Assembly: GCA_026702755.1 (NCBI GenBank)
Contig: JAPPBX010000071.1
Coordinates: 1-64,000, forward strand
DNA: 64,000 bases
DNA from: Candidatus Poribacteria bacterium
GTDB taxonomy: Bacteria; Poribacteria; WGA-4E; WGA-3G
Direction of reading: 5' to 3'
Shown here: in pieces, positions 1 through 64,000 of the stretch
Layout: every line of letters begins with the position of its first letter
Numbering within the stretch: position 1 is the stretch's first letter
Program-made: the position numbers and the translations under genes
Notes under the pieces: generated by a model
The model's input: the letters and a program-made list of their open reading frames with translations, nothing else
Database searches by the model: none
What the model was told of the DNA's origin: nothing

Positions 1-160
1 GACGCACGCATAAAACTAAAAAGACTATATCCTAAAACTCAACATTGAAAGACTACTAGGGGAAATACCCAAGTAAAACTCCGTCGCCAGCGACGGTGAG
101 GGGTTAGAAGCCCTCCTACAAGAACATGCACAAAATGGCAACTTGTGTTAGGATATGCAA

Positions 161-1306
161 ATGACGTATCAACCGCTTGCTGAAGTACGAAAAGTGCTTC
201 GTGTAAAATGGTACCGGAGTAAAATAGACCACACAACCTTACGGAATCTATCAAAACGGAGTGACCTGCAAGGCTGGTTTCAGGCAGGTGGGCATCTTGC
301 CCTCTGGCTATTGACGGGTAGCTTGGTCTACTTCTTTTGGTCGCAAGCGATGTGGCTTGGCTTTTTCATTGGGCTATTTGTGCACGGCACGGTCGCCAGT
401 TTTTTCAAAGGGACAGCCAATCACGAATTGGGACACGGCACCGTATTTCGTACCAAGTGGCTGAACAAATTTTTTCTTTACCTATTGAGCCTCATAAGTT
501 GGTGGGACCATTTTGACTACGCCAGTAGCCACACCTATCACCACCGTTACACCTTATATCCTGAAGGGGATCGCGAAAACCTTCTCCCACTTGAACCCAA
601 ACTCGGTTCCCTGTTCGTTCTTCAACTGTTCACCATAAATTTGCTCACGCAACCCGGTCGCACCTTTAGCAAAGGTGGTCTTATTGCTGCAGTTATCTGC
701 ACCGTCCGTAGTGCCTTTGGTAAAGAAGGACCGCCAGATATTCCGAGTCAGGAATGGTTGGCATCATTACATACCGACCAACCTGCAGAGCATAAAAATT
801 CGATTTGGTGGTCTCGGATTCTACTCCTTTTTCACGGCACTCTGCTTGTCGTTTCACTCGCCACGGGTTATTGGGTTTTCCCGCTCATCATCACTGCCAG
901 CGCATTTATTGCAAACTGGGGATCTTATGCTGTTTCTATGCCCCAACATTGTGGTCTAAAGGAAAATGACCCTGACTTCCGCAAATGCACACGGTCAATC
1001 ACACTCAACCCCCTTGCAGAGTTTCTGTATTGGCGTATGAATTGGCACATTGAGCATCATACGTTTGCAGGAGTGCCTTGCTACAATTTGAAAAAATTGC
1101 ATTATCTGGTTGCCGAAGATATGCCCGAACCGCGCACGCTCTTAGGGGCTTGGCGAGAAATGCGCGAAACTTGGCAACGACAGAAAACTGATCCTGACCA
1201 CTTTTTTGATACACCGCTGCCGCCAACGGCTCAGTATATCCCCACCGAAACACCCGATGTTCTGGAAAGTTCTATTGGAGAATTGGCTCCTAAGGGATTG
1301 GAATAA
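161..1306 (+). CDS. Fatty acid desaturase-type membrane di-iron enzyme
   Basis: The product (about 381 aa) has the three histidine boxes of the membrane fatty acid desaturase superfamily: NHELGH near residue 90, HTYHH near 125 and HIEHH near 293. Hydrophobic stretches lie before the first box and between the second and third, as expected for an inner-membrane enzyme that introduces double bonds into acyl chains. An ATG at 155 is also in frame, but the TTAGGA at 148-153 leaves it only 1 nt of spacing against 7 nt for the ATG at 161, so 161 is preferred. The gene converges on the MORN gene with a 5-nt gap. Substrate and regiospecificity cannot be read from the sequence. Confidence 0.88.
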   Translation: MTYQPLAEVRKVLRVKWYRSKIDHTTLRNLSKRSDLQGWFQAGGHLALWLLTGSLVYFFWSQAMWLGFFIGLFVHGTVASFFKGTANHELGHGTVFRTKWLNKFFLYLLSLISWWDHFDYASSHTYHHRYTLYPEGDRENLLPLEPKLGSLFVLQLFTINLLTQPGRTFSKGGLIAAVICTVRSAFGKEGPPDIPSQEWLASLHTDQPAEHKNSIWWSRILLLFHGTLLVVSLATGYWVFPLIITASAFIANWGSYAVSMPQHCGLKENDPDFRKCTRSITLNPLAEFLYWRMNWHIEHHTFAGVPCYNLKKLHYLVAEDMPEPRTLLGAWREMRETWQRQKTDPDHFFDTPLPPTAQYIPTETPDVLESSIGELAPKGLE

Positions 1307-1311
1307 GGGGT

Positions 1312-1782
1312 CTATAATGGCTCCAGTTCGTTACCGCACTTTGGACAGGTATTACCCCACGCCAAACGTCTGCCTTCGCCGCAAACGTCGCAGACACCGA
1401 GCGGATATTCATCCGGTTTCGCGCGACTGCCGCCTTTTTTGTAGGTGACGATTAGCCACATTGTCTCGCCATCCTCTTCGTAACCATAAAACGGACCTTC
1501 CTTTTTGCCATCGTAGGATTTACCCTCATGTTTGGGATAAGTCCCCGTGGATCTGAGGTTCCCGTTTTCATGATAGGTTATGCAAGGACCTTCGTATTTG
1601 TTATCGCGGAAGGAGGCTTCGCTCGCTTTGTTTCCATTTTTGTGGTAAGTGATCCAGGGTCCGTCCTTCTTACCATGAATGTAGGCACCTTCGCTCCGCT
1701 TATGTCCGTTCGCGTAGTAGGTGACCCAATACCCGTGCTTTTTGCCATCTACCATTTCGCCATCAGTGAGTGATCTTGCCAT
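1312..1782 (-). CDS. MORN-repeat protein with C-terminal zinc ribbon
   Basis: Residues 1-115 hold about five MORN_2/YwqK-like repeats of the form (Y/W)xxYxxNGxxxxxGxYxxGxxxGPW. The last 30 residues carry CDVCGE and CPKCGN, two CxxC knuckles typical of a zinc ribbon. MORN_2 repeats form an elongated beta meander used for protein or membrane contacts, and the ribbon suggests a metal-stabilised docking end. No signal peptide is visible, so it is probably cytoplasmic. The 5' leader is one of four dispersed repeat copies in the window: its CGCAAGG lies 12 nt before the ATG. The cellular role is unknown. Confidence 0.8.
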   Translation of the reverse strand: MARSLTDGEMVDGKKHGYWVTYYANGHKRSEGAYIHGKKDGPWITYHKNGNKASEASFRDNKYEGPCITYHENGNLRSTGTYPKHEGKSYDGKKEGPFYGYEEDGETMWLIVTYKKGGSRAKPDEYPLGVCDVCGEGRRLAWGNTCPKCGNELEPL

Positions 1783-1899
1783 TTTTCTAATTTTCCTTGC
1801 GGTTAAACAATATGGGTGTTTTTGCTTGGGTGTTTCCCCTTAGAACTTTGATGTTCCGTTCTCAAGTCCGCTCTCCATTTCATTACGAGCTACGCACTT
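1783..1899 (-). repeat. Dispersed leader element, copy A
   Basis: Read on the minus strand, this segment runs from a block containing CGTAATGAAATGGAG to CGCAAGG, then 12 A/T-rich bases, then the ATG of the MORN gene. The two ends match copies at 17526-17624, 55163-55310 and 61275-61379, while the middle differs. Inside it lies a copy of the short dispersed motif GAAACACCCAAGCAA (read on the minus strand). Confidence 0.7.
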
Positions 1900-1999
1900 T
1901 GATTTACTTTTTTCCACCAAACCCCTGATGTCTCGCCCCAATTTCCTCCTATTGATTTCTTAAGATTAAGTGCGATTCAAAGTTTAGGACGTTACACTG

Positions 2000-2821
2000 T
2001 TAGATGTCGCTGGTGAGGATGAAACCCCAATCCCACTTCTCCATACGATGATGAACCACTGTAGCAGTGGCTGATTGGTAAATCGCTTGATGCTCCAGCA
2101 CCTCAAGTAGTGGATGATTTACCGAAACACAGAACATGTGGACATAATCCTCAAGCGGTTCGGGATGTCCCTGCTCTGCACACGGACCGAACTGAACGTG
2201 TAACAGTGGCATCGCGGAGCGAGTGCTTTGCAGAATGATGTCCTTTTTGTCTTTTAATGACAAATAAGAGATGTTCCCAAAGTATTCTCGCAAGATTGGC
2301 TCGACTTTTCGCATCCGTTTGGCATCTAAGGAAACAATTCCCAACTTTGTTGCGATGGACATCGGTGCGAGTGGAAAACGTTTTAGCATGCGTGCAACAC
2401 GGTTTGGACGTTCGCTGTCCGCATCCATAGAGATGGCGTACGCGCGAGCGGAGAGCGGATACAGTTTTGGAAAGGCATGGACGAATATTGAGACAGGGAG
2501 ATACCGTCCTTGGTAGTCAGGGTGAACTTTCAAGTCGCAAAGATACCATACCGTCTTCGGCTTTTCACGGCTTGCAGACGGTACACGGCGTAAGATCGCA
2601 GCGGCTACCGCCACCACCCGATCACCGTCAAGCGCAACATAGTAATGAAGCTGCCCCAGCCGCGTGAAGAATGCGAAGTAATCCTCACCGTGGTCAATCT
2701 CAAATCGGTCTTCACCGAGTGGATAACTCGTTCCCTTTTCTAAACCTGCGATCCGAGATTGGAAAACTTTCCACTCCTCATTATGTAATTCTCTGATATT
2801 TAAAGAACGGTTCATCCGCAT
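2000..2821 (-). CDS. GNAT-like acetyltransferase, last gene of DUF3419-HDO operon
   Basis: The 273-aa product contains a GNAT-like core: a strand ending in a basic segment (VAVAAAILRRV), then YLCDLKVHPDYQGRYLPV, which resembles motif A although the usual R/Q-x-x-G-x-G/A loop is degenerate (QGRYLPV). GNAT proteins transfer acyl groups from acyl-CoA to amines. The ATG at 2821 is chosen because GAGG lies 6 nt upstream; a TTG at 2833 and an ATG at 2815 are alternatives. It follows the diiron gene after 17 nt, so co-transcription is likely, and the context suggests it acylates a product of the two upstream enzymes. That role is inference. Confidence 0.6.
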   Translation of the reverse strand: MRMNRSLNIRELHNEEWKVFQSRIAGLEKGTSYPLGEDRFEIDHGEDYFAFFTRLGQLHYYVALDGDRVVAVAAAILRRVPSASREKPKTVWYLCDLKVHPDYQGRYLPVSIFVHAFPKLYPLSARAYAISMDADSERPNRVARMLKRFPLAPMSIATKLGIVSLDAKRMRKVEPILREYFGNISYLSLKDKKDIILQSTRSAMPLLHVQFGPCAEQGHPEPLEDYVHMFCVSVNHPLLEVLEHQAIYQSATATVVHHRMEKWDWGFILTSDI

Positions 2822-2838
2822 CCGACACCTCAAGGCTG

Positions 2839-3552
2839 TTACGATGCCCGTGTATGCGGTCCGCGCACATCGCGATAGATACGACGCTTACGTGCCTTGT
2901 AAAGCCCTTCATAAAGCGAGTTGAAGACGCACGCGCCGAGACGCAATCCCTGTTCAATGTAGTATCTATTCTCGACATCCGCATCCCATGCAGGACGAAG
3001 TACATCAAAGAAATCGTCTGCATGTTTAATATCAAGGTCTTCATGAAGATTATAATGAATCAGTTTTTCTGCAGGAATCCAGCCATGATTGACAACCTGT
3101 TCTCCGAGCCATCCAGCAATGTCTGAGAACATCCTCTCGATGATTCCCATGACACCAGCACCAATCAAGTACTCATCCATCACGCACGCACCGACCAGCA
3201 CTGTATTAAACGCTCGAACCTCGGGCCACATTGCACGTTTCGCAATATCTTCGGGTTTAATGCCAGCCAACCGGTCAAGAAAGGCGAGAAATGTTTTCTC
3301 GTGCATGAGTGATGTGTTGCCTTCACCGTGTTCCTCCCAAACATTGCGAATGACCTCTAAACGTAATTCTGACGTTGGGATCTTGGCGGCGAGTGCTGCC
3401 ATCGGGCGGTTGAAGAACACGACAGCAAAATAGAATTGGATTTGGGTTTCGACAAAATCATCGAAATCAAAAGTGTCGTCGCGCAAAGATTGAAAGTATG
3501 GATTCATCCATACATTCGTCTCTTTTAGGATGTTGTCAATGGTTATGTTCAT
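2839..3552 (-). CDS. Haem-oxygenase-like diiron oxygenase (TenA/CADD-like fold)
   Basis: The 237-aa all-helical protein shows the metal-ligand pattern of the haem-oxygenase-like diiron oxidase (HDO) superfamily: E36 in FVETQIQFYF, the E73-E74-H75 cluster, E139 in GIIERMF, and the helix with H170, D174 and H177 (HEDLDIKH). Known members (UndA, SznF, CADD types) use O2 to oxidise amines, fatty acids or amino-acid-derived substrates. It lies 6 nt downstream of a DUF3419 gene and upstream of a GNAT-like gene on the same strand. The substrate is unknown; the context suggests an amino-acid-derived product of the transferase. Confidence 0.75.
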   Translation of the reverse strand: MNITIDNILKETNVWMNPYFQSLRDDTFDFDDFVETQIQFYFAVVFFNRPMAALAAKIPTSELRLEVIRNVWEEHGEGNTSLMHEKTFLAFLDRLAGIKPEDIAKRAMWPEVRAFNTVLVGACVMDEYLIGAGVMGIIERMFSDIAGWLGEQVVNHGWIPAEKLIHYNLHEDLDIKHADDFFDVLRPAWDADVENRYYIEQGLRLGACVFNSLYEGLYKARKRRIYRDVRGPHTRAS

Positions 3553-3558
3553 CGGCTC

Positions 3559-4527
3559 CTATCTCCTTTTTCCCACATGAACGCTGGAATAAAACAGGCT
3601 GCGTTCGATTTCTTGGAATCGGACTCCCAATGCCGTATTGAACTCGAATGAATCGCCAAAGTAGGTTGAAAGATCGGTGTAATTATTGAGTTGGCGATAC
3701 AGAACGCTCGCGCCAGATTTCATCTCATTTTGAAGATAACTGATAAGGGAGACAATCTCAGGTAACGGCATCCAATCCATGATATTGGACAGAGATATCA
3801 AATCAAAACGTTGCAGTTCCGGCACTTGATCCAGTGTCTCTTCGATCATCTGAAAACGATAATCGGTAGGTGGTGCTAAGAGATAGTAGGGTAAACTCGC
3901 CGGACGTTGGAGATAGTATCCAAGAAATACATGGTGAAGAAAGTAATTATCGAACGCCGCCGCAGATGTCAACCCTCTTTCAAATAACGTCTGAAAGTAA
4001 CGCGGATAACTCCCCGCTTCAGCGTGCTGTGTAGCATCTGGACCGAACATCGCATTCAGAAGCGAGTCGCTAAAATAGAGATCAAACGCCACCGACCAAT
4101 ACTTGCTTGAGAAGAGGAGCTCCGAGACCTCGGAAAGCCGATCTTTCTCTTCAAACAATCTGCGGATTTCTACTTCGTCAGCAACCAAATCAAAGATAAA
4201 CTCCCGTAAACCCCGGAACAGGGACTCAAAGTTACCACTCTGATTGAGTCCCTTAGGATCGCTGGTCCCAATATTAAATCTCCGATGACGTGTGGCTGTA
4301 TCAACATCGCGCAGGGCATTCATTTTTTCCCGAACCCGTTCTAACTGCGCCGGATTAAAATCAACCAGAGTGATATGCAAATCGGGAAACAGTGCTTGCA
4401 GTGTCAGGGCAGTGCACCCACCGGAAGCAACTAATAGCACGTTGGAGGCTCTGGTCAGACGAATCAACTTTGCCTCAACCATTGGGTCTTCTCTGACGAC
4501 CGCAAACTGGACTTTATTATCGCGCAT
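3559..4527 (-). CDS. DUF3419 / BtaA-like 3-amino-3-carboxypropyl transferase
   Basis: The 322-aa product has a Rossmann SAM-binding core: VLLVASGGCTALTL (motif I), then ITLVDFNPAQLERV, the DxNPAQ signature of DUF3419. Near the N-terminus REDP resembles the (E/R)DP motif of BtaA. BtaA transfers the 3-amino-3-carboxypropyl group of SAM to diacylglycerol in betaine-lipid synthesis. This protein is somewhat shorter than I would expect for BtaA and no BtaB-type N-methyltransferase adjoins it; instead an HDO oxygenase and a GNAT-like gene follow. A lipid head-group product or an aminocarboxypropylated small molecule are both possible. Confidence 0.72.
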   Translation of the reverse strand: MRDNKVQFAVVREDPMVEAKLIRLTRASNVLLVASGGCTALTLQALFPDLHITLVDFNPAQLERVREKMNALRDVDTATRHRRFNIGTSDPKGLNQSGNFESLFRGLREFIFDLVADEVEIRRLFEEKDRLSEVSELLFSSKYWSVAFDLYFSDSLLNAMFGPDATQHAEAGSYPRYFQTLFERGLTSAAAFDNYFLHHVFLGYYLQRPASLPYYLLAPPTDYRFQMIEETLDQVPELQRFDLISLSNIMDWMPLPEIVSLISYLQNEMKSGASVLYRQLNNYTDLSTYFGDSFEFNTALGVRFQEIERSLFYSSVHVGKRR

Positions 4528-4610
4528 GTGCCTTCGCTCCCCAGATAGTCGGTGCGTATATTTCTGTTGGGGCAGCCGAACCCGTAACGCGCCTCAGCAT
4601 CGACTCTTAA

Positions 4611-5129
4611 TCATAAGACTTCATCAAGGTACACTTCAATTTTCTCTAATGTTTTTTTCCCGATGCCTTTGAAACCTTTTAATTTCCCTTCATCAATTGC
4701 TGCTCGGAGCGAGGCGAGGCTATCCACACCGACTTCTTCATAGAGTCGCTTAATCGTTTTGGCACCCAATCCGGGTATCGGTACAAGCTCCACAACCGTT
4801 CGCGGTGTATCACCGGCGAATTCTTCCAGTTTTGCGCTCGTGCCAGTGTTCAGAAATTCCTCAACGATTTTCGCCACGACTTCGCCAGCCGCTGGAATCT
4901 CCTCTATTAATCGTCCTTGGGCGATGAGATCCGACATCGGTTCGGGAAAGCGAGAGATATAATTCGACAACCATGGATATCGCGAGGCGTGCTCTTCTGG
5001 ATAGTCGGCGATAATCAAAAACGTATGAAGTTCTAAGAACTTTAGCGCAATTTCATCATTTTGATGCCAGCGCGTTCGCCCTTTTGCATCAATGTAAGAT
5101 CCTTCTTCTAAGTCTTTTTCATCGCTCAT
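4611..5129 (-). CDS. Helix-hairpin-helix protein related to the PolX N-terminal region
   Basis: The 172-aa protein resembles the N-terminal part of family X DNA polymerases without the nucleotidyltransferase domain. Residues 25-95 match the helical 8-kDa-like region, and two HhH hairpins follow: VPIPGLGAKTIKRLY and FKGIGKKTLEKIEVYL, each with the G-(h)-G-x-K/T backbone-binding loop. Such modules bind DNA without sequence specificity. The start codon overlaps the end of the upstream WD40 gene by 11 nt, implying translational coupling, which is odd because the WD40 product is secreted. A DNA-binding role is likely; a catalytic role is not supported. Confidence 0.75.
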   Translation of the reverse strand: MSDEKDLEEGSYIDAKGRTRWHQNDEIALKFLELHTFLIIADYPEEHASRYPWLSNYISRFPEPMSDLIAQGRLIEEIPAAGEVVAKIVEEFLNTGTSAKLEEFAGDTPRTVVELVPIPGLGAKTIKRLYEEVGVDSLASLRAAIDEGKLKGFKGIGKKTLEKIEVYLDEVL

Positions 5130-6159
5130 TATTTATCCTCCAGTGCAGTATTTGAATTGTGGCATCCCATAGTGCGACTGCGAGATACTCGCCGTTTGGT
5201 GAGAACGCCAACGCTTGAATGCCGGTCGGGTAGGTTTCCCAAATTACCGATTCGCCTTCGGAGATGTCCCACACCCGAAGATTACCTGCTTCATCACCCG
5301 AAGCGAGATAATCTGAAGTCGTTGAAAAGGCGAGTGCCCGGGTCCAATACGCTTCAAACTCGGATTTTGCGAGGCGTTGCCTGCCGGTTTCAATTTCCCA
5401 AATTCGGATTCCGGATTGTGCGTTTTTCTGTGTGTCAACGGCTAAGAATGTAGCATCCGGTGAGAACAGCACGTTCCAGACACCTAAAATCTCACCTGTG
5501 TTGAAAACTTTCACCGGACGTTCATCGGTTGCGTTCCAGATTTCAATAGCCGTTCGGTGTCCCTCGCCATCTCGGTAACTCCCCTCCGCTGCGGCGATGA
5601 ACCGACCATCATCAGAAAGCGTAAGCCCGTTCCTGACGGGGAACCTTGTCGGAAGTGTTTTCAACTTTTTAGCAAACTCCTGACCTATTCCAGTCTTTGG
5701 ACTTTGCTTGGCGAGTTGCCAAACCTCAACCTCGTTATCACCTTTTGACAGCACCGCGAGTCTATTATCAGCAGACAGACTGCCGCTTTCATATTGCCCA
5801 CTCGTCAGTAATGTTTCATCGCCATTTTCCAGCGAGAGGAGAGCGATGTTGTCATTTGCTTTTCGGACTAATAGGTGATTTTCTCCAGTGGAATAGGCGA
5901 ACCATCGTTTGGCACCGATGTGGCTTATCTCTCCTTTCTGCCGGGTCTGGATATCCCATTCCACCACGGTGCCACCCATTCCTTTTGCTATCAACTTCGT
6001 GCCAGTTTTGTTGAAGACGAGTCGTCGTGCAACATCTGGGAGTAGTACATCAAGCCGTGGCTGCTGATGTTCACCAAGTTGAAAAGCGAATTCTAAGGTC
6101 GCGGCTTGAACTGATAAGCATAACACATTGAAAAGAAAAAGAACAATCAGATTTTTCAT
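5119..6159 (-). CDS. Secreted WD40-repeat protein
   Basis: The 346-aa product starts with a signal peptide (MKNLIVLFLFNVLCLSVQA) followed by about six WD40/YVTN-like blades, with repeated motifs such as LAFSxxGxYLA and (V/I)xIWxxxTGxxR. A single beta propeller exported to the periplasm or cell surface is the simplest reading. Unlike the large WD40 proteins at 35-48 kb it lacks the C-terminal sorting domain and dockerin repeats. Its stop codon lies inside the following HhH gene. A hairpin with a T tract between it and the Rieske gene suggests transcription begins nearby. Partner unknown. Confidence 0.8.
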   Translation of the reverse strand: MKNLIVLFLFNVLCLSVQAATLEFAFQLGEHQQPRLDVLLPDVARRLVFNKTGTKLIAKGMGGTVVEWDIQTRQKGEISHIGAKRWFAYSTGENHLLVRKANDNIALLSLENGDETLLTSGQYESGSLSADNRLAVLSKGDNEVEVWQLAKQSPKTGIGQEFAKKLKTLPTRFPVRNGLTLSDDGRFIAAAEGSYRDGEGHRTAIEIWNATDERPVKVFNTGEILGVWNVLFSPDATFLAVDTQKNAQSGIRIWEIETGRQRLAKSEFEAYWTRALAFSTTSDYLASGDEAGNLRVWDISEGESVIWETYPTGIQALAFSPNGEYLAVALWDATIQILHWRINNER

Positions 6160-6162
6160 GTG

Positions 6163-6206
6163 GTAAAAAGAAGTAGGGTGAGGCGTAGAGACCTCGCCCT
6201 ACTTTT
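6163..6206 (-). terminator. Hairpin with T tract after first Rieske gene
   Basis: On the minus strand AAGTAGGG-C-GAGG pairs with CCTC-A-CCCTACTT across a short loop and is followed by CTTTTT. It lies 14 nt past the Rieske stop and just before the WD40 start. It fits an intrinsic terminator, although the window also contains many non-terminator hairpin repeats. Confidence 0.55.
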
Positions 6207-6219
6207 CCAGTTAATTGTG

Positions 6220-7968
6220 CTATTCATAGAGGTCCGTGGCGGTTTCGCCCCTGGCGAAACGGTGTGCAGTCTGGACAGCGGAATCATTTCCAGCGTTTCT
6301 GCGAATATCCGTTGCCCATCGTGCCAACCCAACTATCAGCTGATTTCTGGCAGGATGCGTCTCGCACGTTTTCCATTCCTCAGATACGATGTAAATTGAG
6401 CTGAGGAGGTCCCCGCCGTTATCATCCTTGAGGATACATAATCCCATTTCAGTCATTAACCGCTCTGCGGAGCACCCAGCATTGAGATACTCACGGGTAC
6501 GCCGTCCAATTTCTTGGATGCGGACGGATTCAATACCATCTAAAATTTCGGCAATCGCCGTGTCTTCATCAAGAGAAGCAGACGTTGTAGATGTTCTTGC
6601 TTCTGCAATCGGTTGATGACGGATGTTAAGCCATCGGTTGTTGAAAAACCGCCATGCGGCGTGGTAGAGTGCCTTCGCAGCGACTTTGGTTCCGCCGAAG
6701 CGAAGCACCTTCCTCACCGTCGATGAGATTTCCATCTCCTCCTGCAGATCCCACCAACCGGGACTCATGTTCACAGGTGTACGTGCCATCCTATCCGCTG
6801 CTGTCATGACCATAGTCGTAGCCAACGTGTTAATAGGGACACCCGCGGTGAGCATTTCTGTTACGGCATCAAAAACTTCGTCGAGATCACCACTCACGAG
6901 GGCTGCTGAAAACTTGTCTTCGTCGTAATCAACAGCTGCTGCGGTTGATTTTTCTTGCGGTAGTTCATCAAAGATATGATCAATCTCTTTCAGCTTTTGA
7001 ATGGCTTCACGGTGAAGTTCTCCGGGTCTACCGCGTCCTTGTCCAAGAATCTTTGCGCCGAGACTGCAAACTAACTCGCCTGTTAGTTCCCATCCAAACT
7101 GTTCTTGCAATTCAGCCAAGTGTACGAGATTAATGAGATTGTTGGAATGATTGAGGAAGAAGGATTCGACTGCACACTCAAAGAAGAGCGGAATGATTTT
7201 CTCATCATGTCCGCCTAACTGTCTGGCGGTGATAAGACATTTTTCAATACCTTCCCACTCTTTATCGGTGGTGAACACCCGAATCCAGTCTTCGAGTTTC
7301 TGCCAGTCAATCGGTGGTGGGAGCGGTCGGCGATCGGGTCGATCCCCAAGTCTACCCGATGCTCCATCGGCAGCCATCATCAATGGGATGAGCCGGTCCT
7401 CAGGTTCGTACAACCGAGCGACCTTTACCCCGTTCATCATCATTGCCAATTTTCTGCCACCCTCGAACGCCTCTCTATCTGTAGAGATATGTCGTCCCAT
7501 GTGCCTCACCATCAGATTCAACGTTTCCTCTTCCGAAACGCCCCTCGCTAACATAATGGCGATAGCTTTAGAAAGCGTCCAATTGTCGGTGGAGAGTAAC
7601 CCCTCTTTCAGCAGAAGAAAATGGGCATCGTCCCGCTTCTTTCCACCACTGGCGACATCTACATAGATATCACCGTTGCGAACTTCAACAGGAAACGTGG
7701 CGAGGTCATCACAACCACCCGTAAAGCATCCACCACCTTCCATGTCGTAACTCCAACCGTGCCAATCGCAGGATAAAACACCCTTTCTGACACGTCCTCG
7801 AACGAGTGGGTACCCCATGTGCGGGCACTGGTTATCCGTGGCGTAGACGGCACCTTCATGCTGAAAGAGGGCAATGCTATGTCCTTCAACTCTGACTGCC
7901 CTCGGTTTTCCCTCTGCTACTTCACTGAGGGCAGCAACTTTGACAAAATTGGTATTCTCGTTTAACAT
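6220..7968 (-). CDS. Rieske [2Fe-2S] protein with long helical C-terminal domain (copy 1)
   Basis: The 582-aa product has a Rieske fold at residues 8-110 with the complete cluster ligands C48-x-H50 and C67-x-x-H70 (QCPHMGYPL and CDWHGW). The domain resembles ferredoxin components of dioxygenases. The remaining 470 residues are predominantly helical, with recurrent segments such as FFECAVESFFL and TTMVMTAADRMA that also occur in the paralogue next door; I do not recognise this domain. No membrane helix or signal peptide is visible, so it is probably a cytoplasmic redox protein. It is separated by 45 nt from the upstream paralogue and is likely in the same transcript. Confidence 0.8.
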   Translation of the reverse strand: MLNENTNFVKVAALSEVAEGKPRAVRVEGHSIALFQHEGAVYATDNQCPHMGYPLVRGRVRKGVLSCDWHGWSYDMEGGGCFTGGCDDLATFPVEVRNGDIYVDVASGGKKRDDAHFLLLKEGLLSTDNWTLSKAIAIMLARGVSEEETLNLMVRHMGRHISTDREAFEGGRKLAMMMNGVKVARLYEPEDRLIPLMMAADGASGRLGDRPDRRPLPPPIDWQKLEDWIRVFTTDKEWEGIEKCLITARQLGGHDEKIIPLFFECAVESFFLNHSNNLINLVHLAELQEQFGWELTGELVCSLGAKILGQGRGRPGELHREAIQKLKEIDHIFDELPQEKSTAAAVDYDEDKFSAALVSGDLDEVFDAVTEMLTAGVPINTLATTMVMTAADRMARTPVNMSPGWWDLQEEMEISSTVRKVLRFGGTKVAAKALYHAAWRFFNNRWLNIRHQPIAEARTSTTSASLDEDTAIAEILDGIESVRIQEIGRRTREYLNAGCSAERLMTEMGLCILKDDNGGDLLSSIYIVSEEWKTCETHPARNQLIVGLARWATDIRRNAGNDSAVQTAHRFARGETATDLYE

Positions 7969-8013
7969 TATCTACTTCTCCTCTATGGCGTGACTTAGTT
8001 TGTTGGGTAGAGC

Positions 8014-9750
8014 TTACTCCTCAAAAACCTCAATCGTTGTCCTACCTTCGGCGAAACGCATCGCGGTGGTCGCGGCAGATTTGTTGTCCGTGTTCGATCG
8101 GATATCTGTGACGTAGCGAGCCAATCCGATCAACAGCTGAGGTTGTGCGGGATGCCCTTCCGCATGCTTCCACTCTTCAAACACCGTACGCAGTGTTGGT
8201 AGGACTTCACTCCCCGTATCATCCCAAAGCACCGTATGCCCTATCTCTTCGAGCAATCGTTCAGCAGAATAGCCAGCATTTAGATAGCCAAGCACTTGCG
8301 GTCCCACATTTTGGACATCAAGTGTCTCGATTGTATCAATAATGTGCTTGATACCTTCGGCTTCATTCGGAGCCTCCAATTTCTCTTGACTCAAGGGTTG
8401 ACTGAGTGCTCGTGCTGGAATGTTTATCCAGCGATCCGCGAAGATTTGCCACGCAACGTGGAAAATTCCTTTCGCTGCGACTTCATTGCCACCCACTCGT
8501 TGTGCACTCCGCAACGATGCGGCAAGGTTGAGTTCTGTTGTTAAGTTCTCCCAACCCGCGTCTACATTCACCGGTGTGTTCGCCATTCTATCTGCAGCGA
8601 GAAGGACAAGCGAGGTAATAAGCCTTTCTAACTTAACACCATCAGTTAAGACTGCTTGTACTGCCTCAAACGACCGCTGGAGATTAACACTCGTGAGTGC
8701 CGCAACGAAAGCGTCTTCATCAAATTCAGAAGTTTGCTCTAAGGTAGCACCTTCAATGGTTGGAAGGATTTGCTGCATGAGTTGAATTGCGTCTCTACGA
8801 TACCGTTCAGGATCATCTGGACGATGTCCGACGAGTTCCGCTCCGAGATAGAAGAACAACTTCGAGGCATGTTCCCACCCAAATTCATCAATCACCTCTG
8901 AAAGATAACTAACATAGAGCGGAATATGGGGTGCGTCAATAAAATGCGGTTCGACTGCACACTCAAAGAGTAGCGGACACAATTTATCTGCGTCCCCCTT
9001 GTTATATGCAGTGAACAAGCATCGCTCAATTCGCCCCGACTGTCCTTCATAAGAGAAATTACGAACCCATCGACTTATCTTTTCCCAAGCGACCGGCTCT
9101 GGCAACGGCACAACTTCAAGTCGTTCCGATGCGGGACCTGCAGCCGAACAAGCGGCAGTTGTAACAGCGATGAGTCTATCAGCGTCCGTATATCTACGTC
9201 CGACTTTGAGTCCGTTGATGAGTCGGGAGACATCGCCGCCGCCTTCTGATCCGTGGGAACTGGCGATGTGACGGCTGACGTGTTCCAGGATTGAACCCAT
9301 CACCTCTTCTTCTGGTACGCCACCTTTTAGCAATAGCGAAATCGCTTTGGACATCGTCCATCGGTCTTCGCTCAAAAGCCCCTCTCGGAGCAATTGTTTA
9401 TGTTCTTCGGCGCGTCGGTATGTCAAATCTCCGGGTTCTATCCAAATTTCATTGCCTCGGAGGTCAACCGGAAAAGTGCGTAGATCGTCGCATTCAACAT
9501 GGAAGCAGCCACCGCCTTCCAAATCGAAACTGCGGCGGTGCCAATCACATGTTAGGATGCCGTTGCGAACGGTTCCCCGTGTGAGTGGATAGCCCATGTG
9601 TGGACACTGGTTATCCGTCGCATAAATCTTTCCATCAACATTGAAGAGGGCAATGCTGCGACCCTCTGCCATCTGAATCGCTTTCGGTTGCCCTTCAGGA
9701 ACTTCACTTAACTCGGCGACTTTCACCCAGTTTTGTGTTTGATGCTCCAT
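8014..9750 (-). CDS. Rieske [2Fe-2S] protein with long helical C-terminal domain (copy 2)
   Basis: This 578-aa paralogue shares the architecture of its downstream neighbour: Rieske ligands C49, H51, C68 and H71, then a long helical region with matching segments (LFECAVEPHFI, TSLVLLAADRMANTPVN). The ATG at 9750 is preferred over an upstream in-frame start at 9798 because GGAGGA lies 10 nt before it. CDWHGW of copy 1 is CDWHRR here. Divergence between the copies is substantial, so the duplication is old, and the pair may form a heteromer or act on different substrates. A good promoter lies upstream at 9819-9847. Confidence 0.8.
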   Translation of the reverse strand: MEHQTQNWVKVAELSEVPEGQPKAIQMAEGRSIALFNVDGKIYATDNQCPHMGYPLTRGTVRNGILTCDWHRRSFDLEGGGCFHVECDDLRTFPVDLRGNEIWIEPGDLTYRRAEEHKQLLREGLLSEDRWTMSKAISLLLKGGVPEEEVMGSILEHVSRHIASSHGSEGGGDVSRLINGLKVGRRYTDADRLIAVTTAACSAAGPASERLEVVPLPEPVAWEKISRWVRNFSYEGQSGRIERCLFTAYNKGDADKLCPLLFECAVEPHFIDAPHIPLYVSYLSEVIDEFGWEHASKLFFYLGAELVGHRPDDPERYRRDAIQLMQQILPTIEGATLEQTSEFDEDAFVAALTSVNLQRSFEAVQAVLTDGVKLERLITSLVLLAADRMANTPVNVDAGWENLTTELNLAASLRSAQRVGGNEVAAKGIFHVAWQIFADRWINIPARALSQPLSQEKLEAPNEAEGIKHIIDTIETLDVQNVGPQVLGYLNAGYSAERLLEEIGHTVLWDDTGSEVLPTLRTVFEEWKHAEGHPAQPQLLIGLARYVTDIRSNTDNKSAATTAMRFAEGRTTIEVFEE

Positions 9751-9818
9751 GGTTTTACGTTCCTCCAAATTGTGTTTCGTATATCCTAATTTCAACAAAA
9801 ACTTAACGACTATAAAGC

Positions 9819-9847
9819 ATTATACCACAAAAAACTTAATATTTCAA
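9819..9847 (-). promoter_or_regulatory. Sigma-70-type promoter of the Rieske pair
   Basis: On the minus strand TTGAAA (9842-9847) and TATAAT (9819-9824) are separated by 17 nt, about 70 nt before the ATG at 9750. Confidence 0.6.
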
Positions 9848-10158
9848 CAGAAAACTGAAAATAAGTAAAATAAATTATGGTAGATTTTAGAATTATTTAT
9901 CCACGCTGAATGGGTGAGGTTACATAAAGATAAAAAATTAATTCGGTAACTTATTGGCGAATGTCCCTTCCCAGTAACGGGTGGGGACCCCGGTTGCAAA
10001 CCGTGAAGAAATCCGCAGAAACACCCAAGCAATACTCTACCGACCTGGGGAAAATCGGAATTACTGAAAAGTAAATTTTAGCGTGATATTTTCCAATGAT
10101 ATACACGCTAAAAAACCGATGGACGTTACAAATTATTTTGCCAGACTTAAGTTTCCTT
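9848..10158. other. Intergenic DNA with short dispersed repeats
   Basis: No convincing gene is present. Around 10013-10030 lies GAAACACCCAAGCAA, a motif also found near 64, 1825, 14430 and 58173. The flanking G/C-rich tracts (ACGGGTGGGGACCCCGGTT at about 9977) look like degenerate hairpin repeats. Confidence 0.5.
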
Positions 10159-11412
10159 CTACGCGCGATGTGCATATTCTATGAGGAAATTTGCAACCGA
10201 TTTTTTCTTCGCTTTCCGAGCATAATCAAGGGGTGTTTTACCGTCGGTATCGCGGCTATTAATGTCGCCACCGTGTCCGATTAACAACCCTATCTGGTTT
10301 TTGCCAACCCCTTTTTGCGCGATGATGTGCATGGGGGTACGTCCCTTGTCATCCGTTACGTTTGGATCTGCCCCGTTTGCTAATAAACAAGCGACACCAT
10401 TCGTTAAACCGCGTTGCGCGACCCAATGCAGGGGTGTCCACAAACCACGCCGATGTTTCCGACGCGCGTTGATGTCCCACCCCGTGGCAAGCAACTTTTT
10501 CACCAATGTATCAAACCGCTTAGGTCCCTGCCCGACAAGTACATACCAATCCCGAAAGTTGATTTCATAACCTGAGTCAATGAGCAGATCAACGATTGCG
10601 GGTTGTTGGGATTGAAGTGCTATCTCAAGCAGCGGCATGGTAGGTCCGACCTGATATGCATAGACATGCCCACCCGGAACTTCATCCGTTTGTTCTGGTG
10701 CCCTCAACGTTGGTATCACGTAGCCTTTAGGGGATTTCACATTAACCCTGAGATTGAGGCGTTCCGGTTTTTTTTCAAATTCTGCCCTGGCACGTTCAAC
10801 ATCACCCATCACACAATAGAGGACAACATCCGCCTCGGCACCCTGTTCAAGGAGATAGCGACACACCTCGGGCCGTCTTCTCATCGTCCATTGTGCTGGC
10901 GTGCCGTAATGGTCGCGGTCCCGCAGGTTTATGTCTGCGCCGTGCGTGAGCAGGAGTTTCGCGATTCGGGGAGTCGCGGCGAAATGGAGTGGAGACATAC
11001 CGTCAGACCCCAGTGCGTTGACAACTTCAGGGGCTTCGTGAATCAGTTCGGCGAGTTCCTCGAACATGTCCAAACCTGCGGCGGCGTGTGCGTCGATTGT
11101 CGCGCCTCGTTCTATCAGGTATTCGGCGAGTTCTCTGTTGTAGTTCAGCATGGAGCCGGTGACGTGGTGTAATGCCGAGGTGCCGCCTGCCCACCAACTG
11201 CTTTTGACATCAATATCCGCGCCAGCGTCAAGCAGCACTTCAATGAGTTCACGATTGCCGGACGCGGCGGCACATACAATCGCGGGAGCATCGAAACTGA
11301 ACCACGGTGCATCGATGTGCGCAGCAAGCACTTCATCAGTCGCCAGTAGGTGCTTGACTGTATCCACATCGCCATCCTGTACGGCAGTGATAAACGGTTG
11401 CTTGTTCGTCAT
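10159..11412 (-). CDS. Ankyrin-repeat protein
   Basis: The 417-aa product consists almost entirely of ankyrin repeats: for example TSALHHV, MSPLHFAATPRIAKLLLTHGADINLRD, WTPLHWVAQRGLTNGVACLL and RTPMHIIAQKG. About nine repeats can be counted, some degenerate in the middle (residues 190-260). No signal peptide or membrane segment is evident, so a cytoplasmic protein-binding scaffold is most likely, although ankyrin proteins of symbionts may be exported by non-classical routes. A TTGACA/TAAAAT pair upstream provides a promoter. The partner is unknown. Confidence 0.88.
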   Translation of the reverse strand: MTNKQPFITAVQDGDVDTVKHLLATDEVLAAHIDAPWFSFDAPAIVCAAASGNRELIEVLLDAGADIDVKSSWWAGGTSALHHVTGSMLNYNRELAEYLIERGATIDAHAAAGLDMFEELAELIHEAPEVVNALGSDGMSPLHFAATPRIAKLLLTHGADINLRDRDHYGTPAQWTMRRRPEVCRYLLEQGAEADVVLYCVMGDVERARAEFEKKPERLNLRVNVKSPKGYVIPTLRAPEQTDEVPGGHVYAYQVGPTMPLLEIALQSQQPAIVDLLIDSGYEINFRDWYVLVGQGPKRFDTLVKKLLATGWDINARRKHRRGLWTPLHWVAQRGLTNGVACLLANGADPNVTDDKGRTPMHIIAQKGVGKNQIGLLIGHGGDINSRDTDGKTPLDYARKAKKKSVANFLIEYAHRA

Positions 11413-11459
11413 AAAAATTTCCCTTCTCTATACATGTTTTTGCTAAATATTCTTTAACT

Positions 11460-11489
11460 ATTTTACCCGATTAGATTATTAAATGTCAA
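11460..11489 (-). promoter_or_regulatory. Candidate promoter of ankyrin gene
   Basis: On the minus strand TTGACA (11484-11489) and TAAAAT (11460-11465) are spaced by 18 nt, about 48 nt before the ankyrin ATG. Confidence 0.5.
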
Positions 11490-11642
11490 GTAAAATTAAG
11501 TTGCCATATAGACGTTTAATTTTTAGTTTTCTATGAACTTCTTTCGCTTTTTTGCGGAATTATGCATCTATTTCAGCCGTAAGTCGCGTCACTATATGTT
11601 TGATTGCGAAATCATGAAATTATCCCTTTCTGGAGATGACCG

Positions 11643-13322
11643 ATGAAAAACGAGGATGTTGAACTGATCCAGCGCGTTCTCGCAGGCGATGATAACGCCT
11701 TCTCTGCACTCGTTAGAAAATACCAGAAGCCGGTTCACGCGCTTGTGTGGCGGAAAGTCGGAGATTTCCACATCGCTGAAGAGATTACGCAGGACGCTTT
11801 CTTGAAAGCGTATAAGGAGTTGGCAACGTTGAAGAAACCGCACCGCTTTGCCCGTTGGCTGTCTGTGATAGCGACGCGGGGCTGTATTGCATGGCTGCGC
11901 AAAAAGCGTTTGACGACACAGTCGCTGGAAGACACGAGCCACGCGCAATTAGAAAAAGCAACGTACTCAGGATATGTGATTCAGGAGAACGAGCAGATGA
12001 CAGCAGAAGCACAGCGCGAGGTTGTCCAAAAGTTGCTTGCGAAATTACGGGAAAATGAAAGGACCGTCATCACGCTCCATTACTTTGGAGAAATGACGCA
12101 TGAAGAGATCAGTGAGTTTTTAGGGACATCGGTGGGTACGATTAAAAGTCGGCTTCGTCGCGCGCAGCAGCGTTTGAAGAGAGAGGAACCGATGGTTCGA
12201 GAGGCTTTAAGCGGTTTCCAAATTGCGCCGAATTTTACTGAGAATGTTATGCGTGAGGTTTCGCGTATCACGCCTACTCCTTCTATCAGCGGAAGTCAAA
12301 GGTTCGTGCCGTGGGCAATCGCTGCATCTATTCTGGCTGTGGCACTATTGGTGTTAGGTATCGGGTATCATTACTTTAACCGTTTCGGATTGTCCTCCCA
12401 CTCCGAAGATTCTCCCGCAGCGACAGCACCGAAAGCAGGGAAAGTCGCTTTTGCCTCCAATCGAAGCGGTAGTTGGGATATCTGGACGATGAACCCTGAT
12501 GGCAGCGATCCTGTGAATCTGACACGAGACGCGGCAATTGATCTTCACGCAGCTTGGTCACCTTCAGGAAAACAAATTCTTTTTGTCTCCTTTCGAGAAG
12601 AAGGAAAAGAATCAAGCCTTTACCTGATGGATGCAGATGGAAATCATATAAGAAAAGTTCTTGATAATTGGTACAGCAGATCCCCCGCAACATGGTCACC
12701 CGACGGAAAACAGATTGCCGCTGTGCGCGACGGTATGCTCTACATTATAACGTTAGATGACAAATCCGTCGTGCCTGTGGCAGAGACTGGCTTGAGAAGT
12801 GTTGGGGATCCCGCCTGGTCTCCAGACGGAAAAGAAATTGCTTTTATCTATCTTTGGCGGAAACAGGGCTATGAACTCCGTCTCCTTGATGTCCAGACCC
12901 TCAAACAGAAGGTCATTCTGGCACAATTAGAGAGGTATCCATATAAGAGTTATCCTACCTGGTCTCCCGATGGAGAGCAAATCGCTTTCGTCCTACACAA
13001 ATTCAGAACTATACTCAATTTTGTGGACGCAGCGAATTGGCAGGATGAAGAAACAATCTATGTTATCAATCGCGACGGGAGTAACTTACGACAACTTGTT
13101 TCAGAGAAGGGACCCGACGCACTCCATCCGACCTGGTCTCCAGATGGCGATGAAATTATTTATCATCAGGGAATCCATCTGCCAGAAATTGGAGACATCA
13201 GTCAACTTTTCAAAATTAATGTAAATACCGGTACGAAGACCCAACTTACAAACGTGGGTAGTAATAGCGGAGCAGATTGGTTTGCACCTCCGGCGTTGCC
13301 TGTCCAATCCAAGGAACAATAA
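11643..13322 (+). CDS. ECF sigma factor fused to a membrane-anchored TolB-like propeller
   Basis: Residues 8-80 match sigma-70 region 2 (EEITQDAFLKAYKEL) and 125-180 match region 4 (LHYFGEMTHEEISEFLGT then SVGTIKSRLRRA). A helix at 222-243 (PWAIAASILAVALLVLGIGY) crosses the membrane. Residues 265-550 form a TolB/PD40 beta propeller with repeated WSPDGKQIAF and NPDGSDPVNLT motifs. The topology puts the sigma domains in the cytoplasm and the propeller outside, so sensing and transcription would sit in one chain with no separate anti-sigma factor. GGAG lies 6 nt upstream of the ATG. The next gene is a secreted copy of the propeller. Regulation by proteolysis or ligand binding is inference. Confidence 0.85.
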   Translation: MKNEDVELIQRVLAGDDNAFSALVRKYQKPVHALVWRKVGDFHIAEEITQDAFLKAYKELATLKKPHRFARWLSVIATRGCIAWLRKKRLTTQSLEDTSHAQLEKATYSGYVIQENEQMTAEAQREVVQKLLAKLRENERTVITLHYFGEMTHEEISEFLGTSVGTIKSRLRRAQQRLKREEPMVREALSGFQIAPNFTENVMREVSRITPTPSISGSQRFVPWAIAASILAVALLVLGIGYHYFNRFGLSSHSEDSPAATAPKAGKVAFASNRSGSWDIWTMNPDGSDPVNLTRDAAIDLHAAWSPSGKQILFVSFREEGKESSLYLMDADGNHIRKVLDNWYSRSPATWSPDGKQIAAVRDGMLYIITLDDKSVVPVAETGLRSVGDPAWSPDGKEIAFIYLWRKQGYELRLLDVQTLKQKVILAQLERYPYKSYPTWSPDGEQIAFVLHKFRTILNFVDAANWQDEETIYVINRDGSNLRQLVSEKGPDALHPTWSPDGDEIIYHQGIHLPEIGDISQLFKINVNTGTKTQLTNVGSNSGADWFAPPALPVQSKEQ

Positions 13323-13369
13323 CCAGTTTTATCAAAATGAAAAATTCCAAACCCGAAAGGAGTCAGACT

Positions 13370-14359
13370 ATGAACATTAGACTTTTTGCTTTGTTCTGTT
13401 GCATCAGTTTTTTGCTGTTCAACAGCGGCACCCCAACATGGGCAAAAGCACCCTCAACGGCTAAAATCGTATTTTCATCCAACCGAGATGGGAATTGGGA
13501 TATCTGGACCATGAACCCCGATGGAAGCGATCCAATAAACTTTACACAAGACGCAGCAGCAGATTTTTCCCCAGTTTGGTCCCCAACAGGTGAACAGATT
13601 CTCTTTGTTTCCTTCCGAAAAGGCGGGGAAAGTCTGTATCTCATGGATGCAGATGGAAACAATATAAGAAAAGTTCTTGACAATTGGCGCAGTAGATCCA
13701 GTGCAACGTGGTCTCCTGATGGAAAGCGAATTGCGTCCGTGAGTGATGCCGTGCTTTACATTGCAACGATAGATGGTAAATCAATTGAGCCTGTAGCACA
13801 GACTGGCTTTGGAAGTGTTGGAGATCCTGCTTGGTCCCCTGATGGAAAGGAAATTGCCTTTATCTACAATAAACGCAAGCAAGGTTATGAACTTCGCCTT
13901 CTTAACGTCCAAACGCGCAAACAAAAAGTCCTTCTTGGCGAACTTGAGAAGTATCCATATAAGAGCCATCCGGCTTGGTCTCCGGATGGAAATCAAATTG
14001 CTTTTGTTCTACATAAATTTAGGGCAATACAAAATCAGGCAGACGCAATCGCTTGGCAGGATGAAGAAACAATCTATCTTATCAACCGTGATGGAAGCCA
14101 ATTGCGAAAACTTGTTTCAGAAAAGGGACCGGACGCACTCCGTCCGACTTGGTCTCCCCAAGGCGATGAAATCATCTATCAACAGGAAGTCAGAGGTTTT
14201 ACACAACTCTTTAAGATTGATGTGAGAAGTCGGGTAAAGACGCAACTCACACATAAAGGACATAACAGTAGAGCAGATTGGTTTGATCCTGCAGCGTTGC
14301 CTGTTCAACCTAATGTAGAATTGTTAACCACAATGTGGGGAAAATTGAAACAGAAATAA
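13370..14359 (+). CDS. Secreted TolB-like propeller, tandem copy of the sigma-factor sensor domain
   Basis: The 329-aa product begins with a signal peptide (MNIRLFALFCCISFLLFNS) and continues as a PD40 propeller closely similar to residues 265-555 of the preceding fusion, blade for blade (WDIWTMNPDGSDP, AWSPDGKEIAFIY, LVSEKGPDAL all recur). The ATG at 13370 has AAAGGAG 8 nt upstream; a longer reading frame from 13277 overlaps the preceding gene and is less likely. Genes are 47 nt apart on the same strand. The protein could compete for, or deliver, whatever the sensor propeller binds. Confidence 0.82.
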   Translation: MNIRLFALFCCISFLLFNSGTPTWAKAPSTAKIVFSSNRDGNWDIWTMNPDGSDPINFTQDAAADFSPVWSPTGEQILFVSFRKGGESLYLMDADGNNIRKVLDNWRSRSSATWSPDGKRIASVSDAVLYIATIDGKSIEPVAQTGFGSVGDPAWSPDGKEIAFIYNKRKQGYELRLLNVQTRKQKVLLGELEKYPYKSHPAWSPDGNQIAFVLHKFRAIQNQADAIAWQDEETIYLINRDGSQLRKLVSEKGPDALRPTWSPQGDEIIYQQEVRGFTQLFKIDVRSRVKTQLTHKGHNSRADWFDPAALPVQPNVELLTTMWGKLKQK

Positions 14360-14389
14360 CAGGTTTTCATGAATACAGCAAGGCGAAAT

Positions 14390-14472
14390 CCGGTGCGGTT
14401 AGGAATGCAGATCGCATTTGGGGTTTTTGCTGGGGTGTTTCTTCGCGTACGTCGCAAAACCGCACCTACCGG
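14390..14472. repeat. Inverted-repeat element (CCGGTGCGGTT family), full form
   Basis: CCGGTGCGGTT at 14390-14400 is mirrored by AACCGCACCTACCGG ending at 14472, with about 58 bp between that include a variant of the GAAACACCC motif on the minus strand. The same arms occur at 53727-53753 with almost no interior. Confidence 0.65.
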
Positions 14473-14504
14473 ACCTTGGGGAAACTACACCTATATTTCT
14501 GTTC

Positions 14505-15743
14505 TCAATCAACGGTGAACTGGATTGTATCGAAACGACTTGCTACTTTTGCGACCTTCGGTTTGAGTTCTTCAGGGGTCCCGCCAGAGAGTGCTGCGAC
14601 AATACACTCGGCGATGTCCGGTGCATCGGCTGGAGTCATGCCCCATCGGGTGACTTCTTGAACGCCCATGCGTAATCCAGATGTTCCAACTTCAGGTGCC
14701 AATCCCGCTGCGCCTGCAATAATATGGCACGCCTCCAGATGGTTTGCGAGCGCGCTGCCTTCTCCATACTTATCTACAATCAGTATCAAGGTGTGCGATT
14801 CCGTGAAACCGAAGTCAGCGCCGAGCATTGGAACCCCGCGTTCTGCTAACGCTTGTCCGAGTGCTTTTGCATTGGCAACAATCGCATCTGCTTGTGCCTC
14901 ACCGCATTCCATCCACTCTATAAACGTTCCAGCCAACGCCGGGAGTCGATTCAGGTGGTGATTGCTCATCAGCAACGGATAGACCCCCCGCGCAACCCGC
15001 TCAGCAATGGATGCATCGTTGGTTAGAACCATTCCACCTTGTGGCCCCGCAAGTGTCTTATGCGTGCTGGAAATGATGACATCCGCGCCTTCGTCAAAGG
15101 GAGATTGAAACCGTCTACCGGCGATGAGTCCAATAACGTGTGAGGCATCGTAGATGAGGTAGGAATCTGGGTTCGCTTGGCGCATCGCCTCCTTCAACTC
15201 CCGTATAGGTTGCGGGAAGAGAAACACGCCGGAGCCGATGTTGACGATGCTGGGTTTGTGTTTTGCAATCAGTGCAAGCGTTGCATTGAGGTCGATGTTT
15301 GAACGTCGTCCGTCCCACGGAATCGGAATCGACTCTAATTCTATCTTGAGGGGTGAGGAGAGCAGCTTTTGGGCATAGTGGTGTCCGTTATGAACCTCTA
15401 ACGCTGTATCGCCCGGCTTTGCCAGTGCAAACGTTGTTGCAATCCCGGCGATGTTCCCTGATAACGGGCGGAAATCGACATGCGCTGCGCCGAAAAGTTC
15501 CTTTGCTAACGCCTGCGCATATCCCTCTATTTCGGCAATATAGCGGTTGCCCTTGTAATTCCGTTGGTAAATGTCAACACCAGAATAATTCCCATACCGC
15601 CGCGCCAAGCGTTCGTCAAAAAGTTCCTCTACCAACGGCGAAGGTGTGTTCTCCGAAGCGATGAGATTGAGACAGGTGTCCCGATACGTTTGATGTTTAT
15701 CGAGAAGTGAAGTGAGTTTTTGAACTTTTGCGTTATGCGTCAT
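14505..15743 (-). CDS. Serine hydroxymethyltransferase-like PLP enzyme
   Basis: The 412-aa product has the fold-type I PLP core of SHMT: LNLIASEN near residue 28, D199-x-S-H202 (YDASHVIGLIAG) and the Schiff-base lysine K229 in SSTHKTLAGPQGG. Length matches GlyA. However the usual GGHLTHG loop is NGHHYAQKL and the Thr-rich THKT context is shortened, so this is a divergent SHMT family member that may act on another beta-hydroxy amino acid. It is divergent from an enolase-superfamily gene with about 107 bp between, which hints at a shared catabolic pathway. SHMT activity itself is plausible but unproven. Confidence 0.78.
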   Translation of the reverse strand: MTHNAKVQKLTSLLDKHQTYRDTCLNLIASENTPSPLVEELFDERLARRYGNYSGVDIYQRNYKGNRYIAEIEGYAQALAKELFGAAHVDFRPLSGNIAGIATTFALAKPGDTALEVHNGHHYAQKLLSSPLKIELESIPIPWDGRRSNIDLNATLALIAKHKPSIVNIGSGVFLFPQPIRELKEAMRQANPDSYLIYDASHVIGLIAGRRFQSPFDEGADVIISSTHKTLAGPQGGMVLTNDASIAERVARGVYPLLMSNHHLNRLPALAGTFIEWMECGEAQADAIVANAKALGQALAERGVPMLGADFGFTESHTLILIVDKYGEGSALANHLEACHIIAGAAGLAPEVGTSGLRMGVQEVTRWGMTPADAPDIAECIVAALSGGTPEELKPKVAKVASRFDTIQFTVD

Positions 15744-15850
15744 TGAAAGAAACCTCCGTTTCGTTGTAGCGCAAGAGGTAGAGAAATTACTTGACGTGCT
15801 ATAGAAAATCAGTTACGATGAGACAAAACACACATTACAACGAGGAAATT

Positions 15851-17203
15851 ATGCCAAAACCTACGGATATCCGCATCCTTGACGTTCATTACGACTTTGA
15901 AGAACACCAATACCGGACCCCGCTCAAGTTCGGGGGTGTGCCGACAGATCACTGCGTCCTCTTTAACGTCCGTATGCAAGTTCAGACGCGCGACGGAAAA
16001 GTGGCAGAAGGTACAGGTTCCATGCCACTCGGCAACGTCTGGGCATTCCCACCACGTTACGCGCCTTTCGACCAGAGTCTCGCAGCGATGAAAAAACTCG
16101 CCGAATTGGCGGTAGCGGCTACACAAGATTGCGAACTGTGCGCGCATCCGCTTGAACTTTCCGAAGTGCTTGAATCCGAATTTTTACGGATTGCCGATGC
16201 GTTGTCCGACACCATGCAACTCGCGTCACCGATGCCGAAACTCTGTACTGTCGTTACAACGAGTCCGATTGATGCTGCGATTCACGACGCATTCGGAAAG
16301 GCAAACGGCATCAATAGTTACGACGGATTGGGCGAAAACTTTATTGAGGCAGATCTGTCGCATTTTTTGAATGAACAGTTCACCGGAAAATATCTGGACC
16401 AATATACCGCACGCCAACCGAAACCTAATATGCCCCTCTATCATCTCATCGGTGCATTGGACCCACTCACCGACGCGGATATCGCAGAACGTCTCAATGA
16501 CGGTCTACCGGAAACGCTCCCCGAATGGATTGTCGCTGATGGGTTAACGCATCTGAAAATTAAACTCAACGGCGATGATTTAGCATGGGACGTTGCACGC
16601 GTTCTCGCAATCGATAAAGTCACCGCGGAAACGCAGGCGGAACGCGGTGTTGATACTTGGCATTACTCTGCTGATTTCAACGAAACCTGTCAGGATGTTG
16701 AATATCTATTGGCGTTCCTCAACCAGATTCAGGAGGCGGAACCCGCCGCTTTCCAACGCCTCGCCTACATCGAGCAGCCGACGGATCGGAACCTGAAAGC
16801 GCATCCCGAAAACAAGATGCACAAAGCCGCTGAGATAAAACCGGTGGTGATCGACGAATCGCTTACCGATTTTGAGACCTTTCTGTTGGCACGCGAGCAA
16901 GGGTATTCCGGTGTTGCGCTCAAAGCGTGTAAAGGGCAGTCTCAGGCGTTGTTGATGGGTGCTGCCGCCGCTGAATACGATATGTTCCTCGCTGTGCAGG
17001 ATTTGACGTGTCCGGGAGCATCGTTTTTACATTCCGCTGGACTCGCCGCTCGCATCCCCGGTGTAACGGCTATTGAGGGCAACGCTCGTCAATTCTGTCC
17101 AAGTGCGAATGACGGTTGGCGAGACGAATTCCCCTCGATTTTCAACATCACCGATGGCACTGTCGGAACGCAGGTCCTCACTGCACCGGGACTCGGTCAT
17201 TAG
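15851..17203 (+). CDS. Enolase-superfamily (mandelate racemase/muconate lactonizing-like) enzyme
   Basis: The ATG at 15851 is preferred over an in-frame start at 15791 because GAGGA lies 5 nt upstream; the product is 450 aa. The C-terminal barrel shows the superfamily pattern: a KIKLNGDD strand, metal ligands in YSADFNETC (Asp), YIEQPT (Glu) and VVIDESLTD (Asp/Glu), and a lysine in GVALKACKGQS. Such enzymes abstract the alpha proton of a carboxylate to racemise, dehydrate or lactonise sugar acids or amino acids. The pairing with an SHMT-like gene may suggest amino acid breakdown; substrate is not predictable. Confidence 0.82.
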   Translation: MPKPTDIRILDVHYDFEEHQYRTPLKFGGVPTDHCVLFNVRMQVQTRDGKVAEGTGSMPLGNVWAFPPRYAPFDQSLAAMKKLAELAVAATQDCELCAHPLELSEVLESEFLRIADALSDTMQLASPMPKLCTVVTTSPIDAAIHDAFGKANGINSYDGLGENFIEADLSHFLNEQFTGKYLDQYTARQPKPNMPLYHLIGALDPLTDADIAERLNDGLPETLPEWIVADGLTHLKIKLNGDDLAWDVARVLAIDKVTAETQAERGVDTWHYSADFNETCQDVEYLLAFLNQIQEAEPAAFQRLAYIEQPTDRNLKAHPENKMHKAAEIKPVVIDESLTDFETFLLAREQGYSGVALKACKGQSQALLMGAAAAEYDMFLAVQDLTCPGASFLHSAGLAARIPGVTAIEGNARQFCPSANDGWRDEFPSIFNITDGTVGTQVLTAPGLGH

Positions 17204-17525
17204 CCTCCGTTTCGCTGTCGGCAACAGTAATATTGGTGACAACGTTCCGCTGTTCCGGGATCCGGACAGGAAAATCTTTGATCGCGTCATTAATCAATTG
17301 TTTCACCATCGCCTTGACCGAATCAAATGGTATACATTCAAGGACGATGATGGCGCGGTGTTTTGAAGGCGCGATGTGATATGTCAACCCATACTGAAGT
17401 CCGAGTTGCCCTAACTCCGGTTCAACGCTGATGGAAATCTGTCGGCATTCCTGCGCTGTGATGAAAAAACTATCAAGGATGAATTGCGTGTGGATCCACG
17501 CTTCTCTCTCTTCAACAATCTTCAT
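17178..17525 (-). CDS. Hypothetical protein with dispersed-element leader
   Basis: I do not recognise this 115-aa protein, which starts MKIVEEREAWIHTQF. The ATG at 17525 is preferred over an upstream start at 17600 because it lies 13 nt after CGCAAGG, the same arrangement found at three other genes preceded by the leader element, and because the first 25 codons of the longer frame are the element itself. The sequence alternates hydrophobic strands (RAIIVLECIPF) with helices, consistent with a small alpha/beta domain. Its last codons overlap the convergent enolase-family gene by 26 nt. Confidence 0.55.
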   Translation of the reverse strand: MKIVEEREAWIHTQFILDSFFITAQECRQISISVEPELGQLGLQYGLTYHIAPSKHRAIIVLECIPFDSVKAMVKQLINDAIKDFPVRIPEQRNVVTNITVADSETEANDRVPVQ

Positions 17526-17624
17526 ATTTTTAATTTTGCCTTGCGGTTCGGTCAGGTAGGTTAGGAATTTCACGTCCCTTTCCGTATACTCGCCCTCCAC
17601 TACGTTACGGGCTACACACCTTGG
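17526..17624 (-). repeat. Dispersed leader element, copy D
   Basis: On the minus strand it reads CCAAGG..GTAGCCCGTAACG..TGGAGGGCG, a variable middle, then ACCGCAAGG and 13 A/T-rich bases before the ATG at 17525. Ends match the copies at 1783, 55163 and 61275. Confidence 0.65.
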
Positions 17625-17692
17625 ATATTAAAAAAAACAGCCATCCCTTAATTCCACCTTATCGTCCATTGTAGTATTAACAGCGAAAAGTG

Positions 17693-18526
17693 TCAATGCT
17701 GTGAAAATGTTATAGACTGCCGAACTGGCAATTCACCTAATTTCTGAACGTCTCCGTTGTGCCAACGAATTTTGAAACCATCTATCCGTGAAGCAGTGCC
17801 TAATCCAAAGGTAAGGTGGAGGTCGTTCCCTGACAGGTAACTTGCGCCGCAGATGACCTCCCGTAAGAACGTCATGCCGCCTGCCTCCAACTGAACCTGC
17901 GCGCCGATCGCATCCCTGTTGCCATCTGTACCCACCAACTTCACTGTTAGCCACGCATTCGCATTGCCAACTTCGTTGCTAAGAATTACGGTTGGACGGT
18001 TCGATTGGCAAAGGACGACATCTACATCCCCATCTGTATCTATATCCCCGAAGAGCATCCCGCGTACGACATAGTGGGTTTTGTCTAATCCCGCTTCAGC
18101 GGTGATCTCAGTGAAGCCGGTATGGTTCTGTGGCGCGCCGCCCTGATTGTGAAACAGCTGGACAGGTTGTGCGTAGCTCATTTTCGCGTCAATCTGTTTG
18201 ACGTTATCCCAGATGTGTCCATTCCCAACGAGCAGGTCTAACCAACCGTCGTTATCGAAATCAATGAAACGGGTGCCGAAACCGAGTGAATAGAAAGACG
18301 GATCGGCGAGGTTTGTGTCAAACGTTACATCTTCAAAGTAGCCGCTGCCATCGTTCTGCATGAGACAGTTCGCCTCTAAAGAGAAATTCGATACCCAGAG
18401 ATCGATGTCTCCGTCGTTGTCATAGTCGCCTGCGTCTATGCCCATTGAACCGTTTGCTATACCGTCGCCATTGAAGGCAACACCGCGAAGCACGCCCTCC
18501 TCTTGAAAGGTCCCGTCGCCTTGATT
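17693..18526 (-). pseudogene. CRTAC1 family protein, 3' half (ASPIC/UnbV domain), split by insertion
   Basis: This is the downstream half of an FG-GAP/VCBS protein. It begins at the codons for NQGDGTFQEEG and carries integrin-like Ca-binding loops (DYDNDGDIDLWVSN, DTDGDVDVVLC) and the C-terminal ASPIC/UnbV domain (NAWLTVKLVGTDGNRDAIG). A GTG at 18541, contributed by the inserted element, could restart translation, but there is no signal peptide. Joined to 22659-23480 it restores a single 551-codon frame reading NTLFINQGDGTF, the expected family sequence. An outward-facing promoter in the element at 19040-19069 could transcribe it. Confidence 0.85.
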
Positions 18527-18537
18527 CTTGACATTCT

Positions 18538-18558
18538 CCACGTTCTAAAAGAACGTGG
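18538..18558. repeat. Subterminal hairpin, tnpA-distal (right) end
   Basis: CCACGTTC (18538-18545) and GAACGTGG (18551-18558) form a perfect 8-bp stem with a 5-nt loop, 11 nt inside the element boundary. IS200/IS605 TnpA recognises such hairpins as single strands. Confidence 0.7.
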
Positions 18559-18656
18559 ATTCATTGTTGTTAGTTAAAAAGTATTTAAAGTTAAACTTGA
18601 TACGCACTTTAGATTCGCAACATTTTCTGAATTTCAATACGCGTTTTTGAAAAAAC

Positions 18657-18713
18657 TTGACAAGTTTGATTAACTGATGTATAATTAAATGAAAGGGCGG
18701 AACAGACCCGCCC
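18657..18713 (+). promoter_or_regulatory. Consensus sigma-70 promoter plus 5'-UTR hairpin
   Basis: TTGACA (18657-18662), 17-nt spacer, TATAAT (18680-18685): a perfect match. A GGGCGG/CCGCCC hairpin at 18695-18713 falls in the predicted leader of the 61-aa gene. Confidence 0.75.
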
Positions 18714-18770
18714 AATCACTTAGTATATCATCGTAATTACTAAATCAAAAGATGTTAAAGGAGAAATAAC

Positions 18771-18956
18771 ATGGGTTATCACAACGACAAAACCAGATTC
18801 GGCATTACAGCAAATGGCGAAAAGCGATTCATTTTCGCTGAATCTCCCGATGAAAACGACCAACAAGATGAAGAACGATATTACCAATACATGCTTGGTT
18901 ACCATGTTCATTTTGAATATGGTCGAATTCTCCATGATTTACTAATCACATGTTAA
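18771..18956 (+). CDS. Passenger: 61-aa acidic hypothetical protein
   Basis: I do not recognise this protein. It is supported by an exact promoter at 18657-18685 and by AAAGGAG 7 nt before the ATG. The sequence starts MGYHNDKTRFGITANGEKR, has an acidic middle (ESPDENDQQDEERYY), and ends in a hydrophobic, histidine-containing helix (GYHVHFEYGRILHDLL). There is no signal peptide. It is transcribed away from the tnpA-proximal genes toward the centre of the element. An opposing promoter at 19040-19069 would make antisense RNA across it, a layout reminiscent of antisense-controlled small genes. Confidence 0.6.
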   Translation: MGYHNDKTRFGITANGEKRFIFAESPDENDQQDEERYYQYMLGYHVHFEYGRILHDLLITC

Positions 18957-19039
18957 TAATGGACGGTTTATTTTTTAAACTTGTTTTACTTTAGGCAGGT
19001 ATATATTTTTTTAAAACGCTGTCTGTTTCACCGATTCTG

Positions 19040-19069
19040 ATTATAGCATATATACAAAGTCGCTGTCAA
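19040..19069 (-). promoter_or_regulatory. Outward-facing promoter at the element end
   Basis: On the minus strand TTGACA (19064-19069), 18-nt spacer, TATAAT (19040-19045). It lies downstream of tnpA, points toward the element boundary and the 3' half of the broken CRTAC1 gene, and runs antisense to the 61-aa gene. Confidence 0.55.
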
Positions 19070-19083
19070 GTTAAAATTGAGTT

Positions 19084-19560
19084 TCATTTTCGTTTAGTTT
19101 CTAAGTTATCAAACAGCAAAAGTTGACTATCCAGTTTTTGTGTATATTCTTTGTATTTTTGACCTTCGACGTATTCCTTCAAAGCCTCTAAAGTAACGCC
19201 TCCAGTTGATGCAATGAATTTTGAACTTGTCCATAATGAGCGTATGCGCTTAAGCCCAAAGAATTCGCGACGCAAGCAAAACGAACTATAACCTTTAATT
19301 TTACCTACAATGCGATTAACAGGATATTTCGGTTCAACAGACATCAGGATATGCACGTGTTCCGGCATGATTTCCAATGCAGTTAGTGTATAGTGGTAAT
19401 CCTCTTGTTTTTCAACGATGATTTCCTTTAGGCGTTTTTGTATGGCAGATGTTAATACTTGTTTTCTGTATTTTGTGCAAAAGATCACATGGTAATCACA
19501 AGCCCAAATATAGTGATGTGCTGATTTATAGCGTGGTTCAGAACGAACAGACTCAAACAT
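19084..19560 (-). CDS. tnpA: IS200/IS605 family transposase TnpA
   Basis: The 158-aa protein is a full-length Y1 HUH transposase. It has the HUH motif H68-V-H70 in EIMPEHVHILMSV and the catalytic Y130 with Q134 (LKEYVEGQ) on the C-terminal helix. The N-terminal block HHYIWACDYHVIFCTKYR is typical of the family. TnpA excises and inserts single-stranded circles by pairing subterminal hairpins. AGGGGGA lies a few nt upstream of the ATG. All key residues are intact, so it may be active. It has no tnpB partner in this window. Confidence 0.93.
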   Translation of the reverse strand: MFESVRSEPRYKSAHHYIWACDYHVIFCTKYRKQVLTSAIQKRLKEIIVEKQEDYHYTLTALEIMPEHVHILMSVEPKYPVNRIVGKIKGYSSFCLRREFFGLKRIRSLWTSSKFIASTGGVTLEALKEYVEGQKYKEYTQKLDSQLLLFDNLETKRK

Positions 19561-19762
19561 TTAGTTCCCCCTTCAAAAGTATTGGGCTTCGTTAAAGCAT
19601 ATATATTCACGAAAAATCAAGTTAAAATTTACTATTCATTTCGTGATATGCATTAATTATACGCGATTACTTATGAAATGGCAACTAAATTTTGAGTAGT
19701 ATATGGATTTTTAAATACATCCGGCAATATTTCAATGCACGCCAAGCGTATGACTTTTTAAA

Positions 19763-19960
19763 TCATATAGTGCGTGCAACTATAGAGTCTACAATTGAAA
19801 TATGAGTTTTGGTTTCAAGATTATCAATATCTGCCTCTTTATCGTTTTTAATGATGTATTTAATTGTCTCAGTCGCATCTTCAGAGGAGCGTTGAGTTAA
19901 TTTTTCTGCATCGTCTCCATCAAACGTGATGATAGTCAGATTTGATTCTGAGTATTTCAT
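19763..19960 (-). CDS. Passenger: 65-aa hypothetical protein
   Basis: Unrecognised small protein. The ATG at 19960 is preferred over an in-frame start at 20044 because AGGAG lies 8 nt upstream. The sequence opens with a strand-like segment (SNLTIITFDGDDAEKL) and then a helical stretch rich in Glu, Asp and Lys (SEDATETIKYIIKNDKEADI). It follows the 89-aa gene in the same direction with 124 nt between and precedes tnpA. Small size, charge and position next to a putative winged-helix gene would fit a regulator or antitoxin, but no family is evident. Confidence 0.5.
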   Translation of the reverse strand: MKYSESNLTIITFDGDDAEKLTQRSSEDATETIKYIIKNDKEADIDNLETKTHISIVDSIVARTI

Positions 19961-20084
19961 GTGAATTAACTCCTTTTCCTGATTTCGTAGTTGATTTCGG
20001 ATTTTGAGTTTAATTGACTCTTTTTGTTGAAAAGCACGTATCAAATCTTTTGGTAGGGAAGTGATACGTGCTTTTAATTATGGG

Positions 20085-20354
20085 TTATTTAACAAATCTA
20101 TATTTGCCGTGAGCAAAACGTTTATAGTAATTTTTGCCTGAAGATCCACCGTAAGCCTTTTGTGCAGGCAGATATTCACTATCTTTGATTATAGTGTATT
20201 CGACATCTCTTTCGCTAAGACGATGATCGCACAGTTTTAAGAATACAGGTTTAACCTCTTTTATTGTAAATACAGGATCAGGCTTATTTTTGGTTATTTG
20301 TTCAACAGCGTTGTATGTGTAATCAGACGCAGTTTGCGGATTTTTTATAGGCAT
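20085..20354 (-). CDS. Passenger: 89-aa putative winged-helix protein
   Basis: Unrecognised family. The ATG at 20354 has GGAGGA 8 nt upstream and a TTGACA/TATACT promoter (20374-20402) ending just before it. The sequence contains a predicted helix-turn-helix: FTIKEVKPVFLKLCDHRLSE, then RDVEYTIIKDSEYLP, and a basic C-terminal wing-like stretch (GKNYYKRFAHGKYRFVK). DNA or RNA binding is therefore plausible. With its own promoter and short leader it may be an autoregulator. Confidence 0.55.
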   Translation of the reverse strand: MPIKNPQTASDYTYNAVEQITKNKPDPVFTIKEVKPVFLKLCDHRLSERDVEYTIIKDSEYLPAQKAYGGSSGKNYYKRFAHGKYRFVK

Positions 20355-20373
20355 AGATACATCCTCCAATTGC

Positions 20374-20402
20374 AGTATATCGCGTTTTTAATGAGTTGTC
20401 AA
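20374..20402 (-). promoter_or_regulatory. Promoter of the putative winged-helix passenger gene
   Basis: On the minus strand TTGACA (20397-20402) and TATACT (20374-20379) are spaced by 17 nt; the start codon is only 19 nt downstream of the -10 box. Confidence 0.65.
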
Positions 20403-20410
20403 GTTGAAAA

Positions 20411-20710
20411 TTAGTCGAATACAGAATTAAGCCAGCATTTCCTGCCTTCAATAGTTACAATTCCTCTTTCTTGTAAATCATACGTCATGGAACTTGCGAT
20501 CGCGTTTTTTCTATATCCTATCTGAGGCAAATTAAGCCTATCGGTAATTTCGTCATGCGTAAGAAAGTAACGTGCATTATCTCCCCTTGATAGTTCCCCT
20601 ATTATCGCATCTTCAAGTAAGCAAAGACCAATTTCAACTTTAGTCTTGTTATCGACAGCCGTGAGATCAAAAGCATCAGAAATTATTTTATGGATAGATT
20701 CACTATTCAT
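20411..20710 (-). CDS. Passenger: 99-aa putative HTH protein
   Basis: Unrecognised. The 99-aa protein has a helical N-terminus (KIISDAFDLTAVDNKTKVEIGLCLLEDAIIGEL) and a C-terminal segment resembling a winged helix: THDEITDRLNLPQIGYRKNA, then SSMTYDLQERGIVTIEGRKCW, where the last part looks like a wing. Resemblance to small DNA-binding regulators is structural only. It lies 13 nt downstream of the lipoprotein gene in the same direction, so the two are likely co-transcribed. AAAGGAGG precedes the ATG. Confidence 0.55.
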   Translation of the reverse strand: MNSESIHKIISDAFDLTAVDNKTKVEIGLCLLEDAIIGELSRGDNARYFLTHDEITDRLNLPQIGYRKNAIASSMTYDLQERGIVTIEGRKCWLNSVFD

Positions 20711-20723
20711 TATAAGCCTCCTT

Positions 20724-21374
20724 TTAGTTAAAAAATCCGCATGGTTGAAAATTTTGTTGCCTTGCTTCTTGTATGGTTATTCTATTCCATAGTTCAGCAG
20801 GTATTTCTGATAGTTTAATATGTGGACAACCTTCATGGTGAAAATATGGTAAATTCGGTTCAAGAGATAATACGATTCTATCTTGTAAAGACGCGTAGAA
20901 TTCAGCATGAAATTTAAAATCTCGTTCCACGATAAATTTGATTTCAAACGTATGCAGTTGATTCTTTTGCGGGGGGTTTATCTCGCCACTGATAACATTA
21001 ACATCGCTAATCTCGCCAATTATTTTGAGTAAGTTGGGACTTCTCCATGTTCCGGCAAGATTTGGATGTGTTATATCTCTGATATTCTTATGTGCGGATA
21101 TTATAGCAATATCTTCTTCAAAGAGATTATCTTCCCAGTAATTCAAATAGCCAAGAACAGTTATAATTTTCCCTGTGTATTTCCATTTGTTTTTCAAAAG
21201 TGTTTCAACAAGGATTATATCACTGTTTGGATTAAGTTGATCAGGGATTACAGCATCAGGAGCAAGCAATGCAGTTTCATCTATTTCGCCATCAGTTGAA
21301 ATAGGTTCTTGTTCTGAACATGCAACTATCAAAGTTAACATGCAGAATATAGCAATGGTCGTTAGTCTAATCAT
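20724..21374 (-). CDS. Passenger: 216-aa lipoprotein
   Basis: The N-terminus MIRLTTIAIFCMLTLIVAC is a signal peptide with a lipobox ending at C19, so this is an exported lipoprotein. The body is not recognised. It is rich in beta-strand segments (WKYTGKIITVLGYLNYW, LHTFEIKFIVERDFKF) and ends with a His/Cys cluster (YFHHEGCPH and PCGFF) that could bind a metal. It leads a probable two-gene unit with the 99-aa gene. The divergent gene pair at 21658-22334 encodes membrane proteins, so part of the passenger set acts at the envelope. Confidence 0.65.
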   Translation of the reverse strand: MIRLTTIAIFCMLTLIVACSEQEPISTDGEIDETALLAPDAVIPDQLNPNSDIILVETLLKNKWKYTGKIITVLGYLNYWEDNLFEEDIAIISAHKNIRDITHPNLAGTWRSPNLLKIIGEISDVNVISGEINPPQKNQLHTFEIKFIVERDFKFHAEFYASLQDRIVLSLEPNLPYFHHEGCPHIKLSEIPAELWNRITIQEARQQNFQPCGFFN

Positions 21375-21421
21375 TGTTTTTCTCCAAAGTATAGGATTGA
21401 AACATATTAGACATTTTTAAG

Positions 21422-21486
21422 TTGACATAGAAAAATTAACCTGCTAAAATTTAAAATGGTGAGTGGAGGACGTAAAAACGCCCTCC
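21422..21486 (+). promoter_or_regulatory. Promoter and leader hairpin of the membrane-protein pair
   Basis: TTGACA (21422-21427), 17 nt, TAAAAT (21445-21450). A GGAGG/CCTCC hairpin follows at 21465-21486 and a longer bulged hairpin at 21543-21572, giving a structured leader of about 200 nt before the ATG at 21658. Confidence 0.6.
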
Positions 21487-21657
21487 GCGCAACTTAGGCA
21501 GAATAATCTTTAAAGCCAGATCAAAACTGTCTAATTTTACGAGTGCAGGGTGGATGGCAGTCCATCCTGCACATTTCAGTTATTTATATTAGCATATTAA
21601 ATTTGAAAAGTCAAGGGAAAAATGCATTCTCAACTTGTTATTAAAAAGGAGTATCGT

Positions 21658-21885
21658 ATGAACTGGGTTCAATCTTTTACTTCTACATTGGATATTGCAA
21701 TACAGTTGCTCACAGTATCTGTATTGGTATTTGCGATATTCCTTTTTTGGCGGATATGGCTTGTCTGCAATGAGTTTTCTAATATCCTTGGTTATATCAG
21801 ATTTAATCAGAGCAGAATAAAGGAAACGTTATTACAAATAGAACGATTTTGCCGGAAATATGCTAATAGAGATTATGATGAGTGA
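21658..21885 (+). CDS. Passenger: 75-aa single-span membrane protein
   Basis: The ATG at 21658 has AAAAAGGAG 6 nt upstream and is preferred over an in-frame start at 21622. The product has one hydrophobic helix (AIQLLTVSVLVFAIFLFW) followed by a charged tail (RFNQSRIKETLLQIERFCRKY) predicted to be an amphipathic helix. It is 32 nt upstream of another membrane-protein gene on the same strand, and the two probably work together. No family is recognised. Small paired membrane proteins in mobile elements can be toxins, holin-like or phage-exclusion proteins; nothing here discriminates. Confidence 0.55.
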   Translation: MNWVQSFTSTLDIAIQLLTVSVLVFAIFLFWRIWLVCNEFSNILGYIRFNQSRIKETLLQIERFCRKYANRDYDE

Positions 21886-21917
21886 AGGGAAAATTGCTAT
21901 AAAACTATCAGTATATT

Positions 21918-22334
21918 ATGAATGAGTGGAAAAAGATAAGAATTGGATTTTCTCTTTTCTTATTCTCAGCAATATTTGTAATCTGTAGTGTATTAGCCAT
22001 AGATTATGAAATTAAGCAGACTCTGAAAGGATACCAATCTTTTCAGAATATCATGAATAATGCAGCTATAGCTGCCCAAGTTAGCACAGCATTATCAGCT
22101 GTAATAATAGGAGTTATTGACTTAATCATGTTATTATCAGATTGGTATTCAGAACGACAACAGAAAAGAATCGAAAAAAGCAAAGCCGAAGGTATTGCTG
22201 AAGGTGAAAATATAGCTGAACAAAAGTTTTTTGATGAGTTCGCAGAGTTTATGAAGGAACGCGGCGACGATGCTAAACTCAAAGATTTCGTAGAAAGTTA
22301 TACATCTAAAAACAAAAAAGAAAACGATTCTTAG
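21918..22334 (+). CDS. Passenger: 138-aa two-span membrane protein with charged C-terminal helix
   Basis: Two hydrophobic helices (residues 10-27, FSLFLFSAIFVICSVLA, and 58-74, LSAVIIGVIDLIMLLSD) flank a short polar loop. They are followed by a long charged region (SERQQKRIEKSKAEGIAEGE and onward) that should form a cytoplasmic coiled helix. This 'KAEGxAEGE' repeat resembles the flexible tails seen in many transposon-linked proteins. Family unknown. It is probably co-transcribed with the 75-aa protein and ends at an intrinsic terminator at 22354-22405. Confidence 0.6.
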   Translation: MNEWKKIRIGFSLFLFSAIFVICSVLAIDYEIKQTLKGYQSFQNIMNNAAIAAQVSTALSAVIIGVIDLIMLLSDWYSERQQKRIEKSKAEGIAEGENIAEQKFFDEFAEFMKERGDDAKLKDFVESYTSKNKKENDS

Positions 22335-22353
22335 CGATATAGTTTTTATAGAA

Positions 22354-22405
22354 CACAAAAGCCCAATGAGCCAAAATTAATTTTTGACTTAAAGGGCTTT
22401 TTGTG
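22354..22405 (+). terminator. Intrinsic terminator after passenger membrane genes
   Basis: CACAAAAGCCC (22354-22364) pairs with GGGCTTTTTGTG (22394-22405) across a 29-nt loop, 20 nt after the stop. The A/T-rich arms suggest it may act in both directions. Confidence 0.55.
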
Positions 22406-22606
22406 GTATTATTTAAGGAATGTGTTGGATAGTCTAAAACCGCGCGTATCTGAGATGAACCCCGCGCGCAACCTATTCAAGGCATTACCGCGTGGATGAT
22501 TTTTTCATTCACGCATTTTAATTATGCGAAACGTGTTGGGAAATTCCCAAGAGTATATCGCATTTTTTGAATTAGTATGAATGTTTTTGATTAAATTGCT
22601 ATTGTG

Positions 22607-22650
22607 CCGACCCTGTATCTCCAACCTAAAGGTAGGAGTTTTAGGGTCGG
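22607..22650. repeat. Subterminal hairpin, tnpA-upstream (left) end
   Basis: Outer stem CCGACCCT (22607-22614) with AGGGTCGG (22643-22650); inner stem CTCC-A-ACCT with AGGT-A-GGAG around a 2-nt loop. It ends 8 nt inside the element boundary. Imperfect hairpins of this kind mark IS200/IS605 ends. Confidence 0.65.
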
Positions 22651-22658
22651 AAGATGAT

Positions 22659-23480
22659 GATAAAAAGCGTATTCGGAGACATGTCGTTTGCAACGTAGAT
22701 GTCCACCCAACCGTCGTTGTTTACGTCGGTGAAGACGACTCCAAGTCCACGTGTCGTCGGTTCATAGACACCAGCGGATTTCGTAATATCTGTGAAGGTG
22801 CCGTCGCCATTGTTGCGGTAGAGCACATCGGCGATGCCGTGATACTCGTTGGGACCGCAGTAGATACGTAGGGTGTTTTTGTAGTAACACGGGATGTCGG
22901 TCTCCAGCGCGTATTCGACGTAGTTACAGACATAGAGATCTAAGTCGCCGTCTCTGTCAATGTCAGCGAATGCCGCACTTGCACTCAGCAGCGGACAACC
23001 GACTTGTGCTTGCTCGGTTACGTCTGTAAAGGTGCCATCGCCGTTGTTGCGGTAGAGCACATTTTTTCCTAAGTTTGTTATGTACAGGTCGCGGTTCCCG
23101 TCCCCATCGTAATCCGCTGCGACGGCACCGAGTCCGTAGCCGGTATCGCCGACGTTCGCAGATTCAGTGATGTCAACAAAGATACCACTGTCGTTGCGAT
23201 AGAGCCGATTTTTGGGTGGCGGTTCTGTGGATACGGAGAGCGAATTGCCTTGAACGAGATAGAGGTCCAAATCGTCGTCGTTATCGAAGTCGAAGAGAGC
23301 ACCACCGCTGCCCATCGTCTCAACGAGTCGGCGTTCCGCAGAAAAGCCGTTGACATGCTTGAAGTCAAGCCCCATGGCATCGGTTACATCGCGGAAATAA
23401 GGTTCAGTCCTACCGAGTACAGGAAACATGAGAAGGAAGAAGGTCAGCAAGCAAAGCAGGTAGTGTTTGGGTTGGAACAT
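22659..23480 (-). pseudogene. CRTAC1 family protein, 5' half, truncated by insertion
   Basis: The fragment starts with a signal peptide (MFQPKHYLLCLLTFFLLMF) and contains FG-GAP/VCBS Ca-binding repeats (DFDNDDDLDLYLVQG, DYDGDGNRDLYITN, DIDRDGDLDLYVCNY). It stops being family-like after NDMSPNTLF, where the inserted element begins; read-through adds only a few element-encoded residues before a stop. The matching 3' half is at 17693-18526. It is 15 nt downstream of the SUMF1-type gene in the same orientation, so the intact gene was probably in that operon. The half-protein could still be secreted. Confidence 0.85.
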
Positions 23481-23495
23481 AATAGTGGCAGGAAG

Positions 23496-24377
23496 TTAGT
23501 TTTTTATTTCTGGACGTGGACGGACAACCCGAAACCCAATGGTATGCGTCGAGTCCAAAGGATAGAATTTAAACCGTAAGCCTGAACGCAGGAAGGCACT
23601 GCCGACATCCCACGCACCGCCACGGATAACTCTTGCCCGAAGTACGTCTCGGAAGCGGAGGTTGACCGGATTTCGAGACACCTCTCCACCATTTCGCTGG
23701 TATGCTGTCAGGCTGTATTCATCAAGGCACCACTCCCACACATTTCCGGCAAGGTCTGCGATGCCGTTGGGAGATTCACCTTTCGGAAAGTGTCCCACTG
23801 GCATTGGACGATTATAGCGGCGTGCGAAGTTGGCGTGCTGGCGTGCTTTTGGCGGTGTGTTTCCCCACGGATATGTTCGTGCCACCGTGCCGCGTGCTGC
23901 GCGTTCCCACTGCGCTTCAGTCGGTAAACTTCCGCCGATCCACTCTGCGAACGCTTGTGCGTCGAACCATGTCACACCGACAACAGGTTGCGTGTCGCCG
24001 TTGAGCGTTTCATCTTCCCATGTCTTCTCGCCATTGTGTCCGCGCGGTGTCGGGCGATTTGTCGCCTCAACGAAGGCACGGTATTGTGCGTTGGTGATTT
24101 CATACCGAGAGATCTCGTAAGTACTCAGATAGACCTGATGCTGGGGCAGTTCGGCATCAAAAGTATGCTGTTCCAGCATGGAACTTCGCAGTTTGGCATC
24201 CTCATAGGCGGCTTTCGCCTCTTCAGGAGTTGAACCCATTAGAAAGGTGCCTTCTGGAATAGAGACCCACTCTATAGTGGTGAGGACTTGTTGGGCAGCA
24301 CTGCTAACTTCGGAAACAGCGGAGTTGCTATAGACAGCAAGGAAAAGTATGACAATCGCAAAGCAGGCGCGTTTCAT
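23496..24377 (-). CDS. Secreted SUMF1/formylglycine-generating-enzyme-fold protein
   Basis: The 293-aa product has a signal peptide (MKRACFAIVILFLAVYSNS) and a full SUMF1 domain: IPEGTFLMGS, YEITNAQYRAFVEAT, GVTWFDAQAFAEW, LPTEAQWERAARG, NGIADLAGNVWEW and RVIRGGAWDV. The C-terminal block that carries the catalytic cysteine in true FGE (RGGSW...CR) reads GSAFLRSGLR without cysteine. It is therefore probably a C-type-lectin-like binding or structural member and not an active sulfatase-modifying enzyme. It precedes the broken CRTAC1 gene in the same operon. Confidence 0.85.
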   Translation of the reverse strand: MKRACFAIVILFLAVYSNSAVSEVSSAAQQVLTTIEWVSIPEGTFLMGSTPEEAKAAYEDAKLRSSMLEQHTFDAELPQHQVYLSTYEISRYEITNAQYRAFVEATNRPTPRGHNGEKTWEDETLNGDTQPVVGVTWFDAQAFAEWIGGSLPTEAQWERAARGTVARTYPWGNTPPKARQHANFARRYNRPMPVGHFPKGESPNGIADLAGNVWEWCLDEYSLTAYQRNGGEVSRNPVNLRFRDVLRARVIRGGAWDVGSAFLRSGLRFKFYPLDSTHTIGFRVVRPRPEIKN

Positions 24378-24409
24378 TTTCTATTCGTCTCTCTGAAATT
24401 ATGCAAATG

Positions 24410-25213
24410 CTAACGATGATTCGGTACGCTATGCCTCCGTTTTAACTCCCCCCAAGCAATTGGTAACTTTGCACGAGGCGAGACATCAAAAGGCACAAGG
24501 CGGTCTTCAAAATATTCAAACTGCGCGATCTGTTTACCTTTGCCGTCACAGATACCGACGTAGATACCGACTTCAAGCGGTTTATCAAACTCCTGTTCGG
24601 TTTCGCCGATGTCTATCCATGCATCTTTGGCTTCCCGTTTCCACCATGCTGTGAAAGTGTCTTTTTCACGGCGGAGTCGCATGTAGAGATCCATTTCACC
24701 TGCGGGATCCTGGAATCCCGGAACGACACCGACAAGACCTTCACCGGCATCGAACTGTCGTTTTTGATATTGGATGACAGCATCGTTACCGTTTGCGGGA
24801 CCGCGTCCCCAGAGTTTAATCGTCACCCATTCGCCTTCGCGACCTTGGCGATCCTTCGTTGTTGGTGAGTAGGCAGCGATACCTGCGACGACACAAGCAT
24901 CTTCATAGTCCATGTAGAGATGTGTTTCTACATCAAAATCACCTTCATGTTCCTGATAGAGTCGATTCGTTGTGTCCGAGGGCCAGAGATTGCGGTTCAG
25001 TTCACCCGTGACATGAAGCCATCCGGCTTTCGTTTTGCCCATATCCCACTTCTTCGGTTCAACGCCTTCCTCGTCAGCGGTCTTCCATTTCCAATTCGGA
25101 TTTTTCAAAGCGTTTCCGTCAAACGGGTCACCGAGGGAAGGCGCGGCTTCAGTAGAAAGTGTGCCTAAAAGCATCGCAAAACCAATAAGTAATAAAATAG
25201 TTGCTGTTTTCAA
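24410..25213 (-). CDS. Secreted DUF1349/concanavalin-like protein with TWG tail (copy 1)
   Basis: The 267-aa product has a signal peptide (LKTATILLLIGFAMLLG) and a DUF1349-like jelly-roll with DVETHLYMDYEDACVVAGI, WVTIKLWGRG and YMRLRREKDTFTAWW. The start is taken as TTG at 25213, with GGAG 7 nt upstream; a GTG at 25249 would place a TGGCGAC hairpin repeat inside the coding region. The protein ends DVSPRAKLPIAWGELKRR, a tail shared with four other secreted proteins in the window. It is 42 nt downstream of a paralogue. Carbohydrate binding is the usual role of this fold. Confidence 0.75.
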   Translation of the reverse strand: MKTATILLLIGFAMLLGTLSTEAAPSLGDPFDGNALKNPNWKWKTADEEGVEPKKWDMGKTKAGWLHVTGELNRNLWPSDTTNRLYQEHEGDFDVETHLYMDYEDACVVAGIAAYSPTTKDRQGREGEWVTIKLWGRGPANGNDAVIQYQKRQFDAGEGLVGVVPGFQDPAGEMDLYMRLRREKDTFTAWWKREAKDAWIDIGETEQEFDKPLEVGIYVGICDGKGKQIAQFEYFEDRLVPFDVSPRAKLPIAWGELKRRHSVPNHR

Positions 25214-25291
25214 ATTTTTTCTCCATATCCATAAAGAAACTGGCGACACGGAGTCGCCAGCAACTTCAAAAATTACAAATAGCGTTCGCTA

Positions 25292-26074
25292 TTATTGTTG
25301 TCCTTTGAGTTCGCCCCACGTGACTGCAAGTCGACCGCGCGGATCAACAGGCGTTACCGGACTTGATGCTTCACGGAAGTAGTCAAAAGTGACAGTCATC
25401 CTGCCTGCTTCGCTTGCACCTTCACAGATGCCGACATAAAGACCGACTTCGAGCGGTTCTTCAAGTTCGTTCGTCGCTTTGCCGACCGGGATCCAATCGC
25501 CTTCTGCATTCGGCTTGAACCATGATTCATATTCGTCGCCATCGCGTTTGACGCGCAGTTCGACTGGAATAACGCCCTGCTCCGGATTGTAGTCGGGTTG
25601 TGTGCCGACGTATCCTAAATCAGCAGAATCATTTTGACGCCGTTGGTACTGGAGTACAGCGTTGTTGCCTTGTGCAGCCCCACGACCCCACAACTTCAAT
25701 GTCACCCACTGGCCATCACGGTTTTGGTGATCTTTTGTCGTCGCGGAATACACAATGATGCCAGCAACAGTGCAAGCATCGCCGTAATCAACAACCATCA
25801 ACGTTTCGATGTCAAACTGGTCCTGATCTGTGATCTGATAGAAACGCGTACTGGTATCATCAGTCCACACGTTTTGATCGAATCCCGCCTCGGCAACGAT
25901 CAGTCCATCCTTTAGTTCCCAAGGACTTTTATCGCCATCCTTGACCTGCCAAAAGGATTGAAGGCTTTGACCCGTTCCATTAAATTCATCACTCATCAAC
26001 GTTTGTGCGAAAACGCCAGGGATGAGGCATACAGAGAAAATCAGAATTGCAATTATGCAAGTAATCTGTTTCAT
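25292..26074 (-). CDS. Secreted DUF1349/concanavalin-like protein with TWG tail (copy 2)
   Basis: This 260-aa paralogue of the neighbouring gene has a signal peptide (MKQITCIIAILIFSVCLIPG) and matching core segments: DIETLMVVDYGDACTVAGI, WVTLKLWGRGAAQGN and VELRVKRDGDEYESWF. The ATG at 26074 has AAAGGA upstream and is preferred over an in-frame start at 26125. The tail is VDPRGRLAVTWGELKGQQ. The pair probably forms an operon. The shared core and tail indicate a local duplication before substantial divergence. Confidence 0.8.
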   Translation of the reverse strand: MKQITCIIAILIFSVCLIPGVFAQTLMSDEFNGTGQSLQSFWQVKDGDKSPWELKDGLIVAEAGFDQNVWTDDTSTRFYQITDQDQFDIETLMVVDYGDACTVAGIIVYSATTKDHQNRDGQWVTLKLWGRGAAQGNNAVLQYQRRQNDSADLGYVGTQPDYNPEQGVIPVELRVKRDGDEYESWFKPNAEGDWIPVGKATNELEEPLEVGLYVGICEGASEAGRMTVTFDYFREASSPVTPVDPRGRLAVTWGELKGQQ

Positions 26075-26471
26075 TAAAACATCCTTTCTATTTTTTTGTA
26101 CGGGACGACATCTGTCAGGTTTCAAAAGAGTTCTCTTTCTCTCTTCTCTCGGTTGACTTCGGTTCGTCCATACAGATAGTTAGTTTAGAATATATTAACA
26201 TAATTAACTGGAAAAAATCAACTTTTTCCCCGAAATTTCGTACTTAATAATGAATCTAAAAAAACAGGGCTATTTTAACTTTTGCTTTTTCAACTGATAT
26301 TAACCCCCTAAATCCCGCTTATCAGAGGCACTTGACACATTTTCTTTGGAAAACTAAATGAGCGTAATAAAAAAGCAGATCTCCTTGCAATTCGCGCTAA
26401 GACTATGTTAAAATCAGAATTGGTGCAAAATTCAGTCCAAATTGTAGGTTATACTCTTTAGGAGGCAAACT
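26075..26471. other. Intergenic region between divergent genes
   Basis: About 400 bp of mostly A/T-rich DNA separating the minus-strand DUF1349-like pair from the plus-strand isomerase. I see no gene or hairpin repeat in it beyond the Shine-Dalgarno sequences at both edges. Confidence 0.5.
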
Positions 26472-27236
26472 ATGAAGGTAGGCATTCGGGACGGGATGTT
26501 ACCCGTTTCCTTTGAAGAATCGTTTCAGAAGGCAAAAGAAATCGGGTTTGATGGTGTTGAAATTTGTATGGGAGCGAATTACCGCGAACATGTGCTTTGG
26601 GAGGATGGCGGGATCGATAAAGTGAACAGTTTGGCAGAAGCTGCTGGTATTGAGGTGTCTTCGCTATCACCGGGCGGTTTCACTGCGTATTCGTTCATGC
26701 ATCCGACCGATAGCACGCGGAGCGAAGGCATTGCGAAATTGCAATATTTGGCAGAGACGTGTCCACAACTCGGCACGAATGTGATTCTGGTGCCGTTCTT
26801 CGGTGGTGGACAGATCCAAGATGACCACATCAACGCGCCACGGTTTCTTGATGGATTGAAGGCGGCTGCTGAAACCGCTGAAAAACATGGGGTTTTCCTC
26901 GCTATTGAATCGACTTTAAGCGCGGAACAACACCAACAAATTATTGATAACGTCGGTTCGTCAGCTGTCGGCGTGTATTACGATATGGGGAACGCGACCG
27001 GATTCGGCTATGATTCGCCGTCCGAGATTCGGAGCTTGGGCAGCGCAATCACACAGATGCACATCAAAGACACTGGTGGTAATCATGCGGGTGAAGGCGA
27101 TGTCGATTTTCCAGCAGTCTTTGACGCCGCGCATGCTGTTGGATATGACAGTTGGTTTGTACTGGAAACACCCGGTAAGGACGATCCCGTTGCGTCTGCG
27201 GCAAAAAATCTCAATTTCGTGAGGAACAGTTTTTGA
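26472..27236 (+). CDS. Sugar phosphate isomerase/epimerase family TIM-barrel protein
   Basis: The 254-aa protein matches the AP-endonuclease-2/xylose-isomerase-like TIM barrel: IGFDGVEICMG, LAIESTL (metal Glu), GVYYDMGNATGFG (Asp), MHIKDTGGNHAGEGDVDF (His and the Gly-rich loop) and WFVLETPG (final Glu). These residues bind a divalent metal in sugar isomerases and epimerases. AGGAGGC precedes the ATG by 7 nt. It stands alone on this strand and precedes the 27-29 kb pair after 79 nt. The substrate is not predictable, but such genes are common in carbohydrate or inositol breakdown loci. Confidence 0.85.
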   Translation: MKVGIRDGMLPVSFEESFQKAKEIGFDGVEICMGANYREHVLWEDGGIDKVNSLAEAAGIEVSSLSPGGFTAYSFMHPTDSTRSEGIAKLQYLAETCPQLGTNVILVPFFGGGQIQDDHINAPRFLDGLKAAAETAEKHGVFLAIESTLSAEQHQQIIDNVGSSAVGVYYDMGNATGFGYDSPSEIRSLGSAITQMHIKDTGGNHAGEGDVDFPAVFDAAHAVGYDSWFVLETPGKDDPVASAAKNLNFVRNSF

Positions 27237-27315
27237 GGCAACAGCAAAAATCCCATTCGTCATTGGAATTTTGTAGTATCAACATCGGCTCTCGACTCAT
27301 GACGGAGGCGTTGGC

Positions 27316-28122
27316 ATGAATAGTCCAAAAACGATAGTCCCCCACTCCGAAAGTAAAAAACTCCTGTCTCTACCGACACGCGAAGCGGAGCAACTCTTTC
27401 AAAGTTACGAGAAGCAGCAGCAATTGGAAATTCTGAGTGCAACTCGCAACCCGAGATCCAGAGAGAAACTCTATTATCTCGTGCCTGATTGTACGGAACT
27501 TATCCAAGAAAGTCCGACCGAGGAAGTCCTCCAAGTTTTGGACACAATGCTCGGCACGGGACTCGCTTCAGTCCTATTGCCGTGTCTTTCAAATGAGCAA
27601 TTTGAGGAGCTACTGGACATCGCTGTTTGGCGAGAAGGTAAACTCGATGAAGAGTCATTGGACCTCTGGCTTTTTGAACTTTCTGAATGTGAGCGGGACG
27701 ACCTCGGACGATTTCTCAGAGAACTCGATATCCGCCTATTGGCGGTGCTTCTCCATGGACGTGTCGCACTCAAGGATGACCACACCGGAATGCTTCTTGA
27801 AGCAGGCTACTTAGATCCAGGTTCACCAGCGATTGATTATGCAGATGAGCGTGCTCGAGCGATTTGTAATGCCATGTGGGAAGCGGACGATGAAATTTTC
27901 GTAGCGTTCATTCAGGAACTCTTCTTGATTGATACAGAAGGCAATATTAAGGATGAACTCGCCGCCGTTTTCGATGCTGTACAAGCCGACAGAGCCCAAC
28001 GCGTCGAAGCACGTGATAAAGAAGCCGGCATTGATGTTACTGAGTCTGACCTCATAGAAAAAGTTGACTTAGAGTCGCTTACATTTGATGATGACGAGGA
28101 CGAAGATGACGAAGACGAATAA
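27316..28122 (+). CDS. DUF6178-like protein, N-terminal part
   Basis: This 268-aa acidic helical protein resembles, from memory, the N-terminal half of DUF6178: a block with YLVPDCTELIQESPTEEV, FEELLDIAVWREGKLD and WLFELSECERDDL. It ends in an Asp/Glu run. GGAGG lies 8 nt before the ATG. The next gene starts inside its last codons and may be the C-terminal half of the same family, so one ancestral protein could have been split into two translationally coupled genes. No function is known to me, and the family assignment is tentative. Confidence 0.6.
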   Translation: MNSPKTIVPHSESKKLLSLPTREAEQLFQSYEKQQQLEILSATRNPRSREKLYYLVPDCTELIQESPTEEVLQVLDTMLGTGLASVLLPCLSNEQFEELLDIAVWREGKLDEESLDLWLFELSECERDDLGRFLRELDIRLLAVLLHGRVALKDDHTGMLLEAGYLDPGSPAIDYADERARAICNAMWEADDEIFVAFIQELFLIDTEGNIKDELAAVFDAVQADRAQRVEARDKEAGIDVTESDLIEKVDLESLTFDDDEDEDDEDE

Positions 28123-29074
28123 GTTTTCTCTTGTGTCGGAGGCGACGCTTGACGGGAGGCTCTTCCTCGCACAAGCGTTGGCGCACGGAGATACGCTTGG
28201 TGGCATCCCTCGTGAGGAGGCGGATACGCTTTATCAGAACATTGCCGCCATTGCCCACAAACTCATTACAATGAAGACGAGAGACCTCTCGGATGAATCG
28301 GGACTGCGGACGCAGATTCAGACTGCGTTTACGCTCACCAGTCTTGGGTTGGAATACGGGAGCAAAGGCGATCTTGACAAAGCGGTTCGACTTCTTCGTA
28401 AAACCCGGGTCGTCAAATTTTTTCAAATCGGCAATACACTGGCAGAAAAATTGTTGGGTAGGGCGCGCCATCTTTTGGAAGACGGTGTGATTCTGCCTCC
28501 GAGCAGAGACGAGGAACGCGCCCTCGGCACCACCTATACAGACCTTGAAACAGAAGGTATCCAGATTTATACGCAAGCGGAACTTGAATTTCTAAAGGCG
28601 TTGCTGACCTACAGAACCACTATTCGGACGCTTCAGGTAACAATCAGAGATACAGATACCCCAAGATCACTGCTCCACTTGTCTGAAATCGACCTAATCG
28701 ACCGCCAGTTGGCATGTATCGAGAATCGTTGCCATTACGTAAGAGCCTTGCCATTGGATAATCTGTTCATGCTGGATCCGCCGCTCAGCATCTTTCCGAA
28801 TCCCATTGAACACCTCACACTCGGTTTGATAGTCAATCTTGTACTCTATCGACAAGCTGATTTTCAGTTAGACCCTGACACACGGGAAGATTTTCATAAG
28901 TTGGCTTATGAGGACGGTGAGATTCGATCATCGCTCCGAGAGCAGTTGCTCGACTGGATCACGCAGTATCTTGAACAGACACACCAACCCGAACCTGTGA
29001 AGGCGTATGCGGTCTCTTATTGGGATGATTGTCTCCGAATGGAGGGTCGACTGGTTTCATCTGAAGCGTCTTAG
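28106..29074 (+). CDS. DUF6178-like protein, C-terminal part
   Basis: The 322-aa helical product begins MTKTNKFSLVSEATLDGRLF; the ATG at 28106 has GAGGA 5 nt upstream, inside the preceding gene, which it overlaps by 17 nt. Segments such as FTLTSLGLEYGSKGDLDKAV, TKTRVVKFFQIGNTLAEKLL-like text and IENRCHYVRALPLDNLF look like the second half of a DUF6178-type protein. No catalytic motif is visible. The stop overlaps the convergent HEAT lipoprotein gene by 4 nt. Tight coupling to the upstream gene suggests a complex of the two products. Confidence 0.6.
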   Translation: MTKTNKFSLVSEATLDGRLFLAQALAHGDTLGGIPREEADTLYQNIAAIAHKLITMKTRDLSDESGLRTQIQTAFTLTSLGLEYGSKGDLDKAVRLLRKTRVVKFFQIGNTLAEKLLGRARHLLEDGVILPPSRDEERALGTTYTDLETEGIQIYTQAELEFLKALLTYRTTIRTLQVTIRDTDTPRSLLHLSEIDLIDRQLACIENRCHYVRALPLDNLFMLDPPLSIFPNPIEHLTLGLIVNLVLYRQADFQLDPDTREDFHKLAYEDGEIRSSLREQLLDWITQYLEQTHQPEPVKAYAVSYWDDCLRMEGRLVSSEAS

Positions 29075-29742
29075 CGATCGGACAACGTTTTCTTTGCATC
29101 CGCGATTGCTCTGCGTGCGCGTGGGGTGCCAATATCGTTCAAAGCACGTTCCGCCATGCGACGAAGTTCAGGTTCGGGCGAATTGAGTGCTTCAATTAGC
29201 GGTTCAACTGCGGGGGTGCCTATTGTCCCCAAAGCACGCACGACAAGACGGCGGACGTTCCACACTGGATCTGTGAGTGCGTTAATGAGGGCAGGCAAAA
29301 TCGTATCAAGCGGTGTGCCGATTTCACCTAAGGCATAAGCGGCATTCAATCGAATATCCGCTGATTCTGCTGTTAGGGCATCAATGAGATACGGCACGGC
29401 AGGTTCACCCAAATTTTGCAGGGCGACAGAGCCGACGACGCGGATATTTTCGTCGGGATCTGTGAGCACAGAAATAAGTGCCGGAACAACACGGGCAGCG
29501 GGGGTCTTGATTTCGCTGAGCGTCCAGGCAGACATCTCACGAATCTGCGGATTTTCATCGGATAGCCCGTGGATGAGTGCGTTGATTGCCTCCGGTCCCA
29601 TTTTGACTAAGGCTTTGGCGGCTTTGGTGCGACGTGCTGCTTCTGTGTCACCGAGTTGATCAACAAGCGTTTTTGCCTGTTGTTCCTGCGACTGACATGC
29701 TACCAGACACAAAAGAATGAGGATTAAAAGAAAGTACTTCAT
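29071..29742 (-). CDS. HEAT-repeat lipoprotein
   Basis: The 223-aa product has a lipoprotein signal (MKYFLLILILLCLVAC, lipobox LVAC with C16). About five HEAT/PBS-lyase-type repeats of roughly 35 residues follow, for example LIDALTAESADIRLNAAYAL and LINALTDPVWNVRRLVVRAL. It would be a membrane-tethered solenoid that binds another protein. No catalytic residues are expected in this fold. It overlaps the convergent DUF6178-like gene by 4 nt and is transcribed alone, away from msrA. Confidence 0.85.
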   Translation of the reverse strand: MKYFLLILILLCLVACQSQEQQAKTLVDQLGDTEAARRTKAAKALVKMGPEAINALIHGLSDENPQIREMSAWTLSEIKTPAARVVPALISVLTDPDENIRVVGSVALQNLGEPAVPYLIDALTAESADIRLNAAYALGEIGTPLDTILPALINALTDPVWNVRRLVVRALGTIGTPAVEPLIEALNSPEPELRRMAERALNDIGTPRARRAIADAKKTLSDR

Positions 29743-29886
29743 AGGTTGTGACTATAGCAGCGTTTTCGGCTTTTTGCAAGTTGTTACGTTTGAAAGTTGG
29801 AAACCTCGTCGGTGAATGGACGTTACACTATATCACTAAAGGAGAAACACGGGGTTCGCCGCGGTGCGAAAACCGTCAATAAAAAG

Positions 29887-30426
29887 ATGAAATTAGAGAC
29901 AGCGACATTTGGTGCAGGTTGTTTTTGGTGTGTTGAGGCAGTCTTTCTGCAATTGGAAGGCGTTCACGAGGTCGTCTCTGGATACACCGGTGGCACGACT
30001 GTTAACCCGACATATCAAGCAGTGTGTATGGGAATGACGGGGCACGCTGAAGTGATTCAGCTTCAGTTTGATCCAGCCGTTATTTCATACCAAGAACTGT
30101 TGGAAGTTTTCTGGCACACGCATGATGCGACGACCTTAAATCGGCAGGGTGGTGATGTCGGCACCCAATACCGTTCCGCGATTTACTATCACACGGAAGC
30201 ACAAAAACAAACCGCGGAACAATCTAAAGCCGAGATGGATGCCTCCGATATGTGGGATAACTCGATTGTGACAGAAATTACGCCAGCTGATGTCTTTTAT
30301 CCCGCTGAAGACTACCACCAAAACTATTTTCAATTGAATCCAAATCAGGCGTACTGTCAATTTATAATTCATCCAAAAATGCGAAAATTCACAAAAGATT
30401 TTAAGGATAAACTTAAAAATGATTAA
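29887..30426 (+). CDS. msrA: Peptide-methionine (S)-S-oxide reductase
   Basis: The 179-aa product contains the MsrA signature ATFGAGCFWCVEAVF with the catalytic cysteine of GCFWC, then GYTGGTTVNPTYQAVCMG-like text and the conserved HAEVIQLQFDP and GGDVGTQYRS blocks. It reduces methionine-S-sulfoxide in proteins using thioredoxin; a thioredoxin reductase gene lies at the end of the window. An in-frame start at 29797 adds 30 residues not found in the family, so 29887 is preferred although its Shine-Dalgarno is weak. It overlaps the following adaptor gene by 8 nt, which suggests coupling. Confidence 0.93.
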   Translation: MKLETATFGAGCFWCVEAVFLQLEGVHEVVSGYTGGTTVNPTYQAVCMGMTGHAEVIQLQFDPAVISYQELLEVFWHTHDATTLNRQGGDVGTQYRSAIYYHTEAQKQTAEQSKAEMDASDMWDNSIVTEITPADVFYPAEDYHQNYFQLNPNQAYCQFIIHPKMRKFTKDFKDKLKND

Positions 30427-32053
30427 TAGACACATTTTGAAGTCAGGAACAGCCGCTGGCTCTCGGGAGTCAGCAGTCGACAAAGAGAACTTTAAAAGCC
30501 GAAAGTTGAAAACTATTTTTGGTGTGCTTATCTGTTTTTTCAGTGTTGGCATCACGATTGCCCAAGAGACATCATCAATCGCCGTACCGGTTATAACAGC
30601 GAGACGCGGGACGATTGTTTCGACAACGCAGTACGCTGGACATTTAGAACCGCAGGCAGAGGTAAGTATATTTGCCAATGTTTCGGGGAAGATTGTTAGT
30701 CTGAATGCGACTGTTGGGCAAAGTGTGGCGAAAGGCGATGTCATCGCTGAAATCAATTCGAGTGAAGTCACACTTGCGGTGATACGGGCAGAGTCAACAT
30801 TGAGCAGTGCGCAATCCCAACTCACATTGAAGGAGGCGAACGCCCAGGCAGGTATCGAATCTCAGTTAGCAGTTGCAGAGGAGAAGTTGATGACAGCACA
30901 GTCGCAACTTGTCGAGACGAGATCACTCGCTGAAATACGCGTCCGTAACCAACTGATACAGGCGGAATCGGGGCACAAAGCGGCCAAAGAGACAATTGAA
31001 AAATCGAAAACAAATGCTGAACAAGCACTGGAACGCGCAAAAGTGGAGCGGGATGACGCGAAAGCGGATTACGATCGAAACAAATCGCTTCATGAAAAAC
31101 AACTCATCAGTGATAGCAATTTTGAATCGGTAGAAAAGCGGTTGAAATTGGCAGAAATCCGTTTAGAAGAGGCGCAGGGCACAGCATCAAAGTTTGCGGA
31201 AGGTTCAACACATCCTTCCATAGAGAAAGCGAAAGCAGAACTCGCTGTTGCGCAGAAACTGGTGGAAATCCGCAGCTGGGAGCGCGAGATCGCTCTCGCA
31301 GAATCAAAGGTCACACAGGCACAAGCAGACCGCGACTCGGCGCAGAAACTGGTGGACGCAAAATCATGGGAACAAGAGATTGCGATTGCGAGGTCGGCGG
31401 TGAGTCAAGCCGAAGAACAACTCAAAGTTGCGCGGGAACAGATGGATGAGGCAACTATTAAGTCCCCGATTGATGGCACTATTTTAACGCGTCATTTAAG
31501 TGTAGGAGACCACGCCCGACCCGCTACATCGCCTACCGGAAAACCTGTATTTACAGTAATCGGCGTTGACACCCTCAAAGCAATTTGGAGTATGCCTGTT
31601 GCAGATGCTCGCCGCATTCATAGCGGCGAACTCGCCCTGATTTCCACGAACGCCGGTATTCGGAATATTGTCGGCACAATTGATTTTATCAGTCCGACAG
31701 TTAACCGTGAAAATAACACAGTGCTTGTCCACGCCAACGTGCCAAATTCTATGGGAACACTCTCTCACAACGGCGGTTTGAGGCCGGGCGGTGCGATCAC
31801 GGTTTCCATCAAAACAGGTGAACGGAAAAATGTCCAATTGGTCCCTTTGCACTCGGTTTTACACATTCAGAACGGCAGCGGGACTCTCTTTAAGGTTGAA
31901 GAGAATGTAGCACGCCGAGAACAGGTGAGCGTTGGTGCTGTTTACGGTGGGGAGATAGAGGTTACCTCAAGACTTTTGAACGGAACACTAATAATTGTTG
32001 GTGAACAACACCGATTACAGGACGGAACGCCGGTGTCCATTGTGCGGGATTAG
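30419..32053 (+). CDS. RND/HlyD-type periplasmic adaptor with long coiled coil
   Basis: The 544-aa product has a hydrophobic segment (KTIFGVLICFFSVGITIAQ) then the membrane-fusion-protein core: YAGHLEPQAEVSIFANVSG (lipoyl/barrel), a long Ala/Glu/Lys/Gln-rich coiled coil at about residues 120-335, SPIDGTILTRHLSVGD and the beta-barrel end. The coiled coil is longer than in most adaptors, reaching farther through the periplasm. The first 25 codons include a hairpin repeat (CTGGCT..AGTCAG), so the true start may be downstream. No inner-membrane pump gene is adjacent; the next gene is on the other strand. Confidence 0.82.
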   Translation: MINRHILKSGTAAGSRESAVDKENFKSRKLKTIFGVLICFFSVGITIAQETSSIAVPVITARRGTIVSTTQYAGHLEPQAEVSIFANVSGKIVSLNATVGQSVAKGDVIAEINSSEVTLAVIRAESTLSSAQSQLTLKEANAQAGIESQLAVAEEKLMTAQSQLVETRSLAEIRVRNQLIQAESGHKAAKETIEKSKTNAEQALERAKVERDDAKADYDRNKSLHEKQLISDSNFESVEKRLKLAEIRLEEAQGTASKFAEGSTHPSIEKAKAELAVAQKLVEIRSWEREIALAESKVTQAQADRDSAQKLVDAKSWEQEIAIARSAVSQAEEQLKVAREQMDEATIKSPIDGTILTRHLSVGDHARPATSPTGKPVFTVIGVDTLKAIWSMPVADARRIHSGELALISTNAGIRNIVGTIDFISPTVNRENNTVLVHANVPNSMGTLSHNGGLRPGGAITVSIKTGERKNVQLVPLHSVLHIQNGSGTLFKVEENVARREQVSVGAVYGGEIEVTSRLLNGTLIIVGEQHRLQDGTPVSIVRD

Positions 32054-32061
32054 AATCGATC

Positions 32062-34260
32062 CTAACCCGTAAAAAGTGTGTAATGACTTGGGAATGGTTT
32101 ATTCTCAGGCCAGTACTCCTTGAACTTTCTCGGGTCTACGTCGAGTGCCTCAATGGCTTCCTTAGGGCTCTTGTATAGGTATGGTGCCCGGCGATAAATA
32201 TTCCTTTCAATTTGCGAAAGGGTCATGCCGCCAAAATAGATACAACCATGAGCTTCAGTCAAACGCGCACGATCTCCAGTCAAACGCTTAGATAAAATCT
32301 TCAAAGCGAGATGGACAACCCGTATTTTCGCACCGGGACTTTTATCCCGCCATTCTATACGCGGGAAAAACTCCAAAACAAAGGAAATGACTGACTTTGT
32401 GAGAAGTCTTCTGATATCCTCACCCCGAAATCGTTCGAGTTCACGTGAAGGCTCTATAGTAGTTTGAAGTGCATTTTTCCTATCATCTCTGTCTTTTTCG
32501 GTCCAATATGATAGCCACTCCTCCAGCTGCTGTACAGGAATATCCAACACTCCCGCAGCCTTTTCTTTATCACCCTCATACTCCTTTTCGTTGACAATAT
32601 ACGAGAGCCGCTTCTCCAGCTCCTTCACAGTCATATCCAATTCTTTCGCAGCCTTTTCTCTGTCACCACCATGTGCCTTTACGATCTCCTGCAGAACTGC
32701 TGTGACGCTACCTCTGAGTGTTCTTCCTTTTATGCTGATAGGTTCGGCTTCGGAACCCATCCTATGCCGATTTGATAATTGAGAAAGAGCGTCGTCAACC
32801 ACCGCCTTAATGCGTTCCGATAAATCAGGAAGCGTGAACCAAGTCGTGTTCCATTCGACCCTCCAATCATCAATTTTGCGTTTGGCCTTATCGGCACGGT
32901 CGCGCCCATAATTAGAAAACTCTACCCACCACCTGGCGATTTGGTTGTCAGTGACATCTGACCTCGCATCAGAGATAAACTGACAAAATACTACGACCGG
33001 CAAATTAAAAAGGTTTTCATATACCGGTGCCACCAGCGTTTCCGAAGGTGTATTTCCGACATCTTCCTCGGAACCTCCATCGTCTCTATATTTCTGAATT
33101 TCTGGTGGGAGGTCGTCCAGTAAAATCACCTCGCCTCGGGAATTGGTTGTCGCGCTTTTGAGGCAGTTGTCTAACTCTCGGACGTTGCCGGGCCAATTAT
33201 ACTCTTGGAACAATTTCAGCACTTCTTCAGAAACACCGTATATTGGCTTATCATTTTCTTCCTCAATACGCTGCAGAAAGTACGCCACAAGTAATGGAAT
33301 ATCCTCTTTCCGTTCTCGCAACGGCGGCAGGGAGATTTTATAGCCGCAGAGACGATGAAACAGATCCATTCGAAATTCCTCACGCTCCACCATTTTCTCC
33401 AATTTCCGATTGGTAGCAGTGATGATCCGCACATCCACCGTATGCTCCTCAATTCCACCCACTCGCCTGATCTTTCTTGTTTGCAGCACATTCAGGAGTT
33501 TACTTTGGAGTCTTAGTGCCATATTGCCGATTTCATCAAGAAAAAGGGTGCCCCCATCAGCTACCTCGAATAGCCCAGGTTTCCTCTCTCTCGCATCCGC
33601 GAACGCCCCCGGTTCATGACCAAACAACTCATTTTCAAGGAGTTCACTGGGTATCCCACCACAATCAATTGCGATAAACGGTTCATCTGCACGCTCGCTT
33701 TCTTCGTGAATTAAGCGCGCAACCAATCCCTTTCCTGTGCCTGTTTCACCTTCAATCAGGACTGAAACTTCATAGCGGGCTACACGTCCAATTAATTTGT
33801 TTAGTTCAAACATGTCTTTATGCTCTCCAACGAGCGGATGCGGGTCCTTAGGACTTTTTTCATTTTCATCAGAGTCGTCATCAGAAATGGGAGGGCGGAT
33901 AGATAACCGTTTAAGCGCCCCGTCAAGCACCTTACGGATATGTTCTATATCGGTGTCTGTAGACAGAACATCCAATGCTCCCAGAGGCATTGCCTTTCTC
34001 GCTGTTTGTACCCCCGCTCCGATTATAATTACGATTACCGTAGGGTGGTCTTTCTTAATTCGCGCCAACGCCTTCAAACCTGCTTCCGCTGACGATTCTA
34101 CATTGAGCAAGACAACTATCCGATCCTCACATTTTTTAATCTTTCCCAAGCCTTTACGAACGGTGTTAACGATGATAGGGGAATAGTCGTTATCCGTCAG
34201 GAAACTCTTCAATTCGCCAAAACTTTGATTATCATCAATGATTAATACTTTTTCTTCCAT
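32062..34260 (-). CDS. NtrC-type AAA+ regulator with degenerate receiver and GAFTGA loop
   Basis: Domains of the 732-aa protein: a receiver-like domain (1-120), AAA+ (about 145-380) and a C-terminal region with two Fis-like HTH segments (GGDREKAAKELDMTVKELEKRL and the GDKEKAAGVLDIPVQQLEEWL stretch) plus an extra 150-residue domain. Walker A GETGTGKG, Walker B GGTLFLDEIG, FRMDLFHRL and WPGNVREL are intact. The sigma-54 contact loop reads GAFADA instead of GAFTGA. The receiver keeps IDD but has N where the phosphorylated Asp should be (VLLNVES). The ATG at 34260 has AGGAG 8 nt upstream. It is divergent to two sigma-54 promoters. Confidence 0.88.
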   Translation of the reverse strand: MEEKVLIIDDNQSFGELKSFLTDNDYSPIIVNTVRKGLGKIKKCEDRIVVLLNVESSAEAGLKALARIKKDHPTVIVIIIGAGVQTARKAMPLGALDVLSTDTDIEHIRKVLDGALKRLSIRPPISDDDSDENEKSPKDPHPLVGEHKDMFELNKLIGRVARYEVSVLIEGETGTGKGLVARLIHEESERADEPFIAIDCGGIPSELLENELFGHEPGAFADARERKPGLFEVADGGTLFLDEIGNMALRLQSKLLNVLQTRKIRRVGGIEEHTVDVRIITATNRKLEKMVEREEFRMDLFHRLCGYKISLPPLRERKEDIPLLVAYFLQRIEEENDKPIYGVSEEVLKLFQEYNWPGNVRELDNCLKSATTNSRGEVILLDDLPPEIQKYRDDGGSEEDVGNTPSETLVAPVYENLFNLPVVVFCQFISDARSDVTDNQIARWWVEFSNYGRDRADKAKRKIDDWRVEWNTTWFTLPDLSERIKAVVDDALSQLSNRHRMGSEAEPISIKGRTLRGSVTAVLQEIVKAHGGDREKAAKELDMTVKELEKRLSYIVNEKEYEGDKEKAAGVLDIPVQQLEEWLSYWTEKDRDDRKNALQTTIEPSRELERFRGEDIRRLLTKSVISFVLEFFPRIEWRDKSPGAKIRVVHLALKILSKRLTGDRARLTEAHGCIYFGGMTLSQIERNIYRRAPYLYKSPKEAIEALDVDPRKFKEYWPENKPFPSHYTLFTG

Positions 34261-34640
34261 TACTTTGTCTCCTATGTTCACCATAATATGTTGTCAACTT
34301 AAGATTTCACGGTATGATAGCACGAGATTCAGTTGTTTTTCCTATCTGTAATGAAGATTCCTTGGACAGAGACAGATAGCATCTCTACAGCATAAGAGCT
34401 CGAGACCCATATCTGGAGGTGGACGTTTTGATAAAATAGACATTATAATAATAATAATTTAATCGCAGGTGGTGGATACCGCCAAGGCCGGAACAGTCTA
34501 TTCGTTTCTAATAAACTGATCGCGAGGCAGTTGAATGCACTATTAAGTTATAATAAGCCAATTTTGATAATTATTCAAATTAAATAATAAAATCTATATC
34601 TAACGATAAATTATTATGATATCTTACATCCAACTTTCTC

Positions 34641-34753
34641 TACAAAACCTGTGCTGATTTTTACAGAACCTGTGCCGATTTTTACAAAACCTATGCTGGA
34701 ATCTCCGTTTTCGCGCCTAATATTGACGAAATTCGCTTGGCATAGATCTTGCT
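34641..34753 (+). promoter_or_regulatory. Sigma-54 promoter 1 with three 21-bp-phased upstream repeats
   Basis: TTGGCATAGATCTTGCT at 34737-34753 has GG (34739-34740) and GC (34751-34752) exactly 10 nt apart, the -24/-12 pattern. Upstream, a 16-mer of the form TACARAACCTRTGCYG occurs at 34641, 34662 and 34683, spaced 21 bp (two helical turns), as activator sites would be. The start point would be near 34764. Nothing convincing is encoded within 800 bp downstream. Confidence 0.75.
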
Positions 34754-34763
34754 ATTATTTGTG

Positions 34764-35426
34764 CGAGAGTTCGGTAACAAAATGCAAACAGCATGCCGAA
34801 AGTGCACAGGAAATATTCATCAACCACTAAAATTTGTTCGGTGGCGACTGCGGTTCACACAAAAATTGGGCTAACAAAAAAAAATGTTGTATTTATTTTA
34901 ATTTCTGCTATAATATGTTTTGGCATCCGTAAAATCCTTCATAGGTGGTTCGGCGAGAGGGTCAGTCTCCCGAACCGCGGCACTGCCAAGCGTAGATTGC
35001 CAGTGCGTGTTTAAGTCTATCATACATCCTAACTGATGTATATGGTATTCTAAGCAGCATCGTAATTTTACTTGATTTTTTTCGGAAGATTTTGTATCAT
35101 TACGAATGGACGTTGGAGACGGATTGCCAGGGTAGATCCCTCTACCCCCGTCTCCACCCAACTGGCAATTGGGTATGCGTCTGAAAATACAACGTCCAAA
35201 TACCACAATTTTTTTGTTTCACTGATGGTGGTGTATCTATACTTTACAGCCACTTGCTGTTTCTGTTTTGTTGGCGATGCCCTCGACATCAGCACCTGAA
35301 AGGTTCAGGAATTACGCAAACGCCTTTGTCAGCGAGGTCTCAAATTTCGTCAGCAGCGTGTAATATGTAGGAATTCATGAAAAGTGCGTAAGCCCTGATT
35401 CCAGAAAAATGTCAATGAATGCTGTT
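34764..35426. other. Intergenic DNA with hairpin repeats between the two sigma-54 promoters
   Basis: No gene is supported. A GGTTCGG..GAGA hairpin lies at about 34945-34978, an interleaved GGAGACGG/CCGTCTCC and TTGCCAG/CTGGCAA structure at 35110-35172, and an inverted MITE-like element at 35307-35396. A 73-codon frame at 34793-35014 lacks a ribosome-binding site. Confidence 0.5.
35307..35396 (-). repeat. MITE-like element, copy 2 (inverted relative to 50796-50884)
   Basis: AGGAATTACGCA (35307-35318) and TGCGTAAGCCCT (35385-35396) form the ends; the interior matches the reverse complement of the copy at 50796-50884 (for example CAGCG-GTAATATGT and AATTCATGAAAA). Confidence 0.65.
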
Positions 35427-35505
35427 TGCAAAACCTCTGCTGTTTCTTGCAAGACTTGTGCTGGAATTGGCATTTTCGCGCCGAATACTTGGCATGTATC
35501 TTGCT
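35427..35505 (+). promoter_or_regulatory. Sigma-54 promoter 2 with two 21-bp-phased upstream repeats
   Basis: TTGGCATGTATCTTGCT at 35489-35505 has GG and GC 10 nt apart. The upstream 16-mers at 35427 and 35448 (TGCAAAACCTCTGCTG and TGCAAGACTTGTGCTG) are 21 bp apart and match the repeats of promoter 1. A transcript starting near 35516 would have a 165-nt leader before the WD40 ATG at 35681. Confidence 0.78.
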
Positions 35506-35680
35506 GATTATTTATGTTCAACGATCTTGGACATCAATCACTACCTTAGGAGATTAGATTAGTTTTCGAGTGAGCGCGGGTTACGACATCTGGATAAGTC
35601 TGCAGAAAACAAAAACGTTTCAAGTCTTGTGGAGATACTCTAAACCCCCGTATCAAATCAATTTTCAAGGAGAATTTACG

Positions 35681-38227
35681 ATGAAAAAATTAAAAACACT
35701 CTTGGTATTACTGACGCTCTTAACTCTATTCACCTTAAACGGCTTCGCACAAGATATACCGGTAGTTACGCTTACGTCTCCGGGAAGTAGTACCGATGTC
35801 ATTTTCAGTCCGGATGGACAGACGATTGCGAGCGTCAGGGACAGGTTTGGAATCCAGTTCTGGGATACGATGACAGCGAGCCTTCGCCAGACCTTCATAG
35901 CTGAGCGGATCAATAGTATTGCGTTTTCTCCCGATGGTGCGTTGCTTGCCATTGTGAATCGGTTGGGTTACGCCGTGTGGGTCTGGGAGGTCAACACTGA
36001 ATCCGTTCGCGCCTTCGAGGGGCATACGTCTTATGTCCAAAGTGTTGCCTTTTCGCCGGATGGCAAGACCCTTGCCAGTGGAAGTTGGGATAGAACGGTC
36101 CGGCTCTGGAATACGGAAACAGGCAGATTCGAGCAAATACTTATAGATCATACGGGTGAGGTCAATAGTATTGCGTTTTCTCCCAATGGCGTGTTGCTTG
36201 CCAGTGGTGGCAAGGATCAAACGCTCCGACTCTGGGATGTCAAGACTGGTGAAGTTATCCGCAGGCTCGAAGGACATGCGCGCAGCGTCAATCATGTCGC
36301 TTTTTCACCGGATAGCAAAATACTTGCCAGTAGCGGGGACGAAACCGTGCGCCTCTGGGATGTCGATACGGGTGAAGTTCTTCACAATATCAGAGCAAGT
36401 TATGCCACGAAGAGTAGAGTCGCGTTCTCTCCTGATGGCAAAACCCTTGCGAGTAAACGTGGTATACAACTCTCTCTCTATGATGTCAAGACAGGTTTTC
36501 TGAAGCAGACGCTCACGACAGGAGCGGGAGGCATCGCTTTTTCGCCGGATGGGGCGTTGCTTGCCAGTGGGGGTCAGGATGAAAAAACGATCTCTCACGG
36601 ACCTGATGTCATCTGGTTGTGGGATACCCATACTTTGCAAGAAGTTCGCATCATCACGGGGCACCGGTCTGCTGTCCATAGTGTTGCGTTTTCTCCCGAT
36701 GGACAGACGGTTGTGAGCGGGTCTGGACAGGGATGGGGGATTTTCTTTTGGGAGTCCCGAACCAAAAAATATCTGCGGAGTTTACCGGCAACAGGGGGTA
36801 AGCTCTTATTCTCCGCTGATGGCAAAATACTTGCCAGTAGTGGGAGTGGGAGGACAGATGCGCTGCGTTTGTGGGATGTCAATACAGACAAAGAGATAAT
36901 AAGTTTCAGTGCGCATCTGATCGATAGTTTCGCCTTCTCCCCTGATGGTAAAATGCTCGCTGTTGGTGCGCGATCCGCCAGCTATGGTGCCGGAAGTATC
37001 TATTTGTTGCATGTTGCGACGGGTGCGATTGTTTTTACCCTTACCGGTCATCAATCAGGCGCGGTCGCAAGCGTTGCCTTCAGTCCTGATGGTAAAACCC
37101 TTGCCAGTGGCGGGTGGGACGCTACCCTCCGAGTGTGGAATGCCATGACAGGTGAAGACATTCGCACGCTCACGGGGCATACAAAATCGGTCGCAAGCGT
37201 TGCCTTCAGTCCTGATGGTAAAACCCTTGCCAGTGGGAGTTCAGGCTATAATTTGAGTTTAGCACCTTACCTACGGGATTTAGGTGATACGACGATTCTG
37301 CTCTGGGACGCTGCAACAGGTGCACACCAACGGACGCTTGCTGGACATACGGATTCAATAACAAGCGTTGCGTTCAGTCCTGATAGTAAAACCCTTATCA
37401 GTGGGAGTGCTGACGCAACCATAAGGTTTTGGGATGTTCCGACAGGTGCTGACAGATTCACCCTCACCGCGCATGTGGCTGCCGTTACGAGTATAGCACT
37501 CTCTGGTGATGGCAAAACCCTTGTCAGTGGGAGTACTGACACAGCCATAAAGTTCTGGGATGTATCCATGCTATTTGAAGGTGTTGAGGAGATACAGTCG
37601 TTGTTTGCGGATGTCAACAGTGATGGCGTTGTCAATATCCAAGATTTAGTGTTGGTCGCCTCAAGTTTCGGGCAGTCGGTTCCAGAAGAAGACAACCCAG
37701 CGGATGTTAATAAAGACGGTGTTGTCAATATTATAGACCTTGTTGAGGTTTCGGCGGCGATTGAAAGCAACCAAAACGCTGCGCCAAGAACATTTTCACA
37801 ACTTCAAGAAGCTAATCTTACACAAGCAGAAGTGCAAAAGTGGCTGGTACAAGCACAACAACTTAATCTGACAGATCCAACAGCACAACGCGGTATCCGC
37901 TTTCTTGAGCAGCTCTTGTTAGCACTAACACCGAAAGAGACAGCACTCTTGCCGAACTATCCCAATCCGTTTAACCCGGAGACGTGGATACCGTATCAGT
38001 TGGCAGCGGATGCGAATGTGACGGTGACTATCTATGCTGCGGATGGAAAGTTGGTACGGACACTTGAATTGGGACATCAACCTGCGGGAAACTACCAGAC
38101 AAAGCACCGAGCCGCGTACTGGAATGGACGCAACAAATTTGGTGAGCGTGTCGCAAGTGGCGTGTATTTCTATACACTCACAGCAGGTAATTTTACCTCA
38201 ACGCGTAAGATGTTGATACGGAAGTAG
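35681..38227 (+). CDS. Surface WD40-dockerin protein with C-terminal sorting domain (1)
   Basis: The 848-aa product starts MKKLKTLLVLLTLLTLFTLNG (signal peptide); AAGGAG lies 8 nt upstream of the ATG at 35681. About a dozen WD40 repeats (SVAFSPDGKTLASGS and so on) make one large or two smaller propellers. A dockerin type I pair follows (DVNSDGVVNIQDLVLVASSFG and DVNKDGVVNIIDLVEV), then a helical linker and the FlgD-like/T9SS type A sorting domain beginning NYPNPFNPETWIPYQLA and ending STRKMLIRK. It is the first gene after a sigma-54 promoter. The dockerin suggests docking to a cohesin such as the one encoded next. Confidence 0.9.
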   Translation: MKKLKTLLVLLTLLTLFTLNGFAQDIPVVTLTSPGSSTDVIFSPDGQTIASVRDRFGIQFWDTMTASLRQTFIAERINSIAFSPDGALLAIVNRLGYAVWVWEVNTESVRAFEGHTSYVQSVAFSPDGKTLASGSWDRTVRLWNTETGRFEQILIDHTGEVNSIAFSPNGVLLASGGKDQTLRLWDVKTGEVIRRLEGHARSVNHVAFSPDSKILASSGDETVRLWDVDTGEVLHNIRASYATKSRVAFSPDGKTLASKRGIQLSLYDVKTGFLKQTLTTGAGGIAFSPDGALLASGGQDEKTISHGPDVIWLWDTHTLQEVRIITGHRSAVHSVAFSPDGQTVVSGSGQGWGIFFWESRTKKYLRSLPATGGKLLFSADGKILASSGSGRTDALRLWDVNTDKEIISFSAHLIDSFAFSPDGKMLAVGARSASYGAGSIYLLHVATGAIVFTLTGHQSGAVASVAFSPDGKTLASGGWDATLRVWNAMTGEDIRTLTGHTKSVASVAFSPDGKTLASGSSGYNLSLAPYLRDLGDTTILLWDAATGAHQRTLAGHTDSITSVAFSPDSKTLISGSADATIRFWDVPTGADRFTLTAHVAAVTSIALSGDGKTLVSGSTDTAIKFWDVSMLFEGVEEIQSLFADVNSDGVVNIQDLVLVASSFGQSVPEEDNPADVNKDGVVNIIDLVEVSAAIESNQNAAPRTFSQLQEANLTQAEVQKWLVQAQQLNLTDPTAQRGIRFLEQLLLALTPKETALLPNYPNPFNPETWIPYQLAADANVTVTIYAADGKLVRTLELGHQPAGNYQTKHRAAYWNGRNKFGERVASGVYFYTLTAGNFTSTRKMLIRK

Positions 38228-38317
38228 ACTTCCAAAAACAGTGAGGAACAATAAAAAAGAAGGATATTCCATCTTCGCTCCAGTGAAGCGATATATCCGC
38301 AAAAGGAGGACAAACAG

Positions 38318-40201
38318 ATGAAAAATAAGATACTTATTTCAATTCTAAGTGTGCTATTGATTTTGCTTTTTTCACCGATTGTTTTCTCACAGGATACGGT
38401 TATGCGTATTGAGCCTTCTTCTCTGACACCGTCCGATGTAGGGGATATATTTTCTGTTGATATTGTCATTGAACATGGACAGAACGTTACTGGGTGCCAA
38501 GTTTGGCTAACGTACAATCCCACTGTGCTCAAATATGCTGATTTTGAAAAAGGCAGGTTCTTTCCGGATGATGCATTTTACGGAAAAATGCAGTTTGGCG
38601 AACTGCATTCCACCAAAACGCGCTTGCGTTTTCCTATTGTGACTTTTCCTCCAAGTCAACACAGCGGGGACGGCACCATCATTACATTGTACTTCGAGGT
38701 TCTTGATGTCACCACCTCATATCTTCTGAATTTAGTTGAGGGGGACCTTTCCAGCGGAACGGGGACACTTCTCTCTGATGTTGACAGGAACTTGTTACTT
38801 CCTCATGTAGATGACCATGGAAATACAAAAGCCAAGGCGACACGACTCTCCTTGGGTGTAGACGGGGCTCGCTTGGGTGCGATAAAGCCGAACAGTGATG
38901 TCGATTACTTTGAGGTGAAGATAAGCGGTCCGGGGGAGTTGCGCCTTTATACCTTCCTCGGGCGTGACGTAGTTATAGAACTCCAAGATAGCACAGGTTC
39001 CGTGCCTGCAAACGATGATATAGAGTACGGTCCAATAGAAGACTTGCGTCTTCGTCACAATGTGAATGCCGGGATTTATTACATCAAAGTCACAGGAACC
39101 ACCGAAAACAGCACTGAAAATTATAGACTCCGCGCGAATTTTACGCCTGAATCCGATGACCACGGCAATACCTGGGCTGATGCGACACCACTTCCCCGAG
39201 ACGGGTCCCTCCCCGGTGTGATAGAAATGGGCAATGATGCAGATTACTTTCGCGTAGAAGTCCCAAGTAGAGGGGAGTTGACTCTCTATACTACCGGGAA
39301 CCTTGATACCTTTGGGCAACTCGAAAGAGCCACAGGTGATAAAACAAGGAATAACAATAGTGGCAGCGGCTTAAACTTTCGCATCCACCACGACGTAATT
39401 CCCCAGATTTATTACGTCAGAGTCACAGCATCATCTAACATGACTGGAAGTTATACCATTCACGCAAGTTTTACGCCTAAAGTAGAAGAACTACCAGACC
39501 TCACCGGTGACGGTAGCATAGATGAAAACGATTTCCTGATAGTTGTCGCGCAGTTTGGATTGAATAGTGCACCTGCAACAACGGGTGATACGATCGAGGA
39601 TATTACAGACGCTACTGTCAAGGACATTTATAAAGATTATGAAGCCTCCGGTGTTATTAGTGATGTCTCCATTGCCGTTAAGACACACGCAGATCTTAAC
39701 ACCGATGGCACTGTCGATTTTGCGGATATTGAGTTAATAGCGAAGGAATTAGAGGATGCAGGGGTGTTTGCTGCGCCGAACATCGCCCGCCTCACACCAG
39801 ACACAGTCAAACAGTGGATGATGGAAACCAAACAGGTGTGGGAGAGCGATCCCGCTTTTTTTGATGGTATTGCAGCACTGGAACAATTTCATACGCTCTT
39901 GCCTCCTATGGCGACAGCACTCCTATCAAATTACCCAAATCCGTTCAATCCAGAGACATGGATACCGTATCACTTAGCAAAACCGGCTGATGTTAGGTTG
40001 ACAATCTATGACATTAACGGGCGTACGGTACGTACCTTGGACGTAGGATACCAGCCCGCGGGGCACTACCAAGACCGGACGCGTGCAGCATATTGGGATG
40101 GTAGGAACACTTACGGGGAACCTGTCGCAAGTGGTGTCTATTTCTATATGTTGTCTGCTGGTGATTTCACAACCACCCGGCGGATGCTAATTCGTAAGTA
40201 G
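38318..40201 (+). CDS. Cohesin-like / PPC-domain scaffold protein with dockerin and sorting domain
   Basis: The 627-aa secreted protein has a signal peptide (MKNKILISILSVLLILLFS), a cohesin-like domain (GDIFSVDIVIEHGQNVTGCQ then VWLTYNPTVLKY, and GTIITLYFEVLD), and two bacterial pre-peptidase C-terminal (PPC) domains, each opening DDHGNT and containing DVDYFEV or DADYFRV. Dockerin-type loops (DLTGDGSIDENDFLIV, DLNTDGTVDFADIELI) and the helical linker plus sorting domain complete it. Cohesins bind dockerins, and four of the five proteins in this block have dockerins. Same strand, 90 nt after the WD40 gene. Confidence 0.85.
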   Translation: MKNKILISILSVLLILLFSPIVFSQDTVMRIEPSSLTPSDVGDIFSVDIVIEHGQNVTGCQVWLTYNPTVLKYADFEKGRFFPDDAFYGKMQFGELHSTKTRLRFPIVTFPPSQHSGDGTIITLYFEVLDVTTSYLLNLVEGDLSSGTGTLLSDVDRNLLLPHVDDHGNTKAKATRLSLGVDGARLGAIKPNSDVDYFEVKISGPGELRLYTFLGRDVVIELQDSTGSVPANDDIEYGPIEDLRLRHNVNAGIYYIKVTGTTENSTENYRLRANFTPESDDHGNTWADATPLPRDGSLPGVIEMGNDADYFRVEVPSRGELTLYTTGNLDTFGQLERATGDKTRNNNSGSGLNFRIHHDVIPQIYYVRVTASSNMTGSYTIHASFTPKVEELPDLTGDGSIDENDFLIVVAQFGLNSAPATTGDTIEDITDATVKDIYKDYEASGVISDVSIAVKTHADLNTDGTVDFADIELIAKELEDAGVFAAPNIARLTPDTVKQWMMETKQVWESDPAFFDGIAALEQFHTLLPPMATALLSNYPNPFNPETWIPYHLAKPADVRLTIYDINGRTVRTLDVGYQPAGHYQDRTRAAYWDGRNTYGEPVASGVYFYMLSAGDFTTTRRMLIRK

Positions 40202-40320
40202 TGCTCTCTTAGCGGATGGCACGTTGAGAAATCTGCACTTATCCTAACACTGTGATACTGTGGATAAACAGGATGTCTCCGCCACTACGCGGAGGGGATT
40301 TAGCAAAGGAAGGAAAAATT

Positions 40321-43197
40321 ATGAAAAACGTATCTACATTAACAATCGGTTTTAGCATCATAGTTTTTACATTGCTGAGTGCAACTATAGACACTGCTAA
40401 TCCTGATTCGGTCAGCACCCTTCGCCGCACAGATGACATCTCGCGTAGCAAAGCGGCGTTTGCAGTAGTTGGTGAAGAAATCGCCCGCGGTTTAAACCTG
40501 CACATACTTTCTGAATCGGACTATTGGAAACTGCGAGGTCCCGTGCTCTTAGACCCCCAAACGGATATCCACTTCCAACTCCGAGAACATTTCGATAGAA
40601 TTGTCAACACTGTCGATTTTGGCGCATCGTTGGATGCTGGTTCTTCGAGCCAAAACTCGCCAATAAGCCGGGGTAATAAACCTGTACTCTATAAGAAAGC
40701 CTCGGAGATTATCCGTGATTTTATCGCACGAGGGTATATCTCTGTTATTATTGTGTCTCATGCGCCAATTGGGATGGGTGAAATGGCGGCAATTCGTGGG
40801 CTGCAGGGTGAGGTGCGCTATACATACGAAATTATTAACAGTGCATCCGTTTTCGTTCCCCTTAAAAATGTCGCTTCTTTGATAAAACTGCCGTTTATCA
40901 CGGAAGTATGGCCGAATAGTAAAGGACATTTAGCACTAGCTGACAGTACCCCACAAATCGGAGCAGATAAGGTTCATAAACAGCCTGCTAATGGTGGACT
41001 TGGTGTTACCGGAAAGGGCGTCTTTGTTGGTGTTGTTGATACTGGTATATATAGAACACATTCCGAGTTTACAGGTAGACTTAGCCGGGGGAATGAAAGA
41101 GGATTGACCCACGCCCTCAGTGATCCAGATGAAATAACATATTGTGGAAATAATACAGAGTTGCATGGTACTTTTGTAGCAGGTATTATTGGTGCTGCAG
41201 ACAATGGTAACAATATAACTGGGGTTGCTCCAGAAGTAGAATTCCTTGATGCTGCGTATGTTCTTTTGTTGCGTAGGGTCTTTGAAGGTGATTATGATGA
41301 TGCAATGGATGCAATTAAATGGGCTGCTCATCCGCCTCGGTGGTATGCTCCAGATGCCGACGATAAAGCTGACGTTGTCAATCTAAGTTCCGGTTGGCCC
41401 CCTTGGATGTATGGACGGAAGGGGGAGGATCCAATGAGCAAGTTAATTAATGACCTCGTAGCTGACCATGGGAAAGTCTTTGTAACTTCCGCTGGGAATG
41501 GGGCATTGCGCCGCACAAGTGGTCCAATATGGGCCACAGGAGATAATGCAATACACAATTTTGATATTAAAAACCAAGACGCTGTTAGGGTTACCCTGAT
41601 ATGGGGCGACCACACTGAGGATTTAGACTTAGTGATTTGGGATTCTTCCAATGGCAAGAAGATCAGGGAATCGAGTAATCACGGCACATATTATGAGCAG
41701 CTAGATTTTGACACTAATCAGTCCCACAAATATACCGTTCAGGTGGTGGGGCACGACGTTTCAAGTCCTCAACAGTATGAAGTCTGGCTAACAGGAAAAA
41801 ACGGTTGTGAAAAAAATCCTGAATTTGAATCACCTAATAGCGAAAAGACCGTCTTTGTCCCTGGATACAGCAGGAACGTTATCACCGTTGGTGCTGTGGA
41901 TATGGATAAGAATAATAAGATAGCTGATTCTTCTAGTCAAGGTTCTGACACGGATTTAATTAAACCGGAAGTGGTAGCTCCTGGTGTGGATATTACGTCG
42001 CCAGTAGCACCCGGTGGGTATGCCACCAGGAGCGGCACGAGCGCGGCCGCCCCTCATGTCGCTGGCGTTGCAGCGTTAATTCTTGATGCTGTTGGGAAAA
42101 ATAAGGCTGGGAAATGGAATTTCAGTCCGGACGAGGTCAAATCAGCGATAGTACGTGGGGCAGAAGATATTACGAACAAACTACCTAATAACACTTTTGG
42201 CGCAGGGCTCGTGAAAGCGGATAACATAATCTTCGGCGGCACGGTGAATCCTGGAAAGAAGCTATGTTTTAAAATTACGCTCCGCCTGGTCAAATATTGG
42301 TATAACAATTTTTACTTAAATGCTGAAAACGATTATCCGCGGGATGTCTCTGTTGCTTTCGCTGTTGCTATTTCGTGGGAGGACAATAGCAGGGATTTAG
42401 ACTTGGAGTTTTTAGATCAAAACGGCAATCCCGTTGGTCCTCTCGTCGCTCATGATCAGGAATCGAATTACGAAAAAATCAGTGCCCGACTCCCTATGGC
42501 TTTCAACCCTGGGGACTTCTTTTATCTTAATGTTATCCATAACAACCCGGCAGGTAAGTCTATCCGTTTTACCGGGGCTTCAACACATCCAATCAAGCGT
42601 GTGGAATTAGATGTTAACTGTGATGGTGTTGTCAACCTTAAAGATCTTGTGGAAGTCGCCAAGAAATTCAAAGCAGTTGGTGTAAATATAGAGGATATTA
42701 ACGGCGATGGTATCGTAGACCTAGATGATATGAAAATTATCGCGAAGAAAATGGCCGGTGCCCCCGCTGCACCAACTGGCTCCCAAGTCGCGATAGAGAC
42801 AATTCAGCAATGGTTAGCGGAAGCTAAGCAGACGGGGAACACTGACCCTGACTTTCTCCGGGGCATCGCGATGTTAGAGCAGCTCGTTGCTCTCTTGACC
42901 CCTATGGAGACAGCACTGCTTGCGAACTATCCAAACCCGTTCAATCCGGAAACGTGGATACCTTATCAGTTAGCAACCACCGCCGATGTCACACTGACGA
43001 TCTATGACATCCAAGGGCGCGTGGTGCGTGCTTTGGATTTAGGACATCAGCGTGCAGGGACGTACCACGCGCGGAGCCGTGCCGCGTATTGGGATGGTAG
43101 AAACGCAGTCGGTGAACCCGTTGCAAGTGGTGTCTATTTCTATACGCTCAAAGCAGGCGACTTTTCTGCAACGCGGAAACTCCTCATCCGGAAGTAG
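40321..43197 (+). CDS. Secreted subtilisin-like serine protease with dockerin and sorting domain
   Basis: The 958-aa product begins at the ATG at 40321 (AAAGGAAGG upstream). It has a signal peptide (MKNVSTLTIGFSIIVFTLLS), an inhibitor-like propeptide region and a peptidase S8 domain. The triad is Asp near 239 (FVGVVDTGIY), His near 282 (ELHGTFVAGI) and Ser near 572 (RSGTSAAAPHVAG). A 150-residue insert with DHTEDLDLVIWD sits between His and Ser. A dockerin pair (DVNCDGVVNLKDLVEVAKKF, DINGDGIVDLDDM) and the helical linker plus sorting domain follow. It could process or degrade material at the cell surface. Confidence 0.9.
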   Translation: MKNVSTLTIGFSIIVFTLLSATIDTANPDSVSTLRRTDDISRSKAAFAVVGEEIARGLNLHILSESDYWKLRGPVLLDPQTDIHFQLREHFDRIVNTVDFGASLDAGSSSQNSPISRGNKPVLYKKASEIIRDFIARGYISVIIVSHAPIGMGEMAAIRGLQGEVRYTYEIINSASVFVPLKNVASLIKLPFITEVWPNSKGHLALADSTPQIGADKVHKQPANGGLGVTGKGVFVGVVDTGIYRTHSEFTGRLSRGNERGLTHALSDPDEITYCGNNTELHGTFVAGIIGAADNGNNITGVAPEVEFLDAAYVLLLRRVFEGDYDDAMDAIKWAAHPPRWYAPDADDKADVVNLSSGWPPWMYGRKGEDPMSKLINDLVADHGKVFVTSAGNGALRRTSGPIWATGDNAIHNFDIKNQDAVRVTLIWGDHTEDLDLVIWDSSNGKKIRESSNHGTYYEQLDFDTNQSHKYTVQVVGHDVSSPQQYEVWLTGKNGCEKNPEFESPNSEKTVFVPGYSRNVITVGAVDMDKNNKIADSSSQGSDTDLIKPEVVAPGVDITSPVAPGGYATRSGTSAAAPHVAGVAALILDAVGKNKAGKWNFSPDEVKSAIVRGAEDITNKLPNNTFGAGLVKADNIIFGGTVNPGKKLCFKITLRLVKYWYNNFYLNAENDYPRDVSVAFAVAISWEDNSRDLDLEFLDQNGNPVGPLVAHDQESNYEKISARLPMAFNPGDFFYLNVIHNNPAGKSIRFTGASTHPIKRVELDVNCDGVVNLKDLVEVAKKFKAVGVNIEDINGDGIVDLDDMKIIAKKMAGAPAAPTGSQVAIETIQQWLAEAKQTGNTDPDFLRGIAMLEQLVALLTPMETALLANYPNPFNPETWIPYQLATTADVTLTIYDIQGRVVRALDLGHQRAGTYHARSRAAYWDGRNAVGEPVASGVYFYTLKAGDFSATRKLLIRK

Positions 43198-43262
43198 ATA
43201 TGAGTTGCGAATCGCGACAAATTCGAGATCAGAGTTTCCTCTTACAAAGGAGGTAGAATTTT

Positions 43263-45617
43263 ATGAAAATGAAAAGATTTTTTACAGTTCCTTTCAGTGT
43301 GTTACTGATGGCAACACTTTCTATGTCTGCTTTTGCGCAGCAGAACTTGCCGGAGGGTGCGATTGCGCGTCTGGGTAAAGGCGACATGCGTGATATAGCG
43401 TATTCTCCAGATGGGGAGCTTCTTGCGATGGCTGTGCTTGCCGATATTTTGCTCTATGATACGCGAAACGGTCAAGAGGTCGCGCGTCTCACGGGACACA
43501 CCGGTGTGGTCACTGATCTTTCCTTTAGTCGGGATGGTCAGACGTTGGCAACTGTGCGTCGGGCAGGGAGGACGGTGCGGCTGTGGGATGTTGCGACGGG
43601 CACGCTCCGACATACCCTTAGCAGAGCCAGTGCTCCTATTTCCTTTAGTCCGGATAGTAAGACCTTGGCAGCAGAATCAGGTGGCGGGGTTCGTCTGTGG
43701 GATGTTACGACGGGCGAGCCCCTACAGAAGACATTTCTTCCAGAACGTTCTGCCCGTGATAATGTTTGCTTTAGTGGGGATGGTCAGACGTTGTTAGTTG
43801 ATACCTGGTCGTATGTTCGCTTATACGATGTTGCGACGGGCAGGCTCCGCCACATATTTCATCCGCCGTATTCTCTCTATGCACCGCCGGTGTGTAGTCC
43901 GGATGGTCAGACTTTCATAACTACTGGCAATGGGAAGGTGGATGTATGGGATATTGCGACGGGCGCACTCCGAAATACCTTTGGACCCGCTGATGTCAAA
44001 AGTGTCTCGTTTAGTCCGGATAGTCAGACGTTGGCAAGTGGGAGTCGGCACGGGACGGTTCATCTATGGGATGTTGCGACGGGCACGCTCCGAAATACCT
44101 TTGGACACACCTCTGATGTTAATAGTGTCTCGTTTAGTCGGGATAGTCAGACGTTGGCAAGTGGGAGCGATGACGGGACAGTGCGGCTGTGGGATGTTGC
44201 GGCGGGCACGCTCCTACGGACACTTCAACACCCCCATTTTGTCCATAGTGTTCTCTTGAGTCCGGATGGTCAGACCTTGGTAAGTACGAGTTACGGCTGG
44301 GGGGACGAGACGGTGCGTCTATGGGATGTTGCGACGGGCACGCTTCGACATACCTTTGAAGGATACACCTATAATGTCAATAGTGTTTCCTTTAGTCGGG
44401 ATGGTCAGACGTTGGTAAGCGCGAGTGATGGCGCGGTTCATCTATGGGATGTTGCGACTCGCACGCGCCGAGACATATTTCAACATAGGAGCAAGTGGGG
44501 CCAGTTTCAAGGCAAAGTTAGTGCTTTCTTGAGTCGGGATGGTCAGACGTTGGTAAGCGCGAGTCGGAACGGGACGGTTCATCTATGGGATGTTGCGACG
44601 GGCATACCCCAACGGACACTTACACTTGAAAGCCCTGATGATTCCTTTTACGGCTATTTCAAAAGTTTCTCGCTTAGTCCGGATGGTCAGATTTTGGCAA
44701 GTGGGAGTTCGGACGAGACGGTGCGGCTGTGGGATGTTGCGACGGGCACGCTCCGAAATACCTTTGAAGGACACGTCTCTGATGTCAATAGTGTTTCCTT
44801 TTCTCCGGATGGTCAGATTTTGGCAAGTGGGAGTTCGGACGAAACGGTGCGGCTGTGGGATGTTGCGACGGGCACGCTCCTACGGACACTTCCAATCGGC
44901 ACCACGGTCAATAGTGTCTCGTTTTCTCCCGATGGTAAGACATTGGCAAATGGGTATAATTTGACTTGGAAGGAACAGATTCATTTATGGGACGTTGCGA
45001 CGGGCACGTTCCTACGGACACTTGAGGTCCGTCGTTCCAGTTATAGTTTTGTAGCCGTTCACAGTGTTTCCTTTTCTCCGGATGGTCAGATTTTGGCAAG
45101 TGGGAGTTCGGACGAGACGGTGCGGCTGTGGGATGTTGCGACGGGCACGCTCCGAAATACCTTTGAAGGACACGTCTCTGGTGTCAATAGTGTTTCCTTT
45201 TCTCCGGATGGTCAGACAGTGGCAAGTGCGAGTATTGACGGGCAAATCCTTCTCTGGAGGGTCGGACGGTGGGAAGAAGAACCCGCGAATGCCCCTACGT
45301 CTTTCCAAGTCTCTCTACTTCCAGAAGAAACAGCTCTTTTGGCGAACTACCCGAACCCGTTCAACCCAGAGACGTGGCTACCGTATCAGTTGGCGGCACC
45401 TGCCGATGTTGCCCTGACGATCTATGACATTCAGGGACGCGTGGTGCGGGATTTGGATTTAGGGCATCAACGCGCAGGAAGGTATCACACTCGGAGCCGT
45501 GCCGCGTATTGGGACGGTAAAAACGCTGTGGGTGAACCTGTGGCGAGTGGTGTTTATTTCTATACGCTCAAAGCAGGCGATTTTGCCGCAACGCGGAAGA
45601 TGTTGATACAGAAATAG
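43263..45617 (+). CDS. Surface WD40 protein with sorting domain, no dockerin (2)
   Basis: The 784-aa product has a signal peptide (MKMKRFFTVPFSVLLMATLS) and about fourteen WD40 repeats of roughly 42 residues, several identical in protein and nearly so in DNA (TVRLWDVATGTLRNTF recurs). The sorting domain follows directly (ALLANYPNPFNPETWLPYQL); the helical linker is shortened and the dockerin is missing, unlike its three neighbours. AAAGGAGG precedes the ATG. The repeat identity suggests recent internal duplication or gene conversion, which could alter propeller blade number. Confidence 0.88.
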   Translation: MKMKRFFTVPFSVLLMATLSMSAFAQQNLPEGAIARLGKGDMRDIAYSPDGELLAMAVLADILLYDTRNGQEVARLTGHTGVVTDLSFSRDGQTLATVRRAGRTVRLWDVATGTLRHTLSRASAPISFSPDSKTLAAESGGGVRLWDVTTGEPLQKTFLPERSARDNVCFSGDGQTLLVDTWSYVRLYDVATGRLRHIFHPPYSLYAPPVCSPDGQTFITTGNGKVDVWDIATGALRNTFGPADVKSVSFSPDSQTLASGSRHGTVHLWDVATGTLRNTFGHTSDVNSVSFSRDSQTLASGSDDGTVRLWDVAAGTLLRTLQHPHFVHSVLLSPDGQTLVSTSYGWGDETVRLWDVATGTLRHTFEGYTYNVNSVSFSRDGQTLVSASDGAVHLWDVATRTRRDIFQHRSKWGQFQGKVSAFLSRDGQTLVSASRNGTVHLWDVATGIPQRTLTLESPDDSFYGYFKSFSLSPDGQILASGSSDETVRLWDVATGTLRNTFEGHVSDVNSVSFSPDGQILASGSSDETVRLWDVATGTLLRTLPIGTTVNSVSFSPDGKTLANGYNLTWKEQIHLWDVATGTFLRTLEVRRSSYSFVAVHSVSFSPDGQILASGSSDETVRLWDVATGTLRNTFEGHVSGVNSVSFSPDGQTVASASIDGQILLWRVGRWEEEPANAPTSFQVSLLPEETALLANYPNPFNPETWLPYQLAAPADVALTIYDIQGRVVRDLDLGHQRAGRYHTRSRAAYWDGKNAVGEPVASGVYFYTLKAGDFAATRKMLIQK

Positions 45618-45745
45618 TATCAAATGACCTTATGATAACTCGGATGCTGATGTTTATTAGCTTTCCATACTCGTTAGGTTAACTCATGTGTCATTTGATA
45701 CAACTATAAGTGATTGGATTGTATTTTCTCAAAAGGAGGATTCTG

Positions 45746-48280
45746 ATGAAAAAAGCAGTGTTTTCTATTTTTTCGGTGCTACTGCTGCTACTGGTGTTTT
45801 CTTCACAGGAGACGCAGGCACAGAAAGTGTTGGATACCCACTTTTTGGGCCCAAGTTATATAGTCGAAAGCGTGGCGTTCTCTCCCGATGGCAAGACGCT
45901 CGCCAGTGGGTGCGGGGATGGCACGATCTGGTTATGGGATACGAAAACCGGCGCATACCTCGACGTTTGGCAGAGGTCTTCTGATGCCGTCCATAGCGTG
46001 GCGTTCTCTCCCAATGGTAAGCTACTCGCCAGTGGGTGCGGGGACGGCACCATCGACCTATGGGACGTAAAGACGGGCGACATCCTGCGATCTCTGTCAA
46101 GGCGTGAGTCTGATGTCTTTAGTGTGGCGTTTTCGCCCGATGGACAGGTGATAGCAGGCGGTTGTCGGGATGGCACTATCGACCTATGGGACGTAAAGAC
46201 GGGCGACATCCAGCAAATCCTCACGGGGCAGCATGTGTACCCTGTTCGGAGCGTCGCGTTTTCGCCCGATGGCAAGATGCTGGCAAGTACATCCTCCTCA
46301 AGAACAGACTTTACCTACTCATATGGTAGGACGCTTTCGTGGGACCCGAAAACGGGGGTCCTTCTGAACACTTACGGTGGTTCGTCTCTGGGTGTCGCGT
46401 TTTGGTCGGATGGAAAGGTGCTGGTGCTGGCTACGCTGAGAGGCCCCTATGACGCAACGACCGGCGAACGCCTGGATGCCTGGCCACTTGCCTGGCCACT
46501 TGGTGGCAGCAACATCACAACGTCAGGTGGTGGCAGTAGCCTCGCGTTTTCACCCGATGGCAAGACGATGGTAGTAAGAGAGTCGTACAGAAGAATCGGT
46601 GTATTCACGGACGACATCGCGCACGCCCTTACACCTGAATGGGGTGTCGGTTCTTTTCTGAGTTTCGCGTTTTCACCCGATGGCAAGACGCTGGCGATTG
46701 GTGGGGGAGGTAATAGACGTAACGGGAAGATCCACTTATTTGACGCAAACACGGGTGAGTTCCAGCAATCCATTGAAGGACATACGCGAACCATTGAGCA
46801 ACTCGTGTTTTCGCCCGATGGCAAGAAACTCATCAGTAGCGGCGGGGTTAATGACTGGACAATCCGCGTCTGGGACGCACAGACGGGCGCACACCTGAAA
46901 TTACTCTATCCGTTTGCGGGCGGCTATAAATTGGCACTTTCACCCGATGGACAGAGGCTCGCAAGCCTATGGCGTCGGTCTCAGTCCATCAATGTATTTG
47001 ACGCAAACACGGGTGAACCACTCTATGAACTTTGGGGGCATGGGGGTGATGTCAGGAGCATCGCGTTCGCGCCGGCGGGTCAGACGCTGGCAAGCGCAAG
47101 CCGCGACGAGACGATCCGGTTCTGGGACGCACAGACAGGGGCACACACAAACACGCTCGCCGGACATACAAGTTCCGTCGAGAGCCTCGCCTTTTCACCC
47201 GATGGTCAGACGCTGGTGAGTGGCGATGCCGACGGTACGATCCGTTTGTGGAATGCAACGACGGGTGCAAGGTTGGGAACCCTCACCGAGGAGACAGCAG
47301 GTTTCCACAACCTTGTGTATAGTCCCGATGGACAGGTGCTCGCGAGTGCGAGGGATGACGACACCATCCAATTATTAAACCCCACGACAGGTGAAGACAA
47401 AAACACGCTTTCGGGACATGAGGGGCACATCTATAGCATCGCATTTTCACCCGATAGCAAAGTGCTGGCGAGTGCAAGTGCCGACGCGACGATCGGCGTA
47501 TGGGATGTCGAGACAGGCACACGGCTGCAGACACTCCAGCAGGGGGGTAGCGTCTTTCAGAGCATCGCCTTTTCACCCGATGGCAAGACACTCGCCAGTG
47601 GGACCTACGGATCCATCGCTTTATGGGCGTTACCAGAGATACTTAAACAGATACAGCGCGGTCCTAAAGATGTCAACAGCGATGGCATCGTGAACATCTT
47701 GGATTTGGTCTTCGTCGCCTCACGTTTCGGGCAGATCGCTGCTGAAGAAGATATGCCAGCAGATGTCAACGGCGATGGCATCGTGAACATCCTTGACCTT
47801 GTAAGGGTCGCAGGGGCTTTTGATGTCGGGGGTGCCGCACCATCTCTACATCCACAGGCACGCACACACCTCACGGCAGGGAACGTGCAACAGTGGCTCC
47901 TTGAGGCAGCGCAACTCCCGCTCACAGATCCGATCTCACAAAGAGGGATTCGCACCCTTTACGCACTCCTAACAGCCTTGACACCCAAAGAAACCGCACT
48001 TTTGGCAAACTATCCCAATCCATTCAATCCAGAGACCTGGATCCCTTATCAGCTCACTATATCTGCGGATGTGACACTGACAATCCACGACATTCAAGGG
48101 CGCGTGGTGCGGACCTTGGACTTAGGACATCAGCGTGCAGGTACGTACCACACGCAGAACCGCGCGGCATATTGGGATGGCAAAAATACAGTCGGTGAAC
48201 CTGTCGCAAGCGGTGTCTATTTTTATACGCTCACAGCAGGCGAATTTACTGCCACGCGGAAACTCCTGATACGGAAGTAG
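45746..48280 (+). CDS. Surface WD40-dockerin protein with sorting domain (3)
   Basis: The 844-aa product starts at the ATG at 45746 (AAAGGAGGA upstream) with the signal peptide MKKAVFSIFSVLLLLLVFSS. About a dozen WD40 repeats (SVAFSPDGKTLASGCGDGTI) are followed by a dockerin pair (DVNSDGIVNILDLVFVASRFG, DVNGDGIVNILDLVRVAGAF), the helical linker (VQQWLLEAAQ, SQRGIRTLYALL) and the sorting domain ending ATRKLLIRK. It closes the surface-protein block. The 128-bp gap before it is the largest inside the block apart from the one before the protease gene, so a separate promoter is possible. Confidence 0.9.
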   Translation: MKKAVFSIFSVLLLLLVFSSQETQAQKVLDTHFLGPSYIVESVAFSPDGKTLASGCGDGTIWLWDTKTGAYLDVWQRSSDAVHSVAFSPNGKLLASGCGDGTIDLWDVKTGDILRSLSRRESDVFSVAFSPDGQVIAGGCRDGTIDLWDVKTGDIQQILTGQHVYPVRSVAFSPDGKMLASTSSSRTDFTYSYGRTLSWDPKTGVLLNTYGGSSLGVAFWSDGKVLVLATLRGPYDATTGERLDAWPLAWPLGGSNITTSGGGSSLAFSPDGKTMVVRESYRRIGVFTDDIAHALTPEWGVGSFLSFAFSPDGKTLAIGGGGNRRNGKIHLFDANTGEFQQSIEGHTRTIEQLVFSPDGKKLISSGGVNDWTIRVWDAQTGAHLKLLYPFAGGYKLALSPDGQRLASLWRRSQSINVFDANTGEPLYELWGHGGDVRSIAFAPAGQTLASASRDETIRFWDAQTGAHTNTLAGHTSSVESLAFSPDGQTLVSGDADGTIRLWNATTGARLGTLTEETAGFHNLVYSPDGQVLASARDDDTIQLLNPTTGEDKNTLSGHEGHIYSIAFSPDSKVLASASADATIGVWDVETGTRLQTLQQGGSVFQSIAFSPDGKTLASGTYGSIALWALPEILKQIQRGPKDVNSDGIVNILDLVFVASRFGQIAAEEDMPADVNGDGIVNILDLVRVAGAFDVGGAAPSLHPQARTHLTAGNVQQWLLEAAQLPLTDPISQRGIRTLYALLTALTPKETALLANYPNPFNPETWIPYQLTISADVTLTIHDIQGRVVRTLDLGHQRAGTYHTQNRAAYWDGKNTVGEPVASGVYFYTLTAGEFTATRKLLIRK

Positions 48281-48427
48281 CACTTTCAGAGAAACGGAAG
48301 ATGGGAAGGTAACACGCTACTCATCTTCTATACAAACAACTTGATTGCACCTCACAATCAAAAACCACCTAAAAAGGTGCGATGAACTGTGCAACTACGA
48401 ACAATCCGATAAGTTTAGATTGGACAA

Positions 48428-49657
48428 TTACGCATAGCGTAAAATGGACACCCGAATCTGCTCCCACTTCCGTTTAGAGCGATGGGTTGAGACCCGCCTT
48501 TTAAAGAGTGCCTCCTCCCTAAAACCAGCTTCCGAGATTATTCTTTCCAAATTCGTAATTGCTTTCGGACCAGAGGCATCAGCATAACCCAATAAAATCG
48601 TGCCGTCAGGTTTCAGGAAACCTGAGACCTGCGCAAAAAAGCGTTTCAGCGTTTCCTGTTTTTCATCGTGGATAGCGAGTTCTGCGCGATTGCGCACGCG
48701 GGCAACAACCCACGGTGCATTAAAGATAATCACATCAAATTGGTGGGACAGAAACGAATCAAATAGGTCACCGGCGGGCATGACGCGGACAGCGTCTGAA
48801 TCTGGAAGGAGTCGTTGAAGGTTTAGTTTTGTTGTCGCAATGGCTTCAGGGAGTAGGTCGGACGCATACAATTCAACCCCTTCACCCAATTCCTGCTGCG
48901 CCAATAAGGTCAAACATCCACTGCCACACCCGATGTCGGCAACCGTGGCGGGATTCGAGTGACGGACGAACTGGAGTGCCTCTTGGAAGCACTCAATCGT
49001 TTCCTGCGAGCGCGGCGCGAGGACGTTCTCGGAAGCGAAAAAGGAGGCACCGAGCGCACGGACCGGATAGGTTTCTGCCAATGCTTGTTGAATTTGTTGA
49101 ATCTTTGTTACGGGTAGGAGAAAGGGTTTTCCTTGATTCGCTCCGGCTGGTTCTCCAGCGAGTTCCAATAGATAGGGTAGGTCTGGCGCAGGTTCAACCT
49201 GTAAGATTCCGTCCGCATCTGCCCAACAGACGAGTTTCGCTAAGGCTTCTTTCAGGGCATGATTTGCGGATCTCCGATGCGAATCTCTCTGATCCTGTCG
49301 TTTCGCGTTACGGTTAGTGTGCTGGATTAAATCCTGTTTGTGGCGTTGGATATAGTCCATCACTTTTGTAATCTGTTCCCACTCTCCCTCCACAACGGCA
49401 ACGCCACCGTGTCGGATATGCGTGAAGATCCGGTTGAGATGTCTTAATTCTTGGTGAGCGAACAGTTTAACACGCGGGCGAGCGAAAACGGCATCCCGGC
49501 ATTCGGCAGGGACATAGAGTTCACCGATGTTAGTAACCGAATAGAAAAGATTGGAAGACTGGAAGATTGGAAGATTGGGGGAAGCGGCTTCTCCTTCATC
49601 TTTCGTTGCTTCCGCCCCATCAACCCTTCTCTGCTTCCAACGCCTGCTGCCTTCCAT
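48428..49657 (-). CDS. Class I SAM methyltransferase (small-subunit/PrmC-like)
   Basis: The C-terminal half carries the methyltransferase core: ATVADIGCGSGCLTLLAQQE (motif I), VELYASDLLPEAIATTKLN and FDVIIFNAPWVV, where NAPW replaces the NPPY of N-methyltransferases such as PrmC. The N-terminal 200 residues are helical and may recognise a substrate. The first 40 residues are encoded by a simple AGATTGG repeat tract at 49550-49580, so the annotated start is doubtful, but no good ATG follows until MDYIQRHKQ. Protein, rRNA or small-molecule substrates are all possible. Confidence 0.75.
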   Translation of the reverse strand: MEGSRRWKQRRVDGAEATKDEGEAASPNLPIFQSSNLFYSVTNIGELYVPAECRDAVFARPRVKLFAHQELRHLNRIFTHIRHGGVAVVEGEWEQITKVMDYIQRHKQDLIQHTNRNAKRQDQRDSHRRSANHALKEALAKLVCWADADGILQVEPAPDLPYLLELAGEPAGANQGKPFLLPVTKIQQIQQALAETYPVRALGASFFASENVLAPRSQETIECFQEALQFVRHSNPATVADIGCGSGCLTLLAQQELGEGVELYASDLLPEAIATTKLNLQRLLPDSDAVRVMPAGDLFDSFLSHQFDVIIFNAPWVVARVRNRAELAIHDEKQETLKRFFAQVSGFLKPDGTILLGYADASGPKAITNLERIISEAGFREEALFKRRVSTHRSKRKWEQIRVSILRYA

Positions 49658-49690
49658 CTTCCACCCTTCCTACAAGCATTACCGAACTGT

Positions 49691-50770
49691 TTAACGAATC
49701 GCTACGACCTGACCCGTTCTAACAGATTCCGCCTCTTTATAGCAGAGGAGCAGTGCGTCTCTCGCCCCAACACCAGAGAGTGCCGTCGGTTCGCTTTCCC
49801 AATCGATGGCATCAATGGCGTATTGAAGTTCACCCACAAAGGCATCAATCGGATCGACATCCCCTAAATCAACTTGCTCGACCTCACCTTCGTCGTTCAA
49901 AAGTGTCAGCGGTACGGCGGTAGATGCCTCACCTGCCAATGTTGAGAAGTCATAGAGGAGCGTGGCTTTTTCAAGGTAAATCTCAAACCCGTGTGAGAAC
50001 GCGCGTCCGCGTTGCGAGATACCTCCAGAAGAACAACTGACAGCGATCTCCTTATCGTTGTAAATGTATTGGGTTGTCAGGTAGTCCACATAGTTCTCAC
50101 CAGCGAGTTTGCCTTGTGAGAATACGGCATCGGGGACACCACAGAGGAGTTGAATGAAATGGGTGTCGTGAATGTGTAAGTCGATGCCGGGGCCGCCACT
50201 CTTTTCAATATCGGCGACTTCCCGCGACCAACTCGGTCTGGAAATAATGCGTTTAAAATGCGCCCCCAGGAGTTCACCGTATTTTCCCTCTTCAACGATC
50301 CGTTTCGCATACGCGTACTCGGCGAAGAAGGGTAGTACATGCGCTACCATCAGGAAACAAGGACTTTCAAGTGCTTCCTTCCGCTCCTCACCTATTTTTT
50401 CTGCGAGTTCAACGAGCTCGTTGGCATCGTCCATGGAGATAGAGATCGGTTTTTCGACGAGGGTGTGTTTTCTGGCTTCAAGGGATGCCATACTCACCGG
50501 TTTGTGCAGGTGTGTCGGCAAGCAGATATCAACAAGATCAACCTCTTCGTCGGCGAGGAGGTCATCAATTTCACTATATGTTCGGACGTTTGAGAGATCT
50601 TCCATACCGCCTCGGGGTCCAAAATTACCTTGGATGCCGGTCCAATCCCCGGCAAGTTTCTTTGGATCTCGTGTGCAGATAGCAACCACTTCGGCACCCG
50701 TAATGCGCTGAACAGCGTAGTAGTGAATCATACCCATAAATCCGATGCCGACAATTCCGATTTTTGTCAT
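49691..50770 (-). CDS. Gfo/Idh/MocA family oxidoreductase
   Basis: The 359-aa product begins with the NAD(P) Rossmann motif IGIVGIGFMGMIH and contains VDICLPTHLH and TLVEKPISISMDDA with the catalytic lysine of EKP. The C-terminal half has DLHIHDTHFIQLLCG, matching the family's DxxxH motif. Such enzymes oxidise or reduce sugars, inositols or their derivatives. Length is typical. The gene stands alone, with the methyltransferase gene 33 nt downstream on the same strand. Substrate unknown. Confidence 0.9.
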   Translation of the reverse strand: MTKIGIVGIGFMGMIHYYAVQRITGAEVVAICTRDPKKLAGDWTGIQGNFGPRGGMEDLSNVRTYSEIDDLLADEEVDLVDICLPTHLHKPVSMASLEARKHTLVEKPISISMDDANELVELAEKIGEERKEALESPCFLMVAHVLPFFAEYAYAKRIVEEGKYGELLGAHFKRIISRPSWSREVADIEKSGGPGIDLHIHDTHFIQLLCGVPDAVFSQGKLAGENYVDYLTTQYIYNDKEIAVSCSSGGISQRGRAFSHGFEIYLEKATLLYDFSTLAGEASTAVPLTLLNDEGEVEQVDLGDVDPIDAFVGELQYAIDAIDWESEPTALSGVGARDALLLCYKEAESVRTGQVVAIR

Positions 50771-50795
50771 TTTTTCTACCCTCGTCTTATAGAAG

Positions 50796-50884
50796 AGGAC
50801 TTACGCAATTTTCTATGAATCGCCACATATTACGTGCAGCTGGCGAGGTTGCAAACCTCGCCAGCGAAGGGTCTGCGTAGTCCT
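50796..50884. mobile_element. MITE-like element with terminal inverted repeats and duplicated flank
   Basis: Ends AGGACTTACGCA (50796-50807) and TGCGTAGTCCT (50874-50884) are inverted repeats with one indel. The 8-mer TATAGAAG flanks both sides (50788-50795 and 50884-50891), as a target duplication would. The centre is a perfect 10-bp palindrome, TGGCGAGGTT/AACCTCGCCA, at 50841-50863. It has no coding capacity. Confidence 0.65.
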
Positions 50885-50995
50885 ATAGAAGAAAGCACAG
50901 GTGCCAACCTTTTCAAGAACGATACCTGTGCCGTTAGAGATTTGTGCGAGATCGCGAACGTAAAACTAAGACGCATCGTGCTTTAGTAGCACAAT

Positions 50996-51784
50996 TTAGC
51001 GCGTGAACGTTCTTGATTTGATACTGCCCCAGGTCGTTGTTGCTTTATCACGAGGTGAAACTGCGAGGAAACCCTCGTTCATTATCTCGTTGATTTCATC
51101 TTCGCTGAGTGCCCGTCGCCAGACTGCAGCCTCGTCAATGGAACCGTTCTCGAAGGTATACCGGGCGCGGTCCTTGGAACATCCGATCCGTAAGTCCTGA
51201 TCGTTGGTTCCCTTGAAGTCAAACTTTTGGTCTTGTTCAGCAGCAACTTCGCCATCAACATAGACTTTCATGGTTGAGCCGTCGTACGTCCCAACGACGT
51301 GTTGCCATTTCTTGACCTCCAGTGCATGCGGCTTGTTGAGGGTAGGTCTACTGTTGCCGGTCCCCAAGAACATATTAAAATTCTTACCGCCGCCGAAGGC
51401 ACCGATACCGTAGGAGGAATGCTCTCCTCCGTTATGGCAGTTTTTGTCGAACCACTGTGCATCAGTTGCCCAAGCGTCCTGATTGATCCAAGCCGCCATG
51501 GTGATTTCACCCGTGATTTTCAGTTCATCGGCGGCTGGCACATTCACACAATCCGGACCCTCTTTCGTAATGCGAATCGCATCCCCATACTTGCCTTTTA
51601 CAATTTCGGTATTGGCGACGATGTTCGCGTCAAGTCCGTTGCCGGAATCGTCAACAATCGTCTTCCCCTTGACATTGTCAAATGTGAAGTAAACGACGAG
51701 TCCTTCAGCGAGATCTGCTGTTGCGTACCCTGCCGAGATGAGCATCAGCGTGATAAGCACAGCATAACTAAATAGCTGTTTCAT
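50996..51784 (-). CDS. Secreted LamG-domain protein with TWG tail (copy 1)
   Basis: The 262-aa product has a signal peptide (MKQLFSYAVLITLMLISAGY) and a LamG/concanavalin jelly-roll: LVVYFTFDNVKGKTIVDDSG, ITMAAWINQD, KWQHVVGTYDGSTMKVYVDG and GSIDEAAVWRRALSEDEI. The last residues, AVSPRDKATTTWGSIKSR, are the shared tail. LamG domains bind glycans or proteins. A paralogue lies 151 bp upstream on the same strand. No catalytic residues are apparent, so a binding role at the surface is likeliest. Confidence 0.88.
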   Translation of the reverse strand: MKQLFSYAVLITLMLISAGYATADLAEGLVVYFTFDNVKGKTIVDDSGNGLDANIVANTEIVKGKYGDAIRITKEGPDCVNVPAADELKITGEITMAAWINQDAWATDAQWFDKNCHNGGEHSSYGIGAFGGGKNFNMFLGTGNSRPTLNKPHALEVKKWQHVVGTYDGSTMKVYVDGEVAAEQDQKFDFKGTNDQDLRIGCSKDRARYTFENGSIDEAAVWRRALSEDEINEIMNEGFLAVSPRDKATTTWGSIKSRTFTR

Positions 51785-51935
51785 TTCGGTTTCCCTCCTG
51801 TGGGATCCTCTTACATTGAAAACAGAAGCTTTGTTTACGTGCGAAGTAATTAGAGTGTATCACAAAACTGAGTCGGGGGCAATATATTTTTCTTTTACTA
51901 TGCGAATGGATATGATTTCTATGCTACCGTTTCCG

Positions 51936-52781
51936 TTATGGCTGAAGTGCTTTTCGCTTAATATTTCCCCACGTTGTAGCAACCTTGTCTTTTGGTGAAA
52001 CCGCGAGGAGATTGCCTCGCATAGCATCTCTGATTTCGGTTTCACTGAGCGAACGATTCCATACCGCGACTTCGTCGATAGAGCCATCTTCAAATGCGTA
52101 TTCAGGTTTATTTTGCACACATCCAATCCGCAAATCCTTGTCATTGGCACCATTGAAGTTAATACGCCTAAAACCAGCTCTAGCTGTATCTCTATTGATA
52201 TTAAGAATGGCTTCTCCATCAAGATAGATTTTTGTAGAGGTGTCCGTACATGTTCCCACGACGTGATGCCATGTGCCATCCTTCATTTCGTGCTTACTTA
52301 CGAAGTGCGTCCTGCGTTCACCGCCTAAGATAGTCGCTATAAGGGACTTCTCTTTGAAAAACGCGCCAAGGTTAAGAGCATCCACACCAAAAACACCCAT
52401 ACCGTATAGTTTGTTGGAGTCCCTGCTATGAGTCCCTTTATCAAACCATTGAAAAGAACTCCTCGTCCAATCGTCGTGATACACCCACGCCATCATTGTG
52501 ATTTCCTCACTGATTTTCAGAGCATCCTTGGATGGGATATTCACGCAATCTTCAGTCTTACGCGTGATACGGACAGCGTTCCCGTATTTACCCTCGACAA
52601 ATTTGGTGTTTTTGACAACTTCAGCATCAAGACCATTGCCGGACTCATCAAGGATTTGCTTGCCCTTGATGTTGTCGAACGTAAAGTAAACGACAAGTCC
52701 TGCATCAAGGTCTGCGATTGCGTACGCGCCTGTGATAAACATCAAAGCAATAAGTGAGGCGTAAAGAAACAATTGTCTCAT
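51936..52781 (-). CDS. Secreted LamG-domain protein with TWG tail (copy 2)
   Basis: The 281-aa paralogue of the neighbouring gene has a signal peptide (MRQLFLYASLIALMFITGAY), the LamG core (LVVYFTFDNIKGKQILDESG, ITMMAWVYHDD, TWHHVVGTCTDTSTKIYLDG, GSIDEVAVWNRSLSETEI) and the tail AVSPKDKVATTWGNIKRK. Relative to copy 1 it has an insertion of about 20 residues near 140-165. A short upstream gap separates it from the dioxygenase-family gene, which is on the same strand. Confidence 0.88.
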   Translation of the reverse strand: MRQLFLYASLIALMFITGAYAIADLDAGLVVYFTFDNIKGKQILDESGNGLDAEVVKNTKFVEGKYGNAVRITRKTEDCVNIPSKDALKISEEITMMAWVYHDDWTRSSFQWFDKGTHSRDSNKLYGMGVFGVDALNLGAFFKEKSLIATILGGERRTHFVSKHEMKDGTWHHVVGTCTDTSTKIYLDGEAILNINRDTARAGFRRINFNGANDKDLRIGCVQNKPEYAFEDGSIDEVAVWNRSLSETEIRDAMRGNLLAVSPKDKVATTWGNIKRKALQP

Positions 52782-52865
52782 TTTGTTTAACTTCTTGAAG
52801 GATTCAACTTTGTTAGGATTATGGAGAATTCAACAGGTTTCCTTATCGCGATGCGGAGATCGTTC

Positions 52866-53696
52866 CTACAGATCGGTTGCGAGTATGTCGTTCATGAGCT
52901 CTTCCCATCTGCCTTCAAATTTCTCGCCAAACTCGGTTTCTCCGCCGGTTGCGAGCGGCCCCCGGAGCATCGGTTTGGCTGTGTTGTTCCGCTCCCAGAG
53001 TTCTTTACCGCCGAAATCGTTGTGGAGGAAGTGAAGTGCTACGCCTGCCCGTTCTTTATCGGAGAGGTTGGACTTGGTGCAGTGTGCTACGCCGTAGCAG
53101 AAGAACAGCACACCGCCTGCTTTCAATTCAATTGGGACAGCGCGTTCTTCAGGCGGATCACACCGAATGTGATGGTCACTCAGTGGGTCCTTATAGTGTT
53201 CATAAGCCTCTCGATGGCTGCCCGGTATGACATGCATGCAGCCGTTCTCAACGTTTGCATCGTGGATGGCGATCCACATTGCAGTCCCTCGCAACGGGTC
53301 CGCGATTCTGAAGTAAGCGTTGTCTTGGTGCCAACTCGTGCCGATACCGACTTTAGCTGGTTTCCAGAACGCCTGATCCAACTCCAACATAAATTCATCA
53401 CCGATGAGTTGCTGTACGGCGGAGATAACCTTTGGATGAAAGGGCAGTGCTTTGTGCAAGTCGCTGCGGTTATTGAGCGGAATTACCTGCAGGTTTTGTC
53501 GTTCACCTTCATTGTCGCGCTTGGTTCCATCTTCTTGCACTGCACAATTGATACCCGTCCCGTTTTCGAGTTCAGTATTATAAATCCGTTCTAATTCCAG
53601 TCGGAGTGCTTTCGCTTCAACGGGATCGAAAAAACCTTCGATGGCAAGGTATCCATTGTTTCGGAATTGCGCGAGCTGCTTCTCACTTAACTGCAT
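52866..53696 (-). CDS. Phytanoyl-CoA dioxygenase family protein
   Basis: The 276-aa product has the Fe(II)/2-oxoglutarate facial triad in WHQDNAYF (H-x-D) and a distal His in GVAHCTKSN, with the 2OG-binding Arg in ERAGVALHF. The N-terminal LSEKQLAQFRNNGYLAIEGFF block is typical. The ATG at 53696 is favoured over a TTG at 53702: AAGG lies 10 nt before the former and only 4 nt before the latter. Family members hydroxylate small molecules in secondary metabolism or lipids; the substrate is unknown. Confidence 0.88.
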   Translation of the reverse strand: MQLSEKQLAQFRNNGYLAIEGFFDPVEAKALRLELERIYNTELENGTGINCAVQEDGTKRDNEGERQNLQVIPLNNRSDLHKALPFHPKVISAVQQLIGDEFMLELDQAFWKPAKVGIGTSWHQDNAYFRIADPLRGTAMWIAIHDANVENGCMHVIPGSHREAYEHYKDPLSDHHIRCDPPEERAVPIELKAGGVLFFCYGVAHCTKSNLSDKERAGVALHFLHNDFGGKELWERNNTAKPMLRGPLATGGETEFGEKFEGRWEELMNDILATDL

Positions 53697-53726
53697 TGTC
53701 AAACTACCTTCTTTATTTTAGGGGAT

Positions 53727-53753
53727 CCGGTGCGGTTTCAAACCGCACCTACC
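53727..53753. repeat. Inverted-repeat element (CCGGTGCGGTT family), solo hairpin
   Basis: CCGGTGCGGTT and AACCGCACCTACC face each other with two bases between. The same arms enclose 58 bp at 14390-14472. Confidence 0.65.
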
Positions 53754-53758
53754 TTCGG

Positions 53759-55162
53759 TTAACGTTGTGCGCACGGCACGATAATAGAATCGACCATCCC
53801 GTGTAAAATTTTCTTGTCGGCGGGACAGACTGCGGCTTGCATACCTCCCAATTTGACCGTGTTTCCGACGACAAAATAGTACGGACGGAGAAGTGGACGG
53901 CACGCCATCTCTTGGACATCGCCCACATCGAAATCGTAATACTGCATCCGTATCCGTTCAGCAGTGTGGAACTTCTGTAAGACGTGCGGGTTTTTCTCGA
54001 AATTTTCAAGGCTGTTTTCGATGACGGCTTCCCATTCCTCTGTAGGCAGATCGTGTCCGATCGCTACGCCGCGGCTCCCCCAAGCAAGTTCGGAAAAACC
54101 TGACGGTTTGATAACCAGCTCCCGTTGTTTCTGTGTCACAGTGCTGAGCTGCCGCCAATCTGTTACAGCGTTTCCATCTACCTCCAAGTTGGGAATCACG
54201 GCGTGTGGTGGTAGGGGGCGTGCATCGATAACCCAAGTTTCCGGGATTGCTTGTTGTAGGAAGGGATAGGTTTTTTTCCCGAGATGGCGTTTCCAAAAGG
54301 GTTGGAGCGTCGGATGATGGAAAAGCGCGAGGCACAATTTCTCTTCAAGATAGGATTTCGGTGGCGGTGTCATCACGACGGTGCGTTTCTTCGCACTATA
54401 GAACATCAACTCCGCTTTCGGGATATTGGGCAGATCGAACAATTCATAGAAACGATATATGACATCAACCGCCATTTTACCTGCTGCGTTCTCAACGAGC
54501 AGTCCATCCTCGGTAAAAATTACTTCGTGCGGTTTGACGGTGCAAGTTTCCACGCCAACTTCACAAAGTGCATCGGCAAGCCACATCATCTCCGCACGAT
54601 AGTCTTCCGATTCATCTGAAACGACGATAGCGAGTGTCGGATTGTCTTTCTTTGCCAAATTTCGGATCATATCCGCGTAGCCGTTCACCATCCCGTCGCT
54701 ACCACCGATGATCGTATAGCCGAGTTGTGCATAGAGTCTGGAGAGGCACCCTGTTGCGCCGATAAATCCGGGAATTGCGTCAAGTTCAGTAATCGCCATG
54801 CCATCGCCAGTGGGGAGGATGTCAGGACGTAGCACACCGGGCAGTTGGCTCTTAAAGCGATTCATCCGTCCATATTGGATGACGGTTTCCGGTTTTCCGA
54901 TTTCCAAGTACTCAGCCACCCAAGCAGGTTGAATGCCGCGCGCGCTCTGGGAATAGAGTAAATTACAGGCGCGATAGAAATTTAGGAGATGTGTCCCGAG
55001 TTCCTCAAACCATCTCAGGTCTGTCTCGGAAATCCAGAAGGGTTCTGGTGAGATACGCCAAGAAGTATTGCAATCGGGATGGACATCCCGCTTCTCTGCT
55101 TCAAATAACTTCGCCTTTGGAATTTCGTCGTTAATAAATAGACATTTCTGTTTGGCATCCAA
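53759..55162 (-). CDS. ATP-grasp-like protein (circularly permuted type, tentative)
   Basis: The 467-aa protein resembles circularly permuted ATP-grasp or glutathionylspermidine-synthase-like families: PTGDGMAITELDAIPGFIG, a central Rossmann-like segment (LAIVVSDESEDYRAEMMWL), ELVIKPSGFSELAWGSRGVA (candidate nucleotide-binding lysine) and a C-terminal MACRPLLRPYYFVVGN. ATP-grasp enzymes join a carboxylate to an amine. Translation appears to start at TTG (55162), 19 nt after the CGCAAGG of leader copy C, so the start is uncertain. I would not name a substrate. Confidence 0.6.
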   Translation of the reverse strand: MDAKQKCLFINDEIPKAKLFEAEKRDVHPDCNTSWRISPEPFWISETDLRWFEELGTHLLNFYRACNLLYSQSARGIQPAWVAEYLEIGKPETVIQYGRMNRFKSQLPGVLRPDILPTGDGMAITELDAIPGFIGATGCLSRLYAQLGYTIIGGSDGMVNGYADMIRNLAKKDNPTLAIVVSDESEDYRAEMMWLADALCEVGVETCTVKPHEVIFTEDGLLVENAAGKMAVDVIYRFYELFDLPNIPKAELMFYSAKKRTVVMTPPPKSYLEEKLCLALFHHPTLQPFWKRHLGKKTYPFLQQAIPETWVIDARPLPPHAVIPNLEVDGNAVTDWRQLSTVTQKQRELVIKPSGFSELAWGSRGVAIGHDLPTEEWEAVIENSLENFEKNPHVLQKFHTAERIRMQYYDFDVGDVQEMACRPLLRPYYFVVGNTVKLGGMQAAVCPADKKILHGMVDSIIVPCAQR

Positions 55163-55310
55163 TTTTAATTTTTTAATTATTCCTTGCGGTTAAACAACGT
55201 GCGTCTGAATTATCAAGTACGTTCCTTAAATCCGCCCTCCAAATGTAAAGCAAGGACAAATTATGCCATTTAAGGCATAATTTCATTACGGGCTTGGTTT
55301 TCGATGCTAC
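55163..55310 (-). repeat. Dispersed leader element, copy C
   Basis: On the minus strand it reads GTAGCATCGAAAACCAAGCC..CGTAATGAAAT, an inserted ATTATGCC/GGCATAAT hairpin, TGGAGGGCGGA, then TTTAACCGCAAGG and an A/T tail to the TTG start of the ATP-grasp-like gene. Shares both ends with copies A, B and D. Confidence 0.7.
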
Positions 55311-55341
55311 AAAGAATCATTAATTATTCCCTGCCGTTTGG

Positions 55342-56928
55342 TTATGCCAAGAAGACCTGCTTAACAAAGTCAATCTTCTTTTGTTCAGCGATGGTTTTCA
55401 GAACGTGTCGAGGCACAGGCGTATCTACGTTGATAAGCGTTACAGCGAGTTCCCATAAACGTGAACGTCCGACAGTCATATCGGCAATGTTAATACCGTG
55501 CTCTCCGAGAATTGTTCCCATCAACCCTATTATTCCCGGCTGGTCGCTGTTATAGATAAGGAGAATGTATCCAGTGGGTCTCACGTTTATATGAAGTTGA
55601 TTGATGCGTACAATGCGGATGTCTTTGCGTCCGAAAGCGGTGCCTTCAATCACCGAATCCCCCTTATCGGTTGTAATTGTAATCTCGATAGAGTTGGCAA
55701 AATCCGCTTCTGCTTCGCTCTTTGTTTCTGTAACAGAAATCCCACGCTGTTTAATCAGAAAAGGTGCGTTTACGTAGTTAACGTCCGTCAGTACCGGTGT
55801 CAGAAGCCCTTTCTGAGCAGCGACAGTTAGGGGTGTGACATCCTCTTTCTGAAAGAGGGTGCCGCCGTAATGGATTTTGATTGCGGAAATTTGACCTTCG
55901 ACGATTTGCGCGTGAAAACTACCAATCTTTTCGGCAAGCTCCAGATAGGGACCCAAAATATCAAGCGTCCTTGGGTCAATCTTCGGTTGATTCACGGCGT
56001 TAGCAACAGGTTGCCCGCGGAGCGCATTTATCACCTGTTGTGCGACTTCAATAGCAACGTGATCTTGTGCTTCCGATGTCGATGCGCCGAGATGTGGTAA
56101 CGCCAGTACATTCTCTAAATCCAACAGGGGTGTATCCGTCGCGGGTTCGGTTTCAAAGACATCCAGTGCAGCACCGGCGAGTTGTCCGGTTTTCAGGGCA
56201 TGATAAAGGGCGTTTTCATCAATAATACCGCCACGAGCACAGTTAATCAGGCGACAACTCGGCTTCATCAGCGCAAACTCTGCCTCACCAACACTATGGT
56301 ATGTTTCGGCGTTGAGATGCGTATGGACGGAAATATAATCGGATTCCTGAAAGAGCGTCTCTCGGTCAACGATCCGGATGCCGATTTTTTCTGCCGCATT
56401 CGCTGAAATGTATGGGTCGTAGGCGATTACTTGCATCCCAAAAGCCTGTGTGCGTTGTGCAACCTCTCGTCCGATGCGTCCGAGTCCGATAGTACCGAAA
56501 ATTTTCCCGTAGAGTTCAACCCCGATGAAGTCGTTGCGTTTCCAGGTTCTATTTCGGAGCGAAATCCCTGCCGGAACTATGTTGCGTGCAAGTCCTAACA
56601 GCATAGCGATGGTGTGTTCCGCCGCCGCGATCGTGTTGCCCGTTGGTGTGTTAACGACTAAGATGCCGTTTCGCGTTGCTGCTTGCACATCAATGTTATC
56701 CACACCAACCCCGGCGCGCCCAATGACTTTTAGCTGCTTCGCGTTGTCAATAACATCTGCAGTTACTTTCGTCGCGCTTCTGATAAGGAGTGCATTGTAG
56801 TCAGCGATTCGGTCTAGCAATTCTTCATGGGGAAGATTGAGGGTGACCTCCACCTCAAAATCACCGCTCTCTTCCAAAACATCTAAACCTCGCTGTGACA
56901 ACTGGTCGCTGACCAGCACCTTATTCAT
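55342..56928 (-). CDS. serA: D-3-phosphoglycerate dehydrogenase
   Basis: The 528-aa product is a long-form SerA. It has the 2-hydroxyacid dehydrogenase core (VIGRAGVGVDNIDVQAATRN, NTPTGNTIAAAEHTIAMLL, GTIGLGRIGREVAQR, CARGGIIDENAL and the catalytic His in LPHLGASTSEAQ), an intervening domain and a C-terminal ACT domain (LLIYNSDQPGIIGLMGTILG). It catalyses the first committed step of serine synthesis, oxidising 3-phosphoglycerate. The ACT domain normally binds serine for feedback control. A consensus promoter lies at 56999-57027. Single gene, no partners adjacent. Confidence 0.96.
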   Translation of the reverse strand: MNKVLVSDQLSQRGLDVLEESGDFEVEVTLNLPHEELLDRIADYNALLIRSATKVTADVIDNAKQLKVIGRAGVGVDNIDVQAATRNGILVVNTPTGNTIAAAEHTIAMLLGLARNIVPAGISLRNRTWKRNDFIGVELYGKIFGTIGLGRIGREVAQRTQAFGMQVIAYDPYISANAAEKIGIRIVDRETLFQESDYISVHTHLNAETYHSVGEAEFALMKPSCRLINCARGGIIDENALYHALKTGQLAGAALDVFETEPATDTPLLDLENVLALPHLGASTSEAQDHVAIEVAQQVINALRGQPVANAVNQPKIDPRTLDILGPYLELAEKIGSFHAQIVEGQISAIKIHYGGTLFQKEDVTPLTVAAQKGLLTPVLTDVNYVNAPFLIKQRGISVTETKSEAEADFANSIEITITTDKGDSVIEGTAFGRKDIRIVRINQLHINVRPTGYILLIYNSDQPGIIGLMGTILGEHGINIADMTVGRSRLWELAVTLINVDTPVPRHVLKTIAEQKKIDFVKQVFLA

Positions 56929-56998
56929 AATCCAGACTCCTCCACCTTCATCGTACCAAAACGATACCTTGCCCTTTTCGTTTGCAAGTTATCCGTCA

Positions 56999-57027
56999 AT
57001 TATAGCACACCCTATGTTCTATGTCAA
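56999..57027 (-). promoter_or_regulatory. Sigma-70 promoter of serA
   Basis: On the minus strand TTGACA (57022-57027), 17 nt, TATAAT (56999-57004): exact consensus with consensus spacing. Confidence 0.8.
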
Positions 57028-57157
57028 CAACTTTTGATTTTGGACTCTCGGTAATTTTATATGATATATTTTTCTTAATGTGGTAATATATACGCTAACA
57101 TCTATAGTGCATGCTTGTGATGCACGCATCACGTTGAACAAACATGGAGGCAGAAAC

Positions 57158-57367
57158 ATGTCATTCGTCCCAGGTCCCATGGAATTGGTAATTCTATTGG
57201 TTATTGTACTACTCATATTTGGTGGGAAGCGTCTTCCTGAATTGGCGCGCGGTCTCGGCAGAAGCATCACAAACTTCAAATCCGGGCTCAATGAAGAACA
57301 GTCAGAGGAAACGGAAACCACAGCACAACAAGAGAAAGAAACGCCACAAGACGAAAAAACTGGGTAA
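57158..57367 (+). CDS. tatA: Sec-independent translocase protein TatA/TatE
   Basis: The 69-aa product starts [19 protein letters not shown], one N-terminal membrane helix. The hinge and amphipathic helix follow as [20 protein letters not shown] with the conserved F-G and P residues, then an acidic tail. TatA oligomers form the pore for folded proteins in the inner membrane. GGAGG lies 5-10 nt before the ATG at 57158; longer frames upstream are not family-like. TatB and TatC are not in the window. Confidence 0.92.
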
Positions 57368-57437
57368 TAAGACCCTGATACAACGTTCCGTGGATTTGCG
57401 CGGAGATTGATTGTAAGAGGGAAAAGGAGAACTTTTG

Positions 57438-57758
57438 ATGCAAGATAAATTACCCGATTTTCTTCAGGATGTCATTGAAGAATATCCCGAAGTCTGGAAG
57501 GCGTATCAGGCGTTGGGTGAGGCGTGTGGCACTTCGGGTCCCCTTGAACCGAAAACTGTGAGGCTTCTCAAGCTCGCGTTGGCTATCGGCGCGAAGTCTG
57601 AGGGCGCAGTTCACTCGCACGTACGGCGCGCCCTACGCGAAGGAATTACGCGGGAGGAATTACAACAGGTAGCTCTGCTCGCGGTGACCTCTATCGGTTG
57701 GTCTTCCAGTATGGCAGCATTGTCCTGGATCCAAGATGTCGTGGATAAACAATCGTAA
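57438..57758 (+). CDS. Carboxymuconolactone decarboxylase (CMD) family protein
   Basis: The 106-aa product matches the CMD/AhpD-like helical fold: KTVRLLKLALAIGAKSEGAV then HSHVRRALREGITREEL. AhpD-type members carry a CxxC pair that cycles with alkyl hydroperoxide reductase; here the site reads EGAVHSH with no cysteine, so peroxidase activity is unlikely. The ATG at 57438 has AAGGAG 8 nt upstream. It lies 70 nt after tatA on the same strand. Function unknown. Confidence 0.82.
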   Translation: MQDKLPDFLQDVIEEYPEVWKAYQALGEACGTSGPLEPKTVRLLKLALAIGAKSEGAVHSHVRRALREGITREELQQVALLAVTSIGWSSSMAALSWIQDVVDKQS

Positions 57759-58272
57759 TCTGATTCGGAAAATCAGTATAGACGCAGATTATGAACATCA
57801 TCGTTAGACGCTTGGAAAGCGGATCTATTCGGTTACATCTACAGACCAAGCGTAACCTGACACTGCACTCGCTCCCTTCAAACGCCCCTCGCGCACAACC
57901 CCGATTTTGCTGAAATTTATGAATGGCTTGGCTTGATTGCGCTTATGTAGCAGAAGCCGCAATACCATCTGTTGGATTTAAGCAAGTTTAAATGACCCCT
58001 GGGCGGCAATTTTTTAGAATTTGCATTAATTTCAGGCATACGCTATAATGATATAGGTATAGCACAAGTTGCCACTTTCTTATAGACATAGCACTCCACT
58101 GGAGTGCAGCGTCCTGACAACACGATTTTCTAAGACATATCACCCTTCCGGGGTGGGGAAAGTGCCTGAAAACTTTGTTGAAACACCCAAGCAAAACACC
58201 AAAATTTGTTAGTAGCGACTTGGGTTTTAATAATAAAGATGTCTGCTTAAGGCAGATGTTTATGGAGGAAAA
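57759..58272. other. Intergenic region with dispersed repeats
   Basis: About 500 bp without a supported gene. Visible items: a CACTCCACTGGAGTG palindrome near 58089, the GAAACACCCAAGCAA motif near 58173, and an imperfect GTCTGC/GGCAGA hairpin just before the ribosome-binding site of the LamG gene. Confidence 0.5.
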
Positions 58273-59046
58273 ATGAAAAGCCTATTTGTAATGCTAATAC
58301 TTATCGCGTTTACGGCATCTTTTGCCTACGCGGCAAACGAACCGGAGGATTCGCTTATCCTCTACTTCTCTTTTGACGAACTTGACGGTGAAAACACTAT
58401 CGACCATTCAAAGTATGAGAACCATGGTGAAATGGTTGGTAAGCCAAAGCACGTTGAAGGCAAATTCGGTAAAGCTTTGGAACTTAACGGCAAAGACGAC
58501 TGGGTTGTCGTGCCACATCACGAGATTCTCACCGTTGATAACAGCGTAACAGTGATGGCTTGGATTAATACTGAACGCCATCAAGGACCTGCTGGGCAGC
58601 GGTGGCAGGGTATCGTTGCAAAAAGCAACGGTCCACGTTCCTACAGTTTCTACACCGAATTCCCGAGTGAATGTTTGCACCTCAGTGTCGGTGGTGGAAG
58701 TGTTTGTAACAAAAAGGTTCCGTTAAACGAATGGGTGCACGTCGTCGCACAGGTAGATGACGGGACAACTCACAAGTATTGGGTGAACGGTGAAGCGGCT
58801 GGTGAATTCGGTGGCAAAAACGCTCCCCCCGGTAAAGCCGATACAGCGGATGTTCTTGTCGGAAGAACGCACGAAGGCAATCGTGAATTTTTGGGACTCA
58901 TTGATGAGGTCCGTATCTGGAACCGCGCCCTTGATGAGGATGAGGTCATTGAACAGATGGAAAGCGGCTATTTTGAACTTTTCGCCGTTGATCCGCGTCA
59001 AAAACTTGCAACGACTTGGGGACATCTGAAGAAAACCTCACGATGA
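58273..59046 (+). CDS. Secreted LamG-domain protein with TWG tail (copy 3)
   Basis: The 257-aa product has a signal peptide (MKSLFVMLILIAFTASFAYA), a LamG domain (LILYFSFDELDGENTIDHSK, VTVMAWINTE, EWVHVVAQVDDGTTHKYWVN, GLIDEVRIWNRALDEDEVIE) and the tail AVDPRQKLATTWGHLKKT. It is related to the pair at 51-52.8 kb but on the other strand and more divergent. TATGGAGG precedes the ATG. Binding of glycans or matrix at the surface is the likely role. Confidence 0.88.
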   Translation: MKSLFVMLILIAFTASFAYAANEPEDSLILYFSFDELDGENTIDHSKYENHGEMVGKPKHVEGKFGKALELNGKDDWVVVPHHEILTVDNSVTVMAWINTERHQGPAGQRWQGIVAKSNGPRSYSFYTEFPSECLHLSVGGGSVCNKKVPLNEWVHVVAQVDDGTTHKYWVNGEAAGEFGGKNAPPGKADTADVLVGRTHEGNREFLGLIDEVRIWNRALDEDEVIEQMESGYFELFAVDPRQKLATTWGHLKKTSR

Positions 59047-59153
59047 TAAAAACCGTTCGTATGCGCGTTTCTGATGCTTGTGGATGTTCGAGTCCGACAA
59101 AGTTCAAGCGCGCATACATCTGTTTGTAGGCAAAAGGAGAACTTATTAAGGTC

Positions 59154-59555
59154 ATGAATGGAAAATTTATTGCGTCCGCGGACGTGGAACGAGACGAATT
59201 AGAGTGGGGAACAATCGGTTGGCTCAGTCGTCCAGAGAGTACAGGTGCGCAAGACATCGTCGCCATGGAAGTTAGCCTCTCACCAGGATATGGACACGAC
59301 TTCCACAAGCATCCTGATCAGGAAGAGGTTATCTACGTTATAGAAGGCAGTGTAGAGCAGTGGCTTGAAGATAAGAAACAGACGCTAAATGCAGGCGATT
59401 CTGTGTTCATCCCCGCAGACATGGTCCACGCATCTTTTAACGTCTCCTCTGAGTCCGCGAAGTTGTTTGTTACCCTAAGCCCGAGCAAAGGCGCGGAAGG
59501 GTATCAACTCATTGATGTTTACGATCAGGCACCGTGGGACACACTCCGCTCGTAA
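59154..59555 (+). CDS. Cupin-domain protein
   Basis: The 133-aa product is a single small cupin: GHDFHKHPDQEEVIYVIEGS supplies the two His and Glu of motif 1, and NAGDSVFIPADMVHASFN supplies the His of motif 2. These bind a divalent metal in enzymes or sensors. The first 30 residues suggest a family of conserved hypothetical cupins with a flavin- or sugar-linked role, but nothing specific is readable. It lies 107 nt after the LamG gene and 49 nt before the methyltransferase pair. Confidence 0.85.
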   Translation: MNGKFIASADVERDELEWGTIGWLSRPESTGAQDIVAMEVSLSPGYGHDFHKHPDQEEVIYVIEGSVEQWLEDKKQTLNAGDSVFIPADMVHASFNVSSESAKLFVTLSPSKGAEGYQLIDVYDQAPWDTLRS

Positions 59556-59604
59556 CTTGATGTGACGGCACATAGAGAGTGCCGACTCCTTTGATGGCAT
59601 AAAT

Positions 59605-60420
59605 ATGCTCGAAACGTCATTGTCGATTCGCCAACGGATGCGCGAATTCTACGAAACGTCGGAAACCTATAAGGGTCTATTGGCTGCGCACGACGAAGTC
59701 TATCTCCGACACTACGTAGAACTGGTGATCCGCTACGCGCCCCCTCATTCTAAAGTGCTTGACCTTGGGTGTGGAAACGGTATCTCGGCGCGGCTGCTTA
59801 ATCAGGCAGACTTTGATGTGGTGGGTACCGATATTTCATCACTCTTTCTTGAAGAGGCGCGAGCGTGGGAGAACCCGCGGCTCCGATATCAGGTTTGCGA
59901 TGTGATGGAGCTGCCATTTGAAGACGAATCCTTTAACGTTATTTGTTCAAACGAGTTGGTTGAACATCTGCCGGACGTAGAGACGGCACTAACCGAAATG
60001 ATGCGGGTCGTGTGCAAAGGTGGCAGAATTGTGATCTCTGGACCCAATCTCTGTTCGCCCTTAATTCCGCTGATTGATTGGCTCAATCTGATGTCTGGCA
60101 AACCCGGCAGACCTGTCTGGGGTGAAACGAAGAAGCAAGCGTTGCAGCAGTTTATGCGAAATTGGAGGCTCTATGTCCAGAAGCGGTTCTTGACGAAAAC
60201 ACCACGTTTTATTTACCGCGAACCCGACCTACAAGCGGAGGCTATCGGCGGCGATGCGGACAGCGCCTATTACGCAAGCCCGATTGATTTGGCTCAATTT
60301 TTTCGCTCACACGGGTTCACAATCGTCAAGAAAGCCGTTGGGTTTGGGATAAAGGGTAGGATCATCGCAAGAGCGTTTCCGTATTTGAGTCCTTATATCA
60401 CCATGGTCGTCGAAAAATGA
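59605..60420 (+). CDS. Class I SAM methyltransferase (UbiE/ubiquinone-type)
   Basis: The 271-aa product has a classic SAM-binding core: VLDLGCGNGISARLLNQADF (motif I), VVGTDISSLFLEEAR, LRYQVCDVMELPFEDESFNV and ICSNELVEHLPDVETAL. It ends with a hydrophobic, basic segment (ARAFPYLSPYITMVVEK). Its stop overlaps the start of the next methyltransferase gene by 4 nt (ATGA), so the two are coupled. Substrate is not predictable; lipid, glycan or quinone targets are possible. Confidence 0.85.
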   Translation: MLETSLSIRQRMREFYETSETYKGLLAAHDEVYLRHYVELVIRYAPPHSKVLDLGCGNGISARLLNQADFDVVGTDISSLFLEEARAWENPRLRYQVCDVMELPFEDESFNVICSNELVEHLPDVETALTEMMRVVCKGGRIVISGPNLCSPLIPLIDWLNLMSGKPGRPVWGETKKQALQQFMRNWRLYVQKRFLTKTPRFIYREPDLQAEAIGGDADSAYYASPIDLAQFFRSHGFTIVKKAVGFGIKGRIIARAFPYLSPYITMVVEK

Positions 60421-61238
60421 ACATTCGTCCGAACGACTTTGTCTTAGAGATAGGGAGTGGTCACAATCCGAAGGCACGCTCAGATGTTTTATGCGATAAA
60501 TTCATAGGGGATGACGAACAGCGCGGCGGTGCAATCATTACCGACCGTCCGATGGTGGAAGCGGATGGGCAGTTTCTGCCGTTCGCAGATCGAGCGTTTG
60601 ACTATGTTATCTGCTCACATGTGTTGGAACACGTCGAAGATCCAAAACGATTCATCTCCGAATTAGAGCGCGTCGCACGCCGAGGCTACATTGAAACGCC
60701 GTCTGAAATCGGTGAGCGAATCTACGGGTGGCACTATCACAACTGGGTCATCAACTTGGTCGACGGCTGTTTAATGCTACGCAAGAATGAAAAAAATTCC
60801 CAATTTGGGCAACTTTTCCACAGGTTAGCAGTAACAGATAAACATTGGAAGCGGTTTCATATTACGCATCATAACCTCTTTTTAGTCCAATACGAATGGG
60901 AAGATGAAATAGACTATAAAATACTTCTCGACCATGAATTAGCACTGGATTTGGAATGTCCTGATACGCTCGACAGGCTTGTTTCACCAGATGGGAATGT
61001 TCAAAACGAGTGGCTATTACTTCTTAAAAGTGCCGTGCCGCGAGGCATCGTTTCCCGTGCAAAATCGCTTTTGAGAAAAGGTAAAAATCGGCAGACGAAA
61101 ACATTGCAAGAAATTCTCGTCTGTCCGCAGTGTAAAGGTGAAATTACGTGGAAAGAAAAGCGTCTTCGCTGCAAAGTGTGTGAACAGTGCTATCCGATTA
61201 TTGATGGAATTCCAAGATTCACGATTTTTAAATGTTAG
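60417..61238 (+). CDS. SAM methyltransferase fused to a Trm112-like zinc ribbon
   Basis: The 273-aa product begins with a divergent methyltransferase core (FVLEIGSGHNPKARSDVLCD, VEADGQFLPFADRAFDYVIC, SHVLEHVEDPKRFISELERV). It ends with a Trm112/UPF0434-like domain: ILVCPQCKGEITWKEKRLRC and KVCEQCYPIIDGIPRF, with four cysteines for zinc. Trm112 normally activates separate methyltransferases; here activator and enzyme are one chain. It is translated by ATGA overlap with the upstream methyltransferase, which it may also stabilise. The stop codon falls in a half-copy of the AGGACTTACGCA repeat. Confidence 0.82.
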   Translation: MNIRPNDFVLEIGSGHNPKARSDVLCDKFIGDDEQRGGAIITDRPMVEADGQFLPFADRAFDYVICSHVLEHVEDPKRFISELERVARRGYIETPSEIGERIYGWHYHNWVINLVDGCLMLRKNEKNSQFGQLFHRLAVTDKHWKRFHITHHNLFLVQYEWEDEIDYKILLDHELALDLECPDTLDRLVSPDGNVQNEWLLLLKSAVPRGIVSRAKSLLRKGKNRQTKTLQEILVCPQCKGEITWKEKRLRCKVCEQCYPIIDGIPRFTIFKC

Positions 61239-61274
61239 GACTTACGCACTACCCTAAGGAAAATTAAAAATAGG

Positions 61275-61379
61275 ATAGCATCAAAAACCAAGCCTCGTAA
61301 TGAAATGGAGAGGCGACTCGAACACGAAAACCGTTAAATCACTAACCAACTATACTTATCCGCAAGGTATTTTAAAAAC
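61275..61379 (+). repeat. Dispersed leader element, copy B
   Basis: TAGCATCAAAAACCAAGCC..CGTAATGAAATGGAG at the left, ACCGTTAAAT in the middle, and CGCAAGG 12 nt before the ATG at 61380. The flank holds a half MITE end, AGGACTTACGCA, at 61237-61248. Confidence 0.72.
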
Positions 61380-62357
61380 ATGAATGTAGTACCGAAAGAA
61401 TTTATTCGCGTGATGCCGGATGTGATGCAAAGTTTCATCAGTGAAGCCTTCCAGCAGGCGGGGACCTCGGAAGAGGACGCTGCGCACATCGCTCACTTGC
61501 TGGTTCTCACGGACCTACGGGGTGTGTTCAGCCACGGCACGCGCCAAACGCCTGGATATGTCGGGATGATGCTTGACGGCAACGTAAATCCACGTCCAAA
61601 CGTCCGCTGCATCAATGAATCCCCGACGACAGCGGTCTATGACGGCGATGGCGGTATGGGACATTTTGCCTCGTATCATGCTGCAGAAGCAGCGGTCAAA
61701 AAAGCCAAAGAGATGGGCCTCGGTGCCGCAACGAGTCGGAATCATTTCCACTTTGGGAGTGCTGGCAAGTATACACGGCTTGCGCTTGAAGCGGATTGCG
61801 CCGGGTTCGCGGTCTCTTGCCACCGTTTTCGACACGGTCCCGGGAGTACGATTGCCACCGCAACTGGCGCGTCGCCGATGAGTTTTGCGATTCCGGCGGG
61901 CAACCAGCCGCCCATAGTCGTTGATATGGCAACCGGCATTGATGCCAAACTGCCGTTGGAACAGGCGTTTGAACAGAGTCCCGCTGCATTTTTCAAGATG
62001 TTGGGTTTGAGTCATGTGAGTCATGCACTCGGTGGGTTTATGGCAGGCATCTGGTTATTCGATAAGCCGCCGGATCCGCCAACAATCTGGGAAGGTGCCA
62101 ATCAAGGTGCTTTCATCGCAGCGATTGATATTTCTCGGTTCCGACCGATTGACGAGTATAAAGCAGAGATCGACCAACACATCCAAGATGCACGACAGAT
62201 GCAACCTGCACCGGGTTATGACCGATCGGATCTGCCCGGCGGTTTAGAATGGGAGCGCGAACAGGAATGGGCTGAAATCGGCATCCCTGTTGGCAAAGAT
62301 CATCAGGAACAGTTGAAAACAGTTGCTGAACGCGTTGGCATCCCACTGCCGTTCTAA
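61380..62357 (+). CDS. Ldh family (malate/L-lactate type) oxidoreductase, altered core
   Basis: The 325-aa product matches the type-2 malate/lactate dehydrogenase family at its N-terminus (HIAHLLVLTDLRGVFSHGTR, GGMGHFASYHAAEAAVKKAK, ATSRNHFHFGSAGKY) and up to IVVDMAT. The next family block, normally GKI..GWAxDxxGxPTTDP with the nucleotide-contacting loop, is replaced by KLPLEQAFEQSPAAFFKMLG. The protein is shorter than usual, so NAD(P) binding or catalysis may be changed. The 5' leader is dispersed element B. Confidence 0.78.
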   Translation: MNVVPKEFIRVMPDVMQSFISEAFQQAGTSEEDAAHIAHLLVLTDLRGVFSHGTRQTPGYVGMMLDGNVNPRPNVRCINESPTTAVYDGDGGMGHFASYHAAEAAVKKAKEMGLGAATSRNHFHFGSAGKYTRLALEADCAGFAVSCHRFRHGPGSTIATATGASPMSFAIPAGNQPPIVVDMATGIDAKLPLEQAFEQSPAAFFKMLGLSHVSHALGGFMAGIWLFDKPPDPPTIWEGANQGAFIAAIDISRFRPIDEYKAEIDQHIQDARQMQPAPGYDRSDLPGGLEWEREQEWAEIGIPVGKDHQEQLKTVAERVGIPLPF

Positions 62358-62424
62358 ATGCTGACTTCAATTTTATCAGATATTATTAGAACTTGACCTC
62401 TTTCAATCGTCTAAGGAGCGAATA

Positions 62425-63099
62425 ATGTTAACAGCTGTTTTAGTTTTACAAGTGTTACTACTTATCTTTATCGTAGTACTCTCAATTGTAGGTTGGCGAA
62501 AGTTAACTTTAGATCAACAAACTTTAACTGTCCAGTTAAAGTTGACTGAAAAGTTAGCTGAAGACCAGCAAAAACTAACTGAGCAGTTAACTGAAACCTC
62601 GCAAAAGTTAACCCAAGTGCTAAAGTTAGCTGAAGACCAGCAAAAACTAACTGAGCAATTAACTGAAGACCAACAAAAGCTAACTGAACAGTTAACTGAA
62701 ACCTCGCAAAAGTTAACCCAAGTGCTTTCAATTCAATTGTATGATAGGGGAAAGTTAACTGAAGACCAGCAAAAACTAACTGAAACCTCACAAAAGCTAA
62801 CTGAACAATTAACCGAAAAGAAGGTATCAGTTTCGTATGAACCTATAATACGTCACGAAGATAGGCTCTTCAGGAATAAGGTGGTGGCAAGTTATCGAGT
62901 GCAGCTTCACTATGATGGACTTCCGATTGGTGATCCAACGGAAAAAATAGTATATTCGGAAAATAAAGTGGATAAAGAGGCTGTCCAAAACGCTCTCACA
63001 GGAGCATTGCAAACGCTGCAAATTGCCATTGAGGCATCTGGTACACCGTTTAGAGTCCTGAACACGGTTGACGATGTTATCAAGAATCTATTCAAATAG
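62425..63099 (+). CDS. Membrane-anchored hendecad coiled-coil protein
   Basis: The 224-aa protein starts with one membrane helix (MLTAVLVLQVLLLIFIVVLS). Residues 28-133 consist of 11-residue repeats such as KLTEQLTEDQQ and KLTEQLTETSQ, also shortened to 7 residues once; at DNA level this is a 33-bp tandem repeat at about 62511-62820. An 11/3 pattern favours a right-handed coiled coil. The last 90 residues form a compact domain (YRVQLHYDGLPIGDPTEKIV). It is 21 nt upstream of the thioredoxin reductase gene, so it may be co-transcribed. Family unknown. Confidence 0.72.
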   Translation: MLTAVLVLQVLLLIFIVVLSIVGWRKLTLDQQTLTVQLKLTEKLAEDQQKLTEQLTETSQKLTQVLKLAEDQQKLTEQLTEDQQKLTEQLTETSQKLTQVLSIQLYDRGKLTEDQQKLTETSQKLTEQLTEKKVSVSYEPIIRHEDRLFRNKVVASYRVQLHYDGLPIGDPTEKIVYSENKVDKEAVQNALTGALQTLQIAIEASGTPFRVLNTVDDVIKNLFK

Positions 63100-63120
63100 G
63101 TATTAAAGAAAATTAAAAAA

Positions 63121-64000
63121 ATGGAAAACAATACAAACAACATAGAAGATCGAAATATTGTGATTATTGGCGGTGGGACTGCAGGTTTCGCCGCAGGTGT
63201 CTATACGTCTCGCGCAATGCTTGAACCTATCCTGATTACAGGAGAGGCTCTCGGTGGGCAACTCTCCTTGACGCTCGACCTTGAAAACTATCCCGGTTTC
63301 TTCGGCAACGAGGCGGGCGTTTTTATACAGGGTATGCAAGAGCAGGCGGAGCGGTTCGGCACCGAGGTTAAATTTGATACCGTAACGGCGGTTGACTTTT
63401 CACAACACCCGTTTGCTATCACGACCTACGAGAAAGAATATCGCGCCAAATCCGTGATTATATGCACGGGTGCCTCACCGCGGACGTTGGATATTTCGGG
63501 TGAAGAGGAATATGGTGGACGGGGTGTCTCTTACTGTGCAACGTGCGACGGGTTCTTCTTCCAAGATCAGCGGCTCGTTGTCGTTGGTGGCGGGGATGCA
63601 GCATTGGAGGAAGGTATCTTCTTGACAAAATACGCCTCTGAAGTCTATATCGTCCATCGACGGGATCAGCTCCGTGCAAGCCAGATCATGCAGGAGCGCG
63701 CCTTCAAAAACGACAAAATCAAGTTCATCTGGGACACGGTCGTTGAAGAAATCAACGGCGACGCAGAAAAAGTGACAGGTGCCACCCTCAAGAACGTTAA
63801 AACCGGTGAGACGCAACTTTTCCCGATTGACGGTGTATTTATCTTTATTGGACATATTCCGAACACAGAACTCTTCACAGATGTCATACATACAGACGAT
63901 CAGGGATATATCATTGTGGATGAGATGCAGCGCACGAATATAAACGGTGTTTATGCCGCGGGCGATGTGCATGACCATGTATTTCGTCAGGCAATTACCG
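63121..64000 (+). CDS. trxB: Thioredoxin reductase (3' end beyond window)
   Basis: The open frame runs off the window after 293 codons. It starts MENNTNNIEDRNIVIIGGGTAG with the FAD motif GxGxxG-like IIGGGTAGFAAG, then the redox motif CATC in SYCATCDGFFF, the second nucleotide motif VVVGGGDAALEEG and the family end NINGVYAAGDV. It transfers electrons from NADPH through FAD to thioredoxin, which serves MsrA. The upstream coiled-coil gene ends 21 nt before. AAAGAAAATTAAAAAA precedes the ATG, so the ribosome-binding site is weak. Confidence 0.9.
   Translation, partial: MENNTNNIEDRNIVIIGGGTAGFAAGVYTSRAMLEPILITGEALGGQLSLTLDLENYPGFFGNEAGVFIQGMQEQAERFGTEVKFDTVTAVDFSQHPFAITTYEKEYRAKSVIICTGASPRTLDISGEEEYGGRGVSYCATCDGFFFQDQRLVVVGGGDAALEEGIFLTKYASEVYIVHRRDQLRASQIMQERAFKNDKIKFIWDTVVEEINGDAEKVTGATLKNVKTGETQLFPIDGVFIFIGHIPNTELFTDVIHTDDQGYIIVDEMQRTNINGVYAAGDVHDHVFRQAIT

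Follow-up and report, generated by a model that had tools for sequence, protein, structure and literature searches.

Three adjacent genes of an uncultured sponge bacterium, Candidatus Poribacteria (genome 5.84 Mb), are inherited and lost as a unit and have counterparts, identically ordered, on a Mycobacterium plasmid; on both counts they resemble a small-molecule pathway that has yet to be described. We see an even chance that this cassette is a dedicated three-gene pathway to an oxidised, N-acylated, SAM-derived amino-acid metabolite.

The cassette lies on the minus strand of the window, by which we mean the whole 64,000-nucleotide stretch of contig C71 that was analysed. Its first gene (3559..4527) encodes a 322-aa DUF3419 protein (PF11899, E 5.7e-24; 85.4 bits against a curated cut-off of 28.2), its second (2839..3552) a 237-aa haem-oxygenase-like diiron oxidase/oxygenase (HDO; PF14518, E 3.5e-18) and its third (2000..2821) a 273-aa acyltransferase-like protein of GNAT fold whose C-terminal half is degenerate (PF00583, Acetyltransf_1, 21.6 bits with the cut-off at 20.7, a weak match that still passes). 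These profile matches uphold the three families named in the initial annotation (BtaA-family DUF3419, HDO and GNAT), which had also described gaps of 6 and about 17 nt between the genes; read from the sequence, the gaps are exactly 6 nt (3553..3558) and 17 nt (2822..2838, from the HDO stop to the GNAT ATG), all on one strand. The HDO ATG is preceded by an AAGGAG-type ribosome-binding site, and this Shine-Dalgarno sequence overlaps the 3' end of the DUF3419 gene. For the GNAT gene, the ATG at 2821, with a GAGGTG ribosome site upstream of it, is a more likely start than the TTG at 2833 that the ORF finder proposed. The tight spacing and the identical order in every intact copy found uphold the proposed three-gene operon, and a chance arrangement is rejected because this order is kept in all intact copies (22 Poribacteria genomes) as well as in Mycobacterium riyadhense.

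A search of 73 genomes of the order with the DUF3419 protein gave near-full-length copies in 22, plus a 34-residue remnant in G068, with HDO and GNAT following in the same order in all those copies and the flanks varying. Phylum-wide searches (85 genomes each, with PF11899, an HDO alignment and a GNAT alignment) all led to these 22 genomes; the GNAT alignment alone picked up more, namely remnants in G068 and G060, and no intact subset of one or two genes was found among the 85. The initial annotation had staked its proposal on joint conservation in relatives; what we find is all-or-none presence in 22 of 85 genomes and recurrence outside the phylum, so that co-occurrence, shared loss and gene order across phyla support a functional linkage of the three genes.

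The losses themselves have left traces. Three deletion scars adjoin a helix-hairpin-helix gene (4611..5129, minus strand) that flanks the cassette, lies outside the pathway and marks the position where the cassette commonly sits in the genus; it is present in 38 of 38 genomes of that genus, cassette or not. At these scars HDO was lost together with most of DUF3419 and GNAT: G068 retains the first 32 DUF3419 codons fused to GNAT pieces, G060 about 67 nt of the cassette start joined to about 66 nt of its end, and G038 two short GNAT pieces. Amino-acid identity in the DUF3419 search is 85-95 % within the genus, against 76-78 % for genus g4 and 68-71 % for family f4. Since identity drops with taxonomic distance, the pattern fits vertical descent with repeated loss; some movement must nevertheless have occurred, because several copies sit elsewhere in the genome. 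(G045 carries two copies with the same flanking gene order, which were counted once and may be assembly redundancy.) Purifying selection on all three genes is clear, with pN/pS values of 0.13-0.26 for DUF3419, 0.12-0.28 for GNAT and 0.05-0.19 for HDO, the most conserved of the three and the one under the strongest constraint. Furthermore, the three proteins show correlated pairwise distances within Poribacteria (r 0.90-0.94).

Other neighbours were considered as members of the cassette and rejected. The distribution of a fatty-acid-desaturase/GntB-like gene (155-1306), a candidate fourth member, does not track the cassette, and the helix-hairpin-helix gene and a MORN-like neighbour both persist in genomes without it. 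Separately, window positions 6220-9798 hold adjacent genes for proteins of 582 and 594 aa. In both, an N-terminal Rieske domain precedes a long C-terminal region that has no convincing Pfam match; the first protein has matches close to the cassette in several relatives, in some cases as a pair.

Our view beyond the phylum is one of plasmids, among which M. riyadhense was the only genome outside Poribacteria found to hold a complete cassette; a scan of an 84,980-species genome collection returned close relatives. On the M. riyadhense plasmid the genes stand in cassette order, with BLAST identities of 25 % for DUF3419 (E 2e-17), 35 % for HDO (E 5e-44) and 34 % over 87 residues for GNAT (E 9e-11); the true start or integrity of this DUF3419 is uncertain because its frame begins shortly before the SAM motif. 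About 106 nt downstream, on the same strand, lies an RND-family (MmpL-type) transporter gene. Viral contigs scanned with HDO and DUF3419 queries gave no matches, and phages gave none for HDO.

The DUF3419 protein resembles BtaA of the BtaA/BtaB betaine-lipid (DGTS) pathway in family and in its SAM-site motifs, SGGC(T/N) and D-x-N(P) (D56/N58). SGGC and D-x-N are invariant in the alignment, so the loss of SAM-binding residues that had been raised as a possible objection is not seen. On the other hand, it is without BtaA's N-terminal extension and without about 40 profile positions (about 86-124) immediately C-terminal to the SAM motif, and its identity to genuine BtaA (Shinella, Sinorhizobium) is 19-21 %. 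In the controls, the btaA genes of Shinella, Sinorhizobium and Rhizobium leguminosarum, a class I methyltransferase (BtaB) is adjacent or overlapping downstream, whereas the cassette has HDO and GNAT in its place. No BtaB-like methyltransferase was found near the cassette and the best whole-genome match reached only 22 bits (E 1.7e-4), in agreement with the absence of BtaB reported in the initial annotation. On sequence grounds, then, the cassette protein is not BtaA, being without BtaB and without about 40 positions of the family; we predict that it is a SAM-dependent 3-amino-3-carboxypropyl (or related) transferase. To our knowledge, no activity has been described for DUF3419 proteins beyond BtaA-type enzymes. 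The chemistry is presumed to be like that of MccD, NAS and CntL (the microcin C/nicotianamine type), which take aminocarboxypropyl from SAM and release methylthioadenosine, although BtaA does not appear homologous to NAS, MtNAS, CntL or MccD (PMC10491745). An AlphaFold2 model of the DUF3419 protein was unusable (pLDDT 42).

As for the oxidase, it matches the profile of the HDO superfamily (HrmI, CADD/pABA synthase, BesC, MboA, UndA) and shares all six of its 3H/3C ligands. All 21 HDO sequences compared share residues E74, H84, E139, H170, D174 and H177, which align to CADD and HrmI and fall on what we take to be the six diiron ligands of CADD. The best solved relatives in alignments are HrmI, the CADD pABA synthase, another 4-aminobenzoate synthase and BesC, and the step from E74 to H84 is ten residues (E-x9-H), as in the N-oxygenase HrmI, compared with seven in CADD and BesC. 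Sequence alignment alone revealed no obvious invariant extra Glu/Asp for an SznF-type fourth carboxylate (3H/4C). Because the metal-site spacing matches HrmI, N-oxygenation would be a slight favourite over other oxidations; the spacing is a hint, not proof, since HDOs with identical ligands diverge in function (PMC13108848). The substrates of characterised HDOs are mostly amino acids or fatty acids, and wherever a substrate-bound structure has been solved, Fe1 is what the substrate binds (PMC13108848), so an aminocarboxypropyl product would suit such an enzyme. The cassette enzyme is without a close characterised relative, and its neighbour genes match none of the HDO clusters found in open-access descriptions.

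The third protein is conserved with its M. riyadhense counterpart (21.5 bits against PF00583) in the motif Y-[LV]-[CG]-D-[LV]-K, and it has the conserved Y-L-C-D-L-K strand. The usual GNAT pyrophosphate loop is R/Q-x-x-G-x-G/A; here it is non-canonical, RGRYLP in most Poribacteria and RRGLTP in Mycobacterium, and acyl transfer by this protein is therefore uncertain. Foldseek searches with a low-confidence model (pLDDT 58) gave only general GNAT matches, with a best E of 0.003 and no match at E <= 0.001.

Related groupings occur elsewhere. The plasmid NZ_CP054144.1 of Deefgea piscis (L145:6583-9481) carries in a row a weak FeeM-like gene (E 0.004, below cut-off), HDO, DUF3419 and an AdoMet decarboxylase (SpeD). 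Like the cassette, this cluster combines adjacent HDO and DUF3419 genes with an acyltransferase-like gene, but its HDO is of another subtype (UndA/MboA-like spacing), the order is reversed and the decarboxylase is additional; the pair is an independent arrangement, and the cluster possibly uses decarboxylated SAM. We found no description of it in the open-access literature. Additionally, a frameshifted cluster in another Poribacterium (G014:C403, L081:5882-11434) consists of a GNAT gene related to that of Mycobacterium (E 8e-14), a PrpD-like gene, an aldehyde-deformylating-oxygenase-like (ADO-like) diiron gene (PF11266, 6.7e-12), an acyl-ACP-reductase-like (AAR-like) gene and DUF3419, the PrpD-like and AAR-like labels being read from translations with no profile match over the cut-off. 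Streptomyces plasmids (L078:9259-10645, L079:7259-8657, L080:7259-8657) pair an EF-hand gene with an HDO that belongs to the same subfamily as the cassette enzyme and is about 60 % identical to that of Mycobacterium, with no DUF3419 within the 8-10 kb inspected; the cassette type of HDO may therefore work without DUF3419.

In the pathway we propose, the DUF3419 protein would transfer aminocarboxypropyl from SAM as the first step, HDO would oxidise the resulting amino acid with O2, and the GNAT-fold protein would acylate an amine of the intermediate or product. HDO would act before GNAT if the amine must bind iron, and GNAT could precede if the carboxylate does so. The end product would be small and probably exported; export is suggested by the transporter gene adjoining the Mycobacterium copy, and an MmpL-type exporter would fit a possibly amphiphilic product. 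The pathway reading is favoured by the all-or-none presence in 22 of 85 genomes with scars in G068, G060 and G038, by the matching gene order in M. riyadhense with the transporter gene behind it, by the intact HDO 3H/3C site and the DUF3419 SAM-site motifs, by other clusters in which DUF3419 again accompanies a diiron enzyme and an acyltransferase-like gene (Deefgea, G014:C403), and by pN/pS values of 0.05-0.28 in all three genes together with the distance correlation.

Several rival explanations draw on the same observations. The DUF3419 protein could make a diacylglyceryl-homoserine-type membrane lipid like BtaA, with HDO and GNAT altering its head group where BtaB would otherwise methylate it. 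The shared family speaks for this, as does the adjoining Mycobacterium transporter, MmpL-type transporters often handling lipids; yet genuine BtaA has BtaB beside it, identity to BtaA is low and the N-terminal extension is missing. With the deletion of about 40 positions and the missing BtaB, the betaine-lipid version appears weakened, and we regard it as unlikely. DUF3419 might instead be an ordinary methyltransferase or a non-catalytic scaffold, leaving HDO to act on an unrelated substrate, e.g., a fatty or amino acid. Weak methyltransferase-profile matches and the occurrence of related HDOs without DUF3419 point this way, but the closest curated family is DUF3419 and not a methyltransferase family, and the strict three-way co-occurrence with shared loss makes this quite improbable.

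A further variant retains the SAM chemistry and dispenses with the acceptor: DUF3419 would cyclise SAM (to azetidine-2-carboxylate, homoserine lactone or similar), HDO would oxidise the ring amino acid and GNAT would acylate it. Such cyclisation is known for other methyltransferase-fold enzymes (PMC10491745), and in Deefgea the AdoMet decarboxylase next to DUF3419 suggests that the SAM-derived substrate can vary; BtaA itself, however, is a transferase, and we hold this variant to be distinctly improbable. Finally, a mobile or defence island could explain the adjacency without any shared pathway, as the patchy distribution, the several genomic positions in the genus and the plasmid location in Mycobacterium and Deefgea might suggest. 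Order and tight spacing kept over phylum-level divergence, correlated evolution of the three proteins and the lack of other shared cargo leave this very unlikely.

Beyond the cassette itself, we tentatively suggest a natural-product class that crosses phyla, in which DUF3419 and a diiron oxidase would together produce a SAM-derived amino-acid metabolite that is oxidised and N-acylated, in independently assembled versions of the pathway, with HDO in Poribacteria, Mycobacterium and Deefgea and a ferritin-like ADO relative in G014. The open-access literature searched held no report of DUF3419 with HDO, aminocarboxypropyl, PrpD or aldehyde decarbonylase. DUF3419 is still labelled as of 'unknown function' despite containing BtaA, and strict co-occurrence with recurrence in an unrelated phylum offers a direct route to a second DUF3419 chemistry, as well as a route to a new class of HDO substrates. 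With so few and such short genes, the cassette could realistically be reconstituted in E. coli even though its hosts are uncultured.

The plasmid view also brought up clusters of other kinds. DUF3419 without BtaB occurs in biosynthesis-like clusters, amid UbiA, PEP synthase and AMP-binding genes in Roseinatronobacter (L087:523-8507), and amid ketoacyl synthase III, MBL-fold and CoF synthetase genes on Rhizobium pMK-2 (L111:1832-8170). A plasmid of the Pseudomonas syringae group (L147:529-9171) carries an HDO together with a LuxR regulator, anthranilate synthase, a phenylacetate-CoA-ligase-like protein, an acetyltransferase, a flavodoxin and an EamA transporter.
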